Shown here piece by piece: positions 1-64,000 of a stretch of DNA of 64,000 bases (the first letter of the stretch is position 1; every line of letters starts with the position of its first letter). Where the stretch lies: assembly GCA_947166345.1 (NCBI GenBank), contig CAMVDU010000006.1, forward strand, positions 1 to 64,000, given 5' to 3'. The notes under the pieces were generated by a model. It made no database searches and was not told the origin of the DNA. It saw only the letters and a list, made by a program, of their open reading frames with translations. Origin of the DNA: an uncultured Prevotellaceae bacterium. GTDB taxonomy: Bacteria > Bacteroidota > Bacteroidia > Bacteroidales > Bacteroidaceae. The translations under genes were made by a program, and so were the position numbers.

Positions 1-1
1 C

Positions 2-2233
2 GCATGTTCAGCGCTCAGTGGTAACTTTTCCAATTGCAAACATAGTAACTCCGTCACCATCCCCAACAGTGTGACGAGCATTGGATGGAGCGCGTTCTCT
101 GGCTGCTCTGGCCTGACCTCCGTCACCATCCCCAACAGTGTGACGAGCATTGGAGGTTCTGCGTTCTATAAATGCTCAGGCCTGACCTCTATCACCATCC
201 CCAACAGCGTGACGAGCATTGGACAATCTGCGTTCTCTGGCTGCTCTGGCCTGACCTCTGTTACCTTCCATTGTAAAAAAATTGGAACATGGTTCTCGAA
301 TATCTCGTCTATTAAAGAAGTGACAATAGGCGAAGAGGTGACGAGCATTGGACAATCTGCGTTCTCTGGCTGCTCTGGCCTGACCTCTGTTACCTTCCAT
401 TGTAAAAAAATTGGAACATGGTTCTCGAATATCTCGTCTATTAAAGAAGTGACAATAGGCGAAGAGGTGACGAGCATTGGACAATCTGCGTTCTCTGGCT
501 GCTCTGGCCTTGAGAAAATGGTTATTCCTGCGATAGATAAATGGTGTTCAGTAAATATAGGAGCAGAAGCCCTGCCTCAAAAATTCCATATTTACTCTGA
601 CGAAGAAACTGAAATAACTTCTGTGGAAATTCCTGAAGGAGTAACGAGTGTTAATGCTGAAGTGTTCAATGGATGCGCCTGGATAACCTCTGTCAGCATT
701 CCCAATACTGTGGAAAAAATCGGAGTGGCTGCGTTCCAAAACTGTTCTGCTCTGACCTCCATTACGATACCCAACAGCGTGACGTACATTGGGGAAGCTG
801 CATTCCGATATTGCTCTGGCCTAACCTCAATTGATAGCAAGATAGCGAATGTTTTCATAATAAATGATAATACATTTAGCAACGAAACTTATAACAATGC
901 AGAATTACACATTCTGGGAGGCTTGAAGTCAAAGTACCAACAAGTATCCGGTTGGAAACAATTTAAAAACATCGCTGAAGACCCGAATATTTTTGCCTGC
1001 GGTGACCGTTTGACTTGCACATATTCTGATTCGGATGCAAAACTGACAATTCAAGGCGATGGTGCTATGTGGGATAATAGTTCCAGTACGTCAGTTCCAT
1101 GGAATTCATACAAAACGAATATCTCGACAATTATTATTGAGGATGGTGCGACATCGATTGGTAAAAACGCATTCAATGGTTGTACAGACTTGTACTCCGT
1201 TACTTTTGGTAAAGGCATAACGAGCGTGGGAATGAATGCATTCTACAACTGCTCTAATGTTAAGAAAGTGATTGCTTCTGACGTTGCTGCATGGTGCGGC
1301 ATTGATTTCGCTAATGGCAACGCAAATCCTCTCTATTATGCTACAAAACTCTATCAAGATAAAACCACAGAAATAACCGCACTTACTATTCCTGACAAAG
1401 TAACGCACATCGGTTCTTATGCATTCTATGGTTGCACAGGCCTGACCTCCATCACCATCCCAAATAGTTTGACAAGCATAGGAGATGGAGCGTTCAGGGG
1501 CTGCTCTCGCCTGACCTCCATTGCCATCCCCAACAGCGTGACGAGCATTGGAAATGAGGTGTTCTGGGGTTGCTATAAACTGAACTCTATCACCATCGGA
1601 AACGGTGTGACGAGCATTGGAGATTATGCGTTTTATCAGTGCATTGGCCTGACCTCCGTCACCATTCCCAACAGCGTGACGAGCATTGGAGAAAATGCAT
1701 TCAATGGTTGCTCTGGCCTGACCTCCATTACGATCCCCAACAGTGTGACGAGCATTGGACAAAGTGCGTTCAATAGTTGCTATCAACTGAACTCAGTTAC
1801 TTTCCTCTGCAAAGAGATTGGAGCATGGTTCAGCGGTTTTACGTCTATCAAAGAAGTGGTGATTGGCAATGAGGTAACGAGCATTGCTCAGCAGGCATTC
1901 GCCGGATGCTCAGGACTGCAATCTGTATATAGTAAGGTAGAGGATGTCTTCACAATCAATAAGAATACATTTGATACCAATACGTATAACAATGCTAAGC
2001 TGTATGTGCCTGTAGGCAAGAAGGCTGTTTACGAGGATACTCCCTGGTGGCTGAGCTTCACCAGCATCGAGGAGTACGACTACAATACGGGTATTGCTGC
2101 CCCACAGATGGGCAAGGACGTGAAGGTGGTGGATGCCTACCAGCTGAACGGCCTGAAGCGCAACGGCGTGCAGCACGGTCTGAACATCGTCCGCATGAGC
2201 GACGGCACCACTCGCAAGGTCGTGGTGAAGTAA
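2..2233 (+). CDS. BspA-like leucine-rich repeat (LRR_5) surface protein, 5'-truncated by window edge, with T9SS-like C-terminus
   Basis: Frame 2 is open from base 2; the ORF-track start at 71 is an internal GTG. Many repeats of the type 'xLTSITIPNSVTSIGxxAFxGCSG'. C-terminus 'VVDAYQLNGLKRNGVQHGLNIVRMSDGTTRKVVVK' resembles Bacteroidetes sorting domains. Confidence 0.9.
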   Translation, partial: ACSALSGNFSNCKHSNSVTIPNSVTSIGWSAFSGCSGLTSVTIPNSVTSIGGSAFYKCSGLTSITIPNSVTSIGQSAFSGCSGLTSVTFHCKKIGTWFSNISSIKEVTIGEEVTSIGQSAFSGCSGLTSVTFHCKKIGTWFSNISSIKEVTIGEEVTSIGQSAFSGCSGLEKMVIPAIDKWCSVNIGAEALPQKFHIYSDEETEITSVEIPEGVTSVNAEVFNGCAWITSVSIPNTVEKIGVAAFQNCSALTSITIPNSVTYIGEAAFRYCSGLTSIDSKIANVFIINDNTFSNETYNNAELHILGGLKSKYQQVSGWKQFKNIAEDPNIFACGDRLTCTYSDSDAKLTIQGDGAMWDNSSSTSVPWNSYKTNISTIIIEDGATSIGKNAFNGCTDLYSVTFGKGITSVGMNAFYNCSNVKKVIASDVAAWCGIDFANGNANPLYYATKLYQDKTTEITALTIPDKVTHIGSYAFYGCTGLTSITIPNSLTSIGDGAFRGCSRLTSIAIPNSVTSIGNEVFWGCYKLNSITIGNGVTSIGDYAFYQCIGLTSVTIPNSVTSIGENAFNGCSGLTSITIPNSVTSIGQSAFNSCYQLNSVTFLCKEIGAWFSGFTSIKEVVIGNEVTSIAQQAFAGCSGLQSVYSKVEDVFTINKNTFDTNTYNNAKLYVPVGKKAVYEDTPWWLSFTSIEEYDYNTGIAAPQMGKDVKVVDAYQLNGLKRNGVQHGLNIVRMSDGTTRKVVVK
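209..466 (+). repeat. Exact tandem duplication, 2 x 129 bp, followed by a partial third copy
   Basis: GTGACGAGCATTGGACAATC... at 209, 338 and 467 (spacing 129). Units 209-337 and 338-466 appear identical; the third copy diverges after about 45 bp. Confidence 0.93.
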
Positions 2234-2262
2234 CCACCGCTCGTCAACTTGACTGACTCATC

Positions 2263-2299
2263 AATCCGCAGCGTTTACAACAGGCGCTGCGGATTTTCT
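2263..2299 (+). terminator. Rho-independent terminator of the LRR gene
   Basis: AATCCGCAGCG...CGCTGCGGATT followed by TTCTTT. Confidence 0.75.
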
Positions 2300-2413
2300 T
2301 TGGTGAACCTAAATATGTGACATGGGGACAGGTACATTGACATAGACCCCGCTATTGTCTTAGGAGTATAGTATTTAAAAAGACACAGGGATAGACCCGT
2401 CCAGCATCACGTT

Positions 2414-2791
2414 TTATTCTGCAGCTACGACTTCAATCTCTACCAATGCGCCTTTTGGCAAAGTCTTGACTGCTACTGCTGAACGGGCGGGATATGGCTC
2501 TGCAAAGAACTCGGCATAGACAGCGTTCATGTCGGCAAAGTCTGCCATGTCAGCCATGAAGACTGTTGTCTTTACCACATTTGCCATTGTCAGACCAGCT
2601 TCTTCCAGAATGGCCTTCACGTTGGTCAGCGACTGACGGGTCTGTTCCTTGATGCCACCTTCAACAAAACTGCCAGTGGCAGGGTCGATGGAAATCTGCC
2701 CAGAGGTATAAACCAGATTTCCCACTTTGATGGCCTGACTATACGGGCCGATGGCAGCAGGAGCCGCCTTTGTACTGATGACTTCTTTCAT
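2414..2791 (-). CDS. ridA: RidA/YjgF-family enamine/imine deaminase
   Basis: [33 protein letters not shown]... family motif; internal ATG chosen over the track start. Confidence 0.92.
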
Positions 2792-2891
2792 ATTCGTATT
2801 GTTGTTCAAAATCCTAAATATCCTAAATAATTGGTGCAAAGGTACAAATAATCAAGGAATTATGAGTACCTTTGCAAATAAAAATAAGAAT

Positions 2892-3422
2892 ATGGAGAAT
2901 TTTGAAGAGCAATTGCGCAAAGACCTGCACCAATTCCTGCTGAACATGCAGGAGGTTGATGAAAGGATGCCAGAGTGTCCTGACGTGGAAGAAAAATGGG
3001 AAGAGATTGCTAAAGCATATATTCCAGACGGTATTAAGGAGTTCAACGACTTCCCTTCAGCCTCGCTCGGCTGGATGATGTATATCGGTATGGCCGTTGC
3101 GAAGATGTGGGATACGGAGTGGGAAATCTACTCAAAAATAGAAGACCTCTATGCCTATATGCGCGACAAGCGGGGCTACGATGCAATGGACGAATACATC
3201 CGCGAGGAGGTACTTCTGTTGCAGGGTGTGGACTACACCGTTCTTGAGAAGGTGACTGGTGAATGTGCCTCCCGGGTCTATAATGCACTTCGTCACCAGA
3301 ACATAGAACCAGGAACAAAAGAAGCTTTCAATGCTTATGTTTCCTGTCTGCACCAGCTTTACCTGTTTGGAGCCGCTATGCAGTTGAACAGGATGGGCTA
3401 CCACATGACAAAGATGAATTAG
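2892..3422 (+). CDS. Conserved hypothetical protein
   Basis: MENFEEQLRKDLHQFLLNMQEVDERMPECPDVEEKW...; TACCTTTG box about 17 nt upstream of this ATG. Confidence 0.7.
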   Translation: MENFEEQLRKDLHQFLLNMQEVDERMPECPDVEEKWEEIAKAYIPDGIKEFNDFPSASLGWMMYIGMAVAKMWDTEWEIYSKIEDLYAYMRDKRGYDAMDEYIREEVLLLQGVDYTVLEKVTGECASRVYNALRHQNIEPGTKEAFNAYVSCLHQLYLFGAAMQLNRMGYHMTKMN

Positions 3423-3423
3423 G

Positions 3424-4011
3424 ATGAAGAAGATTCTGTTCCTTCACGGATTCTTTGCCAGTGGCCAGTGCGTGCCAGCGATGGCTCTGCGCGAAACTTT
3501 TGAGGGTCGTGCGGAGGTGATAACGCCCGACTTGCCGATACATCCGAAAAAGGCTGTCCGATGCATCCACGAGTTGATAGATTGTGAGCAGCCTAACCTT
3601 CTGATTGGCAATAGCTGCGGGGCGTTCTATGCTCAGATGGTAGCTCCCATTGTGGGCATTCCAGCCTTATTGGGCAATCCTCATTTCAAGATGACAGAGT
3701 TCCTGAAGCAGCGCATTGGTGAGCATCAGTACAAATCGCCACGAAAGGACGGCAACCAGCATTTCGTCATCGATGAAACCTTGATTGAGGAATTTGCCGA
3801 AATGGAGGCTATCCAGTTTGACAACTGCAAACCTGACTTCCGAGACCGTATCTGGGGTTTGTTCGGCGAGCAGGACACGCTGGCGCACTTTGAACCGCTC
3901 TTCCTGCAGCACTACAACCGCTCGTTCCACTTCCCTGGCGCTCATACCCCGACGGCAGAGGAAGTCCGTGGCTGGTATGTGCCGTTGGCCGAAAAGCTCC
4001 TTAATATTTAG
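3424..4011 (+). CDS. YqiA/YcfP-like alpha/beta-fold esterase
   Basis: MKKILFLHGFFASGQ..., GNSCGAFYAQ nucleophile elbow, C-terminal His context. Confidence 0.8.
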   Translation: MKKILFLHGFFASGQCVPAMALRETFEGRAEVITPDLPIHPKKAVRCIHELIDCEQPNLLIGNSCGAFYAQMVAPIVGIPALLGNPHFKMTEFLKQRIGEHQYKSPRKDGNQHFVIDETLIEEFAEMEAIQFDNCKPDFRDRIWGLFGEQDTLAHFEPLFLQHYNRSFHFPGAHTPTAEEVRGWYVPLAEKLLNI

Positions 4012-4501
4012 TTATCTCTTCAATTGCCTTGCGTCCCTTTACCTTCGGCTCGTCAGCAGCATAGCCAATGGGAATCAGAACAGCAGGCTCCTCGTTGTCT
4101 GCGATATCGAAGAGCTGCTTGCACTTCTCGGCATCGAAATTGCAGACCCAGCAGGTGGCGAGACCCTGCTCCGTAGCTGCCAGACACAGATGTTCTACAG
4201 CAATGGCAATATCGATGTTACCATGATGCTTGCCGTCTGAGCGCACCCATTCCTCATCGTGCAGAATGGAGCAGATGATGTACATCGGAGCCGTCTGAAA
4301 CCACTCGCGATTGTAGCACTCCTGCAGTTTTGCCTTGTCAGCCTCATTCTTGACTACTCGGAACATCCACGGCTGCTTGTTTACTGCTGATGGTGCAAAG
4401 CGGACACACTCCATCACGTAGTCCAGCTTCTCCTGTTCCACACTCTTCTCCTGATAGCTTCTGCAGCTATATCTCTGCTTCACTAAATCCAAAAATGCCA
4501 T
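4001..4501 (-). CDS. Nitroreductase family protein
   Basis: MAFLDLVKQRYSCRSYQEKSVEQEKLDYVMECVRFAPSAVNKQPWMFRVV... Confidence 0.9.
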   Translation of the reverse strand: MAFLDLVKQRYSCRSYQEKSVEQEKLDYVMECVRFAPSAVNKQPWMFRVVKNEADKAKLQECYNREWFQTAPMYIICSILHDEEWVRSDGKHHGNIDIAIAVEHLCLAATEQGLATCWVCNFDAEKCKQLFDIADNEEPAVLIPIGYAADEPKVKGRKAIEEITKY

Positions 4502-4620
4502 ATACTTTTTCCTGTTTTATGGGTTTTGTTGATAAACTATCCTAAATATCGTTGCAAATTTAGCAAAAAGTCAGCAATATTTCGTAAATTTGCCGACAGA
4601 TTTAAGTGTATTTAGATATA

Positions 4621-5196
4621 ATGAGCATGATAGACGACAATTTAATGAGCGGACAGGCCGAAACGCCAAAGCCCACAAAGGACATTTATCTTGCTGGAGG
4701 ATGCTTCTGGGGAACGGAGCATTACTTCAAGCAGATTGAGGGCGTAGCTCTGACGGAAGTAGGCTTCGCCAACGGACATACGAAGAATCCGACGTATAAG
4801 GAGGTATATACCGACCAGACAGGCTTCGCAGAGACGGTCTTTGTACGGTTCTATCCTGATGTGGTCAGCCTGGAGTTCCTGTTGCGGATGTTCTTCAAGG
4901 CCATCGACCCAACGAGTCTCAACAAGCAGGGACACGACGAGGGGACACGCTATCGTACAGGCATTTATTATACCGACCCTGCGGATTTGCCTGTCATCGA
5001 GAAGGTATTCGCTGAGGAGCAGAATAACTACGAACAGCCTTTGGCTGTAGAGAAACTGCCTCTGCAGAACTTCTATACAGCAGAAGAGTATCACCAGGAT
5101 TATCTCGACAAGAATCCCGATGGTTATTGCCATCTGCCCCTGGAGCTATTCAAGTTTGCAAAACAAGCCAAGGATAATAAAAGAAACGAACAATGA
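4621..5196 (+). CDS. msrA: Peptide-methionine (S)-S-oxide reductase MsrA (start could be 4606)
   Basis: IYLAGGCFWGTEHYFKQIEGV active-site motif. Confidence 0.95.
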   Translation: MSMIDDNLMSGQAETPKPTKDIYLAGGCFWGTEHYFKQIEGVALTEVGFANGHTKNPTYKEVYTDQTGFAETVFVRFYPDVVSLEFLLRMFFKAIDPTSLNKQGHDEGTRYRTGIYYTDPADLPVIEKVFAEEQNNYEQPLAVEKLPLQNFYTAEEYHQDYLDKNPDGYCHLPLELFKFAKQAKDNKRNEQ

Positions 5197-5217
5197 ATAA
5201 GAGATTCATCGCATACG

Positions 5218-5247
5218 AAAAGAAGCAACCCGAAGGTTGCTTCTTTT
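5218..5247. terminator. Bidirectional terminator hairpin between msrA and tRNA-Ser
   Basis: AAAAGAAGCAACC-CGAA-GGTTGCTTCTTTT. Confidence 0.75.
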
Positions 5248-5249
5248 GC

Positions 5250-5333
5250 GGAGAGAGAGGGATTCGAACCCCCGGTGCCTCTCAGCACGACGGTTTTCAA
5301 GACCGTTGTAATCGACCACTCTACCATCTCTCC
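5250..5333 (-). tRNA. tRNA-Ser (anticodon TGA)
   Basis: Reverse complement GGAGAGATGGTAGAGTGGTCGATTACAACGGTCTTGAAAACCGTCGTGCTGAGAGGCACCGGGGGTTCGAATCCCTCTCTCTCC: acceptor stem, long variable arm, GGTTCGAATCC T-arm. Confidence 0.95.
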
Positions 5334-5360
5334 AGTGCCCGAATTGCTTCAAAGCGGGTG

Positions 5361-5368
5361 CAAAGGTA
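5361..5368 (-). promoter_or_regulatory. Bacteroidetes -7 box (TACCTTTG) for tRNA-Ser
   Basis: Minus strand ACTACCTTTGCACCC just upstream of the tRNA. Confidence 0.65.
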
Positions 5369-5374
5369 GTAAAA

Positions 5375-5483
5375 ATAGTTCATAGTTCATAGTCCGTAGT
5401 TCATAAATTTGACTGAATTAAATATTTTTAACCCATTTGGGACAAAACTGCGAATTATGAACTATGAACTATGAACTAAATTT
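5375..5483. repeat. Inverted pair of 8-bp-period simple arrays upstream of mutS2
   Basis: AATAGTTCATAGTTCATAGTCCGTAGTTCATAAATTT ... AATTATGAACTATGAACTATGAACTAAATTT. Confidence 0.85.
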
Positions 5484-5485
5484 CG

Positions 5486-5493
5486 TACCTTTG
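5486..5493 (+). promoter_or_regulatory. -7 box TACCTTTG for mutS2, 4 nt from ATG
   Basis: TACCTTTGCACCATG. Confidence 0.6.
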
Positions 5494-5497
5494 CACC

Positions 5498-8113
5498 ATG
5501 ATTTATCCTAATAACTACGAAAACAAGATAGGTTTTAACGATATACGCTCGTTGCTCAAAGAGCGCTGTCTGAGTTCACTGGGGCGTGAAATGGTTGATG
5601 AGATAACGTTTTCTGCCGACTGTGACGAGGTGAACGAATGGTTGGAGCAGGTGCGCGAGTTTCGTCAGCTGATGGAGAAGGACGAGAACTTCCCCCTGCA
5701 ATTCTTCTTCGATATGCGCGAAGCGGTGGCACGCATCCGTCTGGCTGGTACCCATTTTGAGGAACAGGAGCTGTTCGACCTGCGTCGCTCGCTGGAGACC
5801 ATTGCCAACATCGTGACATTCCTCTCAAAGGACGAAGAACCTCCCTACCCCGCTCTCTACCGTCTGACAGAGAATATCCAGACGTTTCCTGCCATGATAC
5901 GGCGAATAGACTCCATACTCGACAAGTTTGGACGCATCAAAGACGGAGCCACGATGACCCTGGCAGGCATACGCCACGAATTGAAGAACACCGAAGGAAA
6001 CATCTCGCGTACATTATATACTATATTACACGCAGCACAACGCGATGGACTGGTTGACAAGGATGCTGCCCCCACTCTGCGCGATGGCCGCCTGATGTTA
6101 CCGGTGGCGCCTGGCGTGAAGCGTCGCATCAAGGGCATCGTTCACGATGAGTCAGCTACAGGTAAGACGGTGTTCATAGAGCCTGCCGAGGTGGTGGAAG
6201 CCAACAACCGCATACGTGAGCTGGAGGCTGAAGAGCGACGCGAGATTATCCGCATCCTGACGGTATTCTCTGACGAGGTGCGACCTTATGTGAAAGACAT
6301 CCTCGACTCCTACCGTTTCCTGGCCACCATCGACCTGATACGAGCCAAGAGCGAAATGGCAAAGCTATTCAAGGCCTACGAGCCAAAGGTCGTGGATAGG
6401 CCCCACATTGACTGGATTAGTGCCATTCACCCGCTGCTGCAGTTATCTTTAGAGAAGCAAGGCAAGAAGGTGGTGCCGCTGGAGATAAGCCTCCAAAGCC
6501 TCTCCCCCCGCCCTCTCCAAAAGGAGGGGGAGCCACAATTCCCCCTCCATTTGGAGGGGGCCAGGGGAAGGCTTCTTATCATCTCGGGTCCTAATGCCGG
6601 TGGCAAGTCCGTGTGTCTGAAGACCGTTGGTCTGCTGCAATACATGCTGCAATGCGGACTGCCCATACCTGTAAGCGAGCGCTCCACCTGCGGACTCTTC
6701 AAGAACATCATGATAGACATTGGTGACGAGCAGAGCATAGAGGACGATCTGTCAACCTACTCCTCGCACCTGATGAACATGAAGCAGATGATTCGTTATG
6801 CCGACCACCACACCTTATTATTAATAGATGAGTTTGGAGGTGGTACGGAACCTATGATTGGCGGAGCCATAGCCGAAGCCGTGCTGAAGCAATTCTGGCA
6901 GAAGAAAGCCTTTGGCGTGATTACCACCCACTATCAGAACCTGAAGCATTTTGCCGACGAGCACGAGGGGGTAGTCAACGGCGCCATGCTCTACGACCGT
7001 CATGAGATGCAGGCCCTGTTCCAGCTCTCTATCGGTCAGCCCGGCTCCTCGTTTGCCATAGAGATAGCCCGCAAGACAGGACTGCCCGAAGAGGTCATCA
7101 AGGAGGCATCCGACATTGTGGGTTCTGAATACATTCAAAGTGACAAGTATCTGCAGGACATTGTGCGTGACAAACGCTACTGGGAAGGCAAGCGCCAGAC
7201 CATCCATCAGCACGAGAAGAACCTTGAAGGCCACATACAGCGCTACGAGACCAACCTCGAAGAGATTGAACGCGAACGCAAACAGATTCTGAAACGTGCT
7301 CAGCAACAGGCCGACGAACTGCTGGCTGAAGCAAACAGAAAGATAGAGAACGCCATTCGCGAGATCCGTGAGGCACAGGCCGAGAAGGAGCGCACCCGCG
7401 AGATTCGCGAAGAGCTGCAGGAATTCCGTGCACAGGTACAGAGCGACGACACCCGAGGTCTGATGAGCGAGGAGGACTTTGCCAAGAAGCTGCGTCAGAT
7501 GGAGGAGCGCAAGGCACGCAAGGCGCAGCGTAAGGCCGAGAAAGCCCAGAAGAAGGAGGAGGACAACAAGCGCCAGCAAACCTTTGGAGCAGAGAGAAGT
7601 AGCGCGAACGATAGCAACCGTCCCCTGCAGAAGGGCGACAGCGTTCGCATCAAAGGTCTCAACACCGTTGGCACCATCGAAAGCATTCAGGGCAAACAAG
7701 TTACTGTCATCTTTGGCGATGTGCGCACGAAGATGAAGACAGAACAGTTGGAACGTGCTGATACTGGCAGAGTTAAGAAGGAAGAGGCTAACACAGCAGA
7801 CAAATATGCCCATCTGGCCATTCAGACCTCCAAAATGACGCGTGCCACGATGGAAGACCGCAAGCACAACTTCCATCAGGATATCGATGTGCGTGGCATG
7901 CGTGGCGACGAGGCTATTGACGCCGTGATGCACTTTATAGACGATGCCATCCTCATTGGAATGTCAAGGGTGCGCATCCTTCATGGTACGGGCTCAGGCA
8001 TCCTGCGTCAGCTGATACGCCAATACCTGAACACCATCCCCAACGTGAGCCACTTCCGCGATGAGCACGTGCAGTTTGGCGGGGCTGGCATCACGGTGGT
8101 AGATATTGAATAA
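5498..8113 (+). CDS. mutS2: Endonuclease MutS2
   Basis: MIYPNNYENKIGFNDIRSLLKERCLSSLG..., GPNAGGKSV Walker A, C-terminal Smr domain (DVRGMRGDEAI...LHGTGSGILRQ). Confidence 0.96.
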   Translation: MIYPNNYENKIGFNDIRSLLKERCLSSLGREMVDEITFSADCDEVNEWLEQVREFRQLMEKDENFPLQFFFDMREAVARIRLAGTHFEEQELFDLRRSLETIANIVTFLSKDEEPPYPALYRLTENIQTFPAMIRRIDSILDKFGRIKDGATMTLAGIRHELKNTEGNISRTLYTILHAAQRDGLVDKDAAPTLRDGRLMLPVAPGVKRRIKGIVHDESATGKTVFIEPAEVVEANNRIRELEAEERREIIRILTVFSDEVRPYVKDILDSYRFLATIDLIRAKSEMAKLFKAYEPKVVDRPHIDWISAIHPLLQLSLEKQGKKVVPLEISLQSLSPRPLQKEGEPQFPLHLEGARGRLLIISGPNAGGKSVCLKTVGLLQYMLQCGLPIPVSERSTCGLFKNIMIDIGDEQSIEDDLSTYSSHLMNMKQMIRYADHHTLLLIDEFGGGTEPMIGGAIAEAVLKQFWQKKAFGVITTHYQNLKHFADEHEGVVNGAMLYDRHEMQALFQLSIGQPGSSFAIEIARKTGLPEEVIKEASDIVGSEYIQSDKYLQDIVRDKRYWEGKRQTIHQHEKNLEGHIQRYETNLEEIERERKQILKRAQQQADELLAEANRKIENAIREIREAQAEKERTREIREELQEFRAQVQSDDTRGLMSEEDFAKKLRQMEERKARKAQRKAEKAQKKEEDNKRQQTFGAERSSANDSNRPLQKGDSVRIKGLNTVGTIESIQGKQVTVIFGDVRTKMKTEQLERADTGRVKKEEANTADKYAHLAIQTSKMTRATMEDRKHNFHQDIDVRGMRGDEAIDAVMHFIDDAILIGMSRVRILHGTGSGILRQLIRQYLNTIPNVSHFRDEHVQFGGAGITVVDIE
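6496..6574. repeat. C/G-rich palindromic element embedded in mutS2
   Basis: Outer arms AAGCCTCTCCCC / GGGGAAGGCTT; inner CCTCTCCAAAAGGAGGGGG and CCCCCTCCATTTGGAGGGGG. Confidence 0.85.
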
Positions 8114-8126
8114 AGTAAAAATGAAT

Positions 8127-8158
8127 AGTGAAAAGTGAATAATCTGCTACCGCTATTG
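8127..8158 (+). repeat. 32-bp dispersed repeat, copy 1
   Basis: AGTGAAAAGTGAATAATCTGCTACCGCTATTG; 28/32 identical to 46514-46545. Confidence 0.8.
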
Positions 8159-8175
8159 GAAAGGGAAAAGGAAAA

Positions 8176-8916
8176 ATGAAGAATCTACTGACAAGACGGT
8201 CTATCCGTCACTATACAAAGCAGGCAGTCAGCGAAGACCTGCTTAACAGACTTCTCGAAGAGGCAGCACGAACGCAGACCATGGGCAACCTGCAACTCTA
8301 CAGCGTAGTCGTCACACGCTCTGACGAGATGAAACAGCGCTTGGCACCTGCCCACTTCAACCAACCCATGGTGACAGAAGCATCCGTGGTGCTGACCATC
8401 TGTGCCGACTTCAACCGCACTAGCCAGTGGGCCCGCTGTCGTAAGGCAGAGCCAGGCTATGACAACCTGCTATCGTTCATCAACGCCTCCATCGATGCCC
8501 TACTATACACGCAGACCCTCTGCAACCTCATGGACGAGGAGGGACTGGGCTACTGTTATTTGGGCACCACGGTCTATATGCCCCAACAGATTATCGACAC
8601 ACTGCAACTGCCCCGTCTGGTGATGCCCGTAGCCACACTTACCGTGGGCTGGCCGGCAGAAGAGCCTCCCCTCTCTGACCGTCTGCCTGTGGAGAGTTTC
8701 GTGCACCAGGAGACCTATCGCGACTACACACCCCTGGACATAGATCGTTTCTATGCCTACAAGGAGCAACTGGAGGAGAACCGCCATTTCGTGGAGATCA
8801 ACAAAAAAGAGACGCTGGCACAGGTATTCACAGACATCCGATATAAAAAAAAAGACAACGAGGCTATGTCGGCCGGATTGTTAGATACGCTTAAACACCA
8901 GGGGTTTATCAGTTGA
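8176..8916 (+). CDS. Nitroreductase family protein (NfsA-like)
   Basis: MKNLLTRRSIRHYTKQAVSEDLLNRLLEEAARTQTMGNLQLYSVVV... Confidence 0.88.
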   Translation: MKNLLTRRSIRHYTKQAVSEDLLNRLLEEAARTQTMGNLQLYSVVVTRSDEMKQRLAPAHFNQPMVTEASVVLTICADFNRTSQWARCRKAEPGYDNLLSFINASIDALLYTQTLCNLMDEEGLGYCYLGTTVYMPQQIIDTLQLPRLVMPVATLTVGWPAEEPPLSDRLPVESFVHQETYRDYTPLDIDRFYAYKEQLEENRHFVEINKKETLAQVFTDIRYKKKDNEAMSAGLLDTLKHQGFIS

Positions 8917-8987
8917 TATACGTCAAGAATTGTAACATTTTTTGCATTTTAAACGCTTCTATGCTTACACACCTTAAATAAATGCAC

Positions 8988-8995
8988 TACCTTTG
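8988..8995 (+). promoter_or_regulatory. -7 box TACCTTTG
   Basis: TGCACTACCTTTGCAGCG upstream of the wHTH gene. Confidence 0.65.
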
Positions 8996-9047
8996 CAGCG
9001 ATTTGGAAACAACCACTTCAATTAGTGTATTAATATTTATAAGTATT

Positions 9048-9356
9048 ATGGCAGAAAAGAAAACTACAAAGAAGGCTACTGAGGTAAAGGCTCCCGCTGC
9101 AAAGAAGGAGGCTCCCGCAAAGAAGGCCGCAACCGTAAAGGCTGCAAAGGCTACAGTAGTAGTGAATGCCGAGAACGCTGGTTTTAAGGCAGGAGATGTT
9201 TATCAGGCACTGGCAGCAGCTCAGAAGGCTCTCACCGTGAAGGAGATTGCCAAGGCTGCAAAGATTTCAGAGGAAGAGACTCTGCTGGGTCTTGGCTGGC
9301 TGTTCAAGGAGGGTAAGCTCCAGAACGCTGAGAACAACAAGGTTGCTCTCGCTTAA
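9048..9356 (+). CDS. Winged-helix DNA-binding protein with Lys/Ala-rich N-terminal tail (DUF2582-type)
   Basis: MAEKKTTKKATEVKAPAAKKEAPAKKAATVKAAKATVVV then AGDVYQALAAAQKALTVKEIAKAAKISEEETLLGLGWLFKEGKL. Confidence 0.82.
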   Translation: MAEKKTTKKATEVKAPAAKKEAPAKKAATVKAAKATVVVNAENAGFKAGDVYQALAAAQKALTVKEIAKAAKISEEETLLGLGWLFKEGKLQNAENNKVALA

Positions 9357-9375
9357 TAGACTTGCAGAAACGCAT

Positions 9376-9414
9376 AAAAAGAGGATGTGCCTATTTGACA
9401 CATCCTCTTTTTTT
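9376..9414 (+). terminator. Rho-independent terminator
   Basis: AAAAAGAGGATGTG...CACATCCTCTTTTTTT. Confidence 0.85.
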
Positions 9415-9428
9415 GTCATATTCTCTTT

Positions 9429-10496
9429 TTATTGTCCTTCGCGATAGAAGTCGAGGGCATCCTCTATCTCTTTCTTTGTTGCCGTTTGATTGATGCGGAT
9501 ATCTCCGATGTTGCCTAGCAGGGTGAAGTTGATTTCGCCTGCTGTGTTCTTCTTGTCATGCGTCATCAGTTCGAGCAGCACAGGATAGTCGTCGCAGGTG
9601 ATAGGCATGCGTCCATAGTTCTCGAAGATAAAGCGAACCGTCTGACGCATTTTATCGACAGGGAAGCCCGTCTTGACGACACTCAGATAAAGTTCGCACA
9701 CCAATCCCCAAGCCACAGCATAGCCGTGGAGAACAGGATGACGTTGAAGTGCCAGCGACTCGAAGGCATGACCAAAGGTGTGTCCAAGGTTGAGGGCCTT
9801 GCGGATGCCCTTTTCTGTAGGATCTTCCAGTACGATGCGTTGCTTCACAGCAACGCTCTTTTTCAGAAGTGCGGAAAGCTTGTCATGAAAGCCGGCACCA
9901 TCAGGACTTTCCGGTATTTCCATGTTAAGCAGTTCTGCCCAATGGACTCCAGTGTCGATAAGTCCGTGTTTAAGCATCTCGGCATAGCCAGAGAGGATGT
10001 TTTCTTTGTCGAGTGTTTTCAGAAACTGGGTGTCAAGGATGACGGTATTGGCATTACAGAAGACACCAATCTCGTTCTTTAGTCCACCGAAGTTGATGCC
10101 CGTCTTACCACCCACCGAAGCATCGACCATTGCCAGCAGCGTGGTGGGGATATTGATGAAGGCGATGCCCCGCTTGAAAGTCGATGCTGCGAAGCCTCCC
10201 AGGTCGGTCAGCATGCCGCCTCCCAGGTTGATGAGCAGAGAATGGCGTGTAGCGCCCAGATGCTGCAGCTCACTCCACACGTGACTCAGCGACTCCAACG
10301 TCTTGTTGCTGTCGCCAGCGGGAATCATGATGACGGGTGTCTCGTGCATGCATACAAAGTCCTTGACAACTGGCAGACACAGTCTTTCTGTGGTGGTATC
10401 TACCAGCACGAACTGTTTATCGGCCCTGCATTTTCTGATGGCAGCGCTAAGTTCTTCTTCCAGGTTTTGCGCAAATATAACTTCCTGTCTCTCCAT
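9429..10496 (-). CDS. aroB: 3-dehydroquinate synthase
   Basis: ...INLGGGMLTDLGGFAASTFKRGIAFINIPTTLLAMVDASVGGKTGINFGGLKNEIG... Confidence 0.95.
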   Translation of the reverse strand: MERQEVIFAQNLEEELSAAIRKCRADKQFVLVDTTTERLCLPVVKDFVCMHETPVIMIPAGDSNKTLESLSHVWSELQHLGATRHSLLINLGGGMLTDLGGFAASTFKRGIAFINIPTTLLAMVDASVGGKTGINFGGLKNEIGVFCNANTVILDTQFLKTLDKENILSGYAEMLKHGLIDTGVHWAELLNMEIPESPDGAGFHDKLSALLKKSVAVKQRIVLEDPTEKGIRKALNLGHTFGHAFESLALQRHPVLHGYAVAWGLVCELYLSVVKTGFPVDKMRQTVRFIFENYGRMPITCDDYPVLLELMTHDKKNTAGEINFTLLGNIGDIRINQTATKKEIEDALDFYREGQ

Positions 10497-10660
10497 AACG
10501 AGGACAAAGGTAAAACAAAAATCCCAAACAGCCAAACGATTGGGAAGGAAAGTAAGAAAGAACGATTTTTTTTAGCGATGATTAAACCTTTAAAAAACAG
10601 ATACGTCATAAGAATCGTAAAGGTTATATAATGAGACATTAATCATTTCAATTATACAGG

Positions 10661-13600
10661 ATGAAACGAATACTACTCTTGATGGCCGTAACGCTTTCGG
10701 CGGCCCTCTCGTCACAAGCGCAACAGGCGCTGACAGGTACTGTGGTCGACAACAATGACCAAGAACCTGTGGTACAAGCTACCGTCTCGCTGTTGAGAAC
10801 AGACAGTTCAACAGTAAAAAACACATTCACAGACGCCGATGGCAAATTCTCGCTGACAGCCCCTCAGGATGCTCAGTACATTGTGCGTCTGTCTTACGTG
10901 GGCTACAAAACGGTCTATAAGAAGGTGACCGTCAGCGGCAAGCCCGTCAGCCTTGGCACTATCACTATGTCGATGGATGCCATCATGCTGAAGGGTGCCG
11001 AGATTGTGAAGAACCAGGCCCGTGTTTACTCGAAAGAGGACACCATTATTTATAATGCGGGCGCGTATAAGACCCCCGAAGGCTCTGTCATCGAGGAACT
11101 GGTGAAGCGTCTGCCTGGTGCCGAGGTGGGTGATGATGGTAAGATCACCATCAACGGCAAGGAGGTGAAGAAAATCAAGGTGGACGGTAAAGAGTTCATG
11201 ACTGGCGATACCCAGACGGCTATGAAGAACCTGCCTACATCTATCGTAGAGCGCGTGAAGGCCTACGACGAGAAGAGTGACCAGACGCGCATCACGGGTA
11301 TCGACGATGGTGAGGAACTGACGGTTCTCGACTTCGGACTGAAGCGTGGCATGAACCGCGGTACCTTCGGCAATGTCGATCTGGGCGTGGGTACCCACGA
11401 ACGCTACACTGGCCGAGCAATGGGTATGACGTTCAAGGACAACTTGCGACTGATGGGCATGGGCAATGCCAATAATGTTGGCGACCGCGGCTTTGGAGGC
11501 GGAGGCCCAGGTGGACGTTTCGGTGGTGGCGGCGGTCAAGGTCTGCAGTCGCCCAAGTCATTAGGTGTGAACCTGAACTACGAGAAGGCTGACCGTCTGC
11601 AATTGGATGGTAGCGTTCGCTGGAACCACAACAACACCAACCACTGGAGCCGTTCGGCAACAGAAAACTTCGTCAGCAGCACAGGCGCTTTCAGCAATAG
11701 TGTCAGCCAGAGTTATTCTCGTTCAAACTCATGGAACGGACAGTTCCGTTTGGAGTGGACGCCCGACTCAATGTGGAACATCCACTTCCGTCCTTCGTTC
11801 TCTTGGTCAACCAACGATTCGCGTTCAAGTTCTATTTCAGGCAGTTTCCGCGAGGATCCCTACAACTACGTAAACTATGCGCTCAACTCACCTGCTAAAC
11901 TGAAAGCTGCCATCGACCTCATGAACGATGAGCGTTATGCCGATGACGCACTCGTTGTGAACAGCCGCGACAACAAATCACTTTCTTACAGCGACAACAA
12001 CCGCATGGGTGCTGAGTTGCAGGTGGTGCGCAAATTGGGTAACAATGGACGTAACATCACCTTCCGCCTGACTGGTAACTATCAGGATGGTGACTCCAAG
12101 CAGTTGTCCCTGCAGGATGTGAACCTCTATCAGACCACGATGGCAATGTACGACGACAACTATAGCGAGTACTACCGCAACCGTTATAACCTGACGCCCT
12201 CAAAGAACTACGACTATTCTGCACGTCTGGCCTACAGCGAGCCCATTGCCAAGCAGACCTATCTGCAGTTCTCGTATAACTTCCAGTATCGTTACACCAA
12301 GAGCGACCGCTCTACCTATGATTTCAGTGAATGGCCAACCAGACTGGTTGCTGATGGAGGATTGTTCAGCATGGATGACTTTAACATGCAGTATCGCCAG
12401 TGGGATTCGAACCTGAACCAGCTGACAGAGAATGGTATGACACTGGCAGATTACTTGGACGACCAACTGAGCCGCTTCTCAGAATACAAAAACTATATAC
12501 ATACAGGCGAGGTGATGCTGCGCGTGGTGCGCAAAGCCTACAACTTCAACGTGGGTGTGCAGATTGTGCCCCAGACCTCGAAGTTCACCTATCGCTACCT
12601 GGGTGTCGATTACGGCACCACTACCCGCAACGTCGTGAACTGGAGTCCTACGGCTAACTTCCGCTGGAAGATCTCCGACCAGGGACAGATGCGTTTCCAG
12701 TATCGCGGTAATACCAGTCAGCCTTCCATGAGCGACCTGCTGGCCATCGTGGACGACAGCGACCCTCTGAACATCACCGTGGGTAATGCCGGTCTGAAGC
12801 CCTCGTTCACGCAGACCTTCAACTGGCGCTTCAACAACTACTACCAGAAACACCAGCGTTTCGTGTTTGCCAACCTGCAGTTCCAGACTACCAGCAACAG
12901 CGTAACAAGCAAGGTGTACTACGATCCTCTGACTGGTGGACGCACCTCGACCCGCGACAACATCAACGGCAACTGGAGTACACGTGGCGAGTTCATGTTC
13001 AACACAGCTCTCGACTCTCTGGGAAGCTTCAACATGAACACTCGCACATCGGCCCGCTACACACACAGCGTCAGCTATCTGGATGCTAACCGTGATGGCA
13101 ACATCTTGAAGAATGCTGTCAATGAGACCTCGCTGAGCCAACGTTTAGGCTTCAGCTATCGTAACGACTGGTTTGAGTTTGAGCCTAATGGTGCAGTCAC
13201 CTATACCTTCGGCCGCAACAAGCTGCAGGCACAGGGCAATCAGGACACGTGGAACTTTACTTACGGCTTCAACACCACAGCACAGCTGCCTTGGGGCATG
13301 CAGCTCACCACCAACCTGAACATGACCTCGCGTCGTGGCTATAGCGATGAGTCAATGAACACCAACGAGCTCATCTGGAATGCTCAGATAGCACAGAGCT
13401 TCCTCACAGGCAAGCCCCTGTCGGTACGTCTTGAGTTCTACGACATCCTGCACCAGCAGTCCAACTTCACCCGCACGCTCAACGCCATGATGCGTAGCGA
13501 CTCTGAGTCGAACGCCATCAACTCATACATCATGCTGCGCGTGAACTATCGCCTGAACCTCTTCGGAACGAAGGAAGCACGTCAGGGAATGCGTGGTCCT

Positions 13601-13690
13601 GGTGGCTTCGGTGGTCCTGGCGGTGGCAACCGCGGAAACCGTGGTAATCGTGGCGGCGGTGGAGGCTTCGGTGGTCCTGGAATGTTCTAA
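10661..13690 (+). CDS. Outer-membrane beta-barrel / TonB-dependent receptor-like protein with carboxypeptidase-regulatory-like domain
   Basis: Signal peptide, LTGTVVDNNDQEPVVQATVSLLRTDSS... N-terminal domain, aromatic-rich beta-barrel, Gly/Arg-rich C-terminus. Confidence 0.88.
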   Translation: MKRILLLMAVTLSAALSSQAQQALTGTVVDNNDQEPVVQATVSLLRTDSSTVKNTFTDADGKFSLTAPQDAQYIVRLSYVGYKTVYKKVTVSGKPVSLGTITMSMDAIMLKGAEIVKNQARVYSKEDTIIYNAGAYKTPEGSVIEELVKRLPGAEVGDDGKITINGKEVKKIKVDGKEFMTGDTQTAMKNLPTSIVERVKAYDEKSDQTRITGIDDGEELTVLDFGLKRGMNRGTFGNVDLGVGTHERYTGRAMGMTFKDNLRLMGMGNANNVGDRGFGGGGPGGRFGGGGGQGLQSPKSLGVNLNYEKADRLQLDGSVRWNHNNTNHWSRSATENFVSSTGAFSNSVSQSYSRSNSWNGQFRLEWTPDSMWNIHFRPSFSWSTNDSRSSSISGSFREDPYNYVNYALNSPAKLKAAIDLMNDERYADDALVVNSRDNKSLSYSDNNRMGAELQVVRKLGNNGRNITFRLTGNYQDGDSKQLSLQDVNLYQTTMAMYDDNYSEYYRNRYNLTPSKNYDYSARLAYSEPIAKQTYLQFSYNFQYRYTKSDRSTYDFSEWPTRLVADGGLFSMDDFNMQYRQWDSNLNQLTENGMTLADYLDDQLSRFSEYKNYIHTGEVMLRVVRKAYNFNVGVQIVPQTSKFTYRYLGVDYGTTTRNVVNWSPTANFRWKISDQGQMRFQYRGNTSQPSMSDLLAIVDDSDPLNITVGNAGLKPSFTQTFNWRFNNYYQKHQRFVFANLQFQTTSNSVTSKVYYDPLTGGRTSTRDNINGNWSTRGEFMFNTALDSLGSFNMNTRTSARYTHSVSYLDANRDGNILKNAVNETSLSQRLGFSYRNDWFEFEPNGAVTYTFGRNKLQAQGNQDTWNFTYGFNTTAQLPWGMQLTTNLNMTSRRGYSDESMNTNELIWNAQIAQSFLTGKPLSVRLEFYDILHQQSNFTRTLNAMMRSDSESNAINSYIMLRVNYRLNLFGTKEARQGMRGPGGFGGPGGGNRGNRGNRGGGGGFGGPGMF

Positions 13691-13697
13691 CCAACAA

Positions 13698-13730
13698 TAA
13701 AGGGGTTGCGATTGCACCCCCTTTATTTAT
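13698..13730 (+). terminator. Terminator hairpin
   Basis: TAAAGGGGTTGC-GATT-GCACCCCCTTTA followed by TTTAT. Confidence 0.7.
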
Positions 13731-13753
13731 TATTTCAATTCAGCATCCTTGCG

Positions 13754-14206
13754 TTATTTCTTCTCCGCATCCTTGCGGTCGTCAATATTGTCGCCCTCCG
13801 TAGGTTTCATCTCTTCCTTGAAGTCGGTAATGCCGTTCTCAACGAGGATGTTGTACCACTGGATGAGCTTCTTGATGTCGCTGCTGTGAACACGCTCACG
13901 ATCGAAGTTGGGCAGCACCTTGGCGAAGTACTCCTGCAGCTCGTCACCACCAGCCTTCTTGTAGTCGATGGCAGACTTCTTTCCACCCTCAAGCTTCTTC
14001 AGGCTGTCCATCACATCCATCAGGGGAATATCCTCAGTATCGGTAAACATAGCGATATCGGCCAGCGAGGTGATGCGGTCGGTAGCAAAGGCGGGCACAC
14101 GACGATGCTCAGCATCGAGCGATTCCACGATAAGGCTGTTCTTACCGCGCGAAATCAATTTGTAGAGGCCGGGCTTGCCGGCAATTGACAAAATAGTTTG
14201 TTGCAT
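13754..14206 (-). CDS. DUF5606-like conserved protein
   Basis: MQQTILSIAGKPGLYKLISRGKNSLIVESLDAEHRRVPAFATDRITSLADIAMFT... Confidence 0.8.
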   Translation of the reverse strand: MQQTILSIAGKPGLYKLISRGKNSLIVESLDAEHRRVPAFATDRITSLADIAMFTDTEDIPLMDVMDSLKKLEGGKKSAIDYKKAGGDELQEYFAKVLPNFDRERVHSSDIKKLIQWYNILVENGITDFKEEMKPTEGDNIDDRKDAEKK

Positions 14207-14290
14207 AGTTCAATTATTTTTTTCGTTTATTGATGTTCTTTTTTTTGTTTTCGTTTTTGTTTTCGTTTTCGTTATTTCGTTATCTCGTTA

Positions 14291-14926
14291 TTACGACATG
14301 ACGTTATTTCGACTTAAAAAGTCGTCTATCTGGCGATCAAGGTCGGTGTTGCCATCATTGACAATCCCGTAGTCGGCATGTCGCAGCACTTCCTCTTGGA
14401 GCCATTGTCGTCCCATCCACTCCAGCGTTTTCTCGCGAGAGATGCTGTCGCGCTGCATCACGCGCTGGATGCGTACCTCCAAGGGGGCCGTCACCACGAT
14501 GACCTTGTCAACCAGGCGGTCGAAACCCGACTCATAGAGGATGGCACACTCCATCCATTGTTGTCCGCTGGCCACGAAATCGCGGGCTACGGCAGGGTGA
14601 ACGATAGCATCAAGGGCCTGGGCGTTCTCTGGCGACGCCAGCAGGAAACGGGCCACCTCTGCCTTGTTGAGAGTCATCGAGGGCTCCGAGGGCATCGAGG
14701 CCTTCGAGGGCTTCGAGGTCTTCGAGGCCCCATAGGCCTCAGGGCCTATCAGCTCTATCAATTGCTGCTGCAGTTCCGGCGATGTGCGCATCAGTCGCTT
14801 GGCGGCAGCGTCGCAATCGTAGACCGCAATGCCACGCTTTTTCAGCAGACTGCACACAAAGCTCTTTCCGCTTCCGATGCCTCCTGTAATGGCGACCTTC
14901 ACGCTATTGGGAGTTTTTGTTAACAA
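14291..14926 (-). CDS. coaE: Dephospho-CoA kinase
   Basis: VAITGGIGSGKSFVCSLLKKRGIAVYDCDAAAKRLM... Confidence 0.94.
   Translation of the reverse strand: MLTKTPNSVKVAITGGIGSGKSFVCSLLKKRGIAVYDCDAAAKRLMRTSPELQQQLIELIGPEAYGASKTSKPSKASMPSEPSMTLNKAEVARFLLASPENAQALDAIVHPAVARDFVASGQQWMECAILYESGFDRLVDKVIVVTAPLEVRIQRVMQRDSISREKTLEWMGRQWLQEEVLRHADYGIVNDGNTDLDRQIDDFLSRNNVMS
14675..14728. repeat. 6 x 9-bp tandem array inside coaE
   Basis: CATCGAGGG CTCCGAGGG CATCGAGGC CTTCGAGGG CTTCGAGGT CTTCGAGGC. Confidence 0.93.
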
Positions 14927-15890
14927 TCAGTTCCACCTTGTTGGTGCTGAGCGTGGCATTCTTCACGCCTTCCGGCATCTTCTGTATCCAGATACCGCAC
15001 TCCAGCAATGTAGAGTCGCCAACGATATCGTTGTAGTCGAGTACCACAGCAAAGTCGGCTGGTGTAATGTTCTCAAACACCTTCAGACCCGCCACAAAGT
15101 TGATCTTCACCTTTGCGGGGAAGGTGACGATATGTTCCCCTTCGGGCACGTTGATGGGCACTATGGGCACCTCGTTGTATGACAGCTGGGCCAGGATGTC
15201 GGTAGTAAAGCTGAAGGTGACGTGGTCGGGCACCATCTTCACACCCTGAATGCGCTGCAGACGGGCATTGACGGAGAACGAGTCAGCCAGGTTGCGCTGA
15301 TAGACAGGTTCCGTGAACACCTCCTTGATGCTGTCGAGCATGCGTGGCGATGCATAGATGATGACGCTGTCTGCTGAGGCGTGAGTGGAAGAGATGAAGT
15401 GCATGTTGTCGGGAGTCACCTCGCCTCTGAACCTCACAGGAACCTTCTTGGTCTCACCATAATTATAATAGAAGGTGAAAGTCTCTGGTTTCACGCTGAC
15501 AACGGTAGCCGAAGCTGCCAGATGACTGCTCACCAGCTTCTGCAGGTCGGTGGCGTTGATGGTTCCCACGCCATTCTCGCCGGCATACTTCATGAAGTCT
15601 ATCTCCAAGGGCGCTGGCGACTTGTCGTAGAGGTAGGTAAGCAGACTGATACCGCGGTCAGAAACATGAACCCGCAGTGTGTCGGTATCGCCAGAAGTGA
15701 GGATGGCGTTCTTGGGGATGTTCTTATAGCGTATAGGCACCAGTATTTCCTGTTCAAATGTCTCGTTCAGGGTCGTCATCAACCAGAAGATGCCCGAGAG
15801 GAGTACAAAGAACAAGAAAATCAGCAATTCCCTGTTTATTTTGTTAAACAGGAAATTACCGATGATGCGAAATACGTTAAACACCTTCAT
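14904..15890 (-). CDS. YbbR/CdaR-like domain protein
   Basis: N-terminal TM then YbbR-like repeats; adjacent to yajC/coaE as commonly seen in Bacteroidetes. Confidence 0.8.
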   Translation of the reverse strand: MKVFNVFRIIGNFLFNKINRELLIFLFFVLLSGIFWLMTTLNETFEQEILVPIRYKNIPKNAILTSGDTDTLRVHVSDRGISLLTYLYDKSPAPLEIDFMKYAGENGVGTINATDLQKLVSSHLAASATVVSVKPETFTFYYNYGETKKVPVRFRGEVTPDNMHFISSTHASADSVIIYASPRMLDSIKEVFTEPVYQRNLADSFSVNARLQRIQGVKMVPDHVTFSFTTDILAQLSYNEVPIVPINVPEGEHIVTFPAKVKINFVAGLKVFENITPADFAVVLDYNDIVGDSTLLECGIWIQKMPEGVKNATLSTNKVELIVNKNSQ

Positions 15891-15893
15891 GAA

Positions 15894-16208
15894 TTACTTC
15901 TGGAGCGGCGTGTTTGCCATGTCTTTGAAGACATAGCCCTTATCGACAGTGATCACCACGTCGCGAGCAATCTTCACCTCGACGGTGTTCTTGTTCAGGT
16001 CAACGCTCTTCACCGTTCCATAGATACCGCCACCGGTGACCACCTGGGTACCCTCAGTCAGTTGGTTTTGGAACTTCTGTATCTCCTTCTGACGCTTCTG
16101 CTGCGGACGAATCATGAAGAAATACATAATGGCAAAGATGGCCACCATCATGAGAATCATAGGCATGGCGCTACCGCCCTGCTGTGCTGCTAAAAGAATG
16201 TTTGTCAT
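15894..16208 (-). CDS. yajC: Preprotein translocase subunit YajC
   Basis: MILMMVAIFAIMYFFMIRPQQKRQKEIQKFQNQLTEGTQVVTGGGIYG. Confidence 0.95.
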   Translation of the reverse strand: MTNILLAAQQGGSAMPMILMMVAIFAIMYFFMIRPQQKRQKEIQKFQNQLTEGTQVVTGGGIYGTVKSVDLNKNTVEVKIARDVVITVDKGYVFKDMANTPLQK

Positions 16209-16258
16209 TGTTGTTATTGTTTTTATTGATGATTGATTTCGTTTGTTTCAGGAACGGA

Positions 16259-17206
16259 TTAGTCGTTCGCATCTCTCTCGGGAATGGACTTCAGTAGCTG
16301 TCCTGTGTGGTACAGATGACGGGCTATGGCGTCGAGCATACCGTTGATGTAGCCGGCAGAGCGAGGCGTAGAGTAGTACTTTGACAGCTCCACAAACTCG
16401 TTGATGGTCACCGACACGGGGATGCTGGGGAAGGTCATCATCTCGGCCAGAGCTATCTGCATGATAATCACATCCATATAGGCCAATCGCGAAAAATCCC
16501 AGTTGCGTGATGCCTCGCTCATCATGCGCTGGTAGTCCTCGGCATTGAGGATGGTGGCACGAAACAGCTTGCGGGCATAGTCCTTCTCTTCCTCCGAGTC
16601 GTATTCAGGCAGCAGTTCCTGCTTGGGACCGTTGCTTTCCTCAAAACGCTTGATGGTCTTCAGCACGAAGGTATCCACCACGTCCTTGTCGTCGTTCCAA
16701 TACAGGCTCTGCTCCTCCAGCATGTCGTCGAGGTCGCGGTTCTCCTGTATCAGGGCGCGATAGAGACGACGCCACAGCTCACGGTCGGTGGCATAGTCAT
16801 CTTCGCTGCTCTCCATATACTCCTTATATATCTGACTCTGTTCTATCTGTTCAAACAGTCGTCCCACGAACTCTGCCTCGTCAGCCCAGGCATGCTTCTG
16901 CGTCTCCATGAACTCACACAACTGGTGGTTCTCTTCCAACTGCAGGGCAAAACGGTTGAAGGCAAACTTAGCCGACGGCTCGGGCTTACCCTCGCGCTTA
17001 GCCTTAGCCTGAAGCAACTCCAGACGGCGGCGCGACTCGCGGGTGATGGCCACAATGAGCGTCAGCAGGTGGTTGTACAGGTCGTAAGCCTTCGACAGGC
17101 TGAAAAACAACTCCTTCTCTGCCGCATCAATATTCTTGTTGCCGTTCTGATAGTACGCGTAAGTTAGCTGAACAATCTTAATACGTATTAATTCTCTGTT
17201 TATCAT
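16259..17206 (-). CDS. nusB: Transcription antitermination factor NusB
   Basis: C-terminal NusB fold sequence 'LAYMDVIIMQIALAEMMTFPSIPVSVTINEFVELSKYYSTPRSAGYINGMLDAI'. Confidence 0.92.
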   Translation of the reverse strand: MINRELIRIKIVQLTYAYYQNGNKNIDAAEKELFFSLSKAYDLYNHLLTLIVAITRESRRRLELLQAKAKREGKPEPSAKFAFNRFALQLEENHQLCEFMETQKHAWADEAEFVGRLFEQIEQSQIYKEYMESSEDDYATDRELWRRLYRALIQENRDLDDMLEEQSLYWNDDKDVVDTFVLKTIKRFEESNGPKQELLPEYDSEEEKDYARKLFRATILNAEDYQRMMSEASRNWDFSRLAYMDVIIMQIALAEMMTFPSIPVSVTINEFVELSKYYSTPRSAGYINGMLDAIARHLYHTGQLLKSIPERDAND

Positions 17207-17421
17207 CGATGAGCGCTATGTTTTTATAGTTATCGGATGCAAATTTAGCTATTTTTCCGCTATTACACAAGAAAATAGTGCTTTTTTTTGAAATTTTTCA
17301 ATTATCCATTGTCAATTATCAATTATTATTCGTACCTTTGCACCCGCTTTTTTCGTGTGATGGCGAATTAAGTCAAGAAAACATTATTAAAAACAACTTA
17401 ATTTAGAGTAACACAACAGTT

Positions 17422-18015
17422 ATGAAAGAAATCGCAATCAATGGCCAGAAGCGCGAGCTGACTGGCAAGAAGGCTTCAAAAGAACTTCGCAAGGAAGGTC
17501 TTGTTCCCTGTAACCTGTATGGTGAGAAGAAGGGTGAGAACGGTCTGCCCGAGGCAATGTCATTCACCGCTTCATTCGCAGAGCTGCGTAAGGCTGTTTA
17601 CTCACCTCACGTATTCGTTGTCAACCTCAACATCGACGGCAAGGAGCACAAGGCTATCATCAAGGAGCTGCAGTTCCACCCCACAACCGACGCTCTGCTG
17701 CACGCTGACTTCTTCGAGATCAACGAGAAGAAGGACATCACCGTAGGTATCCCCGTGAAGCTCAATGGTCTGGCACAGGGTGTGCGCGAAGGTGGTAAGC
17801 TGAACCTCTCTATCCGCAAGATCGACGTGACCGCTCCTTATAAGAACATTCCCGAGATCCTCAACATCGACGTTACCAACCTCGGTCTGGGTAAGGCCAT
17901 CAAGGTGGGCGAGCTGAGCTTCGAGGGCCTCAAGCTGGCTACTCCCGCTCAGGTAGTGGTTTGCTCTGTCAAGGAGACTCGTGCATCAAAGGCTGCCGCT
18001 GCTGCCGCTGAGTAA
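17422..18015 (+). CDS. rplY: 50S ribosomal protein L25/general stress protein Ctc
   Basis: [34 protein letters not shown]... Confidence 0.94.
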
Positions 18016-18020
18016 TTGAA

Positions 18021-18602
18021 ATGGACAAATTCTTAATTGTCGGTCTGGGCAATATTGGCGACGAATACGCCATGACCCGCCACAATACAGGATTCATGGT
18101 GTTGGACGCTTTTGCTAAGGCGTCCAATATCGTTTTTGAGGACAAGCGCTATGGCTTTGTCGCCGAGACGTCGCTCAAGGGTCGCAAGGTCATCCTGCTG
18201 AAGCCCTCCACCTTCATGAACCTGAGTGGCAACGCCGTGCGCTACTGGCTGAACAAGGAGAGCATCGACCAGCAGCGCCTGCTCGTGGTGAGCGATGACG
18301 TGGCCCTGCCCCTGGGTGCCTTCCGCCTGAAGGCCAACGGCTCCAATGGCGGACACAACGGTCTGGGCCACATTCAGCAGCTCATAGGTCAAAACTATGC
18401 CCGTCTGCGCATGGGCATCGGCAACGACTATCCCCAGGGCGGACAGATCGACTGGGTGCTGGGCCGCTACTCCGAAGAGGAAATGAAGCTGCTGCAGCCC
18501 CGCATCGACCTGGCCGTCGATGTCATCAAGAGCTTCGTCCTGGCAGGCATCGACATCACCATGAACCAGTATAATAAGTTGGGAAAATGGAAGCCAGAAT
18601 AG
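18021..18602 (+). CDS. pth: Aminoacyl-tRNA hydrolase
   Basis: [32 protein letters not shown]... Confidence 0.95.
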
Positions 18603-18985
18603 ACAAGTGGCTCTGGTCGGCCCGCATCTTCAAGACGCGGACCATTGCCGCCGATGCCTGCAAGAACGGGCGAGTGGCCGTCAACGGCGTCAACGTGAAA
18701 CCCTCGCGCATGGTCAAGGTGGGCGACACCATCAGCGTGCGCAAGCCTCCCGTCACCTACTCGTTCCGCATCCTGAAAACCATCGAGCAGCGCGTGGGAG
18801 CCAAGCTCCTGCCCGAGATCTACGAGAACGTCACTCCACCCGACCAGTACGAACTGCTGGAGATGACACGCATCAGCGGCTTCGTGGACCGTGCACGCGG
18901 CACAGGACGACCCACCAAGAAAGACCGTCGCGCTATGGATGCCTTCACCGAACTGTCGTTCGACAGCTTCGACTTTGACGAATAA
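18587..18985 (+). CDS. S4-domain RNA-binding protein (Hsp15-like)
   Basis: [47 protein letters not shown]; overlaps pth by 16 nt. Confidence 0.9.
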
Positions 18986-19005
18986 CCCCCAAACACGCAA
19001 CAACC

Positions 19006-19467
19006 ATGATACCAGAAAATAGAAAAGACGAAGGCCTGCAGCAACTGGGCCAGAAGACCAGCTACTCGACAGACTACGCACCCGAGGTGCTCGAGACCTT
19101 CCAGAACAAACATCCCGAGAACGACTACTGGGTGCAGTTCAACTGTCCCGAGTTCACCACCCTCTGCCCCATCACGGGTCAGCCCGACTTCGCCGAGATC
19201 AAGATCATGTACATCCCCGACCAGCGCATGGTGGAGTCGAAGAGCCTCAAGCTCTACCTCTTCTCCTTCCGCAACCACGGCGACTTCCATGAGGACTGCG
19301 TCAACACCATCATGAAGGATCTCATCCGCCTCATGGACCCCAAGTATATTGAGGTCACTGGCCTCTTCACCCCTCGTGGCGGCATCAGCATCTATCCCTA
19401 CGCCAACTACGGACGCCCTGGCACCCGCTACGAACAGCTGGCCCAGCAGCGTTTCGCCAATCACTAA
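19006..19467 (+). CDS. queF: preQ1 synthase (7-cyano-7-deazaguanine reductase)
   Basis: ...[57 protein letters not shown]... Confidence 0.95.
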
Positions 19468-19491
19468 ACAACTAAAGTACCCAAAAGGACT

Positions 19492-19732
19492 CAACTCGGA
19501 TTCAATCACAGTTTGACTCCTTTTGCTACACAACCTGACGCCCCTTCCACAACAAGTTGCGTCACCCCGCATGAAATTCTCTAGAGAATTTTGTCCAAGA
19601 TGACGCTCCTTGCTCACCAAAGTGACGCACTTTGCGCAAAATTCTCTAGAGAATTTTTCACAAGGTGCGTCACCTTGCGCTTCAATCCGAGTCACTTTGC
19701 GCTCCAAACCATGTTTTTTTGCGCTATTTCCC
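19492..19732. repeat. Diverged 22-bp-period intergenic array (array A)
   Basis: Consecutive 22-mers from 19601: TGACGCTCCTTGCTCACCAAAG / TGACGCACTTTGCGCAAAATTC / TCTAGAGAATTTTTCACAAGGT / GCGTCACCTTGCGCTTCAATCC / GAGTCACTTTGCGCTCCAAACC. Palindromes AAATTCTCTAGAGAATTT at 19574 and 19639. Confidence 0.8.
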
Positions 19733-19801
19733 ATATTTCTTCCCTGTTTCTATTGATGATTTGTCTTTTTTTTCGTAACTTTGACCCCAAAAACAAGGTA
19801 T

Positions 19802-20200
19802 ATGAAATACAGAATCAAGAAAGAGACCAAGCCCCATCTACCCACTTGTGGCAAGTACAAGGCAGTAGCCGTTCATCCTCAGACCATCAGTTCAAAAGAA
19901 CTTATCGAAGAGGCATGCGACGGACGTTCGTTCAGCAGGGGCGAAATGATTAGTGCCGTCATCAGGCTGGCTGACACCATCAAGCGACATTTGCAGAACG
20001 GCGACCGCGTACGTCTGGAGGACTGGGGCCTGATGAAACTCGAGATTGAGAGCAAGAAGGTGGACAACCTCAAGGACTTCCGTGCCAAGAAGCACATTCG
20101 TGGCGTGCGCCTCCACTTCATTCCTGAGAGCAAAGACGGCACTCAGGCCCTTTACGATGGCATCACCTTCGTGAAGGACAAGGATTACAAAAGCGAGTGA
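19802..20200 (+). CDS. HU-like DNA-binding protein (Bacteroidetes HU/IHF-like type)
   Basis: MKYRIKKETKPHLPTCGKYKAVAVHPQTISSKELIEEACDGRSFSRGEMISAVIRLADTIKRHLQNGDRVRLEDWGLMKLEIE...; TAACTTTG upstream. Confidence 0.85.
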   Translation: MKYRIKKETKPHLPTCGKYKAVAVHPQTISSKELIEEACDGRSFSRGEMISAVIRLADTIKRHLQNGDRVRLEDWGLMKLEIESKKVDNLKDFRAKKHIRGVRLHFIPESKDGTQALYDGITFVKDKDYKSE

Positions 20201-20269
20201 TTTCCAGGTCCCAAACATCTGTTAATGAAATAATTTTGCGATTTTCTTTGCCATTTTCAAAATAATGTT

Positions 20270-20277
20270 TATCTTTG
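20270..20277 (+). promoter_or_regulatory. -7 box TATCTTTG upstream of small ORFs
   Basis: GTTTATCTTTGCAATCG, 27 nt before the ATG at 20304. Confidence 0.55.
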
Positions 20278-20303
20278 CAATCGAGAAACAACATTGTTGA
20301 GCT

Positions 20304-20468
20304 ATGTTAGGAATTGATACGCCACATGTACCTGTAGAAGGTAAGTTCGCCGAAGAAATCCGTGCGACTGTTCGTCGTGTGAGTACTGGTCAGCTGAATG
20401 CGGATGACAAACGTCGTATTCGTCGTTCACGCAAAGTGCTTCAGAATTACGATGCAGTCTGGGAATAA
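20304..20468 (+). CDS. Small basic hypothetical protein, 54 aa (absent from ORF track)
   Basis: MLGIDTPHVPVEGKFAEEIRATVRRVSTGQLNADDKRRIRRSRKVLQNYDAVWE; promoter-like box upstream. Confidence 0.55.
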   Translation: MLGIDTPHVPVEGKFAEEIRATVRRVSTGQLNADDKRRIRRSRKVLQNYDAVWE

Positions 20469-20550
20469 GCCAAATACTAACAAAGAGACCCTGAGAATGT
20501 ATAAGACAATTCTTCCACTTGCTCAGTTTGAGAATGTGGATGATGAGTAA
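20452..20550 (+). CDS. Small hypothetical ORF, 32 aa, overlapping the preceding ORF in another frame
   Basis: MQSGNKPNTNKETLRMYKTILPLAQFENVDDE; overlaps 20304-20468 by 17 nt. Confidence 0.35.
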   Translation: MQSGNKPNTNKETLRMYKTILPLAQFENVDDE

Positions 20551-20795
20551 TAATGTTGAACCCTAAAACCACGATGCCTATGGGCTGAGAAAGATATAAC
20601 TGAAAAGGACATATAGGATGAATATCCACTTTTAGATTCTTGTTCCTGAAAATCTGCAAAATTATCAAGGATATTGCAAGAACTGAAGTAGGAGTTCACG
20701 CCGAATGGCGTGGACATTTACTCGTTTAAGCAATATAGGTGTTTGCAGATACCTCAGGAACGTAGACGAAGTAAATTGTCCACGTTTTTTGTTTT
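20551..20795 (+). ncRNA. Candidate structured RNA / 3' leader ending in terminator-like hairpin
   Basis: Several local stems; final pair CGTGGACATTTAC (20709-20721) / GTAAATTGTCCACG (20771-20784) followed by TTTTTTGTTTT; alternative hairpin ACGCC-GAAT-GGCGT (20698-20711) overlaps the left arm. Confidence 0.35.
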
Positions 20796-20845
20796 ATCCC
20801 AACCTAAACGGAAACAAATAAAATAACACCTAAAACAAAAATATT

Positions 20846-21742
20846 ATGGAATTTGTTGCTATTGATTTTGAAAAACTGAACAAAAGTCAGTTGAGCGTAT
20901 GCGAGGTTGGTCTCGTAGTATTTAAGGATGGCAAAGAAGTTGGGGCTCCGTTTCATTCTTATATAAATCCTTATGGAGGACTTGAGCGAAATGATTGGGC
21001 AAAGGGGAATTTAAGCCATATTTCGGATGAATTACTTCTAAAAGCGCCCACGTATATTGAACTTTTTCCTAAATTGCAACAGATAATTCAAGACAAGATA
21101 CTTGTAGTTCATTACAAAGGTGCCGACCTAAATTACATATATAATCTGGAAGAACATTATAATCTTCCCAAACTCTATTTGAAATGGGCTGATACTAATG
21201 AAATCGCTAGCTTTCTCGGGAGATGCGAAAATCTGTCCGATTTATATTCTGAGTTATTTGATGTCCCATTTATTGAGCACCACAAAGCTTTAGATGATGC
21301 ACGGGCTTGTGGACAAATATTTGGGCAACTAAGTTCACAAGTTAATATCCGCCAATTTATTCATGAAGAAGATTATTTGCCAACTGAAAAGAAACGTGAA
21401 TTCAATGCTACCAATACTCGTCATACACAATATGGCACAGCTACCGTAGCACCTGACGGTTTGGTATTCAACTATGACAAGATTCTTGACAAATACTTTT
21501 TTAAAGACAAAAAAGTAGCCCTATCTGGAATGTCTGTCATTAACAACAATAGAATTAGATCTATTCTCACGGATAGTCTGGGGGCAATATGTACTTCAAA
21601 ACCTTCTAGAAAGACTGATGTGTTTATTATTAATCAGAACAACGTCGGGCCTAGTAAAAGAGTTGATGCCATCAGATTCCAGCAAACTACAGGGCTGATA
21701 GTAATCACCGATGATTATTTTTGGGAATTAGTCCAAGGATAG
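20846..21742 (+). CDS. DEDD 3'-5' exonuclease domain fused to a BRCT-like domain
   Basis: MEFVAIDFEKLNKSQLSVCEVGLVVFKDGK... HHKALDDARACGQIF; C-terminal KKVALSGMSVINNNRIRSILTDSLGAICTSKPSRKTDVFIINQ. Confidence 0.8.
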   Translation: MEFVAIDFEKLNKSQLSVCEVGLVVFKDGKEVGAPFHSYINPYGGLERNDWAKGNLSHISDELLLKAPTYIELFPKLQQIIQDKILVVHYKGADLNYIYNLEEHYNLPKLYLKWADTNEIASFLGRCENLSDLYSELFDVPFIEHHKALDDARACGQIFGQLSSQVNIRQFIHEEDYLPTEKKREFNATNTRHTQYGTATVAPDGLVFNYDKILDKYFFKDKKVALSGMSVINNNRIRSILTDSLGAICTSKPSRKTDVFIINQNNVGPSKRVDAIRFQQTTGLIVITDDYFWELVQG

Positions 21743-21830
21743 TTATAACGTTCTGGATGAAGATTATATAATCCAATAAAAAATAGGTAATCCATCTTTA
21801 TATGATAAATAATTAAAAATATGAGATATT

Positions 21831-24515
21831 ATGAAAAAGTTCTTTGCATTACTTGTCGTAGTCATATTTTTGGGCTCCATTCCTGCTTATTCCGAGGAGT
21901 TCATAGAAAATGGAATTAATTACTTGATAACATCTTCAGAACCACCAACAGTTTCTGTTTGTAAATTGCCAAATGGTGGTCGTTATTCGGGTGATATAGA
22001 CATTCCGTCATCAATAAAACATAATGGTATAACTTATTCTGTAACAGGAATTAGGGGCGGTGCTTTTTATGATTGTAAAAATGTCACGAGCATAAATATG
22101 CCTAAAGACATTAAAACAATAGGTGAAAGTGCTTTTTCGGGTTGTGTTCAATTAACTCAGTTGGTATTTCCTGACAGTGTAAAATATCTGGAAATTTTAG
22201 TTTGTTACAATTGTGAAAGTTTACAATTGGTGGAATTACCATCTGGCATTGAAGCAATTGGAAGATCCGCCTTCAATGGATGCAAATCTCTTGAAGAATT
22301 TACCATACCAGATTCTGTAAAGGTTATTTATGATATGGCTTTTAAGAATTGTAGTAATTTAAAAAAACTTTATTGGGGGGATTCTGTTGAAGAAGTTGGT
22401 ATACGTGATGGAAGCAACCAATACACTTCATATGAAGGAACGTTCAAGGGATGTAACAATCTTAATGAAGTGCATCTTAAAAATCTTTCAACGTGGTGTA
22501 AAACATATTATCCTTCATATGTATCAAATCCTTTATACAAAATAGTTAATGGAAGAGTTGATTTGTATTTGAATGGTGAAAAGTTAGATACACTTTATGT
22601 TCCCAATGACATAGATGTTATTAAAAAATACACATTTTATCACTGCACTCAATTGGTGTCAATAAAATTTCCAAATTCCGATATAAAAGTTGAAGATGAG
22701 GCCTTTAGTGAATGCCGTTCGCTTAATTCAGTTTATTTTGGAGAATCAACAATTAAGTTAGGTAATCAGGTTTTCAATCTCTGCGAGAATATTCAATATG
22801 TAGTTTCTAAAAGTCGAGAACCATATATGTTTTGGGACTGGACATTTTACAAACCGATATTTGGGAAATGTACTTTGTTTATCCCAACTGGGACCAAAGA
22901 AATATATGCAACAACAAATGGATGGAAGAATTTTACAAGAGTCATGGAAACAGATATTGACGACCCAGGTCTAAAAGTATCTTTGAAAGTGTCTGGCGAA
23001 GGTGAAGTATCAGTTAATAATACAAACGTTGATGGTAACAATACAATTATTGCGCTTTATGACACGAACGTCAGTTTTTCATTCAAGCCTCAATTGGGAT
23101 ATCAATTAAAATCGTTTCTGATTAATGGTGAAGAATTTGCTCAAGATGTCTTAAATGACACTTATGTTATAAATCAAATACATGATAACATAAATGTTGA
23201 CATTGTATTTGATGAAACACCATTGGCAGATGGTGTACTCTTTAGCGACAATAGAATATTTTATAGTATCATAGAGAAATCAGACGGCTTTTGTTTGGAG
23301 GTAACGAGAAAAATGAAATCAGGTAATACATGGTCGTATATAGGAGACATCGTTATTCCTGAATATGTCGTTTTTCATGGAGACACACTATTTGTTGAAA
23401 GGATAGACGAAAATACGTTTAAAGGAAGTAGTTCGCTTTATTCCGTAACCATGCCAAATACTATAAAAGCCATTGGAAAGTCTGCTTTTGAAGACTGCCC
23501 ATACCTGTCGTCTATCACCTTTTCTAATTCACTTTGTGATGTGGGGCGCGATGCTTTTTATGGTTCAAAGTGGTATAACTCAAAATCAAACGGTTTGGTG
23601 TATGCGGGTCCAGTAGCATATAAATATAAAGGAACAATTCCACAAGGAACGTCCATTAACATCAAAAATGGCACACTTGGTATAGCAGAACAATGTTTCC
23701 TCGATTGCACAGGTCTGTCTTCTATTACTATTCCAGAAACTGTAATCAATATTGGCATCAGCGCATTGCAAGGCTGTAAAGGTCTAACATCAATTAAAAT
23801 CCCTGAATCTGTTACCCACATAAGTAATTATATGCTAAGTCTTTGTAGTAATATTACAGAGATAACTCTTGGCGGAAATGTTGAAACAATAGGCTCATAT
23901 GCTTTTGCCAATACAAATATAGGTACAATTAATTTGCCAGAAGGATTGAAAGAAATAGATAATTTTGCTTTTGTCCTTTGTTCTAACCTTGAATTCTTGA
24001 CAATTCCCGAATCTGTTAATTCCATTGGAAAAAGTGCCTTCGAGGGATGCTCAAAAGTATCTTCAACAAATATACCTTCATCTATACAGTTTATTGGAGA
24101 AAGAGCATTTTATATGAGTGAACTAATTACTATTGAATCACATCTTTTAGAACCATTCCCCATATCTAATGATGTCTTTAGTGAATCCGTTAAAAACAAT
24201 ACAATTTTAGTCGTACCTACTGGAACAAAGGCTCTTTACGAACAGGCTGATGGCTGGAAATCGATTAAGAACATTAAGGAATATGGAGGTGTGAATGGAA
24301 TCGTAAATTGTCATTTAAACCAAGGACGCATTTTATCAGATAGGACTTCTGTTATAATATTAGGCGGTTCAATGGATGTGATTCAAATATTCGATGTCTC
24401 GGGAAGGTTCATAAAACGAGTAAATCCGTCTGTGGAAGACATTAGGATTGAATTGTATCCACAAGGAACTTACATTATACAAATGGGAACAGAGTCATAC
24501 AAAATAATTATTTGA
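21831..24515 (+). CDS. BspA-like leucine-rich repeat protein with T9SS-type C-terminal sorting domain
   Basis: Signal peptide; LRR_5 repeats; C-term IQIFDVSGRFIKRVNPSVEDIRIELYPQGTYIIQMGTESYKIII. Confidence 0.9.
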   Translation: MKKFFALLVVVIFLGSIPAYSEEFIENGINYLITSSEPPTVSVCKLPNGGRYSGDIDIPSSIKHNGITYSVTGIRGGAFYDCKNVTSINMPKDIKTIGESAFSGCVQLTQLVFPDSVKYLEILVCYNCESLQLVELPSGIEAIGRSAFNGCKSLEEFTIPDSVKVIYDMAFKNCSNLKKLYWGDSVEEVGIRDGSNQYTSYEGTFKGCNNLNEVHLKNLSTWCKTYYPSYVSNPLYKIVNGRVDLYLNGEKLDTLYVPNDIDVIKKYTFYHCTQLVSIKFPNSDIKVEDEAFSECRSLNSVYFGESTIKLGNQVFNLCENIQYVVSKSREPYMFWDWTFYKPIFGKCTLFIPTGTKEIYATTNGWKNFTRVMETDIDDPGLKVSLKVSGEGEVSVNNTNVDGNNTIIALYDTNVSFSFKPQLGYQLKSFLINGEEFAQDVLNDTYVINQIHDNINVDIVFDETPLADGVLFSDNRIFYSIIEKSDGFCLEVTRKMKSGNTWSYIGDIVIPEYVVFHGDTLFVERIDENTFKGSSSLYSVTMPNTIKAIGKSAFEDCPYLSSITFSNSLCDVGRDAFYGSKWYNSKSNGLVYAGPVAYKYKGTIPQGTSINIKNGTLGIAEQCFLDCTGLSSITIPETVINIGISALQGCKGLTSIKIPESVTHISNYMLSLCSNITEITLGGNVETIGSYAFANTNIGTINLPEGLKEIDNFAFVLCSNLEFLTIPESVNSIGKSAFEGCSKVSSTNIPSSIQFIGERAFYMSELITIESHLLEPFPISNDVFSESVKNNTILVVPTGTKALYEQADGWKSIKNIKEYGGVNGIVNCHLNQGRILSDRTSVIILGGSMDVIQIFDVSGRFIKRVNPSVEDIRIELYPQGTYIIQMGTESYKIII

Positions 24516-24544
24516 GCCCCAAAATATGGTATAGTAACAATTAT

Positions 24545-24577
24545 CCCCAGCAGTTCTTTACCTAAGAATTGCTGGGG
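24545..24577 (+). terminator. Hairpin after the LRR gene
   Basis: CCCCAGCAGTTCTT-TACCT-AAGAATTGCTGGGG. Confidence 0.55.
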
Positions 24578-24586
24578 TCCTTTGTG

Positions 24587-24624
24587 TACACACTGGAACA
24601 AAGCCCGTAATGTTCCAGTGTGTA
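24587..24624. repeat. Second hairpin, perfect 14-bp inverted repeat
   Basis: TACACACTGGAACA-AAGCCCGTAA-TGTTCCAGTGTGTA. Confidence 0.8.
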
Positions 24625-24702
24625 TCCTGTTTCAAGTGGAAGTGGTGCACAAAAAACTATGGGGACGGAGAATCTGATCACAATCTCCGATCTGAATGAA
24701 TA

Positions 24703-25122
24703 TCAGAAGTTTTCGATGAGCCGTAACCCTTGCCTACGATAGAAAGGAAATTTTGTGTCAGAACTGACGAGTGTCATTTTGTGTGAGATGGCCTGAGCAA
24801 TAATGATATGGTCGAAAGGATCTTTATGTTCCTGAGCTTCGTTAACCTGTAATGCGGCAAGGGTGCGGATGACATTAACGTCAGTATTATCGATTTCAAC
24901 GGATGGGTCATTGAGAACAAATGAAATCATTTCTGCTTCAGTCTTCCAAATGTTAGAAAGGAGCTTCTTCGTTCTGAATGCCGTAATCAGTTCTTGGAGA
25001 CTTACAATACTCAAATACTTCAAATTCTCTGGGTCTTCAATGTATGTGCATACATCTTTAGTCAACGACTTACGATCGCTGACCATATAAACATAAATGT
25101 TTGTATCGAGTAATAGGCGCAT
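24703..25122 (-). CDS. VapC-type PIN-domain toxin
   Basis: MRLLLDTNIYVYMVSDRKSL..., acidic PIN residues, KDPFDHIIIAQAISHKMTLVSSD. Confidence 0.88.
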   Translation of the reverse strand: MRLLLDTNIYVYMVSDRKSLTKDVCTYIEDPENLKYLSIVSLQELITAFRTKKLLSNIWKTEAEMISFVLNDPSVEIDNTDVNVIRTLAALQVNEAQEHKDPFDHIIIAQAISHKMTLVSSDTKFPFYRRQGLRLIENF

Positions 25123-25235
25123 TAATCAAGTACAGCAGGATCGGTAATAGTAATAGTGCCCTGTGTAGCCTCGTAATACTCCCAGAACTCTTTAGCCTTT
25201 GTCTCCTTTTCTTGTTTACTCATATCAATACGCAT
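25122..25235 (-). CDS. Miniature VapB-like antitoxin candidate, 37 aa (33 aa if the internal ATG is used); absent from ORF track
   Basis: MRIDMSKQEKETKAKEFWEYYEATQGTITITDPAVLD; TAATG stop/start overlap with vapC; TATTTTTG box at 25247-25254. Confidence 0.75.
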   Translation of the reverse strand: MRIDMSKQEKETKAKEFWEYYEATQGTITITDPAVLD

Positions 25236-25320
25236 TATATCCGTTGCAAAAATACAATGTTTTAACGACATCTCCAAATTTTTTCGCAACTTTTTGTATC
25301 TGTAGTTATCTTTTCAGATA

Positions 25321-26085
25321 TCATTTTTCAGTCTTTCTGTAGTAGCCGCGCTCACCATCGGCGAAGCGAAGGACGAGGGTGTCGGGCGTCAACTTCACAA
25401 ACTCGGCGGTATCGCTGAGTGCACGGTACTGGCGGTTCAGCGAATCGACAGCGAGCTCGGAGAGGATAAGCTTGCCGTTATGGATGGTCCACTCCTGATA
25501 GTGGCGCACGGTGGGATACTCAATAAACATTTCCTCGTCGGAGGTGGTTGTGCGGCGGTAGGCACCAATGCTGTAGGCCACATGGTTGTCCTTCATGGCA
25601 ATACCGTATTCGCGCTCTACGGTAAGTAGTTCCTGCAGGGAGTCGGGCAACTGTTCGAGAATCTGACGGTCAGTCAGTCCTTCCATGTCAGCACGGCGTT
25701 TCAGGGTGGGCAGCACCTTGTAGCACCAGTCGCCCATCATATCCTTGGTCACGATGACGAGGTCGGCCACCTCTGGATCGTTCTCGTTGCGAATCATGGC
25801 CACCTTGTTTCCTATGCGCAGTTGTCCGAATACCTGATGGTTGCGCGAGGCCTCGAGGATATTGAGCGTGTCGGGGTTGCTGCCATCATAGCTGCCCTTG
25901 AACGACATGGGCAGATAGATGATGATAGTGTCGTTACAACCGTCGCACACCATGCCGTAGATGGTCTTGTCGCCTGCGGCCTGTTCCACGGATACGAGGG
26001 TCACTTCTTTCGTTTCTTCCTTGCTGCCGCAACTTGTGAGCAGCATGGCGAGAAGTGCTAATGTGATGAGGAGTTTTGATTTCAT
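25321..26085 (-). CDS. Hypothetical lipoprotein
   Basis: MKSKLLITLALLAMLLTSCGSKEE lipobox. Confidence 0.8.
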   Translation of the reverse strand: MKSKLLITLALLAMLLTSCGSKEETKEVTLVSVEQAAGDKTIYGMVCDGCNDTIIIYLPMSFKGSYDGSNPDTLNILEASRNHQVFGQLRIGNKVAMIRNENDPEVADLVIVTKDMMGDWCYKVLPTLKRRADMEGLTDRQILEQLPDSLQELLTVEREYGIAMKDNHVAYSIGAYRRTTTSDEEMFIEYPTVRHYQEWTIHNGKLILSELAVDSLNRQYRALSDTAEFVKLTPDTLVLRFADGERGYYRKTEK

Positions 26086-26236
26086 TCTACGTTGTTGTTT
26101 TGTGTGCAAAGTTACTATTTTTTGCCCACTTCCCTCTTCCTTTTAACTCCTTTTAACTTGTTTATATACTCTAACTCCTCAAAATATCGTAACTTTGCAG
26201 TCAAATTGCTGAAATAAGAACCAGAAAATTGAAACT

Positions 26237-28012
26237 ATGGGAAAGAAAAAGATTAAGTTCAGTCTCGTCTATCGTGATATGTGGCAGTCGAGCGGCAAGT
26301 TCCAGCCACGCAAAGACCAGTTGGAACGCATCGCTCCAGTCATCATCGACATGGGCTGTTTTGCCCGCGTAGAAACCAATGGTGGTGCCTTTGAGCAGGT
26401 GAACCTGATGGCAGGTGAGAATCCTAACGATGCCGTTCGCGCCTTCTGTAAGCCGTTCAACCAGGTGGGCATTCAGACCCACATGCTGGACCGCGGCCTG
26501 AATGCGCTTCGCATGTATCCTGTGCCCGACGATGTGCGCGAGCTGATGTACAAGGTGAAGCACGCCCAGGGCGTCGACATCCCCCGCATCTTCTGCGGTC
26601 TTAACGACACGCGCAATATCATTCCATCCATCAAGTGGGCCAAGGCTGCCGGCATGATTCCGCAGGCTACGCTCTGCATCACCACCAGCCCCGTGCACAC
26701 CGTGGAGTACTATAGCGCTATTGCCGACGAGGTGATTGCCGCAGGTGCCGAGGAGATCTGCCTGAAGGACATGGCAGGTATCGGACAGCCCGCTATGCTG
26801 GGTGCCCTGACGAAGTCAATCAAGACCAAGCACCCCGATATCATCATCCAGTATCACGGTCACTCAGGCCCTGGCCTGTCGATGGCCTCTATCCTGGAGG
26901 TGTGCAACAACGGTGCCGACATCATCGATACCGCCATAGAGCCGCTCAGCTGGGGCAAGGTGCATCCCGATATCATCTCGGTACAGTCGATGCTGAAGAA
27001 CGAGGGCTTCGAGGTGGAAGATATCAATATGAACGCCTACATGCAGGCGCGCACGCTCACGCAGGAGTTCATCGACGACTGGCTGGGCTATTTCATCAAC
27101 CCTGCCAACAAGCACATGTCCTCGCTGCTGCTGGGTAGCGGACTGCCTGGCGGCATGATGGGCTCGATGATGGCCGACCTGGGCCCCATCCAGACCATGA
27201 TCAACAAGCTGCGCGAGAAGAAGGGCGAGGCTGCCTTGACAATGGACGACATGCTGGTGAAGCTGTTCAACGAGGTAGAATATGTGTGGCCTAAGGTGGG
27301 CTATCCCCCACTGGTGACCCCGTTCTCACAATATACCAAGAACATCGCCCTGATGAACCTGCTCACAATGGAACAGGGCAAGGGTCGCTACGTGATGATG
27401 GACGATGCCATCTGGGGCATGATCCTCGGCAAGAGCGGCAAGGTGCCTGGCACCATCGCTCCCGAGCTCATCGAGTTGGCAGAGAAGCAAGGTCGTCAGT
27501 TCACCGATGCCGATCCCCACACACTCATCCCCAACGCCCTCGACGGCTTCAAGAAGGAGATGGACGAGAACGGCTGGGACTACGGCAAGGACAACGAGGA
27601 GCTGTTCGAGCTGGCCATGCACCCCGAGCAGTACCGCCCCTTCCGCAGCGGACAGGCCAAGAAGCAGTTGCTGGCCGACATCCAAAAGGCAAAGGACGCC
27701 AAGATTGGTGCCAAGGTGTCGCCCGAGGAACTGGCAGCCTTCAAGCACGCCAAGGCCGACGCCCTGGTATGCCCCTCAGCCGGACAGATCTTCTACGAGT
27801 TCAACGGCGACGGCGAGTGCGCTCCCTGCGTAGAGCCCTTCATCGGACAGAAATACAAGGAGGGTCAGACCTTCTGCTACCTCGTGGAGAAATGGGGCGA
27901 GATTGTGCCCATCCCCGCTGCTCTGGGCGGCAAGCTGGTAGAGGTGAGCGCCAAGCAAGGTGCCAAGGTGCGCAAGGGCGACACCCTGGCCTGGATAGAA
28001 CGCGAACAATAA
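26237..28012 (+). CDS. Oxaloacetate decarboxylase alpha / pyruvate carboxylase B-like carboxyltransferase with atypical biotinyl-like C-terminus
   Basis: FSLVYRDMWQSSGKFQPRKDQLERIAPVIIDMGCFARVETNGGAFEQVN..., CLKDMAGI; C-term lacks AMKM. Confidence 0.88.
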   Translation: MGKKKIKFSLVYRDMWQSSGKFQPRKDQLERIAPVIIDMGCFARVETNGGAFEQVNLMAGENPNDAVRAFCKPFNQVGIQTHMLDRGLNALRMYPVPDDVRELMYKVKHAQGVDIPRIFCGLNDTRNIIPSIKWAKAAGMIPQATLCITTSPVHTVEYYSAIADEVIAAGAEEICLKDMAGIGQPAMLGALTKSIKTKHPDIIIQYHGHSGPGLSMASILEVCNNGADIIDTAIEPLSWGKVHPDIISVQSMLKNEGFEVEDINMNAYMQARTLTQEFIDDWLGYFINPANKHMSSLLLGSGLPGGMMGSMMADLGPIQTMINKLREKKGEAALTMDDMLVKLFNEVEYVWPKVGYPPLVTPFSQYTKNIALMNLLTMEQGKGRYVMMDDAIWGMILGKSGKVPGTIAPELIELAEKQGRQFTDADPHTLIPNALDGFKKEMDENGWDYGKDNEELFELAMHPEQYRPFRSGQAKKQLLADIQKAKDAKIGAKVSPEELAAFKHAKADALVCPSAGQIFYEFNGDGECAPCVEPFIGQKYKEGQTFCYLVEKWGEIVPIPAALGGKLVEVSAKQGAKVRKGDTLAWIEREQ

Positions 28013-28023
28013 CCATTAACAAC

Positions 28024-28047
28024 GGGGGGACACACAAAGTTCCCCCC
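28024..28047 (+). terminator. Hairpin between oadA-like gene and FKBP gene
   Basis: GGGGGGACACACAAAGTTCCCCCC. Confidence 0.5.
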
Positions 28048-28067
28048 ATAACTTTTTATAAACACAA

Positions 28068-28820
28068 ATGAAAAAAATTCTTTCTTTCGCAGCAGCTGCC
28101 ATGATGCTGACTGCTGTTTTCTCATGTGGCGAAGGCAATCCCAAAGATGAGGAGAAAAAAGTAGAGGTTACAGGCGAAATCACCTTCAAGACCCAGTACG
28201 ACTCTCTGGCCTATAGCTATGGCGTGATGATGGGTACTCAGTACAGCAACTTCCAGGACAAGGACGTTGTGGTGCCCGGTGAGACCATGAACGTGGAGAC
28301 CTTCCTCGCTGCCTTTGTTACTGCTATGCGTCGCGACTCTGCCAACCTCAAGATTGACATCAAGACTGCCGAGGCTTTCATCAGAGACTTCCAGACGCAG
28401 CAGCAGAAGAAGATGATGGAGGAGCGCGAAGCCAAGGTGCAGACCAACAAGACCCAGGGCGCTGCCTTCATGACTGAAAACGCCAAGAAGGAAGGTGTGA
28501 AGACGCTTCCCTCAGGACTGCAGATTCAGACCATCAAGGAAGGAACTGGCAAGAAGCCTGCTGCAAATAGCACCGTGAAGGTCAACTACAAAGGCACACT
28601 CATCGACGGAACGGTCTTCGACCAGAATAATGAGGTAGAGTTTGACATCGCCCACGTGGTAGAAGGATTCAGAGAGGGACTCATGAACATGAAGGAAGGT
28701 GGCAAGGCCATCCTGACCATCCCCTCAGACCTGGGCTATAAGGACTACGGCGCTGGCCAGACCATCGAGGGTGGTTCAACCCTGCAGTTCGAAGTAGAGC
28801 TGTTGAAGGTGGTTAAGTAA
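28068..28820 (+). CDS. FKBP-type peptidyl-prolyl isomerase lipoprotein
   Basis: Lipobox VFSCGE; VKVNYKGTLIDGTVFDQ...GFREGLMNMKEGGKAILTIPSDLGY. Confidence 0.92.
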   Translation: MKKILSFAAAAMMLTAVFSCGEGNPKDEEKKVEVTGEITFKTQYDSLAYSYGVMMGTQYSNFQDKDVVVPGETMNVETFLAAFVTAMRRDSANLKIDIKTAEAFIRDFQTQQQKKMMEEREAKVQTNKTQGAAFMTENAKKEGVKTLPSGLQIQTIKEGTGKKPAANSTVKVNYKGTLIDGTVFDQNNEVEFDIAHVVEGFREGLMNMKEGGKAILTIPSDLGYKDYGAGQTIEGGSTLQFEVELLKVVK

Positions 28821-28849
28821 ACAAAAAAAAGAACAACGCATACAAAAGC

Positions 28850-29776
28850 ATGAAAGTATCGTTGTGCTTCATAATGATGCTGTCGTTCATGACAGCCTGC
28901 AACAGAGCGACTTCCCACGAAGAGAAGTCGCTCTCTGCTGAAGAAAGGCGACTGGACAACAGTTGCACTATCGACACCGTCTCAGTAAGCCAGGCATTGG
29001 CACTTGAAACCATCGAGGGTTGGGACAGTCTCAGTCTCCTGACTGCCGACGCCTGGATTCTCGTAGAGGGTTCAGAAGGCTTGCTCATCAGCGAGAAGAA
29101 TGCCGACAAGCGCATGTTTCCAGCCAGTCTTACCAAGATGATGACCTGTCTGCTGGCATTGGAGAAAGGCACGATGAGCGACACCGTTGAGATTACCAAA
29201 GACGTCTTCGTCACCCGCGACGCCCGAGTGCGTCCTGGCGACAGTTACGAGATGGGCAATCTTGTCAACGAGATGATGATGATCAGCGACAATGTGGCTG
29301 CCTATGCGCTGGCCAAGCACGTTGGAGGCGACACGCTGGCGTTCTGCAACATGATGAACGAGAAGGCCCACTATCTGGGAATGGACAACACCCATTTTGC
29401 CAATCCCAACGGCATGCCCAACGACAGCAACTACTCCACGGCACGCGACCTGTTGGTGCTGTCGCGCTATTGTATGCACGACTCCACCTTCGCCAGCATT
29501 GTGGGAACTCCTTTCATGGACATTCCCCTTCTGGACAAGCGCCATCTGCCCTGTCACAACACCAACACGCTGCTCACCAGTTATGAGGGCTGCATGGGCG
29601 TGAAGACCGGTTTTACGCGAAAGGCTGGTGCCTGTCTGTCCTCTGCAGCCACCCGCAATGGTGTGACGCTCTTCCTCGTTCTGCTGAAGAGCAAGGACCA
29701 GGCCTCGCGTTTCTCGGAGTCTGCCACCCTACTCAACTACGGTTTCCGAGTGATGGAGGCCTATCGTTCGAAATAA
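28850..29776 (+). CDS. D-alanyl-D-alanine carboxypeptidase / PBP5-like serine hydrolase
   Basis: PASLTKMMTCLLAL (SxxK), MISDNVAAY (SxN), GVKTGFTRKAG (KTG). Confidence 0.9.
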   Translation: MKVSLCFIMMLSFMTACNRATSHEEKSLSAEERRLDNSCTIDTVSVSQALALETIEGWDSLSLLTADAWILVEGSEGLLISEKNADKRMFPASLTKMMTCLLALEKGTMSDTVEITKDVFVTRDARVRPGDSYEMGNLVNEMMMISDNVAAYALAKHVGGDTLAFCNMMNEKAHYLGMDNTHFANPNGMPNDSNYSTARDLLVLSRYCMHDSTFASIVGTPFMDIPLLDKRHLPCHNTNTLLTSYEGCMGVKTGFTRKAGACLSSAATRNGVTLFLVLLKSKDQASRFSESATLLNYGFRVMEAYRSK

Positions 29777-29819
29777 TCACTTTCCTACCTTTTTATTTCT
29801 TTATTTCAAGAAAATACAC

Positions 29820-29827
29820 TACCTTTG
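29820..29827 (+). promoter_or_regulatory. -7 box TACCTTTG for dxs
   Basis: CACTACCTTTGCAGAC. Confidence 0.6.
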
Positions 29828-29850
29828 CAGACTGAAACAGCAAATAAAGA

Positions 29851-31737
29851 GTGGAACTGAAGATACTCAACACGATAGAAACACCCGACGACCTGAGACG
29901 GTTGGACGTAGAACAGCTGCCACAGCTCTGCGATGAGCTGCGCCAGTTTATCGTTGAGGAGCTGTCGGTGAACCCTGGTCACCTGGCATCGAGCCTGGGT
30001 GTGGTGGAGCTGACGGTGGCCCTGCACTACGTGTTCGACACGCCCGAGGACCGCATCGTGTGGGATGTGGGGCATCAGGCCTACGGTCACAAGATTCTGA
30101 CAGGCCGTCGCGACAGCTTCTGCACCAACCGCAAGCTGGGCGGACTGCGCCCCTTCCCCACCCCTCAGGAAAGCGAGTACGACGCATTTATCTGCGGTCA
30201 TGCCTCGAACAGCATCTCGGCAGCTCTCGGTATGGCGGTAGCCAACGCTCACCACTCCGCTCTCAATTCTCATCTTGACCGCCATGTTGTGGCAGTCATC
30301 GGCGACGGTGCCATGAGTGGCGGTCTGGCCTTCGAGGGACTGAACAACGTGTCGTCGAGTCCCAATGACATGCTCATCATCCTGAACGACAACAACATGT
30401 CGATAGACCGTTCGGTGGGCGGCATGAAGCAATACCTGCTGAGCATGAGCACCAACGAGACCTATAACAAAGTGCGCTTCAAGACAGCCCGCTGGATGCA
30501 GCGTCACGGCATGCTGAAAGACGACCGCCGCAACGGACTGATTCGTCTGAGCAACGCTCTGAAGAGTGCCATCTCGCACCAGCAGAACATCTTTGAGGGC
30601 ATGAACATTCGATACTTCGGCCCCTTCGACGGACACAACGTGAAGGAACTGGTGCGCATCTTGCGACAGCTGAAGCAGATGAAAGGTCCCAAGCTGCTGC
30701 ACCTACACACAAAGAAAGGTCACGGCTATGCACCGGCAGAAAACTACAAGCCCGTGTGGCACGCACCTGGCAAGTTCGACCCTGAGACAGGCAAACTGCT
30801 GGAAGGCGATTCTGAGAACCTGCCCCCAAAATATCAGGATGTGTTTGGCGAGACGCTGGTGGAGCTGGCACGACAGAACGACCGCATCGTGGGCGTCACA
30901 CCCGCCATGCCGACAGGCTGTTCAATGAACCTGATGATGGACCAGATGCCCGACCGCACCTTCGATGTGGGCATTGCCGAGGGTCACGCCGTAACATTTT
31001 CGGCAGGTATGGCCAAAGACGGGCTGCAGCCCTTCTGCAATATCTACAGCGCCTTTGCACAACGGGCCTATGATAATGTCATCCACGATGTAGCCATCCT
31101 GAAACTGCCCGTCGTACTCTGTCTGGACCGTGCCGGACTGGTGGGCGAAGACGGTCCTACGCACCACGGTGCCTTCGATCTGGCCTACTTGAGACCTATA
31201 CCTAACCTGACCATCTGCTCGCCCATGGATGAGCACGAACTGCGAAGGATGATGTTTACTGCACAGTTGCCCCACAAGGGACCGTTCGTCATTCGCTACC
31301 CTCGTGGACGAGGCATGAAGGCCGACTGGCGCTGTCCGCTGGAAGCCATCGAGGTGGGCACAGGTCGCAAGTTGCACGACGGCAACGACGTGGCTGTACT
31401 CAGCATCGGCCCCATCGGAAACGAGGTGGAGAAAGCCATTAGCCTAGCCCCCTCCATCGCCCACTACGACATGCGCTTCCTGAAGCCGCTGGACGAGAAC
31501 ATCCTCCATGAGGTAGGCCGCAAGTTCAAGAAGATTGTCACGGTAGAAGACGGTGTGCGCAACGGCGGACTGGGCTCTGCCGTACTGGAATGGATGAGCG
31601 ATCACGGTTACAACCCGCAGGTGGTGCGACTAGGATTGCCCGACACCTTCGTGGAACACGGTAGCGTGGCTGAACTCCGCAAGATTGTAGGGTTGGATGT
31701 GGAAAGTATAAAAAAGTCATTAGCAATTGGACATTAG
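29851..31737 (+). CDS. dxs: 1-deoxy-D-xylulose-5-phosphate synthase (GTG start)
   Basis: [45 protein letters not shown]... Confidence 0.96.
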
Positions 31738-31774
31738 CTTTAAGCCAATAGCCAAAAGCCAAAAGCAAAAGAAT

Positions 31775-33136
31775 ATGAAGATAGTCATTGCAGGCGCAGG
31801 AGCCGTAGGAACACACCTTTCGAAGCTCCTTTCAACAGAAAACCACAACTGCGTGCTCATCGACGACGATGAGGAACGACTGGGAGGCGTCGACTCCAGC
31901 TACGACATCATGGCTGTGTGCGACTCGCCCACCAGCATCCGCGTGCTGAGAGATGCTGGTGTGGGCTCTGCCGATCTGTTTGTTGGCGTTACCCGTCATG
32001 AGAGCAACAACCTCAATGCCTGCATGTTGGCTCATGCTTTGGGCGCACAGAAGACCGTTGCCCGCATTGACAGCTACGAGTACCTGCAGCCCCAGAACCA
32101 GGAGATATTCAAGAAGTTAGGCGTTGACTCGCTGGTCTATCCAGAGGTGCTGGCAGCCTCGGACATCATCAACGGTCTGAAGCTGTCGTGGGTGCGCCAG
32201 CGCTGGGACGTGCACGATGGTGCCCTCGTATTGCTGGGCATCAAACTGCGCGAGACATGCAAAATCCTGAACCGTCCGCTGAAAGACCTCTGCGGTCCGG
32301 ACGACCCTTACCACATCGTGGCTATCAAGCGTGCCGGCGAGACCATCATCCCTGGCGGTCTGGACACACTATGCAACGGCGATCTGGCCTACTTTATGAC
32401 TACCAGCGAGTATATCCGTTTTATTCAGGAGATTGTGGGCAAGGAGCACTACGAGGAGATACACAACGTGATTATCATGGGAGGCGGCAAGACCGCTGTG
32501 CGAGCTGCCCTGACGATGCCCGACAATATGCACATAAAGATTATCGAGAGCTCGTTCGAGCGCTGTGAATTCCTGAACCAAGTCATCAATCGCGACAACG
32601 TGTTGGTGATTCACGGAGATGGACGCGACCTGGGTCTGTTGAAAGAAGAGGGCATCAAGCACACACAGGCCTTCGTCTCGCTGACAGGAAATGCAGAGAC
32701 CAATATCCTGGCTTGTCTGACTGCCAAGAAACTGGGGGTACGCAAGACGGTGGCAATGGTCGAGAACCTCGACTACGTGTCAATGGCCGAAGGTCTGGAT
32801 ATCGGTACCATTATCAACAAGAAGACGGTGGCTGCCAGCCATATCTTCCAGATGATGATGAAAGCCGACGTGCGCAATGTGCGTTCGCTGATGATGGCCG
32901 ACAGTGACGTGGCTGAGTTCGTGGCTGCCGAAGGCTCAAAGGTGACCAAACAGCCCGTGAAACTGTTGGGACTACCTACTGGTATCGCCATCGGCGGACT
33001 GGTACGTGACGGCAAGGGCATTTTGGTGAATGGTAACACGCAGATTATGCCTGGCGACTCCGTCATGGTATTCTGCCACAAGCACACACTCGACAAAGTG
33101 GAACGTTTCTTCAAGAAGTCGCTATTTAATCTCTAA
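31775..33136 (+). CDS. trkA: Trk potassium uptake regulatory NAD-binding protein TrkA
   Basis: MKIVIAGAGAVGTHLSKLLSTENHNCVLIDDDEERL...; two TrkA_N/C modules. Confidence 0.94.
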   Translation: MKIVIAGAGAVGTHLSKLLSTENHNCVLIDDDEERLGGVDSSYDIMAVCDSPTSIRVLRDAGVGSADLFVGVTRHESNNLNACMLAHALGAQKTVARIDSYEYLQPQNQEIFKKLGVDSLVYPEVLAASDIINGLKLSWVRQRWDVHDGALVLLGIKLRETCKILNRPLKDLCGPDDPYHIVAIKRAGETIIPGGLDTLCNGDLAYFMTTSEYIRFIQEIVGKEHYEEIHNVIIMGGGKTAVRAALTMPDNMHIKIIESSFERCEFLNQVINRDNVLVIHGDGRDLGLLKEEGIKHTQAFVSLTGNAETNILACLTAKKLGVRKTVAMVENLDYVSMAEGLDIGTIINKKTVAASHIFQMMMKADVRNVRSLMMADSDVAEFVAAEGSKVTKQPVKLLGLPTGIAIGGLVRDGKGILVNGNTQIMPGDSVMVFCHKHTLDKVERFFKKSLFNL

Positions 33137-33158
33137 ACTGTAAACTCTAAACAGTAAA
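33131..33158. repeat. 4 x 7-bp array between trkA and trkH
   Basis: CTCTAAA CTGTAAA CTCTAAA CAGTAAA. Confidence 0.8.
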
Positions 33159-33167
33159 CTAAATAAG

Positions 33168-34622
33168 GTGGTCAACTGGAAGATCATATCAAAGATTCTT
33201 GGATCGTTGCTCTTCATCGAAGGCTCGTTCATGGGGTGGTGTCTGATCATGGCTATCGGATACGGCGAGAGTGACATTCTGCCGTTCATCATCTCGATGA
33301 TTATCATCTTCGGCGGAGCCTTCGGTTTCCGACGTCTGGGACATTCTGACGACAACATGCTGTCACGTCGCGATGCCTATGTTGTCGTGACAATCACATG
33401 GATTGTGTTCAGTTTATTCGGTATGCTTCCTTTCCTGCTGTCAGGTGCATTGCCGAGTATCACCGATGCTTTCTTCGAAACCATGTCGGGCTTCACCACC
33501 ACTGGTGTCACAGTCATCAAAGATGTAGAATCCCTACCCCATGCCCTGCTGTTCTGGCGGTCGCTGATGCAATGGATTGGCGGTTTGGGAATCGTGTTCT
33601 TCACCATCGCCATCCTGCCCTCGCTGGTGGGAGGAAGCGTGAAGGTGTTTGCTGCCGAGGCCACCGGTCCCATGCGTTCGAAGATGCACCCCAAACTGAG
33701 CACATCGGCAAAGTGGATTTGGAGTATTTATGTGTTGCTGACGGTGGTCTGCGCCCTGTCGTTCTGGCTGGCAGGCATGGGATGGTTCGACGCCATCAAC
33801 TACTCAATGTCAACAACGGCAACAGGCGGTTTCTCTACCCATAACGGCTCTATCTTCCTGGCATCGCCACTCATTGAGTATTTGGCCATCCTGTTCCAGT
33901 TCCTGGCAGGTATCAACTTCACCCTGCTCTACATGACGTTTGTGAAGTTCCAGTTCCGTCGCTTCCTGAACAACTCCGAATTCAAGTTCTACGTGATTGC
34001 CATCATCGTGTCAACGGTGTGGATCATGATACTGCTGATTACCCGCATGGGCTACGACATAGAAGGGGCCTTCCGCTCGGCATTGTTCCAGGTGGTGTCA
34101 TTCATCACCACGACAGGTCTGTCGAATACCGATGCCGGTTTCTGGCCTCAGATTACCTGGGTTATTCTGGGCGTGCTGATGTTTATCGGTGCCTGTGCAG
34201 GTAGTACAACTGGCGGCTTCAAGAGCATTCGCGTGATGATGCTGATCAATGTGCTACGCAATGAGTTCCGTCGCATCCTCCATCCCAACGCCGTATTGCC
34301 GGTCAAGGTGAACGGCCAGAACATTCCTCAGGAAAAACTGACTACGCTGTTGTCCTTCTTCACCATTTACATCATTATGATGCTGTTCATCTGCATCGTC
34401 ATGGTGTTGTCGGGCATCGACTTCGCCAACGCAGCCACCATCTCACTTAGTCTGATGAGCAACGTGGGAGCAGGTCTCGACACCAACATCGGACCAGTAA
34501 TGTCATGGGCCGACCTGAGTATCGGGATAAAGTGGTTCTGCTCGGCTCTGATGCTGGTAGGACGTCTTGAGGTGATTGCCGTTCTGGTGCTATTTACCAG
34601 AAGTTTCTGGAAAGAGAACTAA
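33168..34622 (+). CDS. trkH: Trk/Ktr potassium transporter membrane subunit TrkH (GTG start)
   Basis: Multi-TM; 'FETMSGFTTTGVTVIKDVESLPHALLFWRSLMQWIGGLGIVFFTIAILPSLVGG'. Confidence 0.94.
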   Translation: MVNWKIISKILGSLLFIEGSFMGWCLIMAIGYGESDILPFIISMIIIFGGAFGFRRLGHSDDNMLSRRDAYVVVTITWIVFSLFGMLPFLLSGALPSITDAFFETMSGFTTTGVTVIKDVESLPHALLFWRSLMQWIGGLGIVFFTIAILPSLVGGSVKVFAAEATGPMRSKMHPKLSTSAKWIWSIYVLLTVVCALSFWLAGMGWFDAINYSMSTTATGGFSTHNGSIFLASPLIEYLAILFQFLAGINFTLLYMTFVKFQFRRFLNNSEFKFYVIAIIVSTVWIMILLITRMGYDIEGAFRSALFQVVSFITTTGLSNTDAGFWPQITWVILGVLMFIGACAGSTTGGFKSIRVMMLINVLRNEFRRILHPNAVLPVKVNGQNIPQEKLTTLLSFFTIYIIMMLFICIVMVLSGIDFANAATISLSLMSNVGAGLDTNIGPVMSWADLSIGIKWFCSALMLVGRLEVIAVLVLFTRSFWKEN

Positions 34623-34641
34623 AGAGATTAAGAGGTAAGAA

Positions 34642-35586
34642 ATGAATACTGACGAGCGATACATGCAAAGATGCCTGCAATTGGCACGTTGCGGGCAACA
34701 GAATGCCAAGCCAAATCCGATGGTGGGGGCAGTTATCGTGGCGTCAGGAACCTCTGAAAACGCTCCTGAAAGGATTATCGGTGAGGGCTATCATGTGCGC
34801 TGTGGACAGGGTCATGCTGAAGTAAATGCTTTTGCATCGGTCAGGCCCGAGGATGAGTCCCTATTATCTCAGGCCACGATGTATGTGTCGCTGGAGCCCT
34901 GTTCGCACTATGGAAAGACACCACCCTGTGCCGACCTCATTATCAGCAAGGGCATCAAACGTGTAGTGGTGGGTTGCATAGACGAGTTTGCCGAGGTACA
35001 GGGGCGCGGCATCAAAAAGCTTCGTGAGGCAGGTATTGACGTTACCGTAGGGGTGCTCGAAGAGGAGTGTAAGGCGCTGAACCGCCAGTTCTTCACGTTC
35101 CATCGTCTGCAACGTCCCTACATTATCTTGAAATGGGCTCAGACAGCTAATGGCTTTATTGATGACCATCATCAGCCTATTGCAATCTCATCGCCTTTCA
35201 CCCAGATGCTTTCACACAAATTGCGTGCAGAGTCGGATGCTATTCTTGTGGGACGTGTTACCGATATGCGTGAACACCCCCAGCTCACAGTACGCCATTG
35301 GACTGGCAACAATCCCAGTCGTCTGGTCATCGACCGTCAGCACCCATTGAACCTCGACAGCCTGCATGCCCATGGCATTCACTCGCTGATTGTTGAAGGT
35401 GGAAGACAAACTCTGCAGTCGTTCATCGACGATGATCTGTGGGACGAGCTGCGCATCGAGACCAACCACCAGCTCACCGTCAGCGACGGCACGCGTGCCC
35501 CACAGGTGCCAGCTAACGCGCAGGTTATCTTGTCAGAGACCTTTAACAGCAACACCATTGTCACCTTCACACACGCTGAACTCTAA
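34642..35586 (+). CDS. ribD: Bifunctional diaminohydroxyphosphoribosylaminopyrimidine deaminase/reductase
   Basis: GHAEVNAF, LEPCSHYGKTPPCADLIISKGIKRVVVG. Confidence 0.93.
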   Translation: MNTDERYMQRCLQLARCGQQNAKPNPMVGAVIVASGTSENAPERIIGEGYHVRCGQGHAEVNAFASVRPEDESLLSQATMYVSLEPCSHYGKTPPCADLIISKGIKRVVVGCIDEFAEVQGRGIKKLREAGIDVTVGVLEEECKALNRQFFTFHRLQRPYIILKWAQTANGFIDDHHQPIAISSPFTQMLSHKLRAESDAILVGRVTDMREHPQLTVRHWTGNNPSRLVIDRQHPLNLDSLHAHGIHSLIVEGGRQTLQSFIDDDLWDELRIETNHQLTVSDGTRAPQVPANAQVILSETFNSNTIVTFTHAEL

Positions 35587-35625
35587 ACACTCAACTATAA
35601 ACTATAAACTATCAACTTTATAATC

Positions 35626-36087
35626 ATGGGATATATTCAGAAAAACCTGATGCAGAACGAACAAGTGGTCTATGAGGCCCGTCTGCACAAGATTGTGTTC
35701 CTGGCACCTTGCTTTATCGCCTTTTGTGCCCTAGGCATCCTCTTTATCAGCAGCTTCAGCTGGACAGTACGACTCATTCTGTTGCTCGCCGTATGGCTGG
35801 GCGCCTTCATCTGGGGCGTCAACATTCATGGTGGTAAACTCTATGTGGTAACCACACGCCGACTCATCTTCAAGCGTGGCATCATTCGTCGTCGTTCGTT
35901 GGAACTAATGCTACGCAAATGTGAGGGTATTCAGATTGAACAGTCTATATTGGGCAGAATACTCAATTATGGTACCGTACTCGTCACCACGGGCGAAGCA
36001 ACCAACCGTTATGATTATGTGCAGTCGCCCCTGAAATTCAGCACCTGCATTAACCAACAGATAGAAAACGCAAAAGAGACCGTCTGA
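35626..36087 (+). CDS. bPH-domain membrane protein
   Basis: Two TM then TTRRLIFKRGIIRRRSLELMLRKCEGIQIEQSILGRILNYGTVLVTTG. Confidence 0.8.
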   Translation: MGYIQKNLMQNEQVVYEARLHKIVFLAPCFIAFCALGILFISSFSWTVRLILLLAVWLGAFIWGVNIHGGKLYVVTTRRLIFKRGIIRRRSLELMLRKCEGIQIEQSILGRILNYGTVLVTTGEATNRYDYVQSPLKFSTCINQQIENAKETV

Positions 36088-36094
36088 TTACGGC

Positions 36095-36970
36095 TTATCT
36101 AACCGTAATATGGAAACAGGGTTGCTTTACTTCGTATTTGATGTAACAGCGACCCTGTAATCGTAGGTCGTTGAGCACCTCACTCAGAATCTGTTTCAGG
36201 CGCACATCACCCACATCCTCACGTTGGTTGGAGTTGGGTTCAACAGCACGGGAATAGAGATTGTAATTGATATCGAACGTGGTGCCATAAAGGTGGCATG
36301 ATTGTTCGGTGGCGTTTTTATTGGAACGTCGCAACTTGGTTACATCATCCTCAGTACGCAACACACTGGTGACAACTATACGATGAAGAGGCACACCTTT
36401 CACCTGAAGGCTATCCTGGAAATTGCGACCTATATCGTCGAGCAGTAAGGCGGCATGAGGCACGAGATATGGGATACTGGCGTCAAGTTTGGCAATTTTG
36501 TAGCTAGGCGAGCCACCAACATATACCAGCTCGTTCTTTCGCTTCTCAGCATCAGCACGGTTTTTCACAGGTTTCACACCCCATTTCGTAGCGGCAACTA
36601 TCTGAACATGATTACTGTCGGGGAAAGCTTTGGCATAGTTAGACACGCTGCGAATACGACGATATTTCTCGCCATCTTTCACATAACTGACAGTAGGAGC
36701 CACCGTAGTAATGCTCTCATCAGCAACATCTTCGGTAATAGTATTATCTGTTATAACGCTTTCTGTTTGAGCGCTTTCTACTTTAGTACTTTCCATGATA
36801 GTACTGTCAGAGGAAATGGCAGTCGAGTCTGCTATTGAGGCAGTCTGATTATCTGCTCCATGATGATTGTCGGCCACACGCGGAAAGACACAACGTACTA
36901 ATGCGAAAATGATGACCAGTACACCGATAGTCTCTAGGTAGCGATTTCGTATTTTGTTATTCATAATCAA
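36095..36970 (-). CDS. DUF5715-like protein with single TM and low-complexity linker
   Basis: N-terminal TM; ES-rich linker; C-terminal [35 protein letters not shown] (M15-like). Confidence 0.7.
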
Positions 36971-37920
36971 TAAGCTGCTCTATATTTTCCCTCCTCCTTG
37001 TCGTCAAGCATAGAAAGATAGCTTTGGTAACGGCTCTGGGCGATATAGTGGTCTTCAAGAGCCTTAAGCACGGCACACCCAGGTTCATGGGTATGGGTAC
37101 AGTTGGAGAAACGGCATTCTTTTGAGAAACGGAATATTTCCTTGAAATAGCTCGTCAACTCTTCGCGCTCCATATCGAAGGTACCAAATCCCTTGATTCC
37201 TGGTGTATCTATAATATAGGAGGTCTCTCCCGGCAGGTCAATCATCTCACTAAAGGTGGTGGTGTGCATACCCGTATTATGGGTATCGCTTATCTCAGAA
37301 GTACGCAGATTGACACCAGGCGCCAAACAATTAATGAGTGTTGACTTCCCCACTCCACTATTGCCACTAACCAACGTGATTTTGTTTTCCAGCATAGGCA
37401 GGAGTGACTTTATTCCTTCTCCTGTCTGGGCAGAGACCTGCACACAAGTATAACCGATATTCTCATAGAGATCAACCATCATCTGCTGATATCGACGCTC
37501 GTCGTCATCAAGGAGATCGGTTTTGTTGAATACCAGCACAACAGGTACTCGATAGGCCTCAGCTGACGCAAGGAAACGGTCTATGAAGGTTGTCGATGTC
37601 TGAGGATAGTTGACTGTTACGATAAGAAACGCCTGGTCAACATTGGCAGCCAGGATATGACTCTGCTTCGACAGATTGATGGACTTGCGGATGATATAGT
37701 TGCGGCGGTCATCAATGGCAGTGATGAAGGCTGTAGGCTGTTGGCTGTTAGCTGTAGGTTCCTGACACAGAACAGTAACCCCATCGCCTACGGCGACAGG
37801 GTTGGTTGACCGGATACCCTTCAGTCGGAAATTACCTTTTATCTTACAATCAAGCAGTTGGCCATCGTCTGTACGGACGGTGTACCAACTACCAGTATTC
37901 TTGATAACAAGTCCGTGCAT
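36967..37920 (-). CDS. rsgA: Ribosome small subunit-dependent GTPase A
   Basis: [17 protein letters not shown]; circularly permuted GTPase motifs; C-terminal zinc motif. Confidence 0.95.
37729..37756. repeat. 4 x 7-bp array inside rsgA
   Basis: GGCTGTA GGCTGTT GGCTGTT AGCTGTA. Confidence 0.85.
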
Positions 37921-38480
37921 CAGACGGTCATGATTTCCTTATTCTTGGCCTCAATCAGCTCGTCAAGCTTCTTGATATACTTGTCGTGAATCTTCTGAAG
38001 TTCCTGTTCGGCATCCTTCTCGTTGTCTTCCGACAAACCGTCCTTGATTGCCTTCTTCAACTTTTCCTTGATATCAGCACGCACATTGCGCACCTCAACC
38101 TTAGCTCTCTCAGCAATCTTGTTACATTGCTTCACCAAGTCACGACGGCGTTCTTCCGTGGGCTGCGGAATAGCCAGACGGATAACCTCACCATTGTTCT
38201 CAGGAGTGATACCCACATCGCTGTCCATGATAGCCTTCTCAATGTTGCGAATCTCCTTGCGGTCCCAAGGTTTGATGGCAATGGTACGCGCATCAGGGCA
38301 ACTCACATTAGCCACCTGATTCAGGGGAACACGTGAGCCGTAAGACTCCACGCGAACACCATCAAGAATAGCCACGTTGGCACGTCCGGCACGAATACGA
38401 TTCAGTTCTTCTTCTAAATAGAGAGCAGCCATTTCCATGCGCTCCTCACTTTGACTTAAAGTTGCTTTAACGTCAATCAT
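37920..38480 (-). CDS. frr: Ribosome recycling factor
   Basis: [49 protein letters not shown]... Confidence 0.95.
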
Positions 38481-38636
38481 AATATGCAGTATTGGTTTTT
38501 CTGTTGACAAATTTAGGTATTTTATTTGAATTGAGCAACAAAATGGACAGATTTTTACAAAAAATCGGCAGTAAAACATGTTTTTTTGAAAAAAATGCCT
38601 ATCTTTGCAAGCAAATAACACAAAACATCAATTCAA

Positions 38637-39101
38637 ATGAAATTATTGAGATTTATTTTGCTGACTCTGACGATAGCCATTGGAATGCCAGCAATGGCGG
38701 ATGACTACAAGTTCCTGTCTATTTCGCAGACTGATAACGTAGCCACTGTTGAAGTCGACAATATTGACAAGATCACGTTTGATACCGCCGACATGGTGCT
38801 TCATCTGAGCAATGGCACAGAGCAGCGTTTTCCTCTGGCTAACCTGTCGAAGATATCTTTCACCAACGACCCTTCAAGTATCGTCACCTTGGAGCATTCT
38901 AGTTCCAGTATCTACTACGACGGTGATGTGCTTCGTGTCAACGTAGCTGCTGGTGAGCGGATGAGTATCTATAATATGAAGGGCGAACAGGTTTTCACAT
39001 CGAACCATACCACTACCCTGCAACTGAACAACCTACCGAAGGGTATCTATATTGTCAAGGCAGGTCAAAACGAGACCAAGAAAATTCTGAATAAAAGATA
39101 G
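38637..39101 (+). CDS. Small secreted protein with T9SS type A-like sorting domain
   Basis: Signal peptide; MSIYNMKGEQVFTSNHTTTLQLNNLPKGIYIVKAGQNETKKILNKR. Confidence 0.75.
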   Translation: MKLLRFILLTLTIAIGMPAMADDYKFLSISQTDNVATVEVDNIDKITFDTADMVLHLSNGTEQRFPLANLSKISFTNDPSSIVTLEHSSSSIYYDGDVLRVNVAAGERMSIYNMKGEQVFTSNHTTTLQLNNLPKGIYIVKAGQNETKKILNKR

Positions 39102-39106
39102 GAAAC

Positions 39107-40120
39107 ATGACACCCAAGATCGTCACTTTCGGCGAACTACTCCTGCGCTTCTCCAAAAACGACCACCTCAGGCTGTCGCAAGGTGATTATTTTACCTGTA
39201 AATTTGGTGGCAGCGAGGCCAACGTAGCAGTATCGCTGGCCACTTTGGGCGACGAGGTATCTTATGTCACCCGTCTTCCTGACAATGCTGTGGGCCATGC
39301 TGCTGCTATGAGCCTGATGCAGTTGGGTGTGGACACGCAGCATGTACTCTATGGTGGCGGCCGCATCGGTACCTATTACTTTGAACCTGCAGCAGGCATG
39401 CGCTCTGCAAAGGTAATCTACGACCGTTCTGGGTCAGCTTACTATGAGCTGAAACCAGGCATGATTCCCTGGTGTACCATTCTGCGTAATGCCCAAGTGC
39501 TTCATGTATCGGGTATCACGGCAGCCATTTCACAAGATGCTGCTGATGCCACCTTTGAGGCTCTCGACATTGCCGACGAGTTAGGATTATTTGTTTCTTT
39601 CGATATCAACTACCGCAAGAACCTGTGGCGCTATGGTGCAGACCCGCGTCAGACGCTGAAGCGTATGCTGAGTCGTTGCGACTTTATGTTTGGCGATGCC
39701 ATAGAGTTTGAGTGGATGTGCGAACGTCAGCAACCGCCATACACAGCCATCGACAGCTCTTTCGAGATGCAGATGGACGAATACAACGAGTGGTTTCAGC
39801 AGTTGCACGAGGAGTTCCCACGTTGTAAGAAATGGCTCATGGGCATGCGCAACATGGTGGCCTCGAACCACCACCTGCTGACGGCTCTACTCTACACCGA
39901 CGGTACACTATTGAAGGCGCCCATCATGGATATTCCCGACGTTATTGACCCTGTAGGCGTTGGCGACGCGTTCATGGCGGGTTTGCTGCATGCCATCTAT
40001 GCCTTCCCTGGCGATGACCAAAAGGCTTTGAATTATGCCCTGGCTGCAGCAACAGTGAAGAACACCATCAATGGTGATTTCAATCTGGCAACAGATGAAG
40101 AAATAATGGCGCTGGTTTAA
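39107..40120 (+). CDS. PfkB-family sugar kinase (2-dehydro-3-deoxygluconokinase-like)
   Basis: MTPKIVTFGELLLRFSKNDHLRLSQGDYFTCKFGGSEANVAVSLATLGDEV...; DPVGVGDAFMAG. Confidence 0.88.
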   Translation: MTPKIVTFGELLLRFSKNDHLRLSQGDYFTCKFGGSEANVAVSLATLGDEVSYVTRLPDNAVGHAAAMSLMQLGVDTQHVLYGGGRIGTYYFEPAAGMRSAKVIYDRSGSAYYELKPGMIPWCTILRNAQVLHVSGITAAISQDAADATFEALDIADELGLFVSFDINYRKNLWRYGADPRQTLKRMLSRCDFMFGDAIEFEWMCERQQPPYTAIDSSFEMQMDEYNEWFQQLHEEFPRCKKWLMGMRNMVASNHHLLTALLYTDGTLLKAPIMDIPDVIDPVGVGDAFMAGLLHAIYAFPGDDQKALNYALAAATVKNTINGDFNLATDEEIMALV

Positions 40121-40139
40121 CATTCCGGCGCCATTTTTT
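40107..40139 (+). terminator. Terminator overlapping the kinase stop codon
   Basis: AATGGCGC...GCGCCATTTTTTT. Confidence 0.75.
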
Positions 40140-40161
40140 TGAGAGGACAATCCTCACCTCA

Positions 40162-41049
40162 TCAGAAATCAATGGTATCAACTACCTCCCAATCTGTTTC
40201 CGCTGTAAATACAAAGGTATTCATAGGATCGAAGAATCGTCCTTTAAACTGCGTCAGTTTGGTGTGAACAACGGGCACGTCTTTATAGCTGCGTTCCATA
40301 ATAATTTTATTTTCTTTATCCATCGCTTTCACAACCATATTCAGAGAGCAGGAATCACTCTGAAGGAAAGTATAAATGTAAGCGGCGAATGGTTCCTTGG
40401 CAGCCACCTTTTTAGAAACGCCAACCGATACTTCCTGTTGGGAATTCACGTTGCCACCATATCCTGTCACGGCATTCAGTACACCAGAACCACCGGTATA
40501 GAACACGTTCACATAACAAAGATTCTCTGGAACCGTTTCCTCAAAAACCATTTTCACAGCTGTTGTAGCCCGTTCCAACTGGATATAGTGAGTCTCAGGG
40601 TCATCAGTCACGACAAGTTCACCATAATAGTAAAAGGTGTCGGAATAATGATCTTCGTTGGTAAACTGAAGTTTCTTGGGGTCAGACAACGAGGGATTGC
40701 CCGTACTGCTATGAGCAAGTACCAACAACTGATATGTGCCAGGCTCAAGCATCATCGACACCTGTCCGAAGTCAGTATCAGTATTCTTCTGAGTGATGGC
40801 TTTCACCTTCTTCTCGCCTTGATAGAGTACGAAGTTAAACGTTTTACAATACTCTGTGATATTGACGACAGCTCGTGTCTGCGCTTCAAGTGGCGTAACC
40901 GTATTGGATTTCACGTTCAACACAACGTTGGCCCCAACAACAATAGTCCCAGGAGTATCCTCCTCTTCTTCTATTACTGCCTTCTCGCATGCGCAGCACA
41001 ACATGGTGGCAACAAGAAGGAGCGCATATCTACATGGTTTTAGAATCAT
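40162..41049 (-). CDS. FimB/Mfa2-like fimbrial anchor lipoprotein
   Basis: Lipobox LCCACEK; FNFVLYQGEKKVKAITQ...LEPGTYQLLVLAHSS... domain pattern. Confidence 0.75.
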   Translation of the reverse strand: MILKPCRYALLLVATMLCCACEKAVIEEEEDTPGTIVVGANVVLNVKSNTVTPLEAQTRAVVNITEYCKTFNFVLYQGEKKVKAITQKNTDTDFGQVSMMLEPGTYQLLVLAHSSTGNPSLSDPKKLQFTNEDHYSDTFYYYGELVVTDDPETHYIQLERATTAVKMVFEETVPENLCYVNVFYTGGSGVLNAVTGYGGNVNSQQEVSVGVSKKVAAKEPFAAYIYTFLQSDSCSLNMVVKAMDKENKIIMERSYKDVPVVHTKLTQFKGRFFDPMNTFVFTAETDWEVVDTIDF

Positions 41050-41089
41050 ATTATTCTGCTTTAGGTTTTAGTTACTGGTAAAAAGAAAA

Positions 41090-41884
41090 TTAATGTTTGA
41101 TCTCGATGTCGCGTTTCACGTTATTCCTGATCTTTGCCAGATAGCGTTTCATACCCTCGGCATCTTTCTGGTCGATAATCTCAAGCAGTTCCTTCAGTTC
41201 CGTACGGATCTGAGCCACTTGATCGTGGGTATATGGGTTGAAAAGTATTTCCTGCAACAGGTAGTCATCCTCGTTAAGAACGCCCTTGGCTATACGCATG
41301 TGGCGTTTGAAGGTAGTGCCTGGCGCATCTTGATGCTTCATCACAGCAGCAAAGACGAAAGTGCTGACGAAGGGGATAGACAGCGAATAGGCCACCGTCT
41401 TGTCATGCTCTTCAAACGAATATTCATAGATATTCAGGCCTAGGCGCTGATAAAGGTCCTTGAAAAAGATGCGCCCCATGTAGTCGCCCTCGCTGATGAT
41501 AATAGCGTTCTCCTCGGAAAGCTGTTGCAGGTTGGCAAAGGTAGGACCAAACATCGGGTGAGTTGACACATAGCGCATACCCGTCTGCTCATAGAAGTCC
41601 TTCAGGTCAGTCTTCACGCTGGCTATATCGCTGATGATGCACTCCTTGGGTAGGAAAGGAATCACCTCTTTGAACACGGGAATGGTGTATTTCAACGTCA
41701 CGGCATTAATCAACAGCTCAGGCTCAAATGCCTTGATTTCCTCATAAGTAGTGAACCGTTGACAGTTATAGGTAAAGCGCATGCGCTTAGGGTCTTTTTC
41801 GAAGACTGCCACCTCATGGTCAAAACTCAGCAGGTCGATGAAGAAACTACCCATCTTACCTGCTCCCATTACTAATATCTTCAT
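41090..41884 (-). CDS. tyrA: Prephenate dehydrogenase
   Basis: MKILVMGAGKMGSFFIDLLSFDHEVAVFEKDPKR...; STHPMFGPTFAN. Confidence 0.88.
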   Translation of the reverse strand: MKILVMGAGKMGSFFIDLLSFDHEVAVFEKDPKRMRFTYNCQRFTTYEEIKAFEPELLINAVTLKYTIPVFKEVIPFLPKECIISDIASVKTDLKDFYEQTGMRYVSTHPMFGPTFANLQQLSEENAIIISEGDYMGRIFFKDLYQRLGLNIYEYSFEEHDKTVAYSLSIPFVSTFVFAAVMKHQDAPGTTFKRHMRIAKGVLNEDDYLLQEILFNPYTHDQVAQIRTELKELLEIIDQKDAEGMKRYLAKIRNNVKRDIEIKH

Positions 41885-41938
41885 GCTATTTGCTATAGGC
41901 AATTGGCTAAAAGCTAAACGCTAATAGCCAAAAGCCAT

Positions 41939-43003
41939 TTATTTGTTAATAATTTCCATCTGTTGACGCACACTCTCCTCGTGGATACCTTCGAAGACCT
42001 TAGCCACGAACTCGGCTCCCATACCCAGGAGTGAGCCTTGGGCACCACGCTTCGACAGGATCTCGTTATAACGTGAGGTTTGCAGCACGGTCATATTATG
42101 ATCCTTTTTGTACATACCGATTTCACGACACACACGCATGCGCTTGGCCAGGATATCCATAATCTGGTTGTCCAACTCGTCAATCTGCTTACGTAGCTGA
42201 ACAATGCCCTCTGTAGTGGTATGCTCATCACGAATCACCAGCAACGACAGGATATAGTCAAGCACGTCGGGTGTTACCTGTTGGGAGGCATCACTCCACG
42301 CTTTGTCAGGATCGCAATGGCTCTCCACAATCAGACCATCGAAGCCAAGGTCCATCGCCTGCTGACACAACGGAGCGATAAGCTCACGCCGGCCACCGAT
42401 ATGACTGGGGTCACTAATAATTGGAAGTTCCGGTATGCGACGATGTAACTCTATGGGTATCTGCCACATAGGCATATTTCGATAAATCTTTTTCTCATAC
42501 GATGAGAATCCACGATGGATGGCTCCCAAACGTTTCACGCCGGCCTGGTTGATACGTTCCAAAGCACCAATCCACAGCTCGAGATCGGGGTTCACGGGAT
42601 TCTTTACAAATACGGGAACATCGACACCTTTCAGAGAGTCGGCCAATGCCTGCATGGCAAAGGGGTTGGCCGAGGTACGGGCACCAATCCACAGGATGTC
42701 GATGCCATATTTCAATGCCAGCTCCACATGTTCGGGTGTAGCCACCTCGGTAGCCACGAGCATCTTTGTTTCTTCCTTTACCTGTTTCAGCCATTGCAGG
42801 GCAGGTTCACCATGCCCCTCGAAACCTCCCGGCTTGGTACGAGGCTTCCACACGCCTGCACGAAAGTTGTGGCAGCCTTTCATGGCAAGTTGCTTGGCTG
42901 TTGTCATCACTTGTTCCTCAGTCTCGGCAGAGCAAGGGCCTGCAATCACGAAGGGACGTTCGTTGTCACTTGGCAAATTCAATGGTGCTAATTCTAATTC
43001 CAT
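41939..43003 (-). CDS. Bifunctional DAHP synthase / chorismate mutase
   Basis: FVIAGPCSAETEEQVMTTAKQLAMKGCHNFRAGVWKPRTKPGGFEG...; C-terminal CM domain (IDELDNQIMDILAKRMRVCREIG). Confidence 0.93.
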   Translation of the reverse strand: MELELAPLNLPSDNERPFVIAGPCSAETEEQVMTTAKQLAMKGCHNFRAGVWKPRTKPGGFEGHGEPALQWLKQVKEETKMLVATEVATPEHVELALKYGIDILWIGARTSANPFAMQALADSLKGVDVPVFVKNPVNPDLELWIGALERINQAGVKRLGAIHRGFSSYEKKIYRNMPMWQIPIELHRRIPELPIISDPSHIGGRRELIAPLCQQAMDLGFDGLIVESHCDPDKAWSDASQQVTPDVLDYILSLLVIRDEHTTTEGIVQLRKQIDELDNQIMDILAKRMRVCREIGMYKKDHNMTVLQTSRYNEILSKRGAQGSLLGMGAEFVAKVFEGIHEESVRQQMEIINK

Positions 43004-43018
43004 AGGTATATTTACGTT

Positions 43019-44197
43019 TTACTTGTTTACGATTTCTTTGATGCGCTCCAGAGCGACTTGTATCTTTTCCTCTTTGGCACAAAGCGAGATACGGATATAG
43101 CGTTCACCGTTCGAGCCGAAGATGAAGCCTGGGGTGATGAAAACACGGGCCTCATGCAGAACACGCTCCGTGAGATCTTCTACGTTCTGAATACTCTCGG
43201 GAATCTTGCCCCAGAGGAACATGCCCACCTGATTCTTGTCGTAGGTACATCCAAGCACATCCATGATCTTCTCGGCCCACTGGCGGCGACGGGCATAGGT
43301 TTCGATATTGTATTCGAGATGCCAGGCCTCGTCGTTCTTATAGGCTTCGGCAGCAGCCAGCTGGATGCCACGGAAAATGCCACTCTCTATGTTCGACTGT
43401 ACCTTCAATATCCACTGGATGAACTGCGCATTAGAGGCACAAAGACCCACGCGCCAGCCAGGCATGTTGTGACTCTTCGACATAGAGTTGAACTCTATGC
43501 AACAGTCCTTGGCGCCAGGAACCTGCAGGATACTGAGATGTTCCTCGCTCAGAATGAAGCTGTAGGGATTGTCATTCACCACAACGATGTCGTAATCTTT
43601 AGCGAACTTCACCAAGCGCTCATAGGTCTCCTTGCTGGCACGACCCCCTGTGGGCATATTGGGATAGTTGGTCCACATCAGCTTCACCTTGCTCAAGTCC
43701 ATCTTCTCCAACTGATCAAAATCGGGCTGCCAGCCATTGTCTTCGCGCAGGTCATAGTTCACGATCTTAGCACCCAGAATCTTGCTCAGCGACGTATAGG
43801 TGGGATAGCCAGGATTAGGCACCAGCACCTCATCGCCAGGATTCACGAAGGCAAGCGTTACGTGTAGGATGCCTTCCTTCGAACCAATCAGAGGTAATAC
43901 TTCCGTCTTAGCATCAAGGTCCACGTTATACCAGCGCTTGTAGAAGCCACTCATGGCCTCTCTCAGCTCAGGTGTTCCCTGTGTGGGCTGATAGCCGTGG
44001 GCGTTGGGTTGCTGGGCAACCTCACAAAGCTTATCGATGGTCTGCTTTGACGGGGGCATATCGGGACTGCCAATGGCCAAGGAGATAATGTCCTTACCCT
44101 CAGCATTCATCTGTGCCACCTCTTTCAGCTTACGGCTGAAGTAGTACTCCTGTACCAAACTTAATCTATCTGCTGGCTGTATCATAATAATTATCAA
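43019..44197 (-). CDS. PLP-dependent aminotransferase (aromatic operon)
   Basis: SLAIGSPDMPPSKQTIDKLCEVA..., NYPNMPTGG, FNSMSKSHNMPGWRVG. Confidence 0.92.
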   Translation of the reverse strand: MIIIMIQPADRLSLVQEYYFSRKLKEVAQMNAEGKDIISLAIGSPDMPPSKQTIDKLCEVAQQPNAHGYQPTQGTPELREAMSGFYKRWYNVDLDAKTEVLPLIGSKEGILHVTLAFVNPGDEVLVPNPGYPTYTSLSKILGAKIVNYDLREDNGWQPDFDQLEKMDLSKVKLMWTNYPNMPTGGRASKETYERLVKFAKDYDIVVVNDNPYSFILSEEHLSILQVPGAKDCCIEFNSMSKSHNMPGWRVGLCASNAQFIQWILKVQSNIESGIFRGIQLAAAEAYKNDEAWHLEYNIETYARRRQWAEKIMDVLGCTYDKNQVGMFLWGKIPESIQNVEDLTERVLHEARVFITPGFIFGSNGERYIRISLCAKEEKIQVALERIKEIVNK

Positions 44198-45024
44198 TTG
44201 GATTTATACTCTCCTAAAATTTTCAGGTCGCGTGTCAACGGGATGATGGCATCCACCGCCTGACGATAACGTGTCAAGTCACTATAGGTCACATCAACAT
44301 AGAACAGGTACTCCCACTCCCTACCGATGATGGGCAACGACTGAATCTTCGTCAGGTTAATCTTGTAGAACGACAAGATGGCGAGGATGGCCGACAGCGA
44401 TCCCTCTTCGTGAGGCAGGGCAAAGACAATGCTCGACTTGTTGGTATCGACCAGCGGACGCAACATGTCTGCCTTCTGTGGAGCCGAGCACACCAAAAAG
44501 CGGGTGAAGTTGTGCTTATTATCCTCAATACCGTCCTCCAGCACCTTCAGTCCATAGAGTCTGGCAGCCTCAGCATGACAGATGGCCGCCCATCCCTTGT
44601 GCTGCCCTTCGGCAATCATCTTAGCCGAGCCTGCAGTATCGTCACCTTCAACGATGCGCAGGTTGGGATGGTGCTCCAAATAGTGGCGTGTCTGCATCAG
44701 GGCCACAGGATGCGAGTGTACCTCGGTAATGGTATCCCAGTCATCATCGGGCAGACAGCAGATACAATGAGTGATGTGCAGTTTATGCTCGCCCACAACG
44801 GTTGTACCGCTATCACGCAGCAGCTCATAGTTGTGTAGCAACGAGCCTGCAATGGTATTCTCGATGGCGGCCATAGCCACCACAGTTGGGTCTTTGCGGA
44901 TGCTGTCATAAACCTGCTCGAAGGTCTGGCAACAAATCAACTGCAGTTGTTCACCCTTGAAGTACTGATGGGCTGCGATGTCGTGGAAAGACCCTATTTC
45001 TCCTTGTATTGCTATTCTCTTCAT
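44194..45024 (-). CDS. pheA: Prephenate dehydratase
   Basis: MKRIAIQGEIGSFHDIAAHQYF..., ACT domain; ATGA overlap with the downstream aminotransferase. Confidence 0.93.
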   Translation of the reverse strand: MKRIAIQGEIGSFHDIAAHQYFKGEQLQLICCQTFEQVYDSIRKDPTVVAMAAIENTIAGSLLHNYELLRDSGTTVVGEHKLHITHCICCLPDDDWDTITEVHSHPVALMQTRHYLEHHPNLRIVEGDDTAGSAKMIAEGQHKGWAAICHAEAARLYGLKVLEDGIEDNKHNFTRFLVCSAPQKADMLRPLVDTNKSSIVFALPHEEGSLSAILAILSFYKINLTKIQSLPIIGREWEYLFYVDVTYSDLTRYRQAVDAIIPLTRDLKILGEYKSN

Positions 45025-45056
45025 ATCTCAATTATTCACTTATCATTTAATAAGAA

Positions 45057-45147
45057 GCCCCACTTTCACTCTTCGTGAAGCGGGGCCTTATTTCAATTCT
45101 CAATTTTCCATTAACAATTATCTATTACATACGACTACCCGCTTCAC
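45057..45147 (-). promoter_or_regulatory. Transcription attenuator (antiterminator/terminator) of the pheA operon
   Basis: Minus strand: segment 1 GTGAAGCGGG (45147-45138), segment 2 GCCCCGCTTCAC (45086-45075), segment 3 GTGAAAGTGGGGC (45069-45057). 1:2 perfect over 10 bp, 2:3 pairs 12 bp with one bulge, then TTCTTATT. Confidence 0.82.
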
Positions 45148-45199
45148 AATGGCTTGTAAAGTAATAATAATAGTAATAGTATGCATTGAATTTCGACAT
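45125..45199 (-). CDS. Attenuator leader peptide MSKFNAYYYYYYYFTSHCEAGSRM (24 aa)
   Basis: ATG TCG AAA TTC AAT GCA TAC TAT TAC TAT TAT TAT TAC TTT ACA AGC CAT TGT GAA GCG GGT AGT CGT ATG TAA, between a TAATTTTG promoter box and the attenuator. Confidence 0.82.
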   Translation of the reverse strand: MSKFNAYYYYYYYFTSHCEAGSRM

Positions 45200-45229
45200 A
45201 AAATCTTACGATTTATTATTATTCGGGTG

Positions 45230-45237
45230 CAAAATTA
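45230..45237 (-). promoter_or_regulatory. -7 box TAATTTTG of the pheA operon
   Basis: Minus strand TTATAATTTTGCACCC, 30 nt before the leader ATG. Confidence 0.6.
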
Positions 45238-45278
45238 TAACAATTCCTTGAATCTGCCAAACTTTTTGCCAAAAATTT

Positions 45279-46157
45279 TCAAATTCCAAACGGATTCATA
45301 TTGGAATAGGCCTGTTTCACCCGCTGTTCGACACCCTCGGCAGAGTAATCGCCGCTTACATCCGACGTCTCTTTGGGGTTCAGTTCCAGCACCTTCTGCA
45401 TATCCTCCTCGGCACCCTGCTTATCACCTTTGTCGAATTTTATCTTTCCGCGCTCACGGAAGGCATCAAGATGGAAGGGATTCGCCTCAATCACCCTATC
45501 ATAGAAACTGATGGCCTTGTCGTCATCACCCTTGGCATGCTCCAGTCGGGCACAAAGCATCAGCACGTCCTCCTGTTCCTCCGTACGCTCCAGCAGGTAG
45601 TTGGCATCTTCCGCGGCCCCGTTCAACTCACTCATCTTCAAGAGTGTCTGTCCACGCAGCAGACGGGCATCCAACAGATTCTCGTCAAGAGCCACCGCCT
45701 TCGTCAGCCGTGCAATACCATTGATCAGATCCTGCTTGCCCAGATAGGCCTGTGCGTACTGATAGTTCACCTCGGCGTTCTCAGCATCCGCCTGCTCTGC
45801 CTGCTGACATGCCTCCAACATCTCGTCGTAGTTCTCTTCCTGATAAGCCAGATGAGCGATACGTTGCCATAGCGACACATTCTCAGGCTGTGTCTGAGCC
45901 ATCACCTTCAGCTCAGCAACAGCCTCATCCAGGTTACCCTGTCGCGTCAACGCCTGCTGCAGGTAGTCGCGCGTTTCCAGGTCATCCTGTATCTCCAGCG
46001 CCTTGCGATAGCACTTTACGGCATAGTCCGTCTGTCCCATGCGCATAGCCTTTACCCCGTCATATTTCAGCAGGTCGAAGTTTTTTGCCTCGGCATTCTT
46101 TTTCTCTTCTTCGGGACTCAGTTCTGCCCCTCCAAACAATGTTTTCCAAAAGCCCAT
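45279..46157 (-). CDS. Tetratricopeptide repeat protein
   Basis: MGFWKTLFGGAELSPEEEKKNAEAKNFDLLKYDGVKAMRMGQTDYAVKCYRKALE...; TPR periodicity. Confidence 0.85.
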   Translation of the reverse strand: MGFWKTLFGGAELSPEEEKKNAEAKNFDLLKYDGVKAMRMGQTDYAVKCYRKALEIQDDLETRDYLQQALTRQGNLDEAVAELKVMAQTQPENVSLWQRIAHLAYQEENYDEMLEACQQAEQADAENAEVNYQYAQAYLGKQDLINGIARLTKAVALDENLLDARLLRGQTLLKMSELNGAAEDANYLLERTEEQEDVLMLCARLEHAKGDDDKAISFYDRVIEANPFHLDAFRERGKIKFDKGDKQGAEEDMQKVLELNPKETSDVSGDYSAEGVEQRVKQAYSNMNPFGI

Positions 46158-46333
46158 AGTACTGTATTCTTTGTTTTTGGCCACAAAGTTACCATTTATT
46201 TTCCATTCAATAAAGGAAAAACAAAGAAAAATAATGCTCTAAAACAAAATAAAACCGTAAAATAATTTGCTACTTTGCAAAATAACCTGTATCTTTGTAC
46301 TCAAATTATCAGCAATTATAATCAACAACGACT

Positions 46334-46525
46334 ATGCTAAGCCTAAAAACATTATTGTTCTTTGGTGGACTGGGCGCACCTGAGATTCTGATTATCGCCC
46401 TGATTGTGTTGCTATTGTTTGGCGGCAAAAAGATTCCTGAGATGATGCGCGGCCTGGGAAAGGGCGTGAAGAGCTTCAAGGACGGAATGAAAGAAGGAGA
46501 AGAGGAAGTGAAGAGTGAAAAGTGA
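46334..46525 (+). CDS. tatA: Sec-independent translocase TatA/E
   Basis: [43 protein letters not shown]. Confidence 0.95.
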
Positions 46526-46545
46526 ATAATGGGCTACCGCCTTTG
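46514..46545 (+). repeat. 32-bp dispersed repeat, copy 2, encoding the tatA C-terminus
   Basis: AGTGAAAAGTGAATAATGGGCTACCGCCTTTG. Confidence 0.8.
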
Positions 46546-46550
46546 AAGTG

Positions 46551-47303
46551 ATGAGTAAGCAGGCCACGTTCTGGGAGCACCTTGACGAACTGCGGTGGGC
46601 CATCCTGCGCTCGCTGGGGGTGACGGTGGTCTTTGCCGTAGCCTTGTTCTGTCTGAAAGACCAACTCTTCAACGTGGTGCTGGCACCTCGCACAAGCAGC
46701 TTCATAACCTACCGACTGATAGGAGCCGACAGCTTCAGCATCCATTTGATGAACATCGGACTGACAGAACAGTTCATGACCCACCTGCGGGTGGCCATCT
46801 ATGCCGGACTGCTCTTTGCCCTACCCTACGTGCTCTACGAACTGTTCCGTTTTGTGTCGCCAGGACTCTATCAAAATGAGCGAAAGGCAGCCACGTGGAT
46901 TGTGGGTTCATCGTATCTGATGTTTTTATTGGGTACACTCATCAATTACTTCATTATATTTCCTTTTACTCTCAGATTCTTAGGAACTTACCAAGTGAGC
47001 GAGGATGTGGTAAACATGCTAACGTTGCAGTCATATATCGACACACTCATCACCATGAGCTTCGTTCTTGGGCTGGTATTCGAGTTGCCTGTTGTATGCG
47101 CCATCCTCGGCAGGATGGGCTTCATCAACGGCAATCTGATGCGACGCTATCGCCGTCATGCTATCGTAGCTATCCTGATCATCGCCGCCATCATCACCCC
47201 CACCACGGATATGTTCACCCTGCTAGTGGTCTCCGTTCCCATCTGGCTGCTTTACGAAATGAGCATCCTGCTGGTGCCTTCACAGAGCAACAGGTCCTCA
47301 TAA
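46551..47303 (+). CDS. tatC: Twin-arginine translocase TatC
   Basis: MSKQATFWEHLDELRWAILRSLGVTVVFAV...; 6 TM. Confidence 0.95.
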   Translation: MSKQATFWEHLDELRWAILRSLGVTVVFAVALFCLKDQLFNVVLAPRTSSFITYRLIGADSFSIHLMNIGLTEQFMTHLRVAIYAGLLFALPYVLYELFRFVSPGLYQNERKAATWIVGSSYLMFLLGTLINYFIIFPFTLRFLGTYQVSEDVVNMLTLQSYIDTLITMSFVLGLVFELPVVCAILGRMGFINGNLMRRYRRHAIVAILIIAAIITPTTDMFTLLVVSVPIWLLYEMSILLVPSQSNRSS

Positions 47304-47305
47304 GC

Positions 47306-47358
47306 CCCATTAGACCCAAAAGACCCATTAGACCTATTAGTCCAATAACTCCATTAGA
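47306..47358. repeat. About 6 x 9-bp intergenic array after tatC
   Basis: CCCATTAGA CCCAAAAGA CCCATTAGA CCTATTAGT CCAATAACT CCATTAGA. Confidence 0.85.
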
Positions 47359-47376
47359 CCCAAACAACAAAAGACT

Positions 47377-48945
47377 ATGCTTAGAAAAATCAGATTAACC
47401 CTTGCAACCGTCTTCCTCATAGGACTGACACTGTTGTTTCTAGACTTCACGGGAACAGCCCACACATGGCTATCGTGGATGGCAAAGGTGCAGTTCCTGC
47501 CTGCAGTACTAGCTATCAACCTATTGGTCGTAGTAGCGCTGGTGGTGCTGACACTCGTCTTCGGCCGCATCTATTGTTCTATTATCTGCCCATTAGGGGT
47601 GATGCAGGACCTCTTCGGATGGCTAGGAAAGAAAGCCAAGAAAAATCGCTACTCCTACTCCAAGGAGATAACGTGGCTGCGCTATATCATGCTTGGCCTG
47701 CTGAACATCGCCGTCATTGGAGGCATCGGCAGCATTATCCAGTTGCTGGCACCCTACAGTGCCTTCGGACGCATAGCCACCACGCTGCTACAACCGCTGT
47801 GGCAGATGGGCAACAACGTGCTGGCAGGCTTTGCCGAGCGTGCCGACAGCTATACCTTCTATACGGTCGATGTGTGGATGAAGTCGCTGCCCGTTCTTAT
47901 CATAGCATCGGCGACACTCATTATTCTTGCCATCCTTGCCTGGCGGGGAGGTCGCACCTACTGTAATACAATATGTCCCGTAGGTACGCTGCTGTCGTTC
48001 TTTGCACGCTACTCATGGATGAAGATACAGTTCGATGCTGATAAGTGTCGCAACTGCTCGCTCTGCACCAAGAACTGCAAGGCCTCGTGCATCGACTTCA
48101 AGAACCATAAGGTGGACTACTCCCGCTGCGTGGTCTGCGGCGATTGCTTGGAGAGCTGTCACTTCGGGGCTCTGAGCTATAAACCGGCCCATAAGCCCAA
48201 TGGGGCTAATGAGGCTAATGAGGCCAATGCGACCAATAAGACCAATAAGACCAATGGAACCAACGAGTCGCATGACGCTTCCAAGCGCGGTTTCCTGCTC
48301 TCTACAGCCCTGCTCACCACCGCCCTGCTTGCACAAGAGAAGAAAAAGGCTGTCGATGGCGGACTGGCTCCTATCAAGAAGAAAATAGCTCCTGAGCGGC
48401 AGACACCCATCACCCCGCCGGGCTCACTCTATGCAAAGAATATGCAGACCCGTTGCACCGGATGCCAACTCTGCGTGTCGGAATGTCCGAACCATGTGCT
48501 GCGTCCCAGCACCGACCTCATGACCCTCATGCAGCCCGTGATGAGCTACGAGCGCGGCTACTGCCGTCCTGAATGCACCCGCTGTTCAGAAGTGTGTCCC
48601 ACGGGAGCCATCCAGCGCATTACGAAAGAAGAAAAGCCTTATATCCAGATAGGCCACGCCGTAGTCTCCAAGAAGCATTGCATCTCGGCGTTGGGCGAGG
48701 ATGAGTGCGGCAACTGCATGCGCCACTGTCCCGTGGAGTTCGAGGTGAAGGACGAAAACGGCGAGATGGTAAAGCACAAGGCTATTGAGATGGTTCCCTC
48801 CGATCCCAATGATGACCTGTCGCCCCTGATACCTGCCGTCGACGAGCGTCGTTGCATCGGCTGCGGCAACTGCGAATACGTCTGTCCCGTGCGCCCGCTG
48901 TCGGCCATCCACGTGGAAGGACACCTACAACATAAGATGATTTGA
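47377..48945 (+). CDS. Polyferredoxin-like 4Fe-4S membrane protein (NapH-like)
   Basis: TM segments; CRNCSLCTKNCKASCIDF, CVVCGDCLESCHFGAL, CTGCQLCVSECPNHVL, CIGCGNCEYVCPVRPL. Confidence 0.9.
   Translation: MLRKIRLTLATVFLIGLTLLFLDFTGTAHTWLSWMAKVQFLPAVLAINLLVVVALVVLTLVFGRIYCSIICPLGVMQDLFGWLGKKAKKNRYSYSKEITWLRYIMLGLLNIAVIGGIGSIIQLLAPYSAFGRIATTLLQPLWQMGNNVLAGFAERADSYTFYTVDVWMKSLPVLIIASATLIILAILAWRGGRTYCNTICPVGTLLSFFARYSWMKIQFDADKCRNCSLCTKNCKASCIDFKNHKVDYSRCVVCGDCLESCHFGALSYKPAHKPNGANEANEANATNKTNKTNGTNESHDASKRGFLLSTALLTTALLAQEKKKAVDGGLAPIKKKIAPERQTPITPPGSLYAKNMQTRCTGCQLCVSECPNHVLRPSTDLMTLMQPVMSYERGYCRPECTRCSEVCPTGAIQRITKEEKPYIQIGHAVVSKKHCISALGEDECGNCMRHCPVEFEVKDENGEMVKHKAIEMVPSDPNDDLSPLIPAVDERRCIGCGNCEYVCPVRPLSAIHVEGHLQHKMI
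48196..48267 (+). repeat. 8 x 9-bp in-frame array in the ferredoxin gene
   Basis: CCCAATGGG GCTAATGAG GCTAATGAG GCCAATGCG ACCAATAAG ACCAATAAG ACCAATGGA ACCAACGAG, encoding PNG ANE ANE ANA TNK TNK TNG TNE. Confidence 0.95.
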
Positions 48946-48980
48946 GATTTGAGATTTGAGGTTTGAGATTTGAGATTTAA
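48939..48980. repeat. 6 x 7-bp intergenic array
   Basis: GATTTGA GATTTGA GATTTGA GGTTTGA GATTTGA GATTTAA. Confidence 0.93.
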
Positions 48981-48983
48981 ATT

Positions 48984-50375
48984 ATGGATAGAAGAGAATT
49001 CCTAAAATATATGGGAGCCGGAGCTGCCACAACAGTCGTTGCAGCTTGCGGAGGCGGCAAGAAGAACGATAAGCAGACCGTGGGTGAACCGCCAGTAGGT
49101 CAGATGACCTATCGCACCAACCCTACGACAGGCGACAAGGTGTCGCTTTTGGGCTATGGCATGATGCGTCTGCCCAAGAAGGACGGCAGCGACGAGTTCG
49201 ACCAGGAGTTGATCAACCAGGAGATAGACTATGCCATCGAGCACGGCATGAACTACTTCGACACGTCGCCCGTCTATTGCCAGGGACAGTCGGAACGCTG
49301 CACGGGTATCGCCTTGAAAGCTCAGAAACGTTTACAGCGCCATCAGTACTATGTGGCCACCAAACTGTCCAATTTCGACAAGAGCTACTGGTCGAAGGAA
49401 GCTTCAATACAAATGTACCACGACTCCATGAAAGAGTTGCAGGTGGATTATATCGACTACTACCTGCTGCACGCAGTAGGCGGTGGTGGTATGGAAAACT
49501 TCAGCCAGCGCTATCTTGACAACGGCATCCTCGACTACCTCCTTGAAGAGCGCGAGGCTGGACGCATCCGCAACCTCGGCTTCTCGTTTCATGGCGATAT
49601 CGAGGTGTTCGACTATCTGCTGGCCAATCACGACAAGTACCGTTGGGATTTTGTACAAATACAGCTGAACTACCTCGACTGGACCTATGCCAACGAAATG
49701 AGCGATGCCAACACAGATGCCAGCTACCTGTACGAAGAGCTTCATAAGCGCGGCATACCTGCCGTTATCATGGAGCCACTACTGGGCGGACGACTGGTGA
49801 AGGATGTGCCTGCCTACGTCGTTGACGAGATGAAACGTCGTGAACCTCAGCGCTCAGTAGCCTCGTGGGCCTTCCGCTATGCAGGCACCCCCGAGGGCGT
49901 GCTCACAGTTCTCTCTGGTATGACCTTCATGGAACATCTGAAGGACAACCTCCTCTCCTACTGTCCGCTGAAACCGCTCACAGAGGAAGAACAGCGACTC
50001 CTCGACACTAAGATTGCACATCAGATTATGGAGGGAGAGACCATCCCCTGCAACAACTGCGAATACTGCATGCCTTGTCCCTATGGCATCGACATTCCTG
50101 GCAACTTCCTGCACTACAACAAATGGAAGGTGGACGGGCGACTGCCCGAGAATCCTAAAGACAAGAACTACCAGAAGAACCGGCGCGACTTCCTAATCAG
50201 TCTCGACCGAGCCGTACCCCGAGACCGTCAGCCCGACCATTGCATACAATGCAACCGCTGCATACGACGCAATAAGGACAGCGGCAAGGCTGACCGCTGT
50301 CCTCAGAAAATCAATATTCCACAGGAATTAGAAAAGATTGCCCGTCTCATCGAAGATGCCCGCAGACACGGGTAG
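48984..50375 (+). CDS. Aldo/keto reductase with C-terminal 4Fe-4S motifs and Tat-type signal
   Basis: MDRREFLKYMGAGAATTVVAACGGG; AKR fold; CNNCEYCMPCPYGIDIPGNF. Confidence 0.9.
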   Translation: MDRREFLKYMGAGAATTVVAACGGGKKNDKQTVGEPPVGQMTYRTNPTTGDKVSLLGYGMMRLPKKDGSDEFDQELINQEIDYAIEHGMNYFDTSPVYCQGQSERCTGIALKAQKRLQRHQYYVATKLSNFDKSYWSKEASIQMYHDSMKELQVDYIDYYLLHAVGGGGMENFSQRYLDNGILDYLLEEREAGRIRNLGFSFHGDIEVFDYLLANHDKYRWDFVQIQLNYLDWTYANEMSDANTDASYLYEELHKRGIPAVIMEPLLGGRLVKDVPAYVVDEMKRREPQRSVASWAFRYAGTPEGVLTVLSGMTFMEHLKDNLLSYCPLKPLTEEEQRLLDTKIAHQIMEGETIPCNNCEYCMPCPYGIDIPGNFLHYNKWKVDGRLPENPKDKNYQKNRRDFLISLDRAVPRDRQPDHCIQCNRCIRRNKDSGKADRCPQKINIPQELEKIARLIEDARRHG

Positions 50376-50386
50376 TATGAGCATCT

Positions 50387-50452
50387 GCGTCATTCGCTCC
50401 AAGTAAATACGTCATTCGCTTGGAGCGAATGCGTCATTTTAGCACGCCTCGA
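50387..50452. repeat. 22-bp-period array (array C), 3 units
   Basis: GCGTCATTCGCTCCAAGTAAAT / ACGTCATTCGCTTGGAGCGAAT / GCGTCATTTTAGCACGCCTCGA; inverted repeat CATTCGCTCCAAG / CTTGGAGCGAATG. Confidence 0.8.
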
Positions 50453-51041
50453 GTGCCAGTTCTATATGGTGCTCCTTGGCCATGCGGCGCATGTTGATCA
50501 GGGCATAGCGCATGCGACCCAGAGAGGTGTTGATGCTGACGCCTGTGAGTTCGGCAATCTCTTTGAATGAAAGTTGCTGATAGTAACGCATATAGACCAC
50601 CTCGCGCTGAGGAGCGGGCAGAGTCTCCATCATTCGCTTCACGTCGATGAGCACCTGTTCGTTGATAAGTTCCGACTCGCGGAAAGTGTCGAGAACCGAT
50701 GCACCACGAAGGTTTTCAAGGTCGTTGTCCTCATTGGGTTCCACGATGTGGCGCGACTGCTGCTGGCGATACCAGTCCATAATGACATTATGGGCTATAC
50801 GGGTGAGCCAGAACTGGAACTTACCCGAGTTGACATACTGTCCTTGCTGCAGTTTGGTAATCACCTTGACGAACGTCTCCTGAAAGATATCGTCAGCCAG
50901 ATCATGATCGCGAACGACGAACATGATATAAGTGAACAACTTGGTTTGCGTGCGAGCTAATAACTCATCAAATGCGCTGTTGTCTCCATCAACGTAAAGT
51001 AGTGCCAACTGTTCGTCGGTCACACCTTCGAAATTCTTCAT
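50439..51041 (-). CDS. ECF-type RNA polymerase sigma factor
   Basis: DDIFQETFVKVITKLQQGQY, LPAPQREVVYMRYYQQLSFKEIAELTGVSINTSLGRMRYAL. Confidence 0.93.
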   Translation of the reverse strand: MKNFEGVTDEQLALLYVDGDNSAFDELLARTQTKLFTYIMFVVRDHDLADDIFQETFVKVITKLQQGQYVNSGKFQFWLTRIAHNVIMDWYRQQQSRHIVEPNEDNDLENLRGASVLDTFRESELINEQVLIDVKRMMETLPAPQREVVYMRYYQQLSFKEIAELTGVSINTSLGRMRYALINMRRMAKEHHIELALEAC

Positions 51042-51161
51042 ATGTTAAAGTTTTTTATGAAGTAAATTTCACGTCGATAGGCAATATTTTTTAGTTTTAC
51101 GAGTTATTTGTTTGAATTATCGGCTGCAAAAGTAGGCATTTTATTTGGAACGACCAAATTT

Positions 51162-51590
51162 TTAGTCATTTTTTTTCGTTTTTAGTACGATTGTGGTTGG
51201 CAGTTTCATCCATTTACTGCCCTTAGGAACCTTCATCGTGCTGCCCCTACCCTGCTTCAAAACATAGACGGAATCGCTCTGGCAAGTGAGTGTAGCCACC
51301 AGGTCTTCGCTACCTGCATCATTGATGATTACCAGTTGGGCAGAGCGGTCGTCTGTGAGCTCGGCCTCGGCAATAATCCAAGGGTAGCTGGTACGGCTTT
51401 TCACCAGATAGCCAGGCTGTTGACCAAACATCTCCATGCGAGGCACGTTGACGTTATTATCGTAGAAATTGATCTCTGCCTCAAGGTCAAACTCTTCGTT
51501 ATATAGTTTGGCTTTGAACAGCGAATCGGTCTGTGCATACAACGATGAACATGCACAAAGAAGGCATAGGGCTAAAAGTAGTTTTTTCAT
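51162..51590 (-). CDS. Hypothetical secreted protein
   Basis: MKKLLLALCLLCACSSLYAQ signal peptide. Confidence 0.65.
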   Translation of the reverse strand: MKKLLLALCLLCACSSLYAQTDSLFKAKLYNEEFDLEAEINFYDNNVNVPRMEMFGQQPGYLVKSRTSYPWIIAEAELTDDRSAQLVIINDAGSEDLVATLTCQSDSVYVLKQGRGSTMKVPKGSKWMKLPTTIVLKTKKND

Positions 51591-51725
51591 TCAATTATCA
51601 TCTTTTGGCGACAAATGTACCAAATCTAAATCAATTAATTCTACTAAAACGAGAAAAAACTCATATAATAATGGTATATTTAGGAAAATTTTAATTATCT
51701 TTGCAGCCGTTTATAAACAATTGCA

Positions 51726-53492
51726 ATGAGTAAAAAGCCATTAAAGCCCGATTATGTCTTTGAATCGAGTTGGGAAGTATGCAACAAGGTTGGTGGTATC
51801 TATACCGTACTTTCCACACGGGCAAAGACATTGCAAGAAGCGCTTCAGGATAGAGTCATCTTCATTGGTCCTGACTTTTGGAAGAAAGAGAAGGTGGTTG
51901 ACGGCGCGACCACATTGACAGAAGAGAGTCCCTATTTCCGCGAAGAGAAAGCGCTCTTCGCCGAATGGCAGTGGGAAGCCAAGGAACAGGGTATCAACGT
52001 CAGAGTGGGCCGTTGGACCGTACCTGGTGAGCCTATCGCCATCCTGGTTGACTTCACCCCCTATTTTGAGAAAAAAAACGAGATATACACCTGGCTCTGG
52101 GAAAAATACGAAGTGGATTCCCTGCATGCCTATGGTGACTATGACGAGGCCTCAATGTTCTCGTATGCCGCAGCTCTGGTCGTAGAGAGCTTCTACAACT
52201 GGATTACCTCCCCACGAGTTCCTGCTGACATTCCTCAGATCTCGAATCTCAAATCTCAAACCTCAAACCTCAAGGTCGTTTATCACGCCAACGAGTGGAT
52301 GTGTGGCCTGAGTGCCCTCTACATCAATGATAAACTGCCTCAGATAGCCACCATCTTCACAACCCATGCCACCAGCATAGGCCGTTCCATTGCCGGCAAC
52401 CAGAAGCCGCTCTACGACTACCTGTTTGCCTATAACGGTGACCAGATGGCAGGCGAGCTGAACATGCAGTCGAAGCACTCGATAGAGAAGCAGACAGCCC
52501 ACCACGTGGACTGCTTTACAACAGTTAGCGACATAACGGCTCATGAGTGTCTGGAACTGCTCGACAAACCTGTCGATGTGGTGCTGCCCAACGGTTTTGA
52601 TAACAGTTTTGTCCCCAAGGCAGCAACCTTCAATAAGAAGCGCAAGGCAGCCCGTCAGCGCATGCTTCAGGTGGCTAACGCCCTGCTCGGCGAAGATCTT
52701 GGCGACGACACGCTGATTGTTTCTACCAGCGGACGCTATGAGTTCCGCAACAAGGGTATTGACGTGTTTGTGGAAGCCATGAACCGTCTGCTTCGCGACC
52801 GTGAGCTGAACAAGAAGGTGCTGGCATTCATCGTGGTGCCTGGCTGGGTGGGCGAACCCCGCAAGGACTTACAGGAAAGGCTTAATAGCAATCAGCCAAC
52901 AGCCAACAGTCCTCTGGAAGTGCCCCAAGTCACCCACTGGCTTCACAACATGGGCCACGACAACGTGCTCAACATGATGAAGTTCTACGATATGCACAAC
53001 CGTCACGAGGACAAGGTGAAGGTCATCTTCCTGCCCTGCTACCTCGACGGCAACGACGGCATCTTGAACCTCACCTACTATGACGTGGTGCTGGGCAACG
53101 ACCTGTGCATCTATCCCTCCTACTACGAGCCCTGGGGCTATACCCCACTGGAGGCCGTAGCCTTCAAGGTGCCCTGCATCACCACAGACTTGGCAGGTTT
53201 CGGACTCTGGGCCAACCAGGAGTTTGGTCATCAGGGTGAGATCAGCGATGGCGTGAAGGTAATCCATCGCACGGACTACAACTACTCTGAGGTGGCCGAC
53301 ATCATCAAGGACACCGTAGCCGACTACTCAAACCTCTCGCAGCAGCAGGTCGATGCCTGCCGCAAGAATGCTGAGGCATTGTCGAAGAAAGCTCTCTGGA
53401 AGGAGTTCATCAAGTACTACTGGGAGGCCTACGACATTGCCCTGCAACGTGCTGAAGAACGAATGGCAAAGAAACAATTGCCAAATAAATAG
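51726..53492 (+). CDS. Glycogen synthase, GT3-like (eukaryote-type) family
   Basis: YVFESSWEVCNKVGGIYTVLSTRAKTLQ...; YPSYYEPWGYTPLEAVAFKVPCITTDLAGFG. Confidence 0.88.
   Translation: MSKKPLKPDYVFESSWEVCNKVGGIYTVLSTRAKTLQEALQDRVIFIGPDFWKKEKVVDGATTLTEESPYFREEKALFAEWQWEAKEQGINVRVGRWTVPGEPIAILVDFTPYFEKKNEIYTWLWEKYEVDSLHAYGDYDEASMFSYAAALVVESFYNWITSPRVPADIPQISNLKSQTSNLKVVYHANEWMCGLSALYINDKLPQIATIFTTHATSIGRSIAGNQKPLYDYLFAYNGDQMAGELNMQSKHSIEKQTAHHVDCFTTVSDITAHECLELLDKPVDVVLPNGFDNSFVPKAATFNKKRKAARQRMLQVANALLGEDLGDDTLIVSTSGRYEFRNKGIDVFVEAMNRLLRDRELNKKVLAFIVVPGWVGEPRKDLQERLNSNQPTANSPLEVPQVTHWLHNMGHDNVLNMMKFYDMHNRHEDKVKVIFLPCYLDGNDGILNLTYYDVVLGNDLCIYPSYYEPWGYTPLEAVAFKVPCITTDLAGFGLWANQEFGHQGEISDGVKVIHRTDYNYSEVADIIKDTVADYSNLSQQQVDACRKNAEALSKKALWKEFIKYYWEAYDIALQRAEERMAKKQLPNK
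52234..52275 (+). repeat. 6 x 7-bp array inside the glycogen synthase gene
   Basis: CTCAGAT CTCGAAT CTCAAAT CTCAAAC CTCAAAC CTCAAGG. Confidence 0.93.
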
Positions 53493-53525
53493 CAAATTAT
53501 AAATTGTCAAATAGTAAATTCAATT

Positions 53526-56102
53526 ATGAAGATCAAAGCTGACTACGTCAACGCTCCTCAATGGAAGGAGCTGACAGTGAAATCGAGCCTTCCCGAAGAG
53601 TTGAAGTGTCTCGACGAGATTGCCCACAACCTGTGGTGGGTATGGAACTACGAAGCTCGCGACCTTTTCCGCGACCTTGATCCCGAACTGTATCACGATG
53701 TGAAGCACAACCCCGTGATGCTGCTGGAACGTCTCAGTCTGCCCCGTAAGGAGGAGATTGTGAAAGACAAGACCCTGATGAAGCGTATCAAAGCCGTGTA
53801 CCAGTTGTTCCGTGCCTATATGGACGTGGAGCCCGACAAGAAGCGTCCCTCTGTGGCTTACTTCTCAATGGAGTACGGCATGCACTCGGCCTTGAAGATC
53901 TACTCAGGCGGTCTCGGCATGCTGGCTGGTGACTACCTGAAGGAGGCCAGCGACTCTAACGTAGATATGTGTGCCATCGGTTTCCTCTATCGTTTCGGCT
54001 ACTTCACACAGAGCCTGTCGATGGACGGTCAGCAGATTGCCAACTACGAGGCTCAGAACTTCACCGACCTGCCCATCGAGCGTCAGTTGGACCAGAACGG
54101 TCAGCCGATGGTGGTCGAGGTTCCCTACATGAATTATAATGTACACGCATACGTGTGGCGCGTAAACGTGGGCCGCATCAAGCTCTATCTGCTCGATACC
54201 GACAACGAGATGAACTCTGAGTTCGACCGTCCCATCACCCACTCACTCTATGGTGGTGACTGGGAGAACCGTCTGAAGCAGGAGATCTTGCTGGGTATCG
54301 GTGGTATCCTGCTGTTGAAGCAGCTGGGCATCAAGAAGCAGATCTACCATTGCAACGAGGGTCATGCTGCCCTGTGCAACCTGCAGCGTCTGTGCGACTA
54401 TATCCAGGAGGAAGGTCTGTCGTTCAACCAGGCCATCGAGCTGGTTCGTGCCAGCGGTCTCTATACCGTTCACACCCCTGTGCCTGCTGGTCACGACTAC
54501 TTTGACGAGGGTCTCTTCGGCAAGTACATGGGTGGCTATCCCCAGAAGTTAGGCATCTCATGGGACGAGTTCATCGGCATGGGTCGCACCAACCCCGACG
54601 ACCACGGCGAGAAGTTCTGCATGTCAACCTTCGCTTGCAACACTTGTCAGGAGGTCAACGGTGTGTCGAAGCTCCACGGATGGGTCAGCCAGAAGATGTT
54701 CGCTCCCATTTGGAACGGTTACTACCCCGAAGAGAACCACGTGGGCTACGTCACCAACGGCGTACACTTCCCCACATGGGCTGCTACCGAGTGGCGTAAG
54801 GTCTATTCTAAGTATTTCGATGACAACTTCATGTTTGACCAGTCGAACCAGAAGATTTGGGAAGCTATCTATAATGTGCCCGAAGAGGAAATCTGGGCTA
54901 CACGTCAGGCATTGAAGAACAAGCTGTTCGACTACATCAAGACCCAGTTCCGTGAGACGTGGCTGAAGAATCAAGGTGATCCTTCGCGTGTGGTTAAACT
55001 CATTGAGCGTTTCAACCCCAACGCACTGGTCATCGGCTTCTGCCGTCGTTTCGCCACCTACAAGCGTGCTCACCTGCTGTTCACCGATCTGGAGCGTCTC
55101 GATCACATCGTCAACAACCCCGAGCGTCCTGTCATCTTCCTCTTCGCAGGTAAGGCTCACCCCGCTGACGGAGCAGGTCAGGGACTCATCAAGCGCATCT
55201 TCGAGATCTCGCAGATGCCACAGTTCCAGGGCAAGGTCATCTTCCTCGAGGACTACGACTTCCTGCTGGCTCGTCGCCTCGTGTCAGGTGTCGATATCTG
55301 GATGAACACCCCCACACGTCCTCTTGAGGCTTCAGGTACCTCTGGCGAGAAGGCCGAGATGAACGGTGTTGTCAACCTCTCCGTGAAAGACGGATGGTGG
55401 CTGGAGGGCTATCGCGAGGGTGCCGGATGGGCACTCACCGAGAAGCGCACCTACCAGAACCAGGGCTTCCAGGACCAGCTCGACGCAGCAACCATCTACT
55501 CGCTGCTTGAGAACGAGATTGTACCCCTCTACTACGATCGCGACAAGAAGGGAATCTCTAAGGGCTGGATCAAGGTCATCAAGAACTCTATCGCCCAGAT
55601 TGCGCCTCACTACACCATGAAGCGTCAGCTCGACGACTACTACAGCAAGTTCTACGAGAAGGAAGCCAAGCGCTTCAAGGAAGTCTCTAAGAACAACAAC
55701 CAGCTGGCCAAGGAGATTGCCGCCTGGAAGGAAGCTGTCGCAGAGCGCTGGGATTCCATCAACGTGGTGAAGGCCGAGTGGGACTATCCCGCAACTGGTA
55801 TCTTCACAGGTCAGAAGTACACCCTCCGCTATGTCATCAACGAGCAGGGTCTCGACGATGCCATCGGACTGGAGAAGGTCAACGTCTTCGTGAACAAGGA
55901 CGGCGAGGAGCGCATCTTCTCTATCGAGCCGCTGAAACTGGTGTCCAAGGATGGCAACAACTTCACTTTCGAGGCTGAGCTGTCACCCCGTCAGGCTGGT
56001 CAGTACAAGTCGGCAGTCCGCATGTATCCCAAGAACAAGAACCTGCCCCACCGTCAGGACTTCTGCTACGTGAAGTGGCTCGAACTGCCCCAGGCTTTCT
56101 AA
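53526..56102 (+). CDS. glgP: Alpha-glucan phosphorylase (GT35)
   Basis: [34 protein letters not shown]..., [13 protein letters not shown]. Confidence 0.93.
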
Positions 56103-56126
56103 GCCAACGGCTCAATCCCTATAAGC

Positions 56127-56160
56127 AATCGCTCAGAGAATCCCTCTGGGCGATTTTTTT
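56127..56160 (+). terminator. Terminator after glgP
   Basis: AATCGCTCAGAG...CTCTGGGCGATTTTTTT. Confidence 0.85.
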
Positions 56161-56185
56161 GTCTATTCTCCAATAATAGAGAGTG

Positions 56186-56471
56186 ACCACCGATACGCTC
56201 CTTGATACGCCAGGTAAATCTCCTTGCTGACCACCGAGACGCTCCTTGTAAGGCAAGATGACGCTGATGACGAGGCAAAGTGACGCAGAAGGCACCCTTT
56301 TGACTTAAGTCGGAAGACCTTTTGACTTAAGTCGGAAGACCTTTTGACTTAAGTCAAGCGACTCTTTGACTTAAGTCAAACGGTGGGGAAGTGCGTCAGT
56401 TTGGGTTAAAGAGTGTGTCAGGTTGGATTGCGAAGTGTGTGTGCTCGCGTTGCGAAGGGTCTCTGCCAGTA
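56186..56471. repeat. Diverged 22-bp-period intergenic array (array B), about 13 units
   Basis: ACCACCGATACGCTCCTTGATA (56186) recurs 44 bp later as ACCACCGAGACGCTCCTTGTAA; GGCAAGATGACGCTGATGACGA / GGCAAAGTGACGCAGAAGGCAC; four CTTAAG-centred units from 56296 (CCTTTTGACTTAAGTCGGAAGA); then degenerate units to 56471. Confidence 0.82.
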
Positions 56472-56496
56472 TAGGTAGAGGCGTCTGGAAACAAAA

Positions 56497-56528
56497 AAGA
56501 GGTGTGCCATGATTGACACACCCCTTGT
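56497..56528 (-). terminator. Terminator of the outer-membrane protein gene
   Basis: Minus strand GGTGTG...CACACCTCTTTTTTG. Confidence 0.75.
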
Positions 56529-56555
56529 GTAAAACTGCTGTTTCTATTCCTTTGA

Positions 56556-57107
56556 TTAGAAATTGAAATAGAGACCGAAAGTGAGGTTAGAACCACTCAG
56601 GTTCAGACCGAAATTAGTGGTATTGTTGTCGTCACCATCGGGGTTGAACTCGTCGAAGCCAATGAAGCCCAGGTGAGACACGAAGCTGATATTGTCGGTG
56701 AGGCTCACAGCCAGACCGGGCTTGAAACCAATAGCCAGCTCAGTCCAGTCAGCCTTAGAAGCAGTAGTGAAGTCAACACCACCGTCAACGAAGAGGCTCA
56801 CTCTGCCGCTCTTCAGGAAAGTGTAACGAGCATAGGGAGCAAACTTGAAAGCGCTCTCGCTCATTTCTTCAACACCCTCCCACTTGTCGTTCACATAACC
56901 GATAACGGTACCAATGGCGAAGTCCTCGGTCAGGTTGTAACCAATCTCAGGGAGAATGGCGAAAGTGGTCTCGCTCTTGTCAGCATTAATAACAGCGTGT
57001 TCCTGGCTGCTCCAAGCGTTAACGCCGAGGCTACCACCAACATAAACCTGTGCGCTCATGCTCACTGCAACAAAGGCAGCTGCAAGGGTCATCATAATCT
57101 TTTTCAT
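56556..57107 (-). CDS. Small outer-membrane beta-barrel protein
   Basis: MKKIMMTLAAAFVAVSMSAQVYVGGSLGVNAWSS..., C-terminal aromatic NLTFGLYFNF. Confidence 0.85.
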   Translation of the reverse strand: MKKIMMTLAAAFVAVSMSAQVYVGGSLGVNAWSSQEHAVINADKSETTFAILPEIGYNLTEDFAIGTVIGYVNDKWEGVEEMSESAFKFAPYARYTFLKSGRVSLFVDGGVDFTTASKADWTELAIGFKPGLAVSLTDNISFVSHLGFIGFDEFNPDGDDNNTTNFGLNLSGSNLTFGLYFNF

Positions 57108-57321
57108 TTCTTTTTTCCTTTCTTAATTTGGTTAAACGTTTACCACCCCAAGGGATGGCGTTTCTATTAAGCGGGTGCAAAGGTAGGCTATTTCAAAGGA
57201 ATAAGCAAACACTTTTTATGCATTGTGTGCGTAAACAACGGCTTTTGTTGATTTAAATCAAAAGAAAAGGGCGGTTTAGGGGGATTATGTCGATTAAAAG
57301 TGTTACCTTTGCAGTCTAATA

Positions 57322-58104
57322 ATGAATCATCATAAAAACGAAGAAATCATGCAGAAACCCGTCATCATAGCAGGCCCCTGCGTCATCGAGTCGGCAGAGC
57401 TACTCAATACGGTGGCAGCCGAGTTGGTGCGCATCAACAAGCAACTGGGCACCAACATCATCTTCAAGGCCTCGTTCGACAAGGCCAACCGCACCAGCAT
57501 TCACTCGTTCCGCGGTCCTGGACTGGAGAAAGGTTTGCAGATGCTGAGCGACGTGAAGACGAAGTACGGCCTGCGTATACTGACCGACATTCACGAAGCC
57601 TGGCAAGCTGAGCCCGCAGGCCAGGTGTGCGACGTGTTGCAGATACCCGCCTTTTTGTGCCGACAGACCGACCTGCTGGTGGCTGCCGCCCGTACTGGTC
57701 GCACGGTGAACATCAAGAAGGCGCAGTTCCTCTCTGGTCGCGACATGCGCTACCCTGTAGAGAAGGCACGCGAGGCAGGCGCCAAGGAGGTGTGGCTGAC
57801 AGAACGCGGCAACATGATGGGCTACGGCAACCTGGTGGTTGACTTCCGCAACATCAGCGACATGCTCGAGATTGTGCCAACGGTGGTGATGGACTGCACC
57901 CACAGCGTGCAGCGTCCTGATGCCAAGGACGGCAAGACAGGGGGCGACCGTCGCTTTGTGCCTTCAATGGCGCTGGCTGCCAAAGCCTTTGGCGCAACGG
58001 GCTATTTCTTCGAGGTACACCCCACCCCAGACCAGGGATTGAGCGATGCTGCCAACATGCTGGAACTGGACAAGCTGGAGGGGCTGATTAAGAAAATACT
58101 GTAA
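57322..58104 (+). CDS. kdsA: 3-deoxy-8-phosphooctulonate synthase
   Basis: VIIAGPCVIESAELL..., FKASFDKANRTSIHSFRGPGLEKGL. Confidence 0.95.
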   Translation: MNHHKNEEIMQKPVIIAGPCVIESAELLNTVAAELVRINKQLGTNIIFKASFDKANRTSIHSFRGPGLEKGLQMLSDVKTKYGLRILTDIHEAWQAEPAGQVCDVLQIPAFLCRQTDLLVAAARTGRTVNIKKAQFLSGRDMRYPVEKAREAGAKEVWLTERGNMMGYGNLVVDFRNISDMLEIVPTVVMDCTHSVQRPDAKDGKTGGDRRFVPSMALAAKAFGATGYFFEVHPTPDQGLSDAANMLELDKLEGLIKKIL

Positions 58105-58106
58105 GA

Positions 58107-58160
58107 CCGGAATATCCGGAAAGACCGGAATATCCGGAAAATCCGGAGAGTCCGGAAGAA
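58107..58160. repeat. 6 x 9-bp intergenic array between kdsA and kdsD
   Basis: CCGGAATAT CCGGAAAGA CCGGAATAT CCGGAAAAT CCGGAGAGT CCGGAAGAA. Confidence 0.93.
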
Positions 58161-58176
58161 TCATAAAATCCAAAAA

Positions 58177-59124
58177 ATGACCCTAAAAGACTACGGCATA
58201 CAAGCCATCAAAGACGAGGCACAGGCACTACTGAGCCTGGCCAATCAGATAGACGAACAGTTTGAAAAGGCTGTGGAGCTGATGTACGGCTGCAAGGGCA
58301 AGGTCATCGTGACAGGTGTGGGCAAGAGCGGACACATCGGCGCCAAGATTGCGGCCACCCTTTCATCGACAGGCACACCGGCGTTCTTCATCAACCCCCT
58401 CGATGTGTTTCACGGCGACATCGGCGTGATGTCCAAGGACGACGTGGTGCTGGCTATCAGCAACTCAGGACAGACCGACGAGCTGCTGCGCTTCATGCCA
58501 ATGGTACAGCACATGGGACTGCCCATCATCGGCATGACGGGCAACAAGCACTCGCAACTGGCGAAATATGCCACATGCCACATCTATGTAGGCGTAGAGC
58601 GCGAAGCCTGTCCGCTGAACCTGGCACCCACCAGCAGCACAACGGCACAGCTGGCTATGGGTGACGCACTGGCTATCGCCCTCATTGAGAAGCGTCATTT
58701 CCAACCGCAGGACTTTGCCTGTTTCCACCCAGGCGGCGAGCTGGGACGCAGACTGCTGACAACGGCTCAGGACGTGATGCGAACGGAAAACCTGCCCGTG
58801 ATGTCGCCCGACATCCATCTGGGCGAGGCCATCATCCTGGCAAGCAAAGGAAAGATGGGCATGGGCGTAGCGATGACTGGTGACCATATAGACGGCATCT
58901 TTACCGACGGAGACATCCGCCGTGCTATGGAACGCTGGCAGGCAGCCTTCTTCGACCACACCGTCAGTGACATTATGACCCGTCAGCCCAAGACGGTGTC
59001 GCCCGACACGAAGGTTACCGAAATACAGCGCATCATGCAGCATCACAACATTCACTCCATGATTGTGGTGAACGACAAGAACCAGCTGCTGGGCATCATT
59101 GACAGTAACTCATGTATGATATGA
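58177..59124 (+). CDS. kdsD: Arabinose-5-phosphate isomerase (SIS + CBS domains)
   Basis: GVGKSGHIGAKIAATLSSTGTPAFFINPLDVFHGDIGV...; CBS pair. Confidence 0.93.
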   Translation: MTLKDYGIQAIKDEAQALLSLANQIDEQFEKAVELMYGCKGKVIVTGVGKSGHIGAKIAATLSSTGTPAFFINPLDVFHGDIGVMSKDDVVLAISNSGQTDELLRFMPMVQHMGLPIIGMTGNKHSQLAKYATCHIYVGVEREACPLNLAPTSSTTAQLAMGDALAIALIEKRHFQPQDFACFHPGGELGRRLLTTAQDVMRTENLPVMSPDIHLGEAIILASKGKMGMGVAMTGDHIDGIFTDGDIRRAMERWQAAFFDHTVSDIMTRQPKTVSPDTKVTEIQRIMQHHNIHSMIVVNDKNQLLGIIDSNSCMI

Positions 59125-60386
59125 AAAGAAAGCTTTTAGCTATTGGCTGTTGGCTTCTGGCCTGGACAGCGGGGGCGCAGAGCATCACCTCCGACTCGCT
59201 CATCCGCATGCAACTGCAGGACTATGGACTGACATCATCAGCAGACAACAGCATCACGCTGCTGATGTCGGGACAGGAGAAGTTTGACGACATGTTTGCC
59301 GCCATCCGACAGGCACGCGAGAGTATCCATCTGGAATACTTCAACTTCCGCAACGACTCCATAGCCTTCCTGCTGTTCGACATCCTGAAGGAGAAACGCA
59401 AGGAGGGCGTAGAGGTGCGCGCGCTGTTTGATGCCTTTGGCAACGACAGTAACAACCAACCCCTGAGGAAGCACCATGTGACAGCCCTGCGTAACGACAG
59501 CATCGACATCTGGGAGTTCGACCCCATCCGTTTTCCCTGGGTGAACCACATCTGGCCCCGCGACCATCGTAAGATTGTGGTCATAGACGGACGCGTAGCC
59601 TATACGGGCGGCATGAATGTGGCTGACTATTATATAAAAGGTACGGAACAGGTGGGTGCTTGGCGCGATATGCATTGTCGCATAGAGGGAACGGCAGTCA
59701 ACGAGCTGCAAAGCATCTTTGCCCGCATCTGGTACAAGACCACTGGCGAAGTTCTCTATCAGGATAAATATTTTCAGGGAGGTCAGCCATCGGGGATGAA
59801 AGGTCTGAAGCCCGACACCAGCGCCACAGCAGGACACAAGCGCGTGTTCATCGTGAACCGCGAACCAAGAACCACTAACGACGTGATGCGCTATTTCTAT
59901 GTAAATGCCATTGACGATGCCCGTGACTCGATACGCATCATCAACCCCTATTTCACGCTGATACCATCGGTGAGCAAAGCCCTGAAACGTGCTATTAAAA
60001 GAGGTGTGAAGGTGGAACTGATGATCTCGTCGAAGAGCGACATTCCGCTGACACCCGACTGTGCCTTCTACCAGATGCACCGCATGATGAAGCACGGTGC
60101 CCGCGTGTGGCTATACAACGGAGGCTTCCACCACTCCAAGATCATGATGGTCGATGGACGCTTCTGTACTGTTGGCAGCACCAACCTGGATGCGCGCAGC
60201 ATGCGTTTCGACTACGAGGAGAATGCTGTCATCCTGGACAGGGAGACAACACGCGAACTGGACCAGATGTTTGACCGCGACAAACTGGAAAGCGTCTATC
60301 TGACGGAGGAGGAATGGGACCGTTTCCGCACAGGCTGGCAGAAGTTCCGCGGATGGTTTGCCCATCTGCTCACGCCATTCCTGTAA
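59121..60386 (+). CDS. cls: Phospholipase D-family cardiolipin synthase
   Basis: HxK motifs HDRKIVVIDGRVAYTGGMN-like (PRDHRKIVV) and HHSKIMMVDGRFCTVGSTNLD. Confidence 0.9.
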   Translation: MKRKLLAIGCWLLAWTAGAQSITSDSLIRMQLQDYGLTSSADNSITLLMSGQEKFDDMFAAIRQARESIHLEYFNFRNDSIAFLLFDILKEKRKEGVEVRALFDAFGNDSNNQPLRKHHVTALRNDSIDIWEFDPIRFPWVNHIWPRDHRKIVVIDGRVAYTGGMNVADYYIKGTEQVGAWRDMHCRIEGTAVNELQSIFARIWYKTTGEVLYQDKYFQGGQPSGMKGLKPDTSATAGHKRVFIVNREPRTTNDVMRYFYVNAIDDARDSIRIINPYFTLIPSVSKALKRAIKRGVKVELMISSKSDIPLTPDCAFYQMHRMMKHGARVWLYNGGFHHSKIMMVDGRFCTVGSTNLDARSMRFDYEENAVILDRETTRELDQMFDRDKLESVYLTEEEWDRFRTGWQKFRGWFAHLLTPFL

Positions 60387-62562
60387 CAGTATCGAGCATC
60401 AATAGAATCTCGACATCGGTAATACCTCGACTGGTGAGCGTCGGGTGTTCGTCATCCATGAAGAAAGCTAACAGTTGCTGACGGTTGCCACCTTCTTCCG
60501 AAAGATAACGGCGGAAGAGGTCAACAGCACCACTGATATCGTGCGACAACCACAAGCAGACACCATTATTGAGAAGGTCCTCAGGGGCTTTCTCAATTAT
60601 TTTTCCGTAGCGGGAAAGCGCCTCTTCATATTTGCCGCTTAGCGTCTCGGCCCATGCCAGCGAACGCAGCACCACAAGGTCGTCGGGGTATTCATAGTTC
60701 AGACGATACAGCAACTGCAACGCCTCGTCATAGCCATTAGTATGAAGCAGGCACACAGCAGTATTGAGGCGATAGCCACGATGATCGGGTTTTCGTTGAA
60801 GGAGCGTCTTGAACTGAAGAAGTGCCTCGTTATACTGCTCTGTACGGAACAACAGACGCGCATAACCCGCCAAAGCCTTCTCATTATCGGGTTGCAACCG
60901 ACAAGCCTCACGATAGGCAGCACAAGCTAACACAGGATTATTGAGTGATGCATTCAGGTGGCCCGTAACCAGGAAGTATCGAACATCGTTCTCGTTGGGT
61001 GGATAGTTGTTGATTACGCTCTGTGCCTCAACAAACAGTTTTCGCTTCATTAGGAACGATGCTATCTCAAGGCAATTGCCTGTCAAATCGGTCTTCTTGA
61101 ACAGCGGGTTGGCAAAGATAATGTATTCGGGCTTCTGCTGCTCCTTACGGAAAGGATTACGGAAATGACTGCGGGCAGGGAACACGCGATAGAAACGATA
61201 GACATCCTGCAGATACATGCGACGCATGAATGCCGGCTGTTGCTGTTCCTCAAAGGATATCTCGCCACCAACGGGTGTGGGAACAGCCTCACCATCGTCA
61301 ATGAGTTTCAGCATACTATCGGGAATACGGCCAAGTACTTGGTTGAAGCCCAGCACAAACGAGTATTTGTCGCTATCGCAGAAAGCACCCACACGGGTGA
61401 TAATGTTCAGGAACTTCTTGCCTCGCGTATTCTGCAGGATGGGACTGATGGCAGGATGGTCTGCATAATAGGGCATGAACCAGTTGGATACCTGGTCGAA
61501 GAACGGAAAACGCTTCATCTGCGAGAAACCGCCAAAATAGATATCGGCACCCTGTTTCTGCATATCGACCATGCGATGCATACTCGCCTCCATGCGTTCC
61601 ATATTCTGTTCTGCAGCCTCAGGATGCAGAATTTCCTCCAGGCGATCCTCTTCCATCTCAACAAGTCCGTGTGAGGTCATGCTAAGATTGTTGCCTTTCA
61701 TCAGTTCTGGCATAATCTCCTGTTGGATGACCTGCGTATCTTTCTCAGCCTCCAGGCAATAAAGCAGCTGCATCTGCAACTCGGTAAGCTCTTGACGGCA
61801 ACGCTTATCACGGCACACAGCGTTCAACTCGTCTTCCAAAGAGGAATAGATAGCGCTGAGCGAACTGTCGGCAGCCAATGCCCACCCCACCAGAGCACGC
61901 TGACGGACCACCTCATCGGCATGTTGGCGATAGATGGTTAACAGGGCATGAAACTTCTCATAGTCGAACATCTGCATACATGACAGCATGACGGCACTCA
62001 CCAACAGTTGTTGATCAATAAGACTGATAGTAGGCGACAATAGCAGTTCGGCAAAAGCCTGTCCCTCGGACTCCTTCCACTGGCCCGCCGTCAAGATACG
62101 ACAGAAAAGCAGATTCATATACTGCTGGTGACGCTGATGCAGGTCGATACTCTTCTGCTGGCGCACATGTTCTTGTTCAAACTCGAGCAGAGCTACTGCT
62201 GAGACATGCTCCTCCAACTCACGACGAACGGTAGGCAGCGACCAGTCATAACCCGCCTGTTGTACCTGTTTCCTCAAGCTATTCAGGTAAGGACTGTCGG
62301 CAACCTGTATATCCCAGTCAATATTGGCAACCAGGACATAGAGACGTCTGACCAGCTGGCGATAGACCTCGCCACGCTGTTCATCGGGATAGCCTTTGCA
62401 ATAGTAGTCAAGCATCAGCCGATAGTCGTCATTGATGGCATTGAACATATCGTAATAGACGGTCTGATGCATCAGCAAGAAGTTCTGGGTCAGGACAAGT
62501 GCCTGTCCCAACGCTCCCGACTGCAATTCAGATAGTATCTCCTGAAGGGCTTTGTCTTTCAT
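60370..62562 (-). CDS. Large TPR-containing hypothetical protein
   Basis: MKDKALQEILSELQSGALGQALVLTQNFLLM...; C-terminal TPR periodicity; 3' end overlaps cls by 17 bp. Confidence 0.8.
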   Translation of the reverse strand: MKDKALQEILSELQSGALGQALVLTQNFLLMHQTVYYDMFNAINDDYRLMLDYYCKGYPDEQRGEVYRQLVRRLYVLVANIDWDIQVADSPYLNSLRKQVQQAGYDWSLPTVRRELEEHVSAVALLEFEQEHVRQQKSIDLHQRHQQYMNLLFCRILTAGQWKESEGQAFAELLLSPTISLIDQQLLVSAVMLSCMQMFDYEKFHALLTIYRQHADEVVRQRALVGWALAADSSLSAIYSSLEDELNAVCRDKRCRQELTELQMQLLYCLEAEKDTQVIQQEIMPELMKGNNLSMTSHGLVEMEEDRLEEILHPEAAEQNMERMEASMHRMVDMQKQGADIYFGGFSQMKRFPFFDQVSNWFMPYYADHPAISPILQNTRGKKFLNIITRVGAFCDSDKYSFVLGFNQVLGRIPDSMLKLIDDGEAVPTPVGGEISFEEQQQPAFMRRMYLQDVYRFYRVFPARSHFRNPFRKEQQKPEYIIFANPLFKKTDLTGNCLEIASFLMKRKLFVEAQSVINNYPPNENDVRYFLVTGHLNASLNNPVLACAAYREACRLQPDNEKALAGYARLLFRTEQYNEALLQFKTLLQRKPDHRGYRLNTAVCLLHTNGYDEALQLLYRLNYEYPDDLVVLRSLAWAETLSGKYEEALSRYGKIIEKAPEDLLNNGVCLWLSHDISGAVDLFRRYLSEEGGNRQQLLAFFMDDEHPTLTSRGITDVEILLMLDTVTGMA

Positions 62563-62572
62563 TGGCATGGGC

Positions 62573-63490
62573 TTAACGATTATACATGTTCCAGTTCCTG
62601 GCACGTTCCACATCGGCAGGACGTGGCGGAGCTGCATGTTCAAAATGAAACTGTGACAAGGAGTCAACAGCAGCCTGACTGACGCCACAATACTGACGGA
62701 TGATAGCACCATAGGCACGAACCCCGTATTTATTCAGCGAATCGCAAGCCTCATCATAGGATCTCAGGAAGCTCTCCACCTGAAACTGGCGGGTGGAATT
62801 ATGCATGGTCTGTTCACGGAAGGCAATAACACCAAGACGGATATCAGCCTTGCGACTGTCAAACAGCACACGACTCTTCAGCAGACGTGCCTCGGTAGCC
62901 TGAGGCTCAGGCAACACCAAGGCATCCATGATATTGTTCTTCAACATATCAAGACGCACAGTCAAGTTATTGAATTTCACCTTGAAAACAGATGAAGAGT
63001 CGAGCGAGGCCTCAGCCATCACCTCGTCAGCCAGCAGGTCGTCGGCAGAGAATTGCGCAATGGCAATCATCTTGTTTTTCAGCTGACTTGAATTATTGAT
63101 GTTAGCTGATGCGTTTGTCAGCAGTTGCCACGAAGCTGCCGTAGCAGAGACAAAACGCAAGGGAAGCGCATCATGCTGCTGCAAGCGTTCGGCCTTAACC
63201 AGATCCGTTACAAGTCCGTCAACACGCCCTTTCAGAAGGGCTTGGTCCTGATCCGTCTGTGACTGGAAGGGAATGAGTCTCACATTCACACCCTGATGTT
63301 CGAAGAAACCACGTTCACTTGCCACAAAGAGAGGCAGGCAATCGAGGGTAGGCATGACTGCCACCCGCAGCGCCGTTGAGTCGGCACTCTTAGCGTTCTT
63401 TCCTTTATTATTTGCGTCGCCAGAAGACTTTCCGCAGGCTGACATCAGCACGACAACAGCCATCAAGATAAAAATATTCGTCTTAATCAT
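62573..63490 (-). CDS. ABC-type/NMT1-like substrate-binding lipoprotein
   Basis: MIKTNIFILMAVVVLMSACGKSS lipobox; LRVAVMPTLDCLPLFVASERGFFEHQGVNVRLIPFQSQTDQDQALLKGRVDG. Confidence 0.85.
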   Translation of the reverse strand: MIKTNIFILMAVVVLMSACGKSSGDANNKGKNAKSADSTALRVAVMPTLDCLPLFVASERGFFEHQGVNVRLIPFQSQTDQDQALLKGRVDGLVTDLVKAERLQQHDALPLRFVSATAASWQLLTNASANINNSSQLKNKMIAIAQFSADDLLADEVMAEASLDSSSVFKVKFNNLTVRLDMLKNNIMDALVLPEPQATEARLLKSRVLFDSRKADIRLGVIAFREQTMHNSTRQFQVESFLRSYDEACDSLNKYGVRAYGAIIRQYCGVSQAAVDSLSQFHFEHAAPPRPADVERARNWNMYNR

Positions 63491-63494
63491 GATG

Positions 63495-63502
63495 CAAAAG
63501 TA
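63495..63502 (-). promoter_or_regulatory. -7 box TACTTTTG, 4 nt from the lipoprotein ATG
   Basis: Minus strand TACTTTTGCATCATG. Confidence 0.55.
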
Positions 63503-63534
63503 CAAAAATGTTTTGTAACCACGAAAATTATTCG

Positions 63535-63542
63535 TACTTTTG
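63535..63542 (+). promoter_or_regulatory. radA promoter: TTTTG, 19-nt spacer, TACTTTTG
   Basis: TTTTGTAACCACGAAAATTATTCGTACTTTTG. Confidence 0.65.
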
Positions 63543-63565
63543 TACCATCATTCAACAAAAAACCT

Positions 63566-64000
63566 ATGGCAAAAGATAAAACCATGTATGTCTGTTCGAA
63601 CTGCGGACAGGAGTCGGCCAAGTGGATTGGCAAGTGTCCGTCGTGCGGTCAGTGGAACACCTTCAAGGAAATCAAGGTGCCTGGAGACACGGCCAGACAG
63701 ACAGCAACGACGGCAGCATCGGCAGCAGGCAGGGTGCTACGCAAGAACAAGCCAATGCGACTCAGCGAGATTAGTAATCACGATGATCCGCGCATCGATA
63801 TGCATGACGGTGAACTGAACCGTGTGCTGGGAGGCGGACTGGTGCCTGGCAGTATTGTATTGTTGGGTGGCGAGCCAGGCATCGGTAAGTCCACATTGTC
63901 ACTACAGACCATGCTTCGACTGCCCGAGAAGCGCATCCTATACGTCAGCGGTGAGGAGAGTGCCCACCAACTGAAGATGCGAGCCGAACGTCTGGCAGGC
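63566..64000 (+). CDS. radA: DNA repair protein RadA, 3'-truncated by window edge (absent from ORF track)
   Basis: MAKDKTMYVCSNCGQESAKWIGKCPSCGQWNTF...LNRVLGGGLVPGSIVLLGGEPGIGKSTLSLQ. Confidence 0.95.
   Translation, partial: MAKDKTMYVCSNCGQESAKWIGKCPSCGQWNTFKEIKVPGDTARQTATTAASAAGRVLRKNKPMRLSEISNHDDPRIDMHDGELNRVLGGGLVPGSIVLLGGEPGIGKSTLSLQTMLRLPEKRILYVSGEESAHQLKMRAERLAG

Follow-up and report, generated by a model that had tools for sequence, protein, structure and literature searches.

The stretch of DNA analyzed here (64,000 nucleotides from a Prevotella-like bacterium, hereafter the window) carries, upstream of pheA, a short open reading frame with a run of tyrosine codons, and the question is whether this frame takes part in the control of the genes behind it. 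Amino-acid regulation is poorly known in Bacteroidales, a dominant order of gut and rumen. We conclude that the region is very probably a ribosome-mediated transcription attenuator, which would make the operon respond to how far tRNA-Tyr and, less so, tRNA-Phe are charged.

The operon lies on the minus strand. Its first structural gene, pheA (44194-45024), encodes prephenate dehydratase (PF00800, 4.6e-53) and is followed by a class I/II aminotransferase gene overlapping the end of pheA (43019-44197; PF00155, 2.7e-59), by a gene for a DAHP synthase fused to a type II chorismate mutase (41939-43003; PF00793 and PF01817) and by tyrA, encoding prephenate dehydrogenase (41090-41902; PF02153, 2e-10). 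The pheA-aminotransferase-DAHPS/CM-tyrA operon proposed in the preliminary description was thus confirmed for all four genes, and their predicted products are enzymes for phenylalanine and tyrosine synthesis. The aminotransferase encoded between pheA and DAHPS/CM is probably an aromatic aminotransferase. The models nearest to this protein were those of LL-diaminopimelate aminotransferase, with scores under their cut-offs. The gene upstream of the leader encodes a TPR protein.

Reading the minus strand from 45500 to 44900, we found first a promoter of the Bacteroidetes type, then a leader ORF of 24 codons, and behind it an antiterminator segment, a terminator hairpin and, last, pheA. The promoter, recognized in the sequence, consists of TTTG (45261-45258), a 20-nt spacer and TAATTTTG (45237-45230). 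The predicted leader ORF (45125-45199), supported by the conservation of its Tyr/Phe run as well as by the sequence, encodes MSKFNAYYYYYYYFTSHCEAGSRM and a stop codon, with seven Tyr and one Phe within eight codons: the Tyr run (TAC TAT TAC TAT TAT TAT TAC) covers 45181-45161 and the Phe codon (TTT) 45160-45158. Segment 2, GTGAAGCGGG (45138-45147), the 5' strand of the antiterminator, lies within the end of this ORF and is defined by its pairing with segment 3 and by conservation. Folds and triple covariation indicate that segment 3, GGCCCCGCTTCAC (45075-45087), is common to the antiterminator (2:3) and the terminator (3:4), and the energy and covariation of the hairpin point to segment 4, GTGAAAGTGGGGCT (45056-45069), as the 3' strand of the terminator; this arm includes GTGAAAGTGGGGC at 45069-45057. 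The U-rich tail TTCTTATT (45049-45056) comes next in the sequence, and the ATG of pheA is at 45024. All these parts were located where they had first been placed, except that the perfect complement of segment 2, CCCGCTTCAC, occupies 45084-45075, two bases having been added to it when it was drawn from 45086.

The fold of the window leader (-54.6 kcal/mol, z = -6.4) was not equaled by any of 200 dinucleotide shuffles. The folds of its sub-regions had z values from -4.5 to -6.8, with -6.4 for the terminator region and -4.5 for the antiterminator region, and none of 300 shuffles gave a segment 2:segment 3 duplex as good as the real one (-23.9 kcal/mol). The terminator hairpin (-21.3 kcal/mol) and its U-rich tail form a predicted intrinsic terminator; the T-tract is short and interrupted, the stem has a bulge, and a simple consensus terminator scanner run on the window listed no minus-strand terminator there. 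When the 450-nt upstream region was shuffled 5000 times, eight Tyr/Phe in nine codons never appeared, the maximum being six.

To see how far these features extend, we gathered relatives of pheA from named genomes, 301 genomes of the family, 40 chosen upstream stretches and 119 genomes of the order, and scored as a leader any short ATG ORF with, in the later cut, at least six Tyr/Phe in nine codons. A leader ORF with a Tyr/Phe run was present at 167 of the 179 pheA loci, taken from Prevotella-like species, other Bacteroidaceae genera and other Bacteroidales families, vs. 8 of 1790 dinucleotide shuffles and 3 of 179 antisense stretches; many of the 179 loci are closely related, which makes the effective number smaller, but they still span many genera and about two dozen families. 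Typical leaders are MSKLNAYFYGYYFYFASNCEAGSRK in Prevotella-like genomes, MKALYNTYFFFFYYFYFSNKVKREFVCIR in a sister genus and MNIFGFAYYFFFYFYFTK in a different family. The promoter accompanies the leader: a TAnnTTTG box stood no more than 110 nt ahead of the start codon of the leader at 150 of the 167 loci (9% of shuffles), at a median distance of 27 nt (quartiles 26-28), and was joined by a TTTG 17-21 nt farther upstream at 109 of the 167 (0.5% of shuffles).

Twelve loci lack a leader. In at least five of these, pheA follows another open frame at a distance of 5-27 nt and so would probably not be the leading gene. Of the others, one is truncated by the end of its contig and some have a different upstream region. 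In some Prevotella-like genomes (L019, L021, L025, L029, and L094), a leaderless pheA comes 5-24 nt after another frame, and it looks as if pheA had been transferred to another operon; the MAG RUI320 has both kinds of copy, one with the leader (L010) and one without (L019).

Tyr/Phe-run ORFs were also seen upstream of pheA outside Bacteroidales (L197, L191, L190, L185, L186, and others), with MKFNNAYFYGYYFYFTSKSRD and MKLFNTYYFGYFYYFSKSRG as examples from families beyond the order, at the level of the leader ORF only. As far as sequences can tell, the device is found throughout the order Bacteroidales, and many class-level loci outside the order have a Tyr/Phe leader ORF.

The composition of the runs bears on what would be sensed. 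The commonest run among the 167 leaders has five Tyr and three Phe (68 loci), all-Phe runs lie at one extreme, and the window, with seven to one, lies at the other: its share of Tyr exceeds that of every other leader, and no other has as many as seven Tyr, the run of its nearest relatives being YFYFYYYF. The sensing of Tyr (and Phe) put forward for this locus is supported in that Tyr/Phe runs are conserved, but they are normally mixed, and the seven-Tyr leader is a local state. The order-wide device is a predicted sensor of both Phe and Tyr, and at the loci we compared only this species has a nearly pure Tyr run. We know of no characterized ribosomal attenuator with tyrosine specificity, and a literature search for attenuators with tyrosine-codon leaders found none. 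The chances seem to us about even that we are dealing with a class-wide, uncatalogued family of dual Phe/Tyr attenuators whose amino-acid specificity shifts with substitutions in the leader run, and which has turned here into an almost purely tyrosine-sensing ribosomal attenuator. All-Phe, mixed, and nearly all-Tyr leaders would form a natural series of sensors for studying how codon composition sets specificity.

The runs could act through the peptide rather than through the codons: a nascent chain such as FYGYYFYF might arrest the ribosome from within the exit tunnel, maybe with a free amino acid or some other ligand as the signal, and the RNA switch would be unchanged. A fixed residue order is indeed frequent (YFYGYYFYF), and the run ends in FYF in 134 of the 167 leaders. 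However, Tyr and Phe replace each other in the run, the Gly may be missing, runs of Phe only and of almost only Tyr occur, and the residues of the run are the end products of the operon, as stalling on codons predicts. We consider arrest by the nascent peptide very unlikely.

Stalling on codons would act through the RNA, whose pairings were conserved together with the leader. Under the criterion of our search, a hairpin with a U-rich tail and an alternative partner for its 5' arm were recovered at 166 of the 167 leader loci, segment 2 being located by its best complementarity to the 5' arm of the hairpin (segment 3) and the shuffled controls being treated in the same way. The 2:3 duplex averaged -19.0 kcal/mol over these 166 loci vs. 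-9.4 in shuffled stretches; at 148 loci, at most 3 of 300 shuffles matched the real duplex, and at seven (L103, L106, L107, L121, L164, L177, and L179) it was no better than 5% of shuffles.

In distant Bacteroidales, the cores of segments 2, 3, and 4 were altered together, as in GACCGGGA/TCCCGGTC/GACCGGGA, TTTCGGGATT/AATCCCGAAA/TTTCGGGATT and GCCCGGGAC/GTCCCGGG/CCCGGGAC. Read across segments 2-3-4, core position 5 was GCG, AUA, CGC or UAU, and core position 6 AUA, GCG, UAU or CGC. When variant segments 3 were matched against upstream stretches drawn from 27 other loci, their own stretch took first place in 8 of the 20 cases and fell within the best quarter for most variant loci, with some exceptions. 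Among 25 aligned Bacteroidaceae leaders, none of 500 shuffles attained the covariation score of either 2:3 or 3:4, and five pairs of the 3:4 terminator helix had both sides changed among relatives; shifting the partner by one column lowered the pairing from 87% to at most 53% for 2:3 and from 98% to at most 59% for 3:4. The proposed comparison of regions upstream of pheA orthologues was thus strongly positive both for conserved Tyr/Phe runs (167/179) and for compensatory changes (0/500 shuffles), and the mutually exclusive antiterminator and terminator of the preliminary description are supported by the shuffles of 2:3 and 3:4 and by the triple covariation.

The same data bear on whether the peptide itself could be the conserved object. 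The leader ORF might encode a functional microprotein, for instance a membrane-associated one, with the hairpin as a mere terminator of the upstream TPR gene; its position and composition are kept across an order, and the run is hydrophobic. Yet Tyr and Phe exchange without restriction within the run, 37 leaders terminate directly after it, and a promoter separates the leader from the TPR gene. Moreover, the residues behind the run are read in differing frames while the nucleotides do not change: segment 2 is translated as C-E-A-G in Prevotella-like genomes, other genera read it as V-K-R-E or A-E-R-D, and in some clades it falls past the stop codon. This constancy of segment 2 across reading frames, together with its covariation with segments 3 and 4, which neither a protein nor a plain terminator would need, indicates that RNA pairing is conserved and not the peptide. 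For these two reasons, we dropped the microprotein reading, which we regard as highly improbable.

Similarly improbable is that the leader governs Rho-dependent termination or the translation of pheA instead of an intrinsic terminator. The weak U-tract of the window would favor this, but the hairpins of relatives often have a long U-tract (e.g., TTTTTTTT), as expected of an intrinsic terminator, the 5' arm of the hairpin precedes pheA by a median of 55 nt, and the start of pheA was not sequestered in the folds examined.

Transcription attenuation by a translating ribosome also agrees with the geometry of the leaders. We read ribosome coverage from the distances at 166 loci and the footprint sizes of the E. 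coli ribosome, which serve as a yardstick for the leader segments that a ribosome covers. Segment 2 starts a median 8 nt past the last Tyr/Phe codon (7 nt in the window). It spans the stop codon in the 37 early-stop leaders (from about -2 to about +9 nt relative to the end of that codon) and lies about -26 to -11 nt from the stop codon in the 129 late-stop leaders. With the E. coli footprint, a ribosome stalled in the run is predicted to leave most of segment 2 exposed, and a ribosome at the stop codon to hide all or about half of it. A ribosome at the stop codon would thus mask segment 2 in both types of leaders, which would follow the same logic.

The mechanism would then operate as follows. 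Transcription would start just past TAATTTTG, and a ribosome would trail the RNA polymerase over the leader ORF. A shortage of charged tRNA-Tyr or tRNA-Phe would make the ribosome stall within the run and leave segment 2, GTGAAGCGGG, unoccupied; segment 2 could then pair with CCCGCTTCAC of segment 3, the 3:4 terminator would not form and the operon would be transcribed. With both tRNAs charged, the ribosome would reach the stop codon and sit on segment 2, 3:4 would form and transcription would end near 45050. We infer this termination, like the start site, the ribosome positions and the direction of the response to the amino acids, from the arrangement of the leader; a shortage of Phe or Tyr, and only that, should switch the operon on.

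The pairing of segment 2 with its complement, numbered 1:2 when it was first described, is supported and corresponds to our 2:3, whereas support for a protector added upstream of it is mixed. The predicted MFE fold of the window leader includes such a putative segment 1, CTTTACAA (45154-45161, minus strand), where the run's final bases are paired with TTGTGAAG, on the 5' side of segment 2. Shuffling synonymous codons throughout the run gave no significant folding signal (median z 0.03 across loci, +1.3 in the window), nor did shuffling confined to the four codons at its end (mean rank 0.476, standard error 0.023). The last three codons of the run are biased, with TAC at 98% and TTT at 93-94%, and the synonymous bias is mostly weaker earlier in the run. 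Across genera, the run-end codons TAC TTT TAC TTT are nearly fixed (the corresponding span in the window being 45169-45158). The bias could be due to pairing with segment 2 or to pausing.

An amino-acid sensor of the T-box or metabolite riboswitch type, with an incidental ORF, is hardly conceivable: amino-acid genes are among the T-box targets in Firmicutes, but none of the Rfam 15 models matched the leader at gathering score, the sub-threshold matches up to E = 10 were to unrelated families, and T-boxes, riboswitches and other Rfam families were rejected. The Bacteroid-trp RNA (RF01692) appears in Table 1 of PMC2864571 as a predicted cis-regulatory RNA of Bacteroidetes. It resembles the pheA leader in this respect, and its name points to trp genes, but it belongs to a different family: its covariance model had no match in the window or in the whole genome, and we rejected this identity for the leader.

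Other amino-acid genes of the same genome were inspected for leaders. The trpB gene (L210:267; contig C35 of genome G000), which precedes trpE, has about 120 nt upstream the ORF MMMISNYWWWRNSRF with three Trp codons (L210:96-143), followed by a strong GAGGGGCC..GGGCCTC hairpin with a T-rich tail and preceded by TAATTTTG. This region, which Bacteroid-trp (RF01692) does not match, is likely a second leader-peptide attenuator, judging by its motifs. For his, hisG is preceded by hisB and there was no convincing His run in the stretch inspected, on the downstream side of contig C17; ilvD lies close behind another gene, and thrA stands where its contig ends and showed no Thr/Ile run in the stretch seen.

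The pheA leader had been thought possibly undescribed. It belongs to no Rfam family and is a candidate for a new one, but the Bacteroid-trp RNA (PMC2864571) and an element of Flavobacterium (PMC9723704) precede it. The latter study presents strong clues that amino-acid operons of F. psychrophilum are preceded by leader-peptide attenuators and describes at pheA a structured 5' element that has no Rfam hit and is conserved in further Flavobacteriaceae genera (PMC9723704). That element likewise lies upstream of pheA in the same phylum, and, compared by description, it is probably the present one; its conservation is reported in Flavobacteriaceae, whereas we found Tyr/Phe leaders in other families of the class too. 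In B. thetaiotaomicron, some sORFs resemble leader peptides, pheA being unnamed in the part of that work dealing with them (PMC7366714). Attenuation in Bacteroidetes is thus already partly described, and the pheA device, outside Rfam, is predicted to work as the classical leader-peptide attenuators do. Vitreschak et al., in FEMS in 2004, reportedly predicted some attenuators in Bacteroidetes/Chlorobi.

The leader, the terminator, the exclusive 2:3 pairing and the placement of the stop codon were all found, so that the locus has the sequence-level features of classical attenuators, and an order-wide attenuator with three-way covariation would provide a directly testable model of Phe/Tyr sensing. 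Classical attenuation is that of trp, his and phe, and E. coli pheA and pheST are controlled by leader-peptide attenuators. The Bacteroidales device shares with these two a leader ORF rich in codons for the end product and mutually exclusive antiterminator and terminator, and with the E. coli pheA leader a downstream prephenate dehydratase gene. It differs from both in its RNA sequence and its Bacteroidetes promoter, and its operon, unlike that of E. coli, also includes an aminotransferase, DAHPS-chorismate mutase and tyrA. Finally, the E. coli leaders use Phe codons only, whereas the Bacteroidales leaders mix Phe and Tyr, and that of the window is nearly all Tyr.

Follow-up and report, generated by a model that had tools for sequence, protein, structure and literature searches.

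The operon for phenylalanine and tyrosine biosynthesis of an uncultured Prevotellaceae bacterium is preceded by a Tyr/Phe-rich leader ORF and three co-evolving RNA helices, which very probably make up a ribosome-mediated transcription attenuator of the trp/phe/his type that responds jointly to charged tRNA-Phe and tRNA-Tyr. This predicted Phe/Tyr attenuator is widely conserved in Bacteroidia and belongs to a known kind of attenuator; within the family databases and open-access papers searched, it is new. Ribosome-mediated attenuation of a Phe/Tyr operon had been proposed from this one sequence, and the comparative data described below support it strongly.

Architecture of the leader upstream of pheA

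The window, i.e., the whole 64-kb stretch of DNA that was analysed, contains the following biosynthetic genes:

44194-45024, minus strand: pheA, prephenate dehydratase (Pfam PF00800, E = 4.6e-53)
43019-44197, minus strand: class I/II aminotransferase (Pfam PF00155)
41939-43003, minus strand: DAHP synthase fused to chorismate mutase (Pfam PF00793 and PF01817)
41090-41902, minus strand: tyrA, prephenate dehydrogenase (Pfam PF02153 and NCBIfam prephenate dehydrogenase models)

The products of this operon are both phenylalanine and tyrosine. Its identification as a set of Phe/Tyr genes downstream of a pheA start at 45024 is borne out by position and Pfam. The region upstream of pheA contains these elements:

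45230-45261, minus strand: promoter, comprising TTTG (45261-45258), a 20-nt gap and TAATTTTG (45237-45230), which fits TAnnTTTG (from sequence)
45125-45199, minus strand: leader ORF of 24 codons, MSKFNAYYYYYYYFTSHCEAGSRM then stop (from translation; relatives keep the leader)
45158-45181, minus strand: control codons 7-14, comprising seven Tyr and one Phe (from translation)
45142-45161, minus strand: protector hairpin, CTTTACAA (45161-45154) with TTGTGAAG (45149-45142) (minimum free energy (MFE) fold, alignment A1, swap test)
45138-45147, minus strand: segment 1, antiterminator 5' arm, GTGAAGCGGG (perfect 10-bp complement of segment 2; swap test)
45075-45087, minus strand: segment 2, GGCCCCGCTTCAC, common to antiterminator and terminator (pairing, swap test)
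45056-45069, minus strand: segment 3, terminator 3' arm, GTGAAAGTGGGGCT (pairing, alignment A1, swap test)
45048-45055, minus strand: T-rich stretch 3' of the terminator, imperfect (from sequence)

The leader ORF with its run of seven tyrosine codons and the promoter box upstream of it were both found as originally predicted. The latter is of the Bacteroidetes type, in which TTTG lies 20 nt upstream of TAnnTTTG, and 159 of 164 loci have a TAnnTTTG motif no more than 110 nt ahead of the leader, compared to 6% of shuffles. When the upstream region was dinucleotide-shuffled 3000 times, no shuffle yielded a short ORF with at least 8 Tyr/Phe per 9 codons (the maximum was 6), and the MSKFNAYYYYYYYFTSHCEAGSRM leader is the sole short ORF in the whole window with more than 6 Tyr/Phe in 9 codons.

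Segment 1 and GTGAAAGTGGGGC (45069-45057, in segment 3) lie where they were first placed. Segment 2, initially given as 45086-45075, pairs as proposed, but its exact complement is two bases shorter: CCCGCTTCAC (45084-45075) forms a perfect 10-bp helix with GTGAAGCGGG (45147-45138). The terminator hairpin (45087-45056) has a folding energy of -21.3 kcal/mol and is followed by a U-tract, TTCTTATT, that is imperfect in the source genome and better in many relatives. The 171-nt leader as a whole folds with -49.4 kcal/mol (z = -5.3), and its MFE structure contains a hairpin between the codon run and segment 1. By eye, this protector hairpin could be extended by CATAC (45183-45179) with GTATG (45132-45128), which is CTTAC/GTAAG in many relatives. 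The original three-segment scheme, with a 1:2 antiterminator and a 2:3 terminator, stands, but it left out this upstream hairpin; since the hairpin co-evolves, the layout corresponds to the classical four-segment scheme of protector hairpin, antiterminator and terminator.

Conservation of the leader in Bacteroidia

In a set of 80 pheA loci from close relatives, a Tyr/Phe leader (e.g., MTKFNAYFYFYYYFTSNCEAGSRM and LNAYFYGYYFYFASNCEAGSRK) was found in the region before pheA in 74. The six loci without one are five stand-alone pheA genes that are not followed by the operon genes in this order (L019, L021, L025, L026 and L029) and one contig (L057) that is cut 141 bases before pheA and retains recognisable segment 1 and terminator sequences; there was no other case. 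In a wider set of 100 pheA upstream regions, drawn from genomes of the order (149) and of the family (151), 90 contain the leader; the ten regions without it include one contig end and three that precede a different, longer pheA-like gene. Comparison of pheA upstream regions, originally put forward as a check, reveals a conserved leader ORF in both samples. Among 20 genomes from other orders of the class, 14 contain an ORF in which six or more of nine codons specify Tyr or Phe, a density seen in fewer than 1% of shuffles.

Several individual loci deserve mention. The metagenome-assembled genome RUI320 carries a leader-bearing pheA (L010) in addition to the leaderless L019, which may reflect a second gene or a mixed assembly. 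Two pheA genes of genus g152 (L156 and L162) have no leader within the 450 bases searched, and in L162 a promoter-like TAnnTTTG lies close to pheA, as if the attenuator had been lost. In another genome (locus L118), pheA is preceded by a weaker leader, MYFDFVFGFLFCFPKS, and a terminator, possibly a decayed attenuator.

Co-evolution of the helices

Automatic detection found a hairpin with a T-rich tail in 161 of 165 loci, and in 94% of loci the pairing of the stretch 3' of the codon run with the terminator 5' arm equals or exceeds that of at least 95 of 100 self-shuffles. Because the terminator and the antiterminator share an arm, we used a partner-swap design, in which own and exchanged partners were compared in 54 dereplicated sequences. 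Own partners pair better for segment 1 with segment 2 (antiterminator, p = 3e-10), for segment 2 with segment 3 (terminator, p = 8e-11) and for the codon run with segment 1 (protector hairpin, p = 5e-4 in the wide and p = 0.001 in the near version), these values being only indicative because related sequences are not fully independent. In the negative control on the same 54 sequences, own partners were not better (p = 0.6). Compensatory changes in segments 1, 2 and 3, a further check named at the outset, are thus present.

In alignment A1 (73 sequences), the protector hairpin is 97.9% paired with changes on both sides; taken together with the terminator, pairing is 97%, with 72 both-side changes versus 23 in shuffles. 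The antiterminator pairs are nearly invariant among the closest relatives, so their co-variation is drawn from the wider set, with pairs such as GGTCGGG/CCCGACC (L107), CTCGGGA/TCCCGAG (L115) and GACAGGATTTT/AAAATCCTGTC (L101).

Amino acids probably sensed, and alternative explanations

The source leader itself, with seven Tyr codons in succession and Phe at codons 4 and 14 only, could suggest a pure tyrosine sensor in which the Phe codons are incidental. In relatives, however, Tyr is freely exchanged for Phe: the last nine run codons of 165 leaders comprise 659 Tyr and 655 Phe, both residues occur in 161 leaders and Phe alone in four, and 156 leaders end their run with a Phe codon. We therefore regard a Tyr-only sensor as improbable. 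Since Tyr and Phe codons are used approximately 1:1 across species and the operon makes both amino acids, the best reading of these sequences is a bivalent sensor of Phe and Tyr, with the source genome at the Tyr-rich end. The original prediction of a leader that senses Tyr (and Phe) charging accordingly keeps its attenuation of a Phe/Tyr operon and loses its specificity for Tyr.

Terminator-like hairpins are frequent between genes, and the TPR gene upstream of the leader runs in the same direction as the operon; the hairpin might thus be an ordinary terminator of the upstream transcript or a constitutive brake, with a leader ORF that is untranslated or has another role. This is very unlikely: the promoter sits between the TPR gene and the leader, and neither an in-frame Tyr/Phe run nor a co-evolving segment 1 would be needed by a plain terminator. 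Moreover, the upstream gene is not conserved, with just 14 of the 80 close-relative loci showing the TPR gene next to the operon, whereas the leader stays with the operon, so that promoter and leader belong with the pheA operon. The high degree of structure in the leader, and the location of part of the Tyr/Phe run in a helix, would also be compatible with a ligand- or protein-binding RNA (a riboswitch, a T-box or a regulator site) whose codon run would matter as RNA rather than as coding sequence. We give this even less credence, as TAY and TTY codons are kept in frame (1314 of the 1485 run codons in the 165 loci) while flanks and length vary, no aptamer-like conserved core was seen, and Rfam returned no match to the window, T-box included. 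We rejected all three alternatives; the bivalent attenuator is the reading retained.

Ribosome-position model

The locus combines a leader ORF rich in codons for the amino acids of its operon, an antiterminator and an intrinsic terminator that exclude each other through a common arm, and a protector hairpin involving the control codons. In the proposed mechanism, RNA polymerase would start approximately 25 nt before the leader ORF, with a ribosome following. A lack of charged tRNA-Tyr or tRNA-Phe would make the ribosome stall on the codon run and break the protector hairpin, leaving segment 1 (45147-45138) exposed to capture segment 2 as it emerges; no terminator would then form, and the operon would be transcribed from pheA through the aminotransferase and DAHP synthase/chorismate mutase genes to tyrA. 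If both tRNAs are charged, the ribosome would advance by at least two codons and cover segment 1, segments 2 and 3 would pair, and transcription would end near 45050.

The spacing of the elements fits a ribosome footprint. Assuming a footprint of 28 nt and a transcript cut just before segment 3, the antiterminator probability in the source leader is ~1.0 with the A site at any codon through one past the last Phe, and at most 0.16 with the A site two or more codons beyond that Phe, as far as the stop. Among 113 sequences, the median under this model is 1.00 at the last Tyr/Phe codon and falls to 0.57, 0.23 and 0.10 at two, three and eight codons beyond it. A stalled ribosome is thus predicted to free the antiterminator arm and an advanced one to cover it. 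Without a ribosome, the truncated transcript prefers the antiterminator in 83% of loci; this and the imperfect U-tract of the source genome count against the model. Some leaders (e.g., L014, L018 and L034) have an early stop codon, closely before or within segment 1, and a ribosome terminating there would also cover segment 1.

Equilibrium folding of the complete leader with a ribosome mask always favoured the terminator. The modelled switch therefore depends on the assumed order of events; we set whole-leader folding aside as uninformative and replaced it by the fold before segment 3 emerges.

Tandem copies and searches for further leaders

The least expected part is the presence of tandem modules. 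In four loci (L084, L087, L090 and L091), two complete modules lie in series between approximately -320 and -20 before pheA. Both modules possess a separate leader ORF, segment 1 and terminator, and the pairing sequences differ between the two, e.g., ACGGG/CCCGT and GGTGGGAT/ATCCCACC. We know of no described tandem of ribosome-mediated attenuators. If true, doubled attenuators would compound termination or set two response thresholds.

We also searched for further leaders. In the source genome, a pattern of seven Tyr/Phe codons hit the pheA leader and two other places, and the one of these two that was inspected is located inside a gene region; a five-His pattern revealed no his leader, and a Trp pattern did not exceed its control in frequency. 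Tyr/Phe runs are frequent in ten further genomes, where the short-ORF cases that were fetched are either the pheA leader or have no downstream gene. A His-rich ORF elsewhere in the source genome (L208, contig C10, 1465-1662) encodes a small protein beginning MSEHQHHYSHHYHHHHHKKDW that probably contains a membrane segment; it does not represent an attenuator leader.

Relation to known systems

The proteobacterial phe leaders, such as those of E. coli pheL-pheA and pheST, follow the same attenuation logic, and the known ones contain only Phe codons. The present leader resembles them in its control-codon leader peptide, alternative helices and intrinsic terminator before pheA; it differs in combining Phe and Tyr codons and in its phylum and operon. 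In the ilvGMEDA and ilvB leaders of enterobacteria, which are multivalent for branched-chain amino acids, a single leader likewise senses more than one amino acid made by its operon, a likeness of logic. A 2010 survey by Lopatovskaya et al. may have predicted attenuators in the Bacteroidetes phylum.

Searching the window with Rfam gave only chance matches below cut-off. Phe_leader (RF01859, gathering cut-off 55 bits) did not match the window at E <= 10 and scored below threshold in two relatives (L090 and L181), the best score being 34.1 bits in L090. Pfam and NCBIfam leader-peptide models did not match three leaders at E <= 10, although peptides this short are hard to match. Bacteroid-trp RNA (Rfam RF01692) is known from the same phylum (PMC2864571). 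It was absent at its 49-bit cut-off from the window and its genome (82% complete), and present in five of six Bacteroides-type genomes tested. The one copy that was read (L228, 1520-1580) has two Trp codons in its leader, MKTILVNACWWRFLQPRKS, and a terminator hairpin behind it, which is consistent with a trp attenuator. It shares phylum, leader peptide and terminator hairpin with the present leader, and differs in carrying Trp instead of Phe/Tyr codons. The suggestion that the present attenuator may be undescribed holds for the Phe/Tyr type within the families and papers searched, but the mechanism as such has a precedent in the phylum, the Trp-Trp leader of Bacteroid-trp.

A motif before aroF in Acholeplasma, uORFC-13-1, was proposed as a Phe-codon leader with a terminator (24 representatives, at least one Phe codon; PMC8632094); it is similar in preceding an aromatic-pathway gene and belongs to another phylum and gene. 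An earlier study listed phenylalanine operons among the attenuators, and tyrosine among the T-boxes (2005; PMC1262725). For Bacteroidaceae, a survey of RNA regulons listed only two regulogs (2013; PMC3766115), and a B. thetaiotaomicron transcriptome study went no further than noting sORFs reminiscent of attenuation leaders in some long 5' UTRs (2020; PMC7366714). The open-access papers searched yielded no description of a Phe/Tyr leader in Bacteroidetes. Because no such paper and no Rfam, Pfam or NCBIfam family describes a Phe/Tyr leader, we class this one as new within the known attenuator kind.

On balance, we favour the view that it represents an old, uncatalogued class of bivalent Phe + Tyr attenuators, standard for the joint Phe/Tyr operon across Bacteroidia and doubled in series in some lineages. 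Few descriptions exist of amino-acid control in Bacteroidota of the gut and rumen. An attenuator conserved across the order and beyond makes clear predictions on codons and pairings that are directly testable in Bacteroides, for which the leader also offers a natural Phe/Tyr-responsive control element, as well as a seed for a new RNA family.
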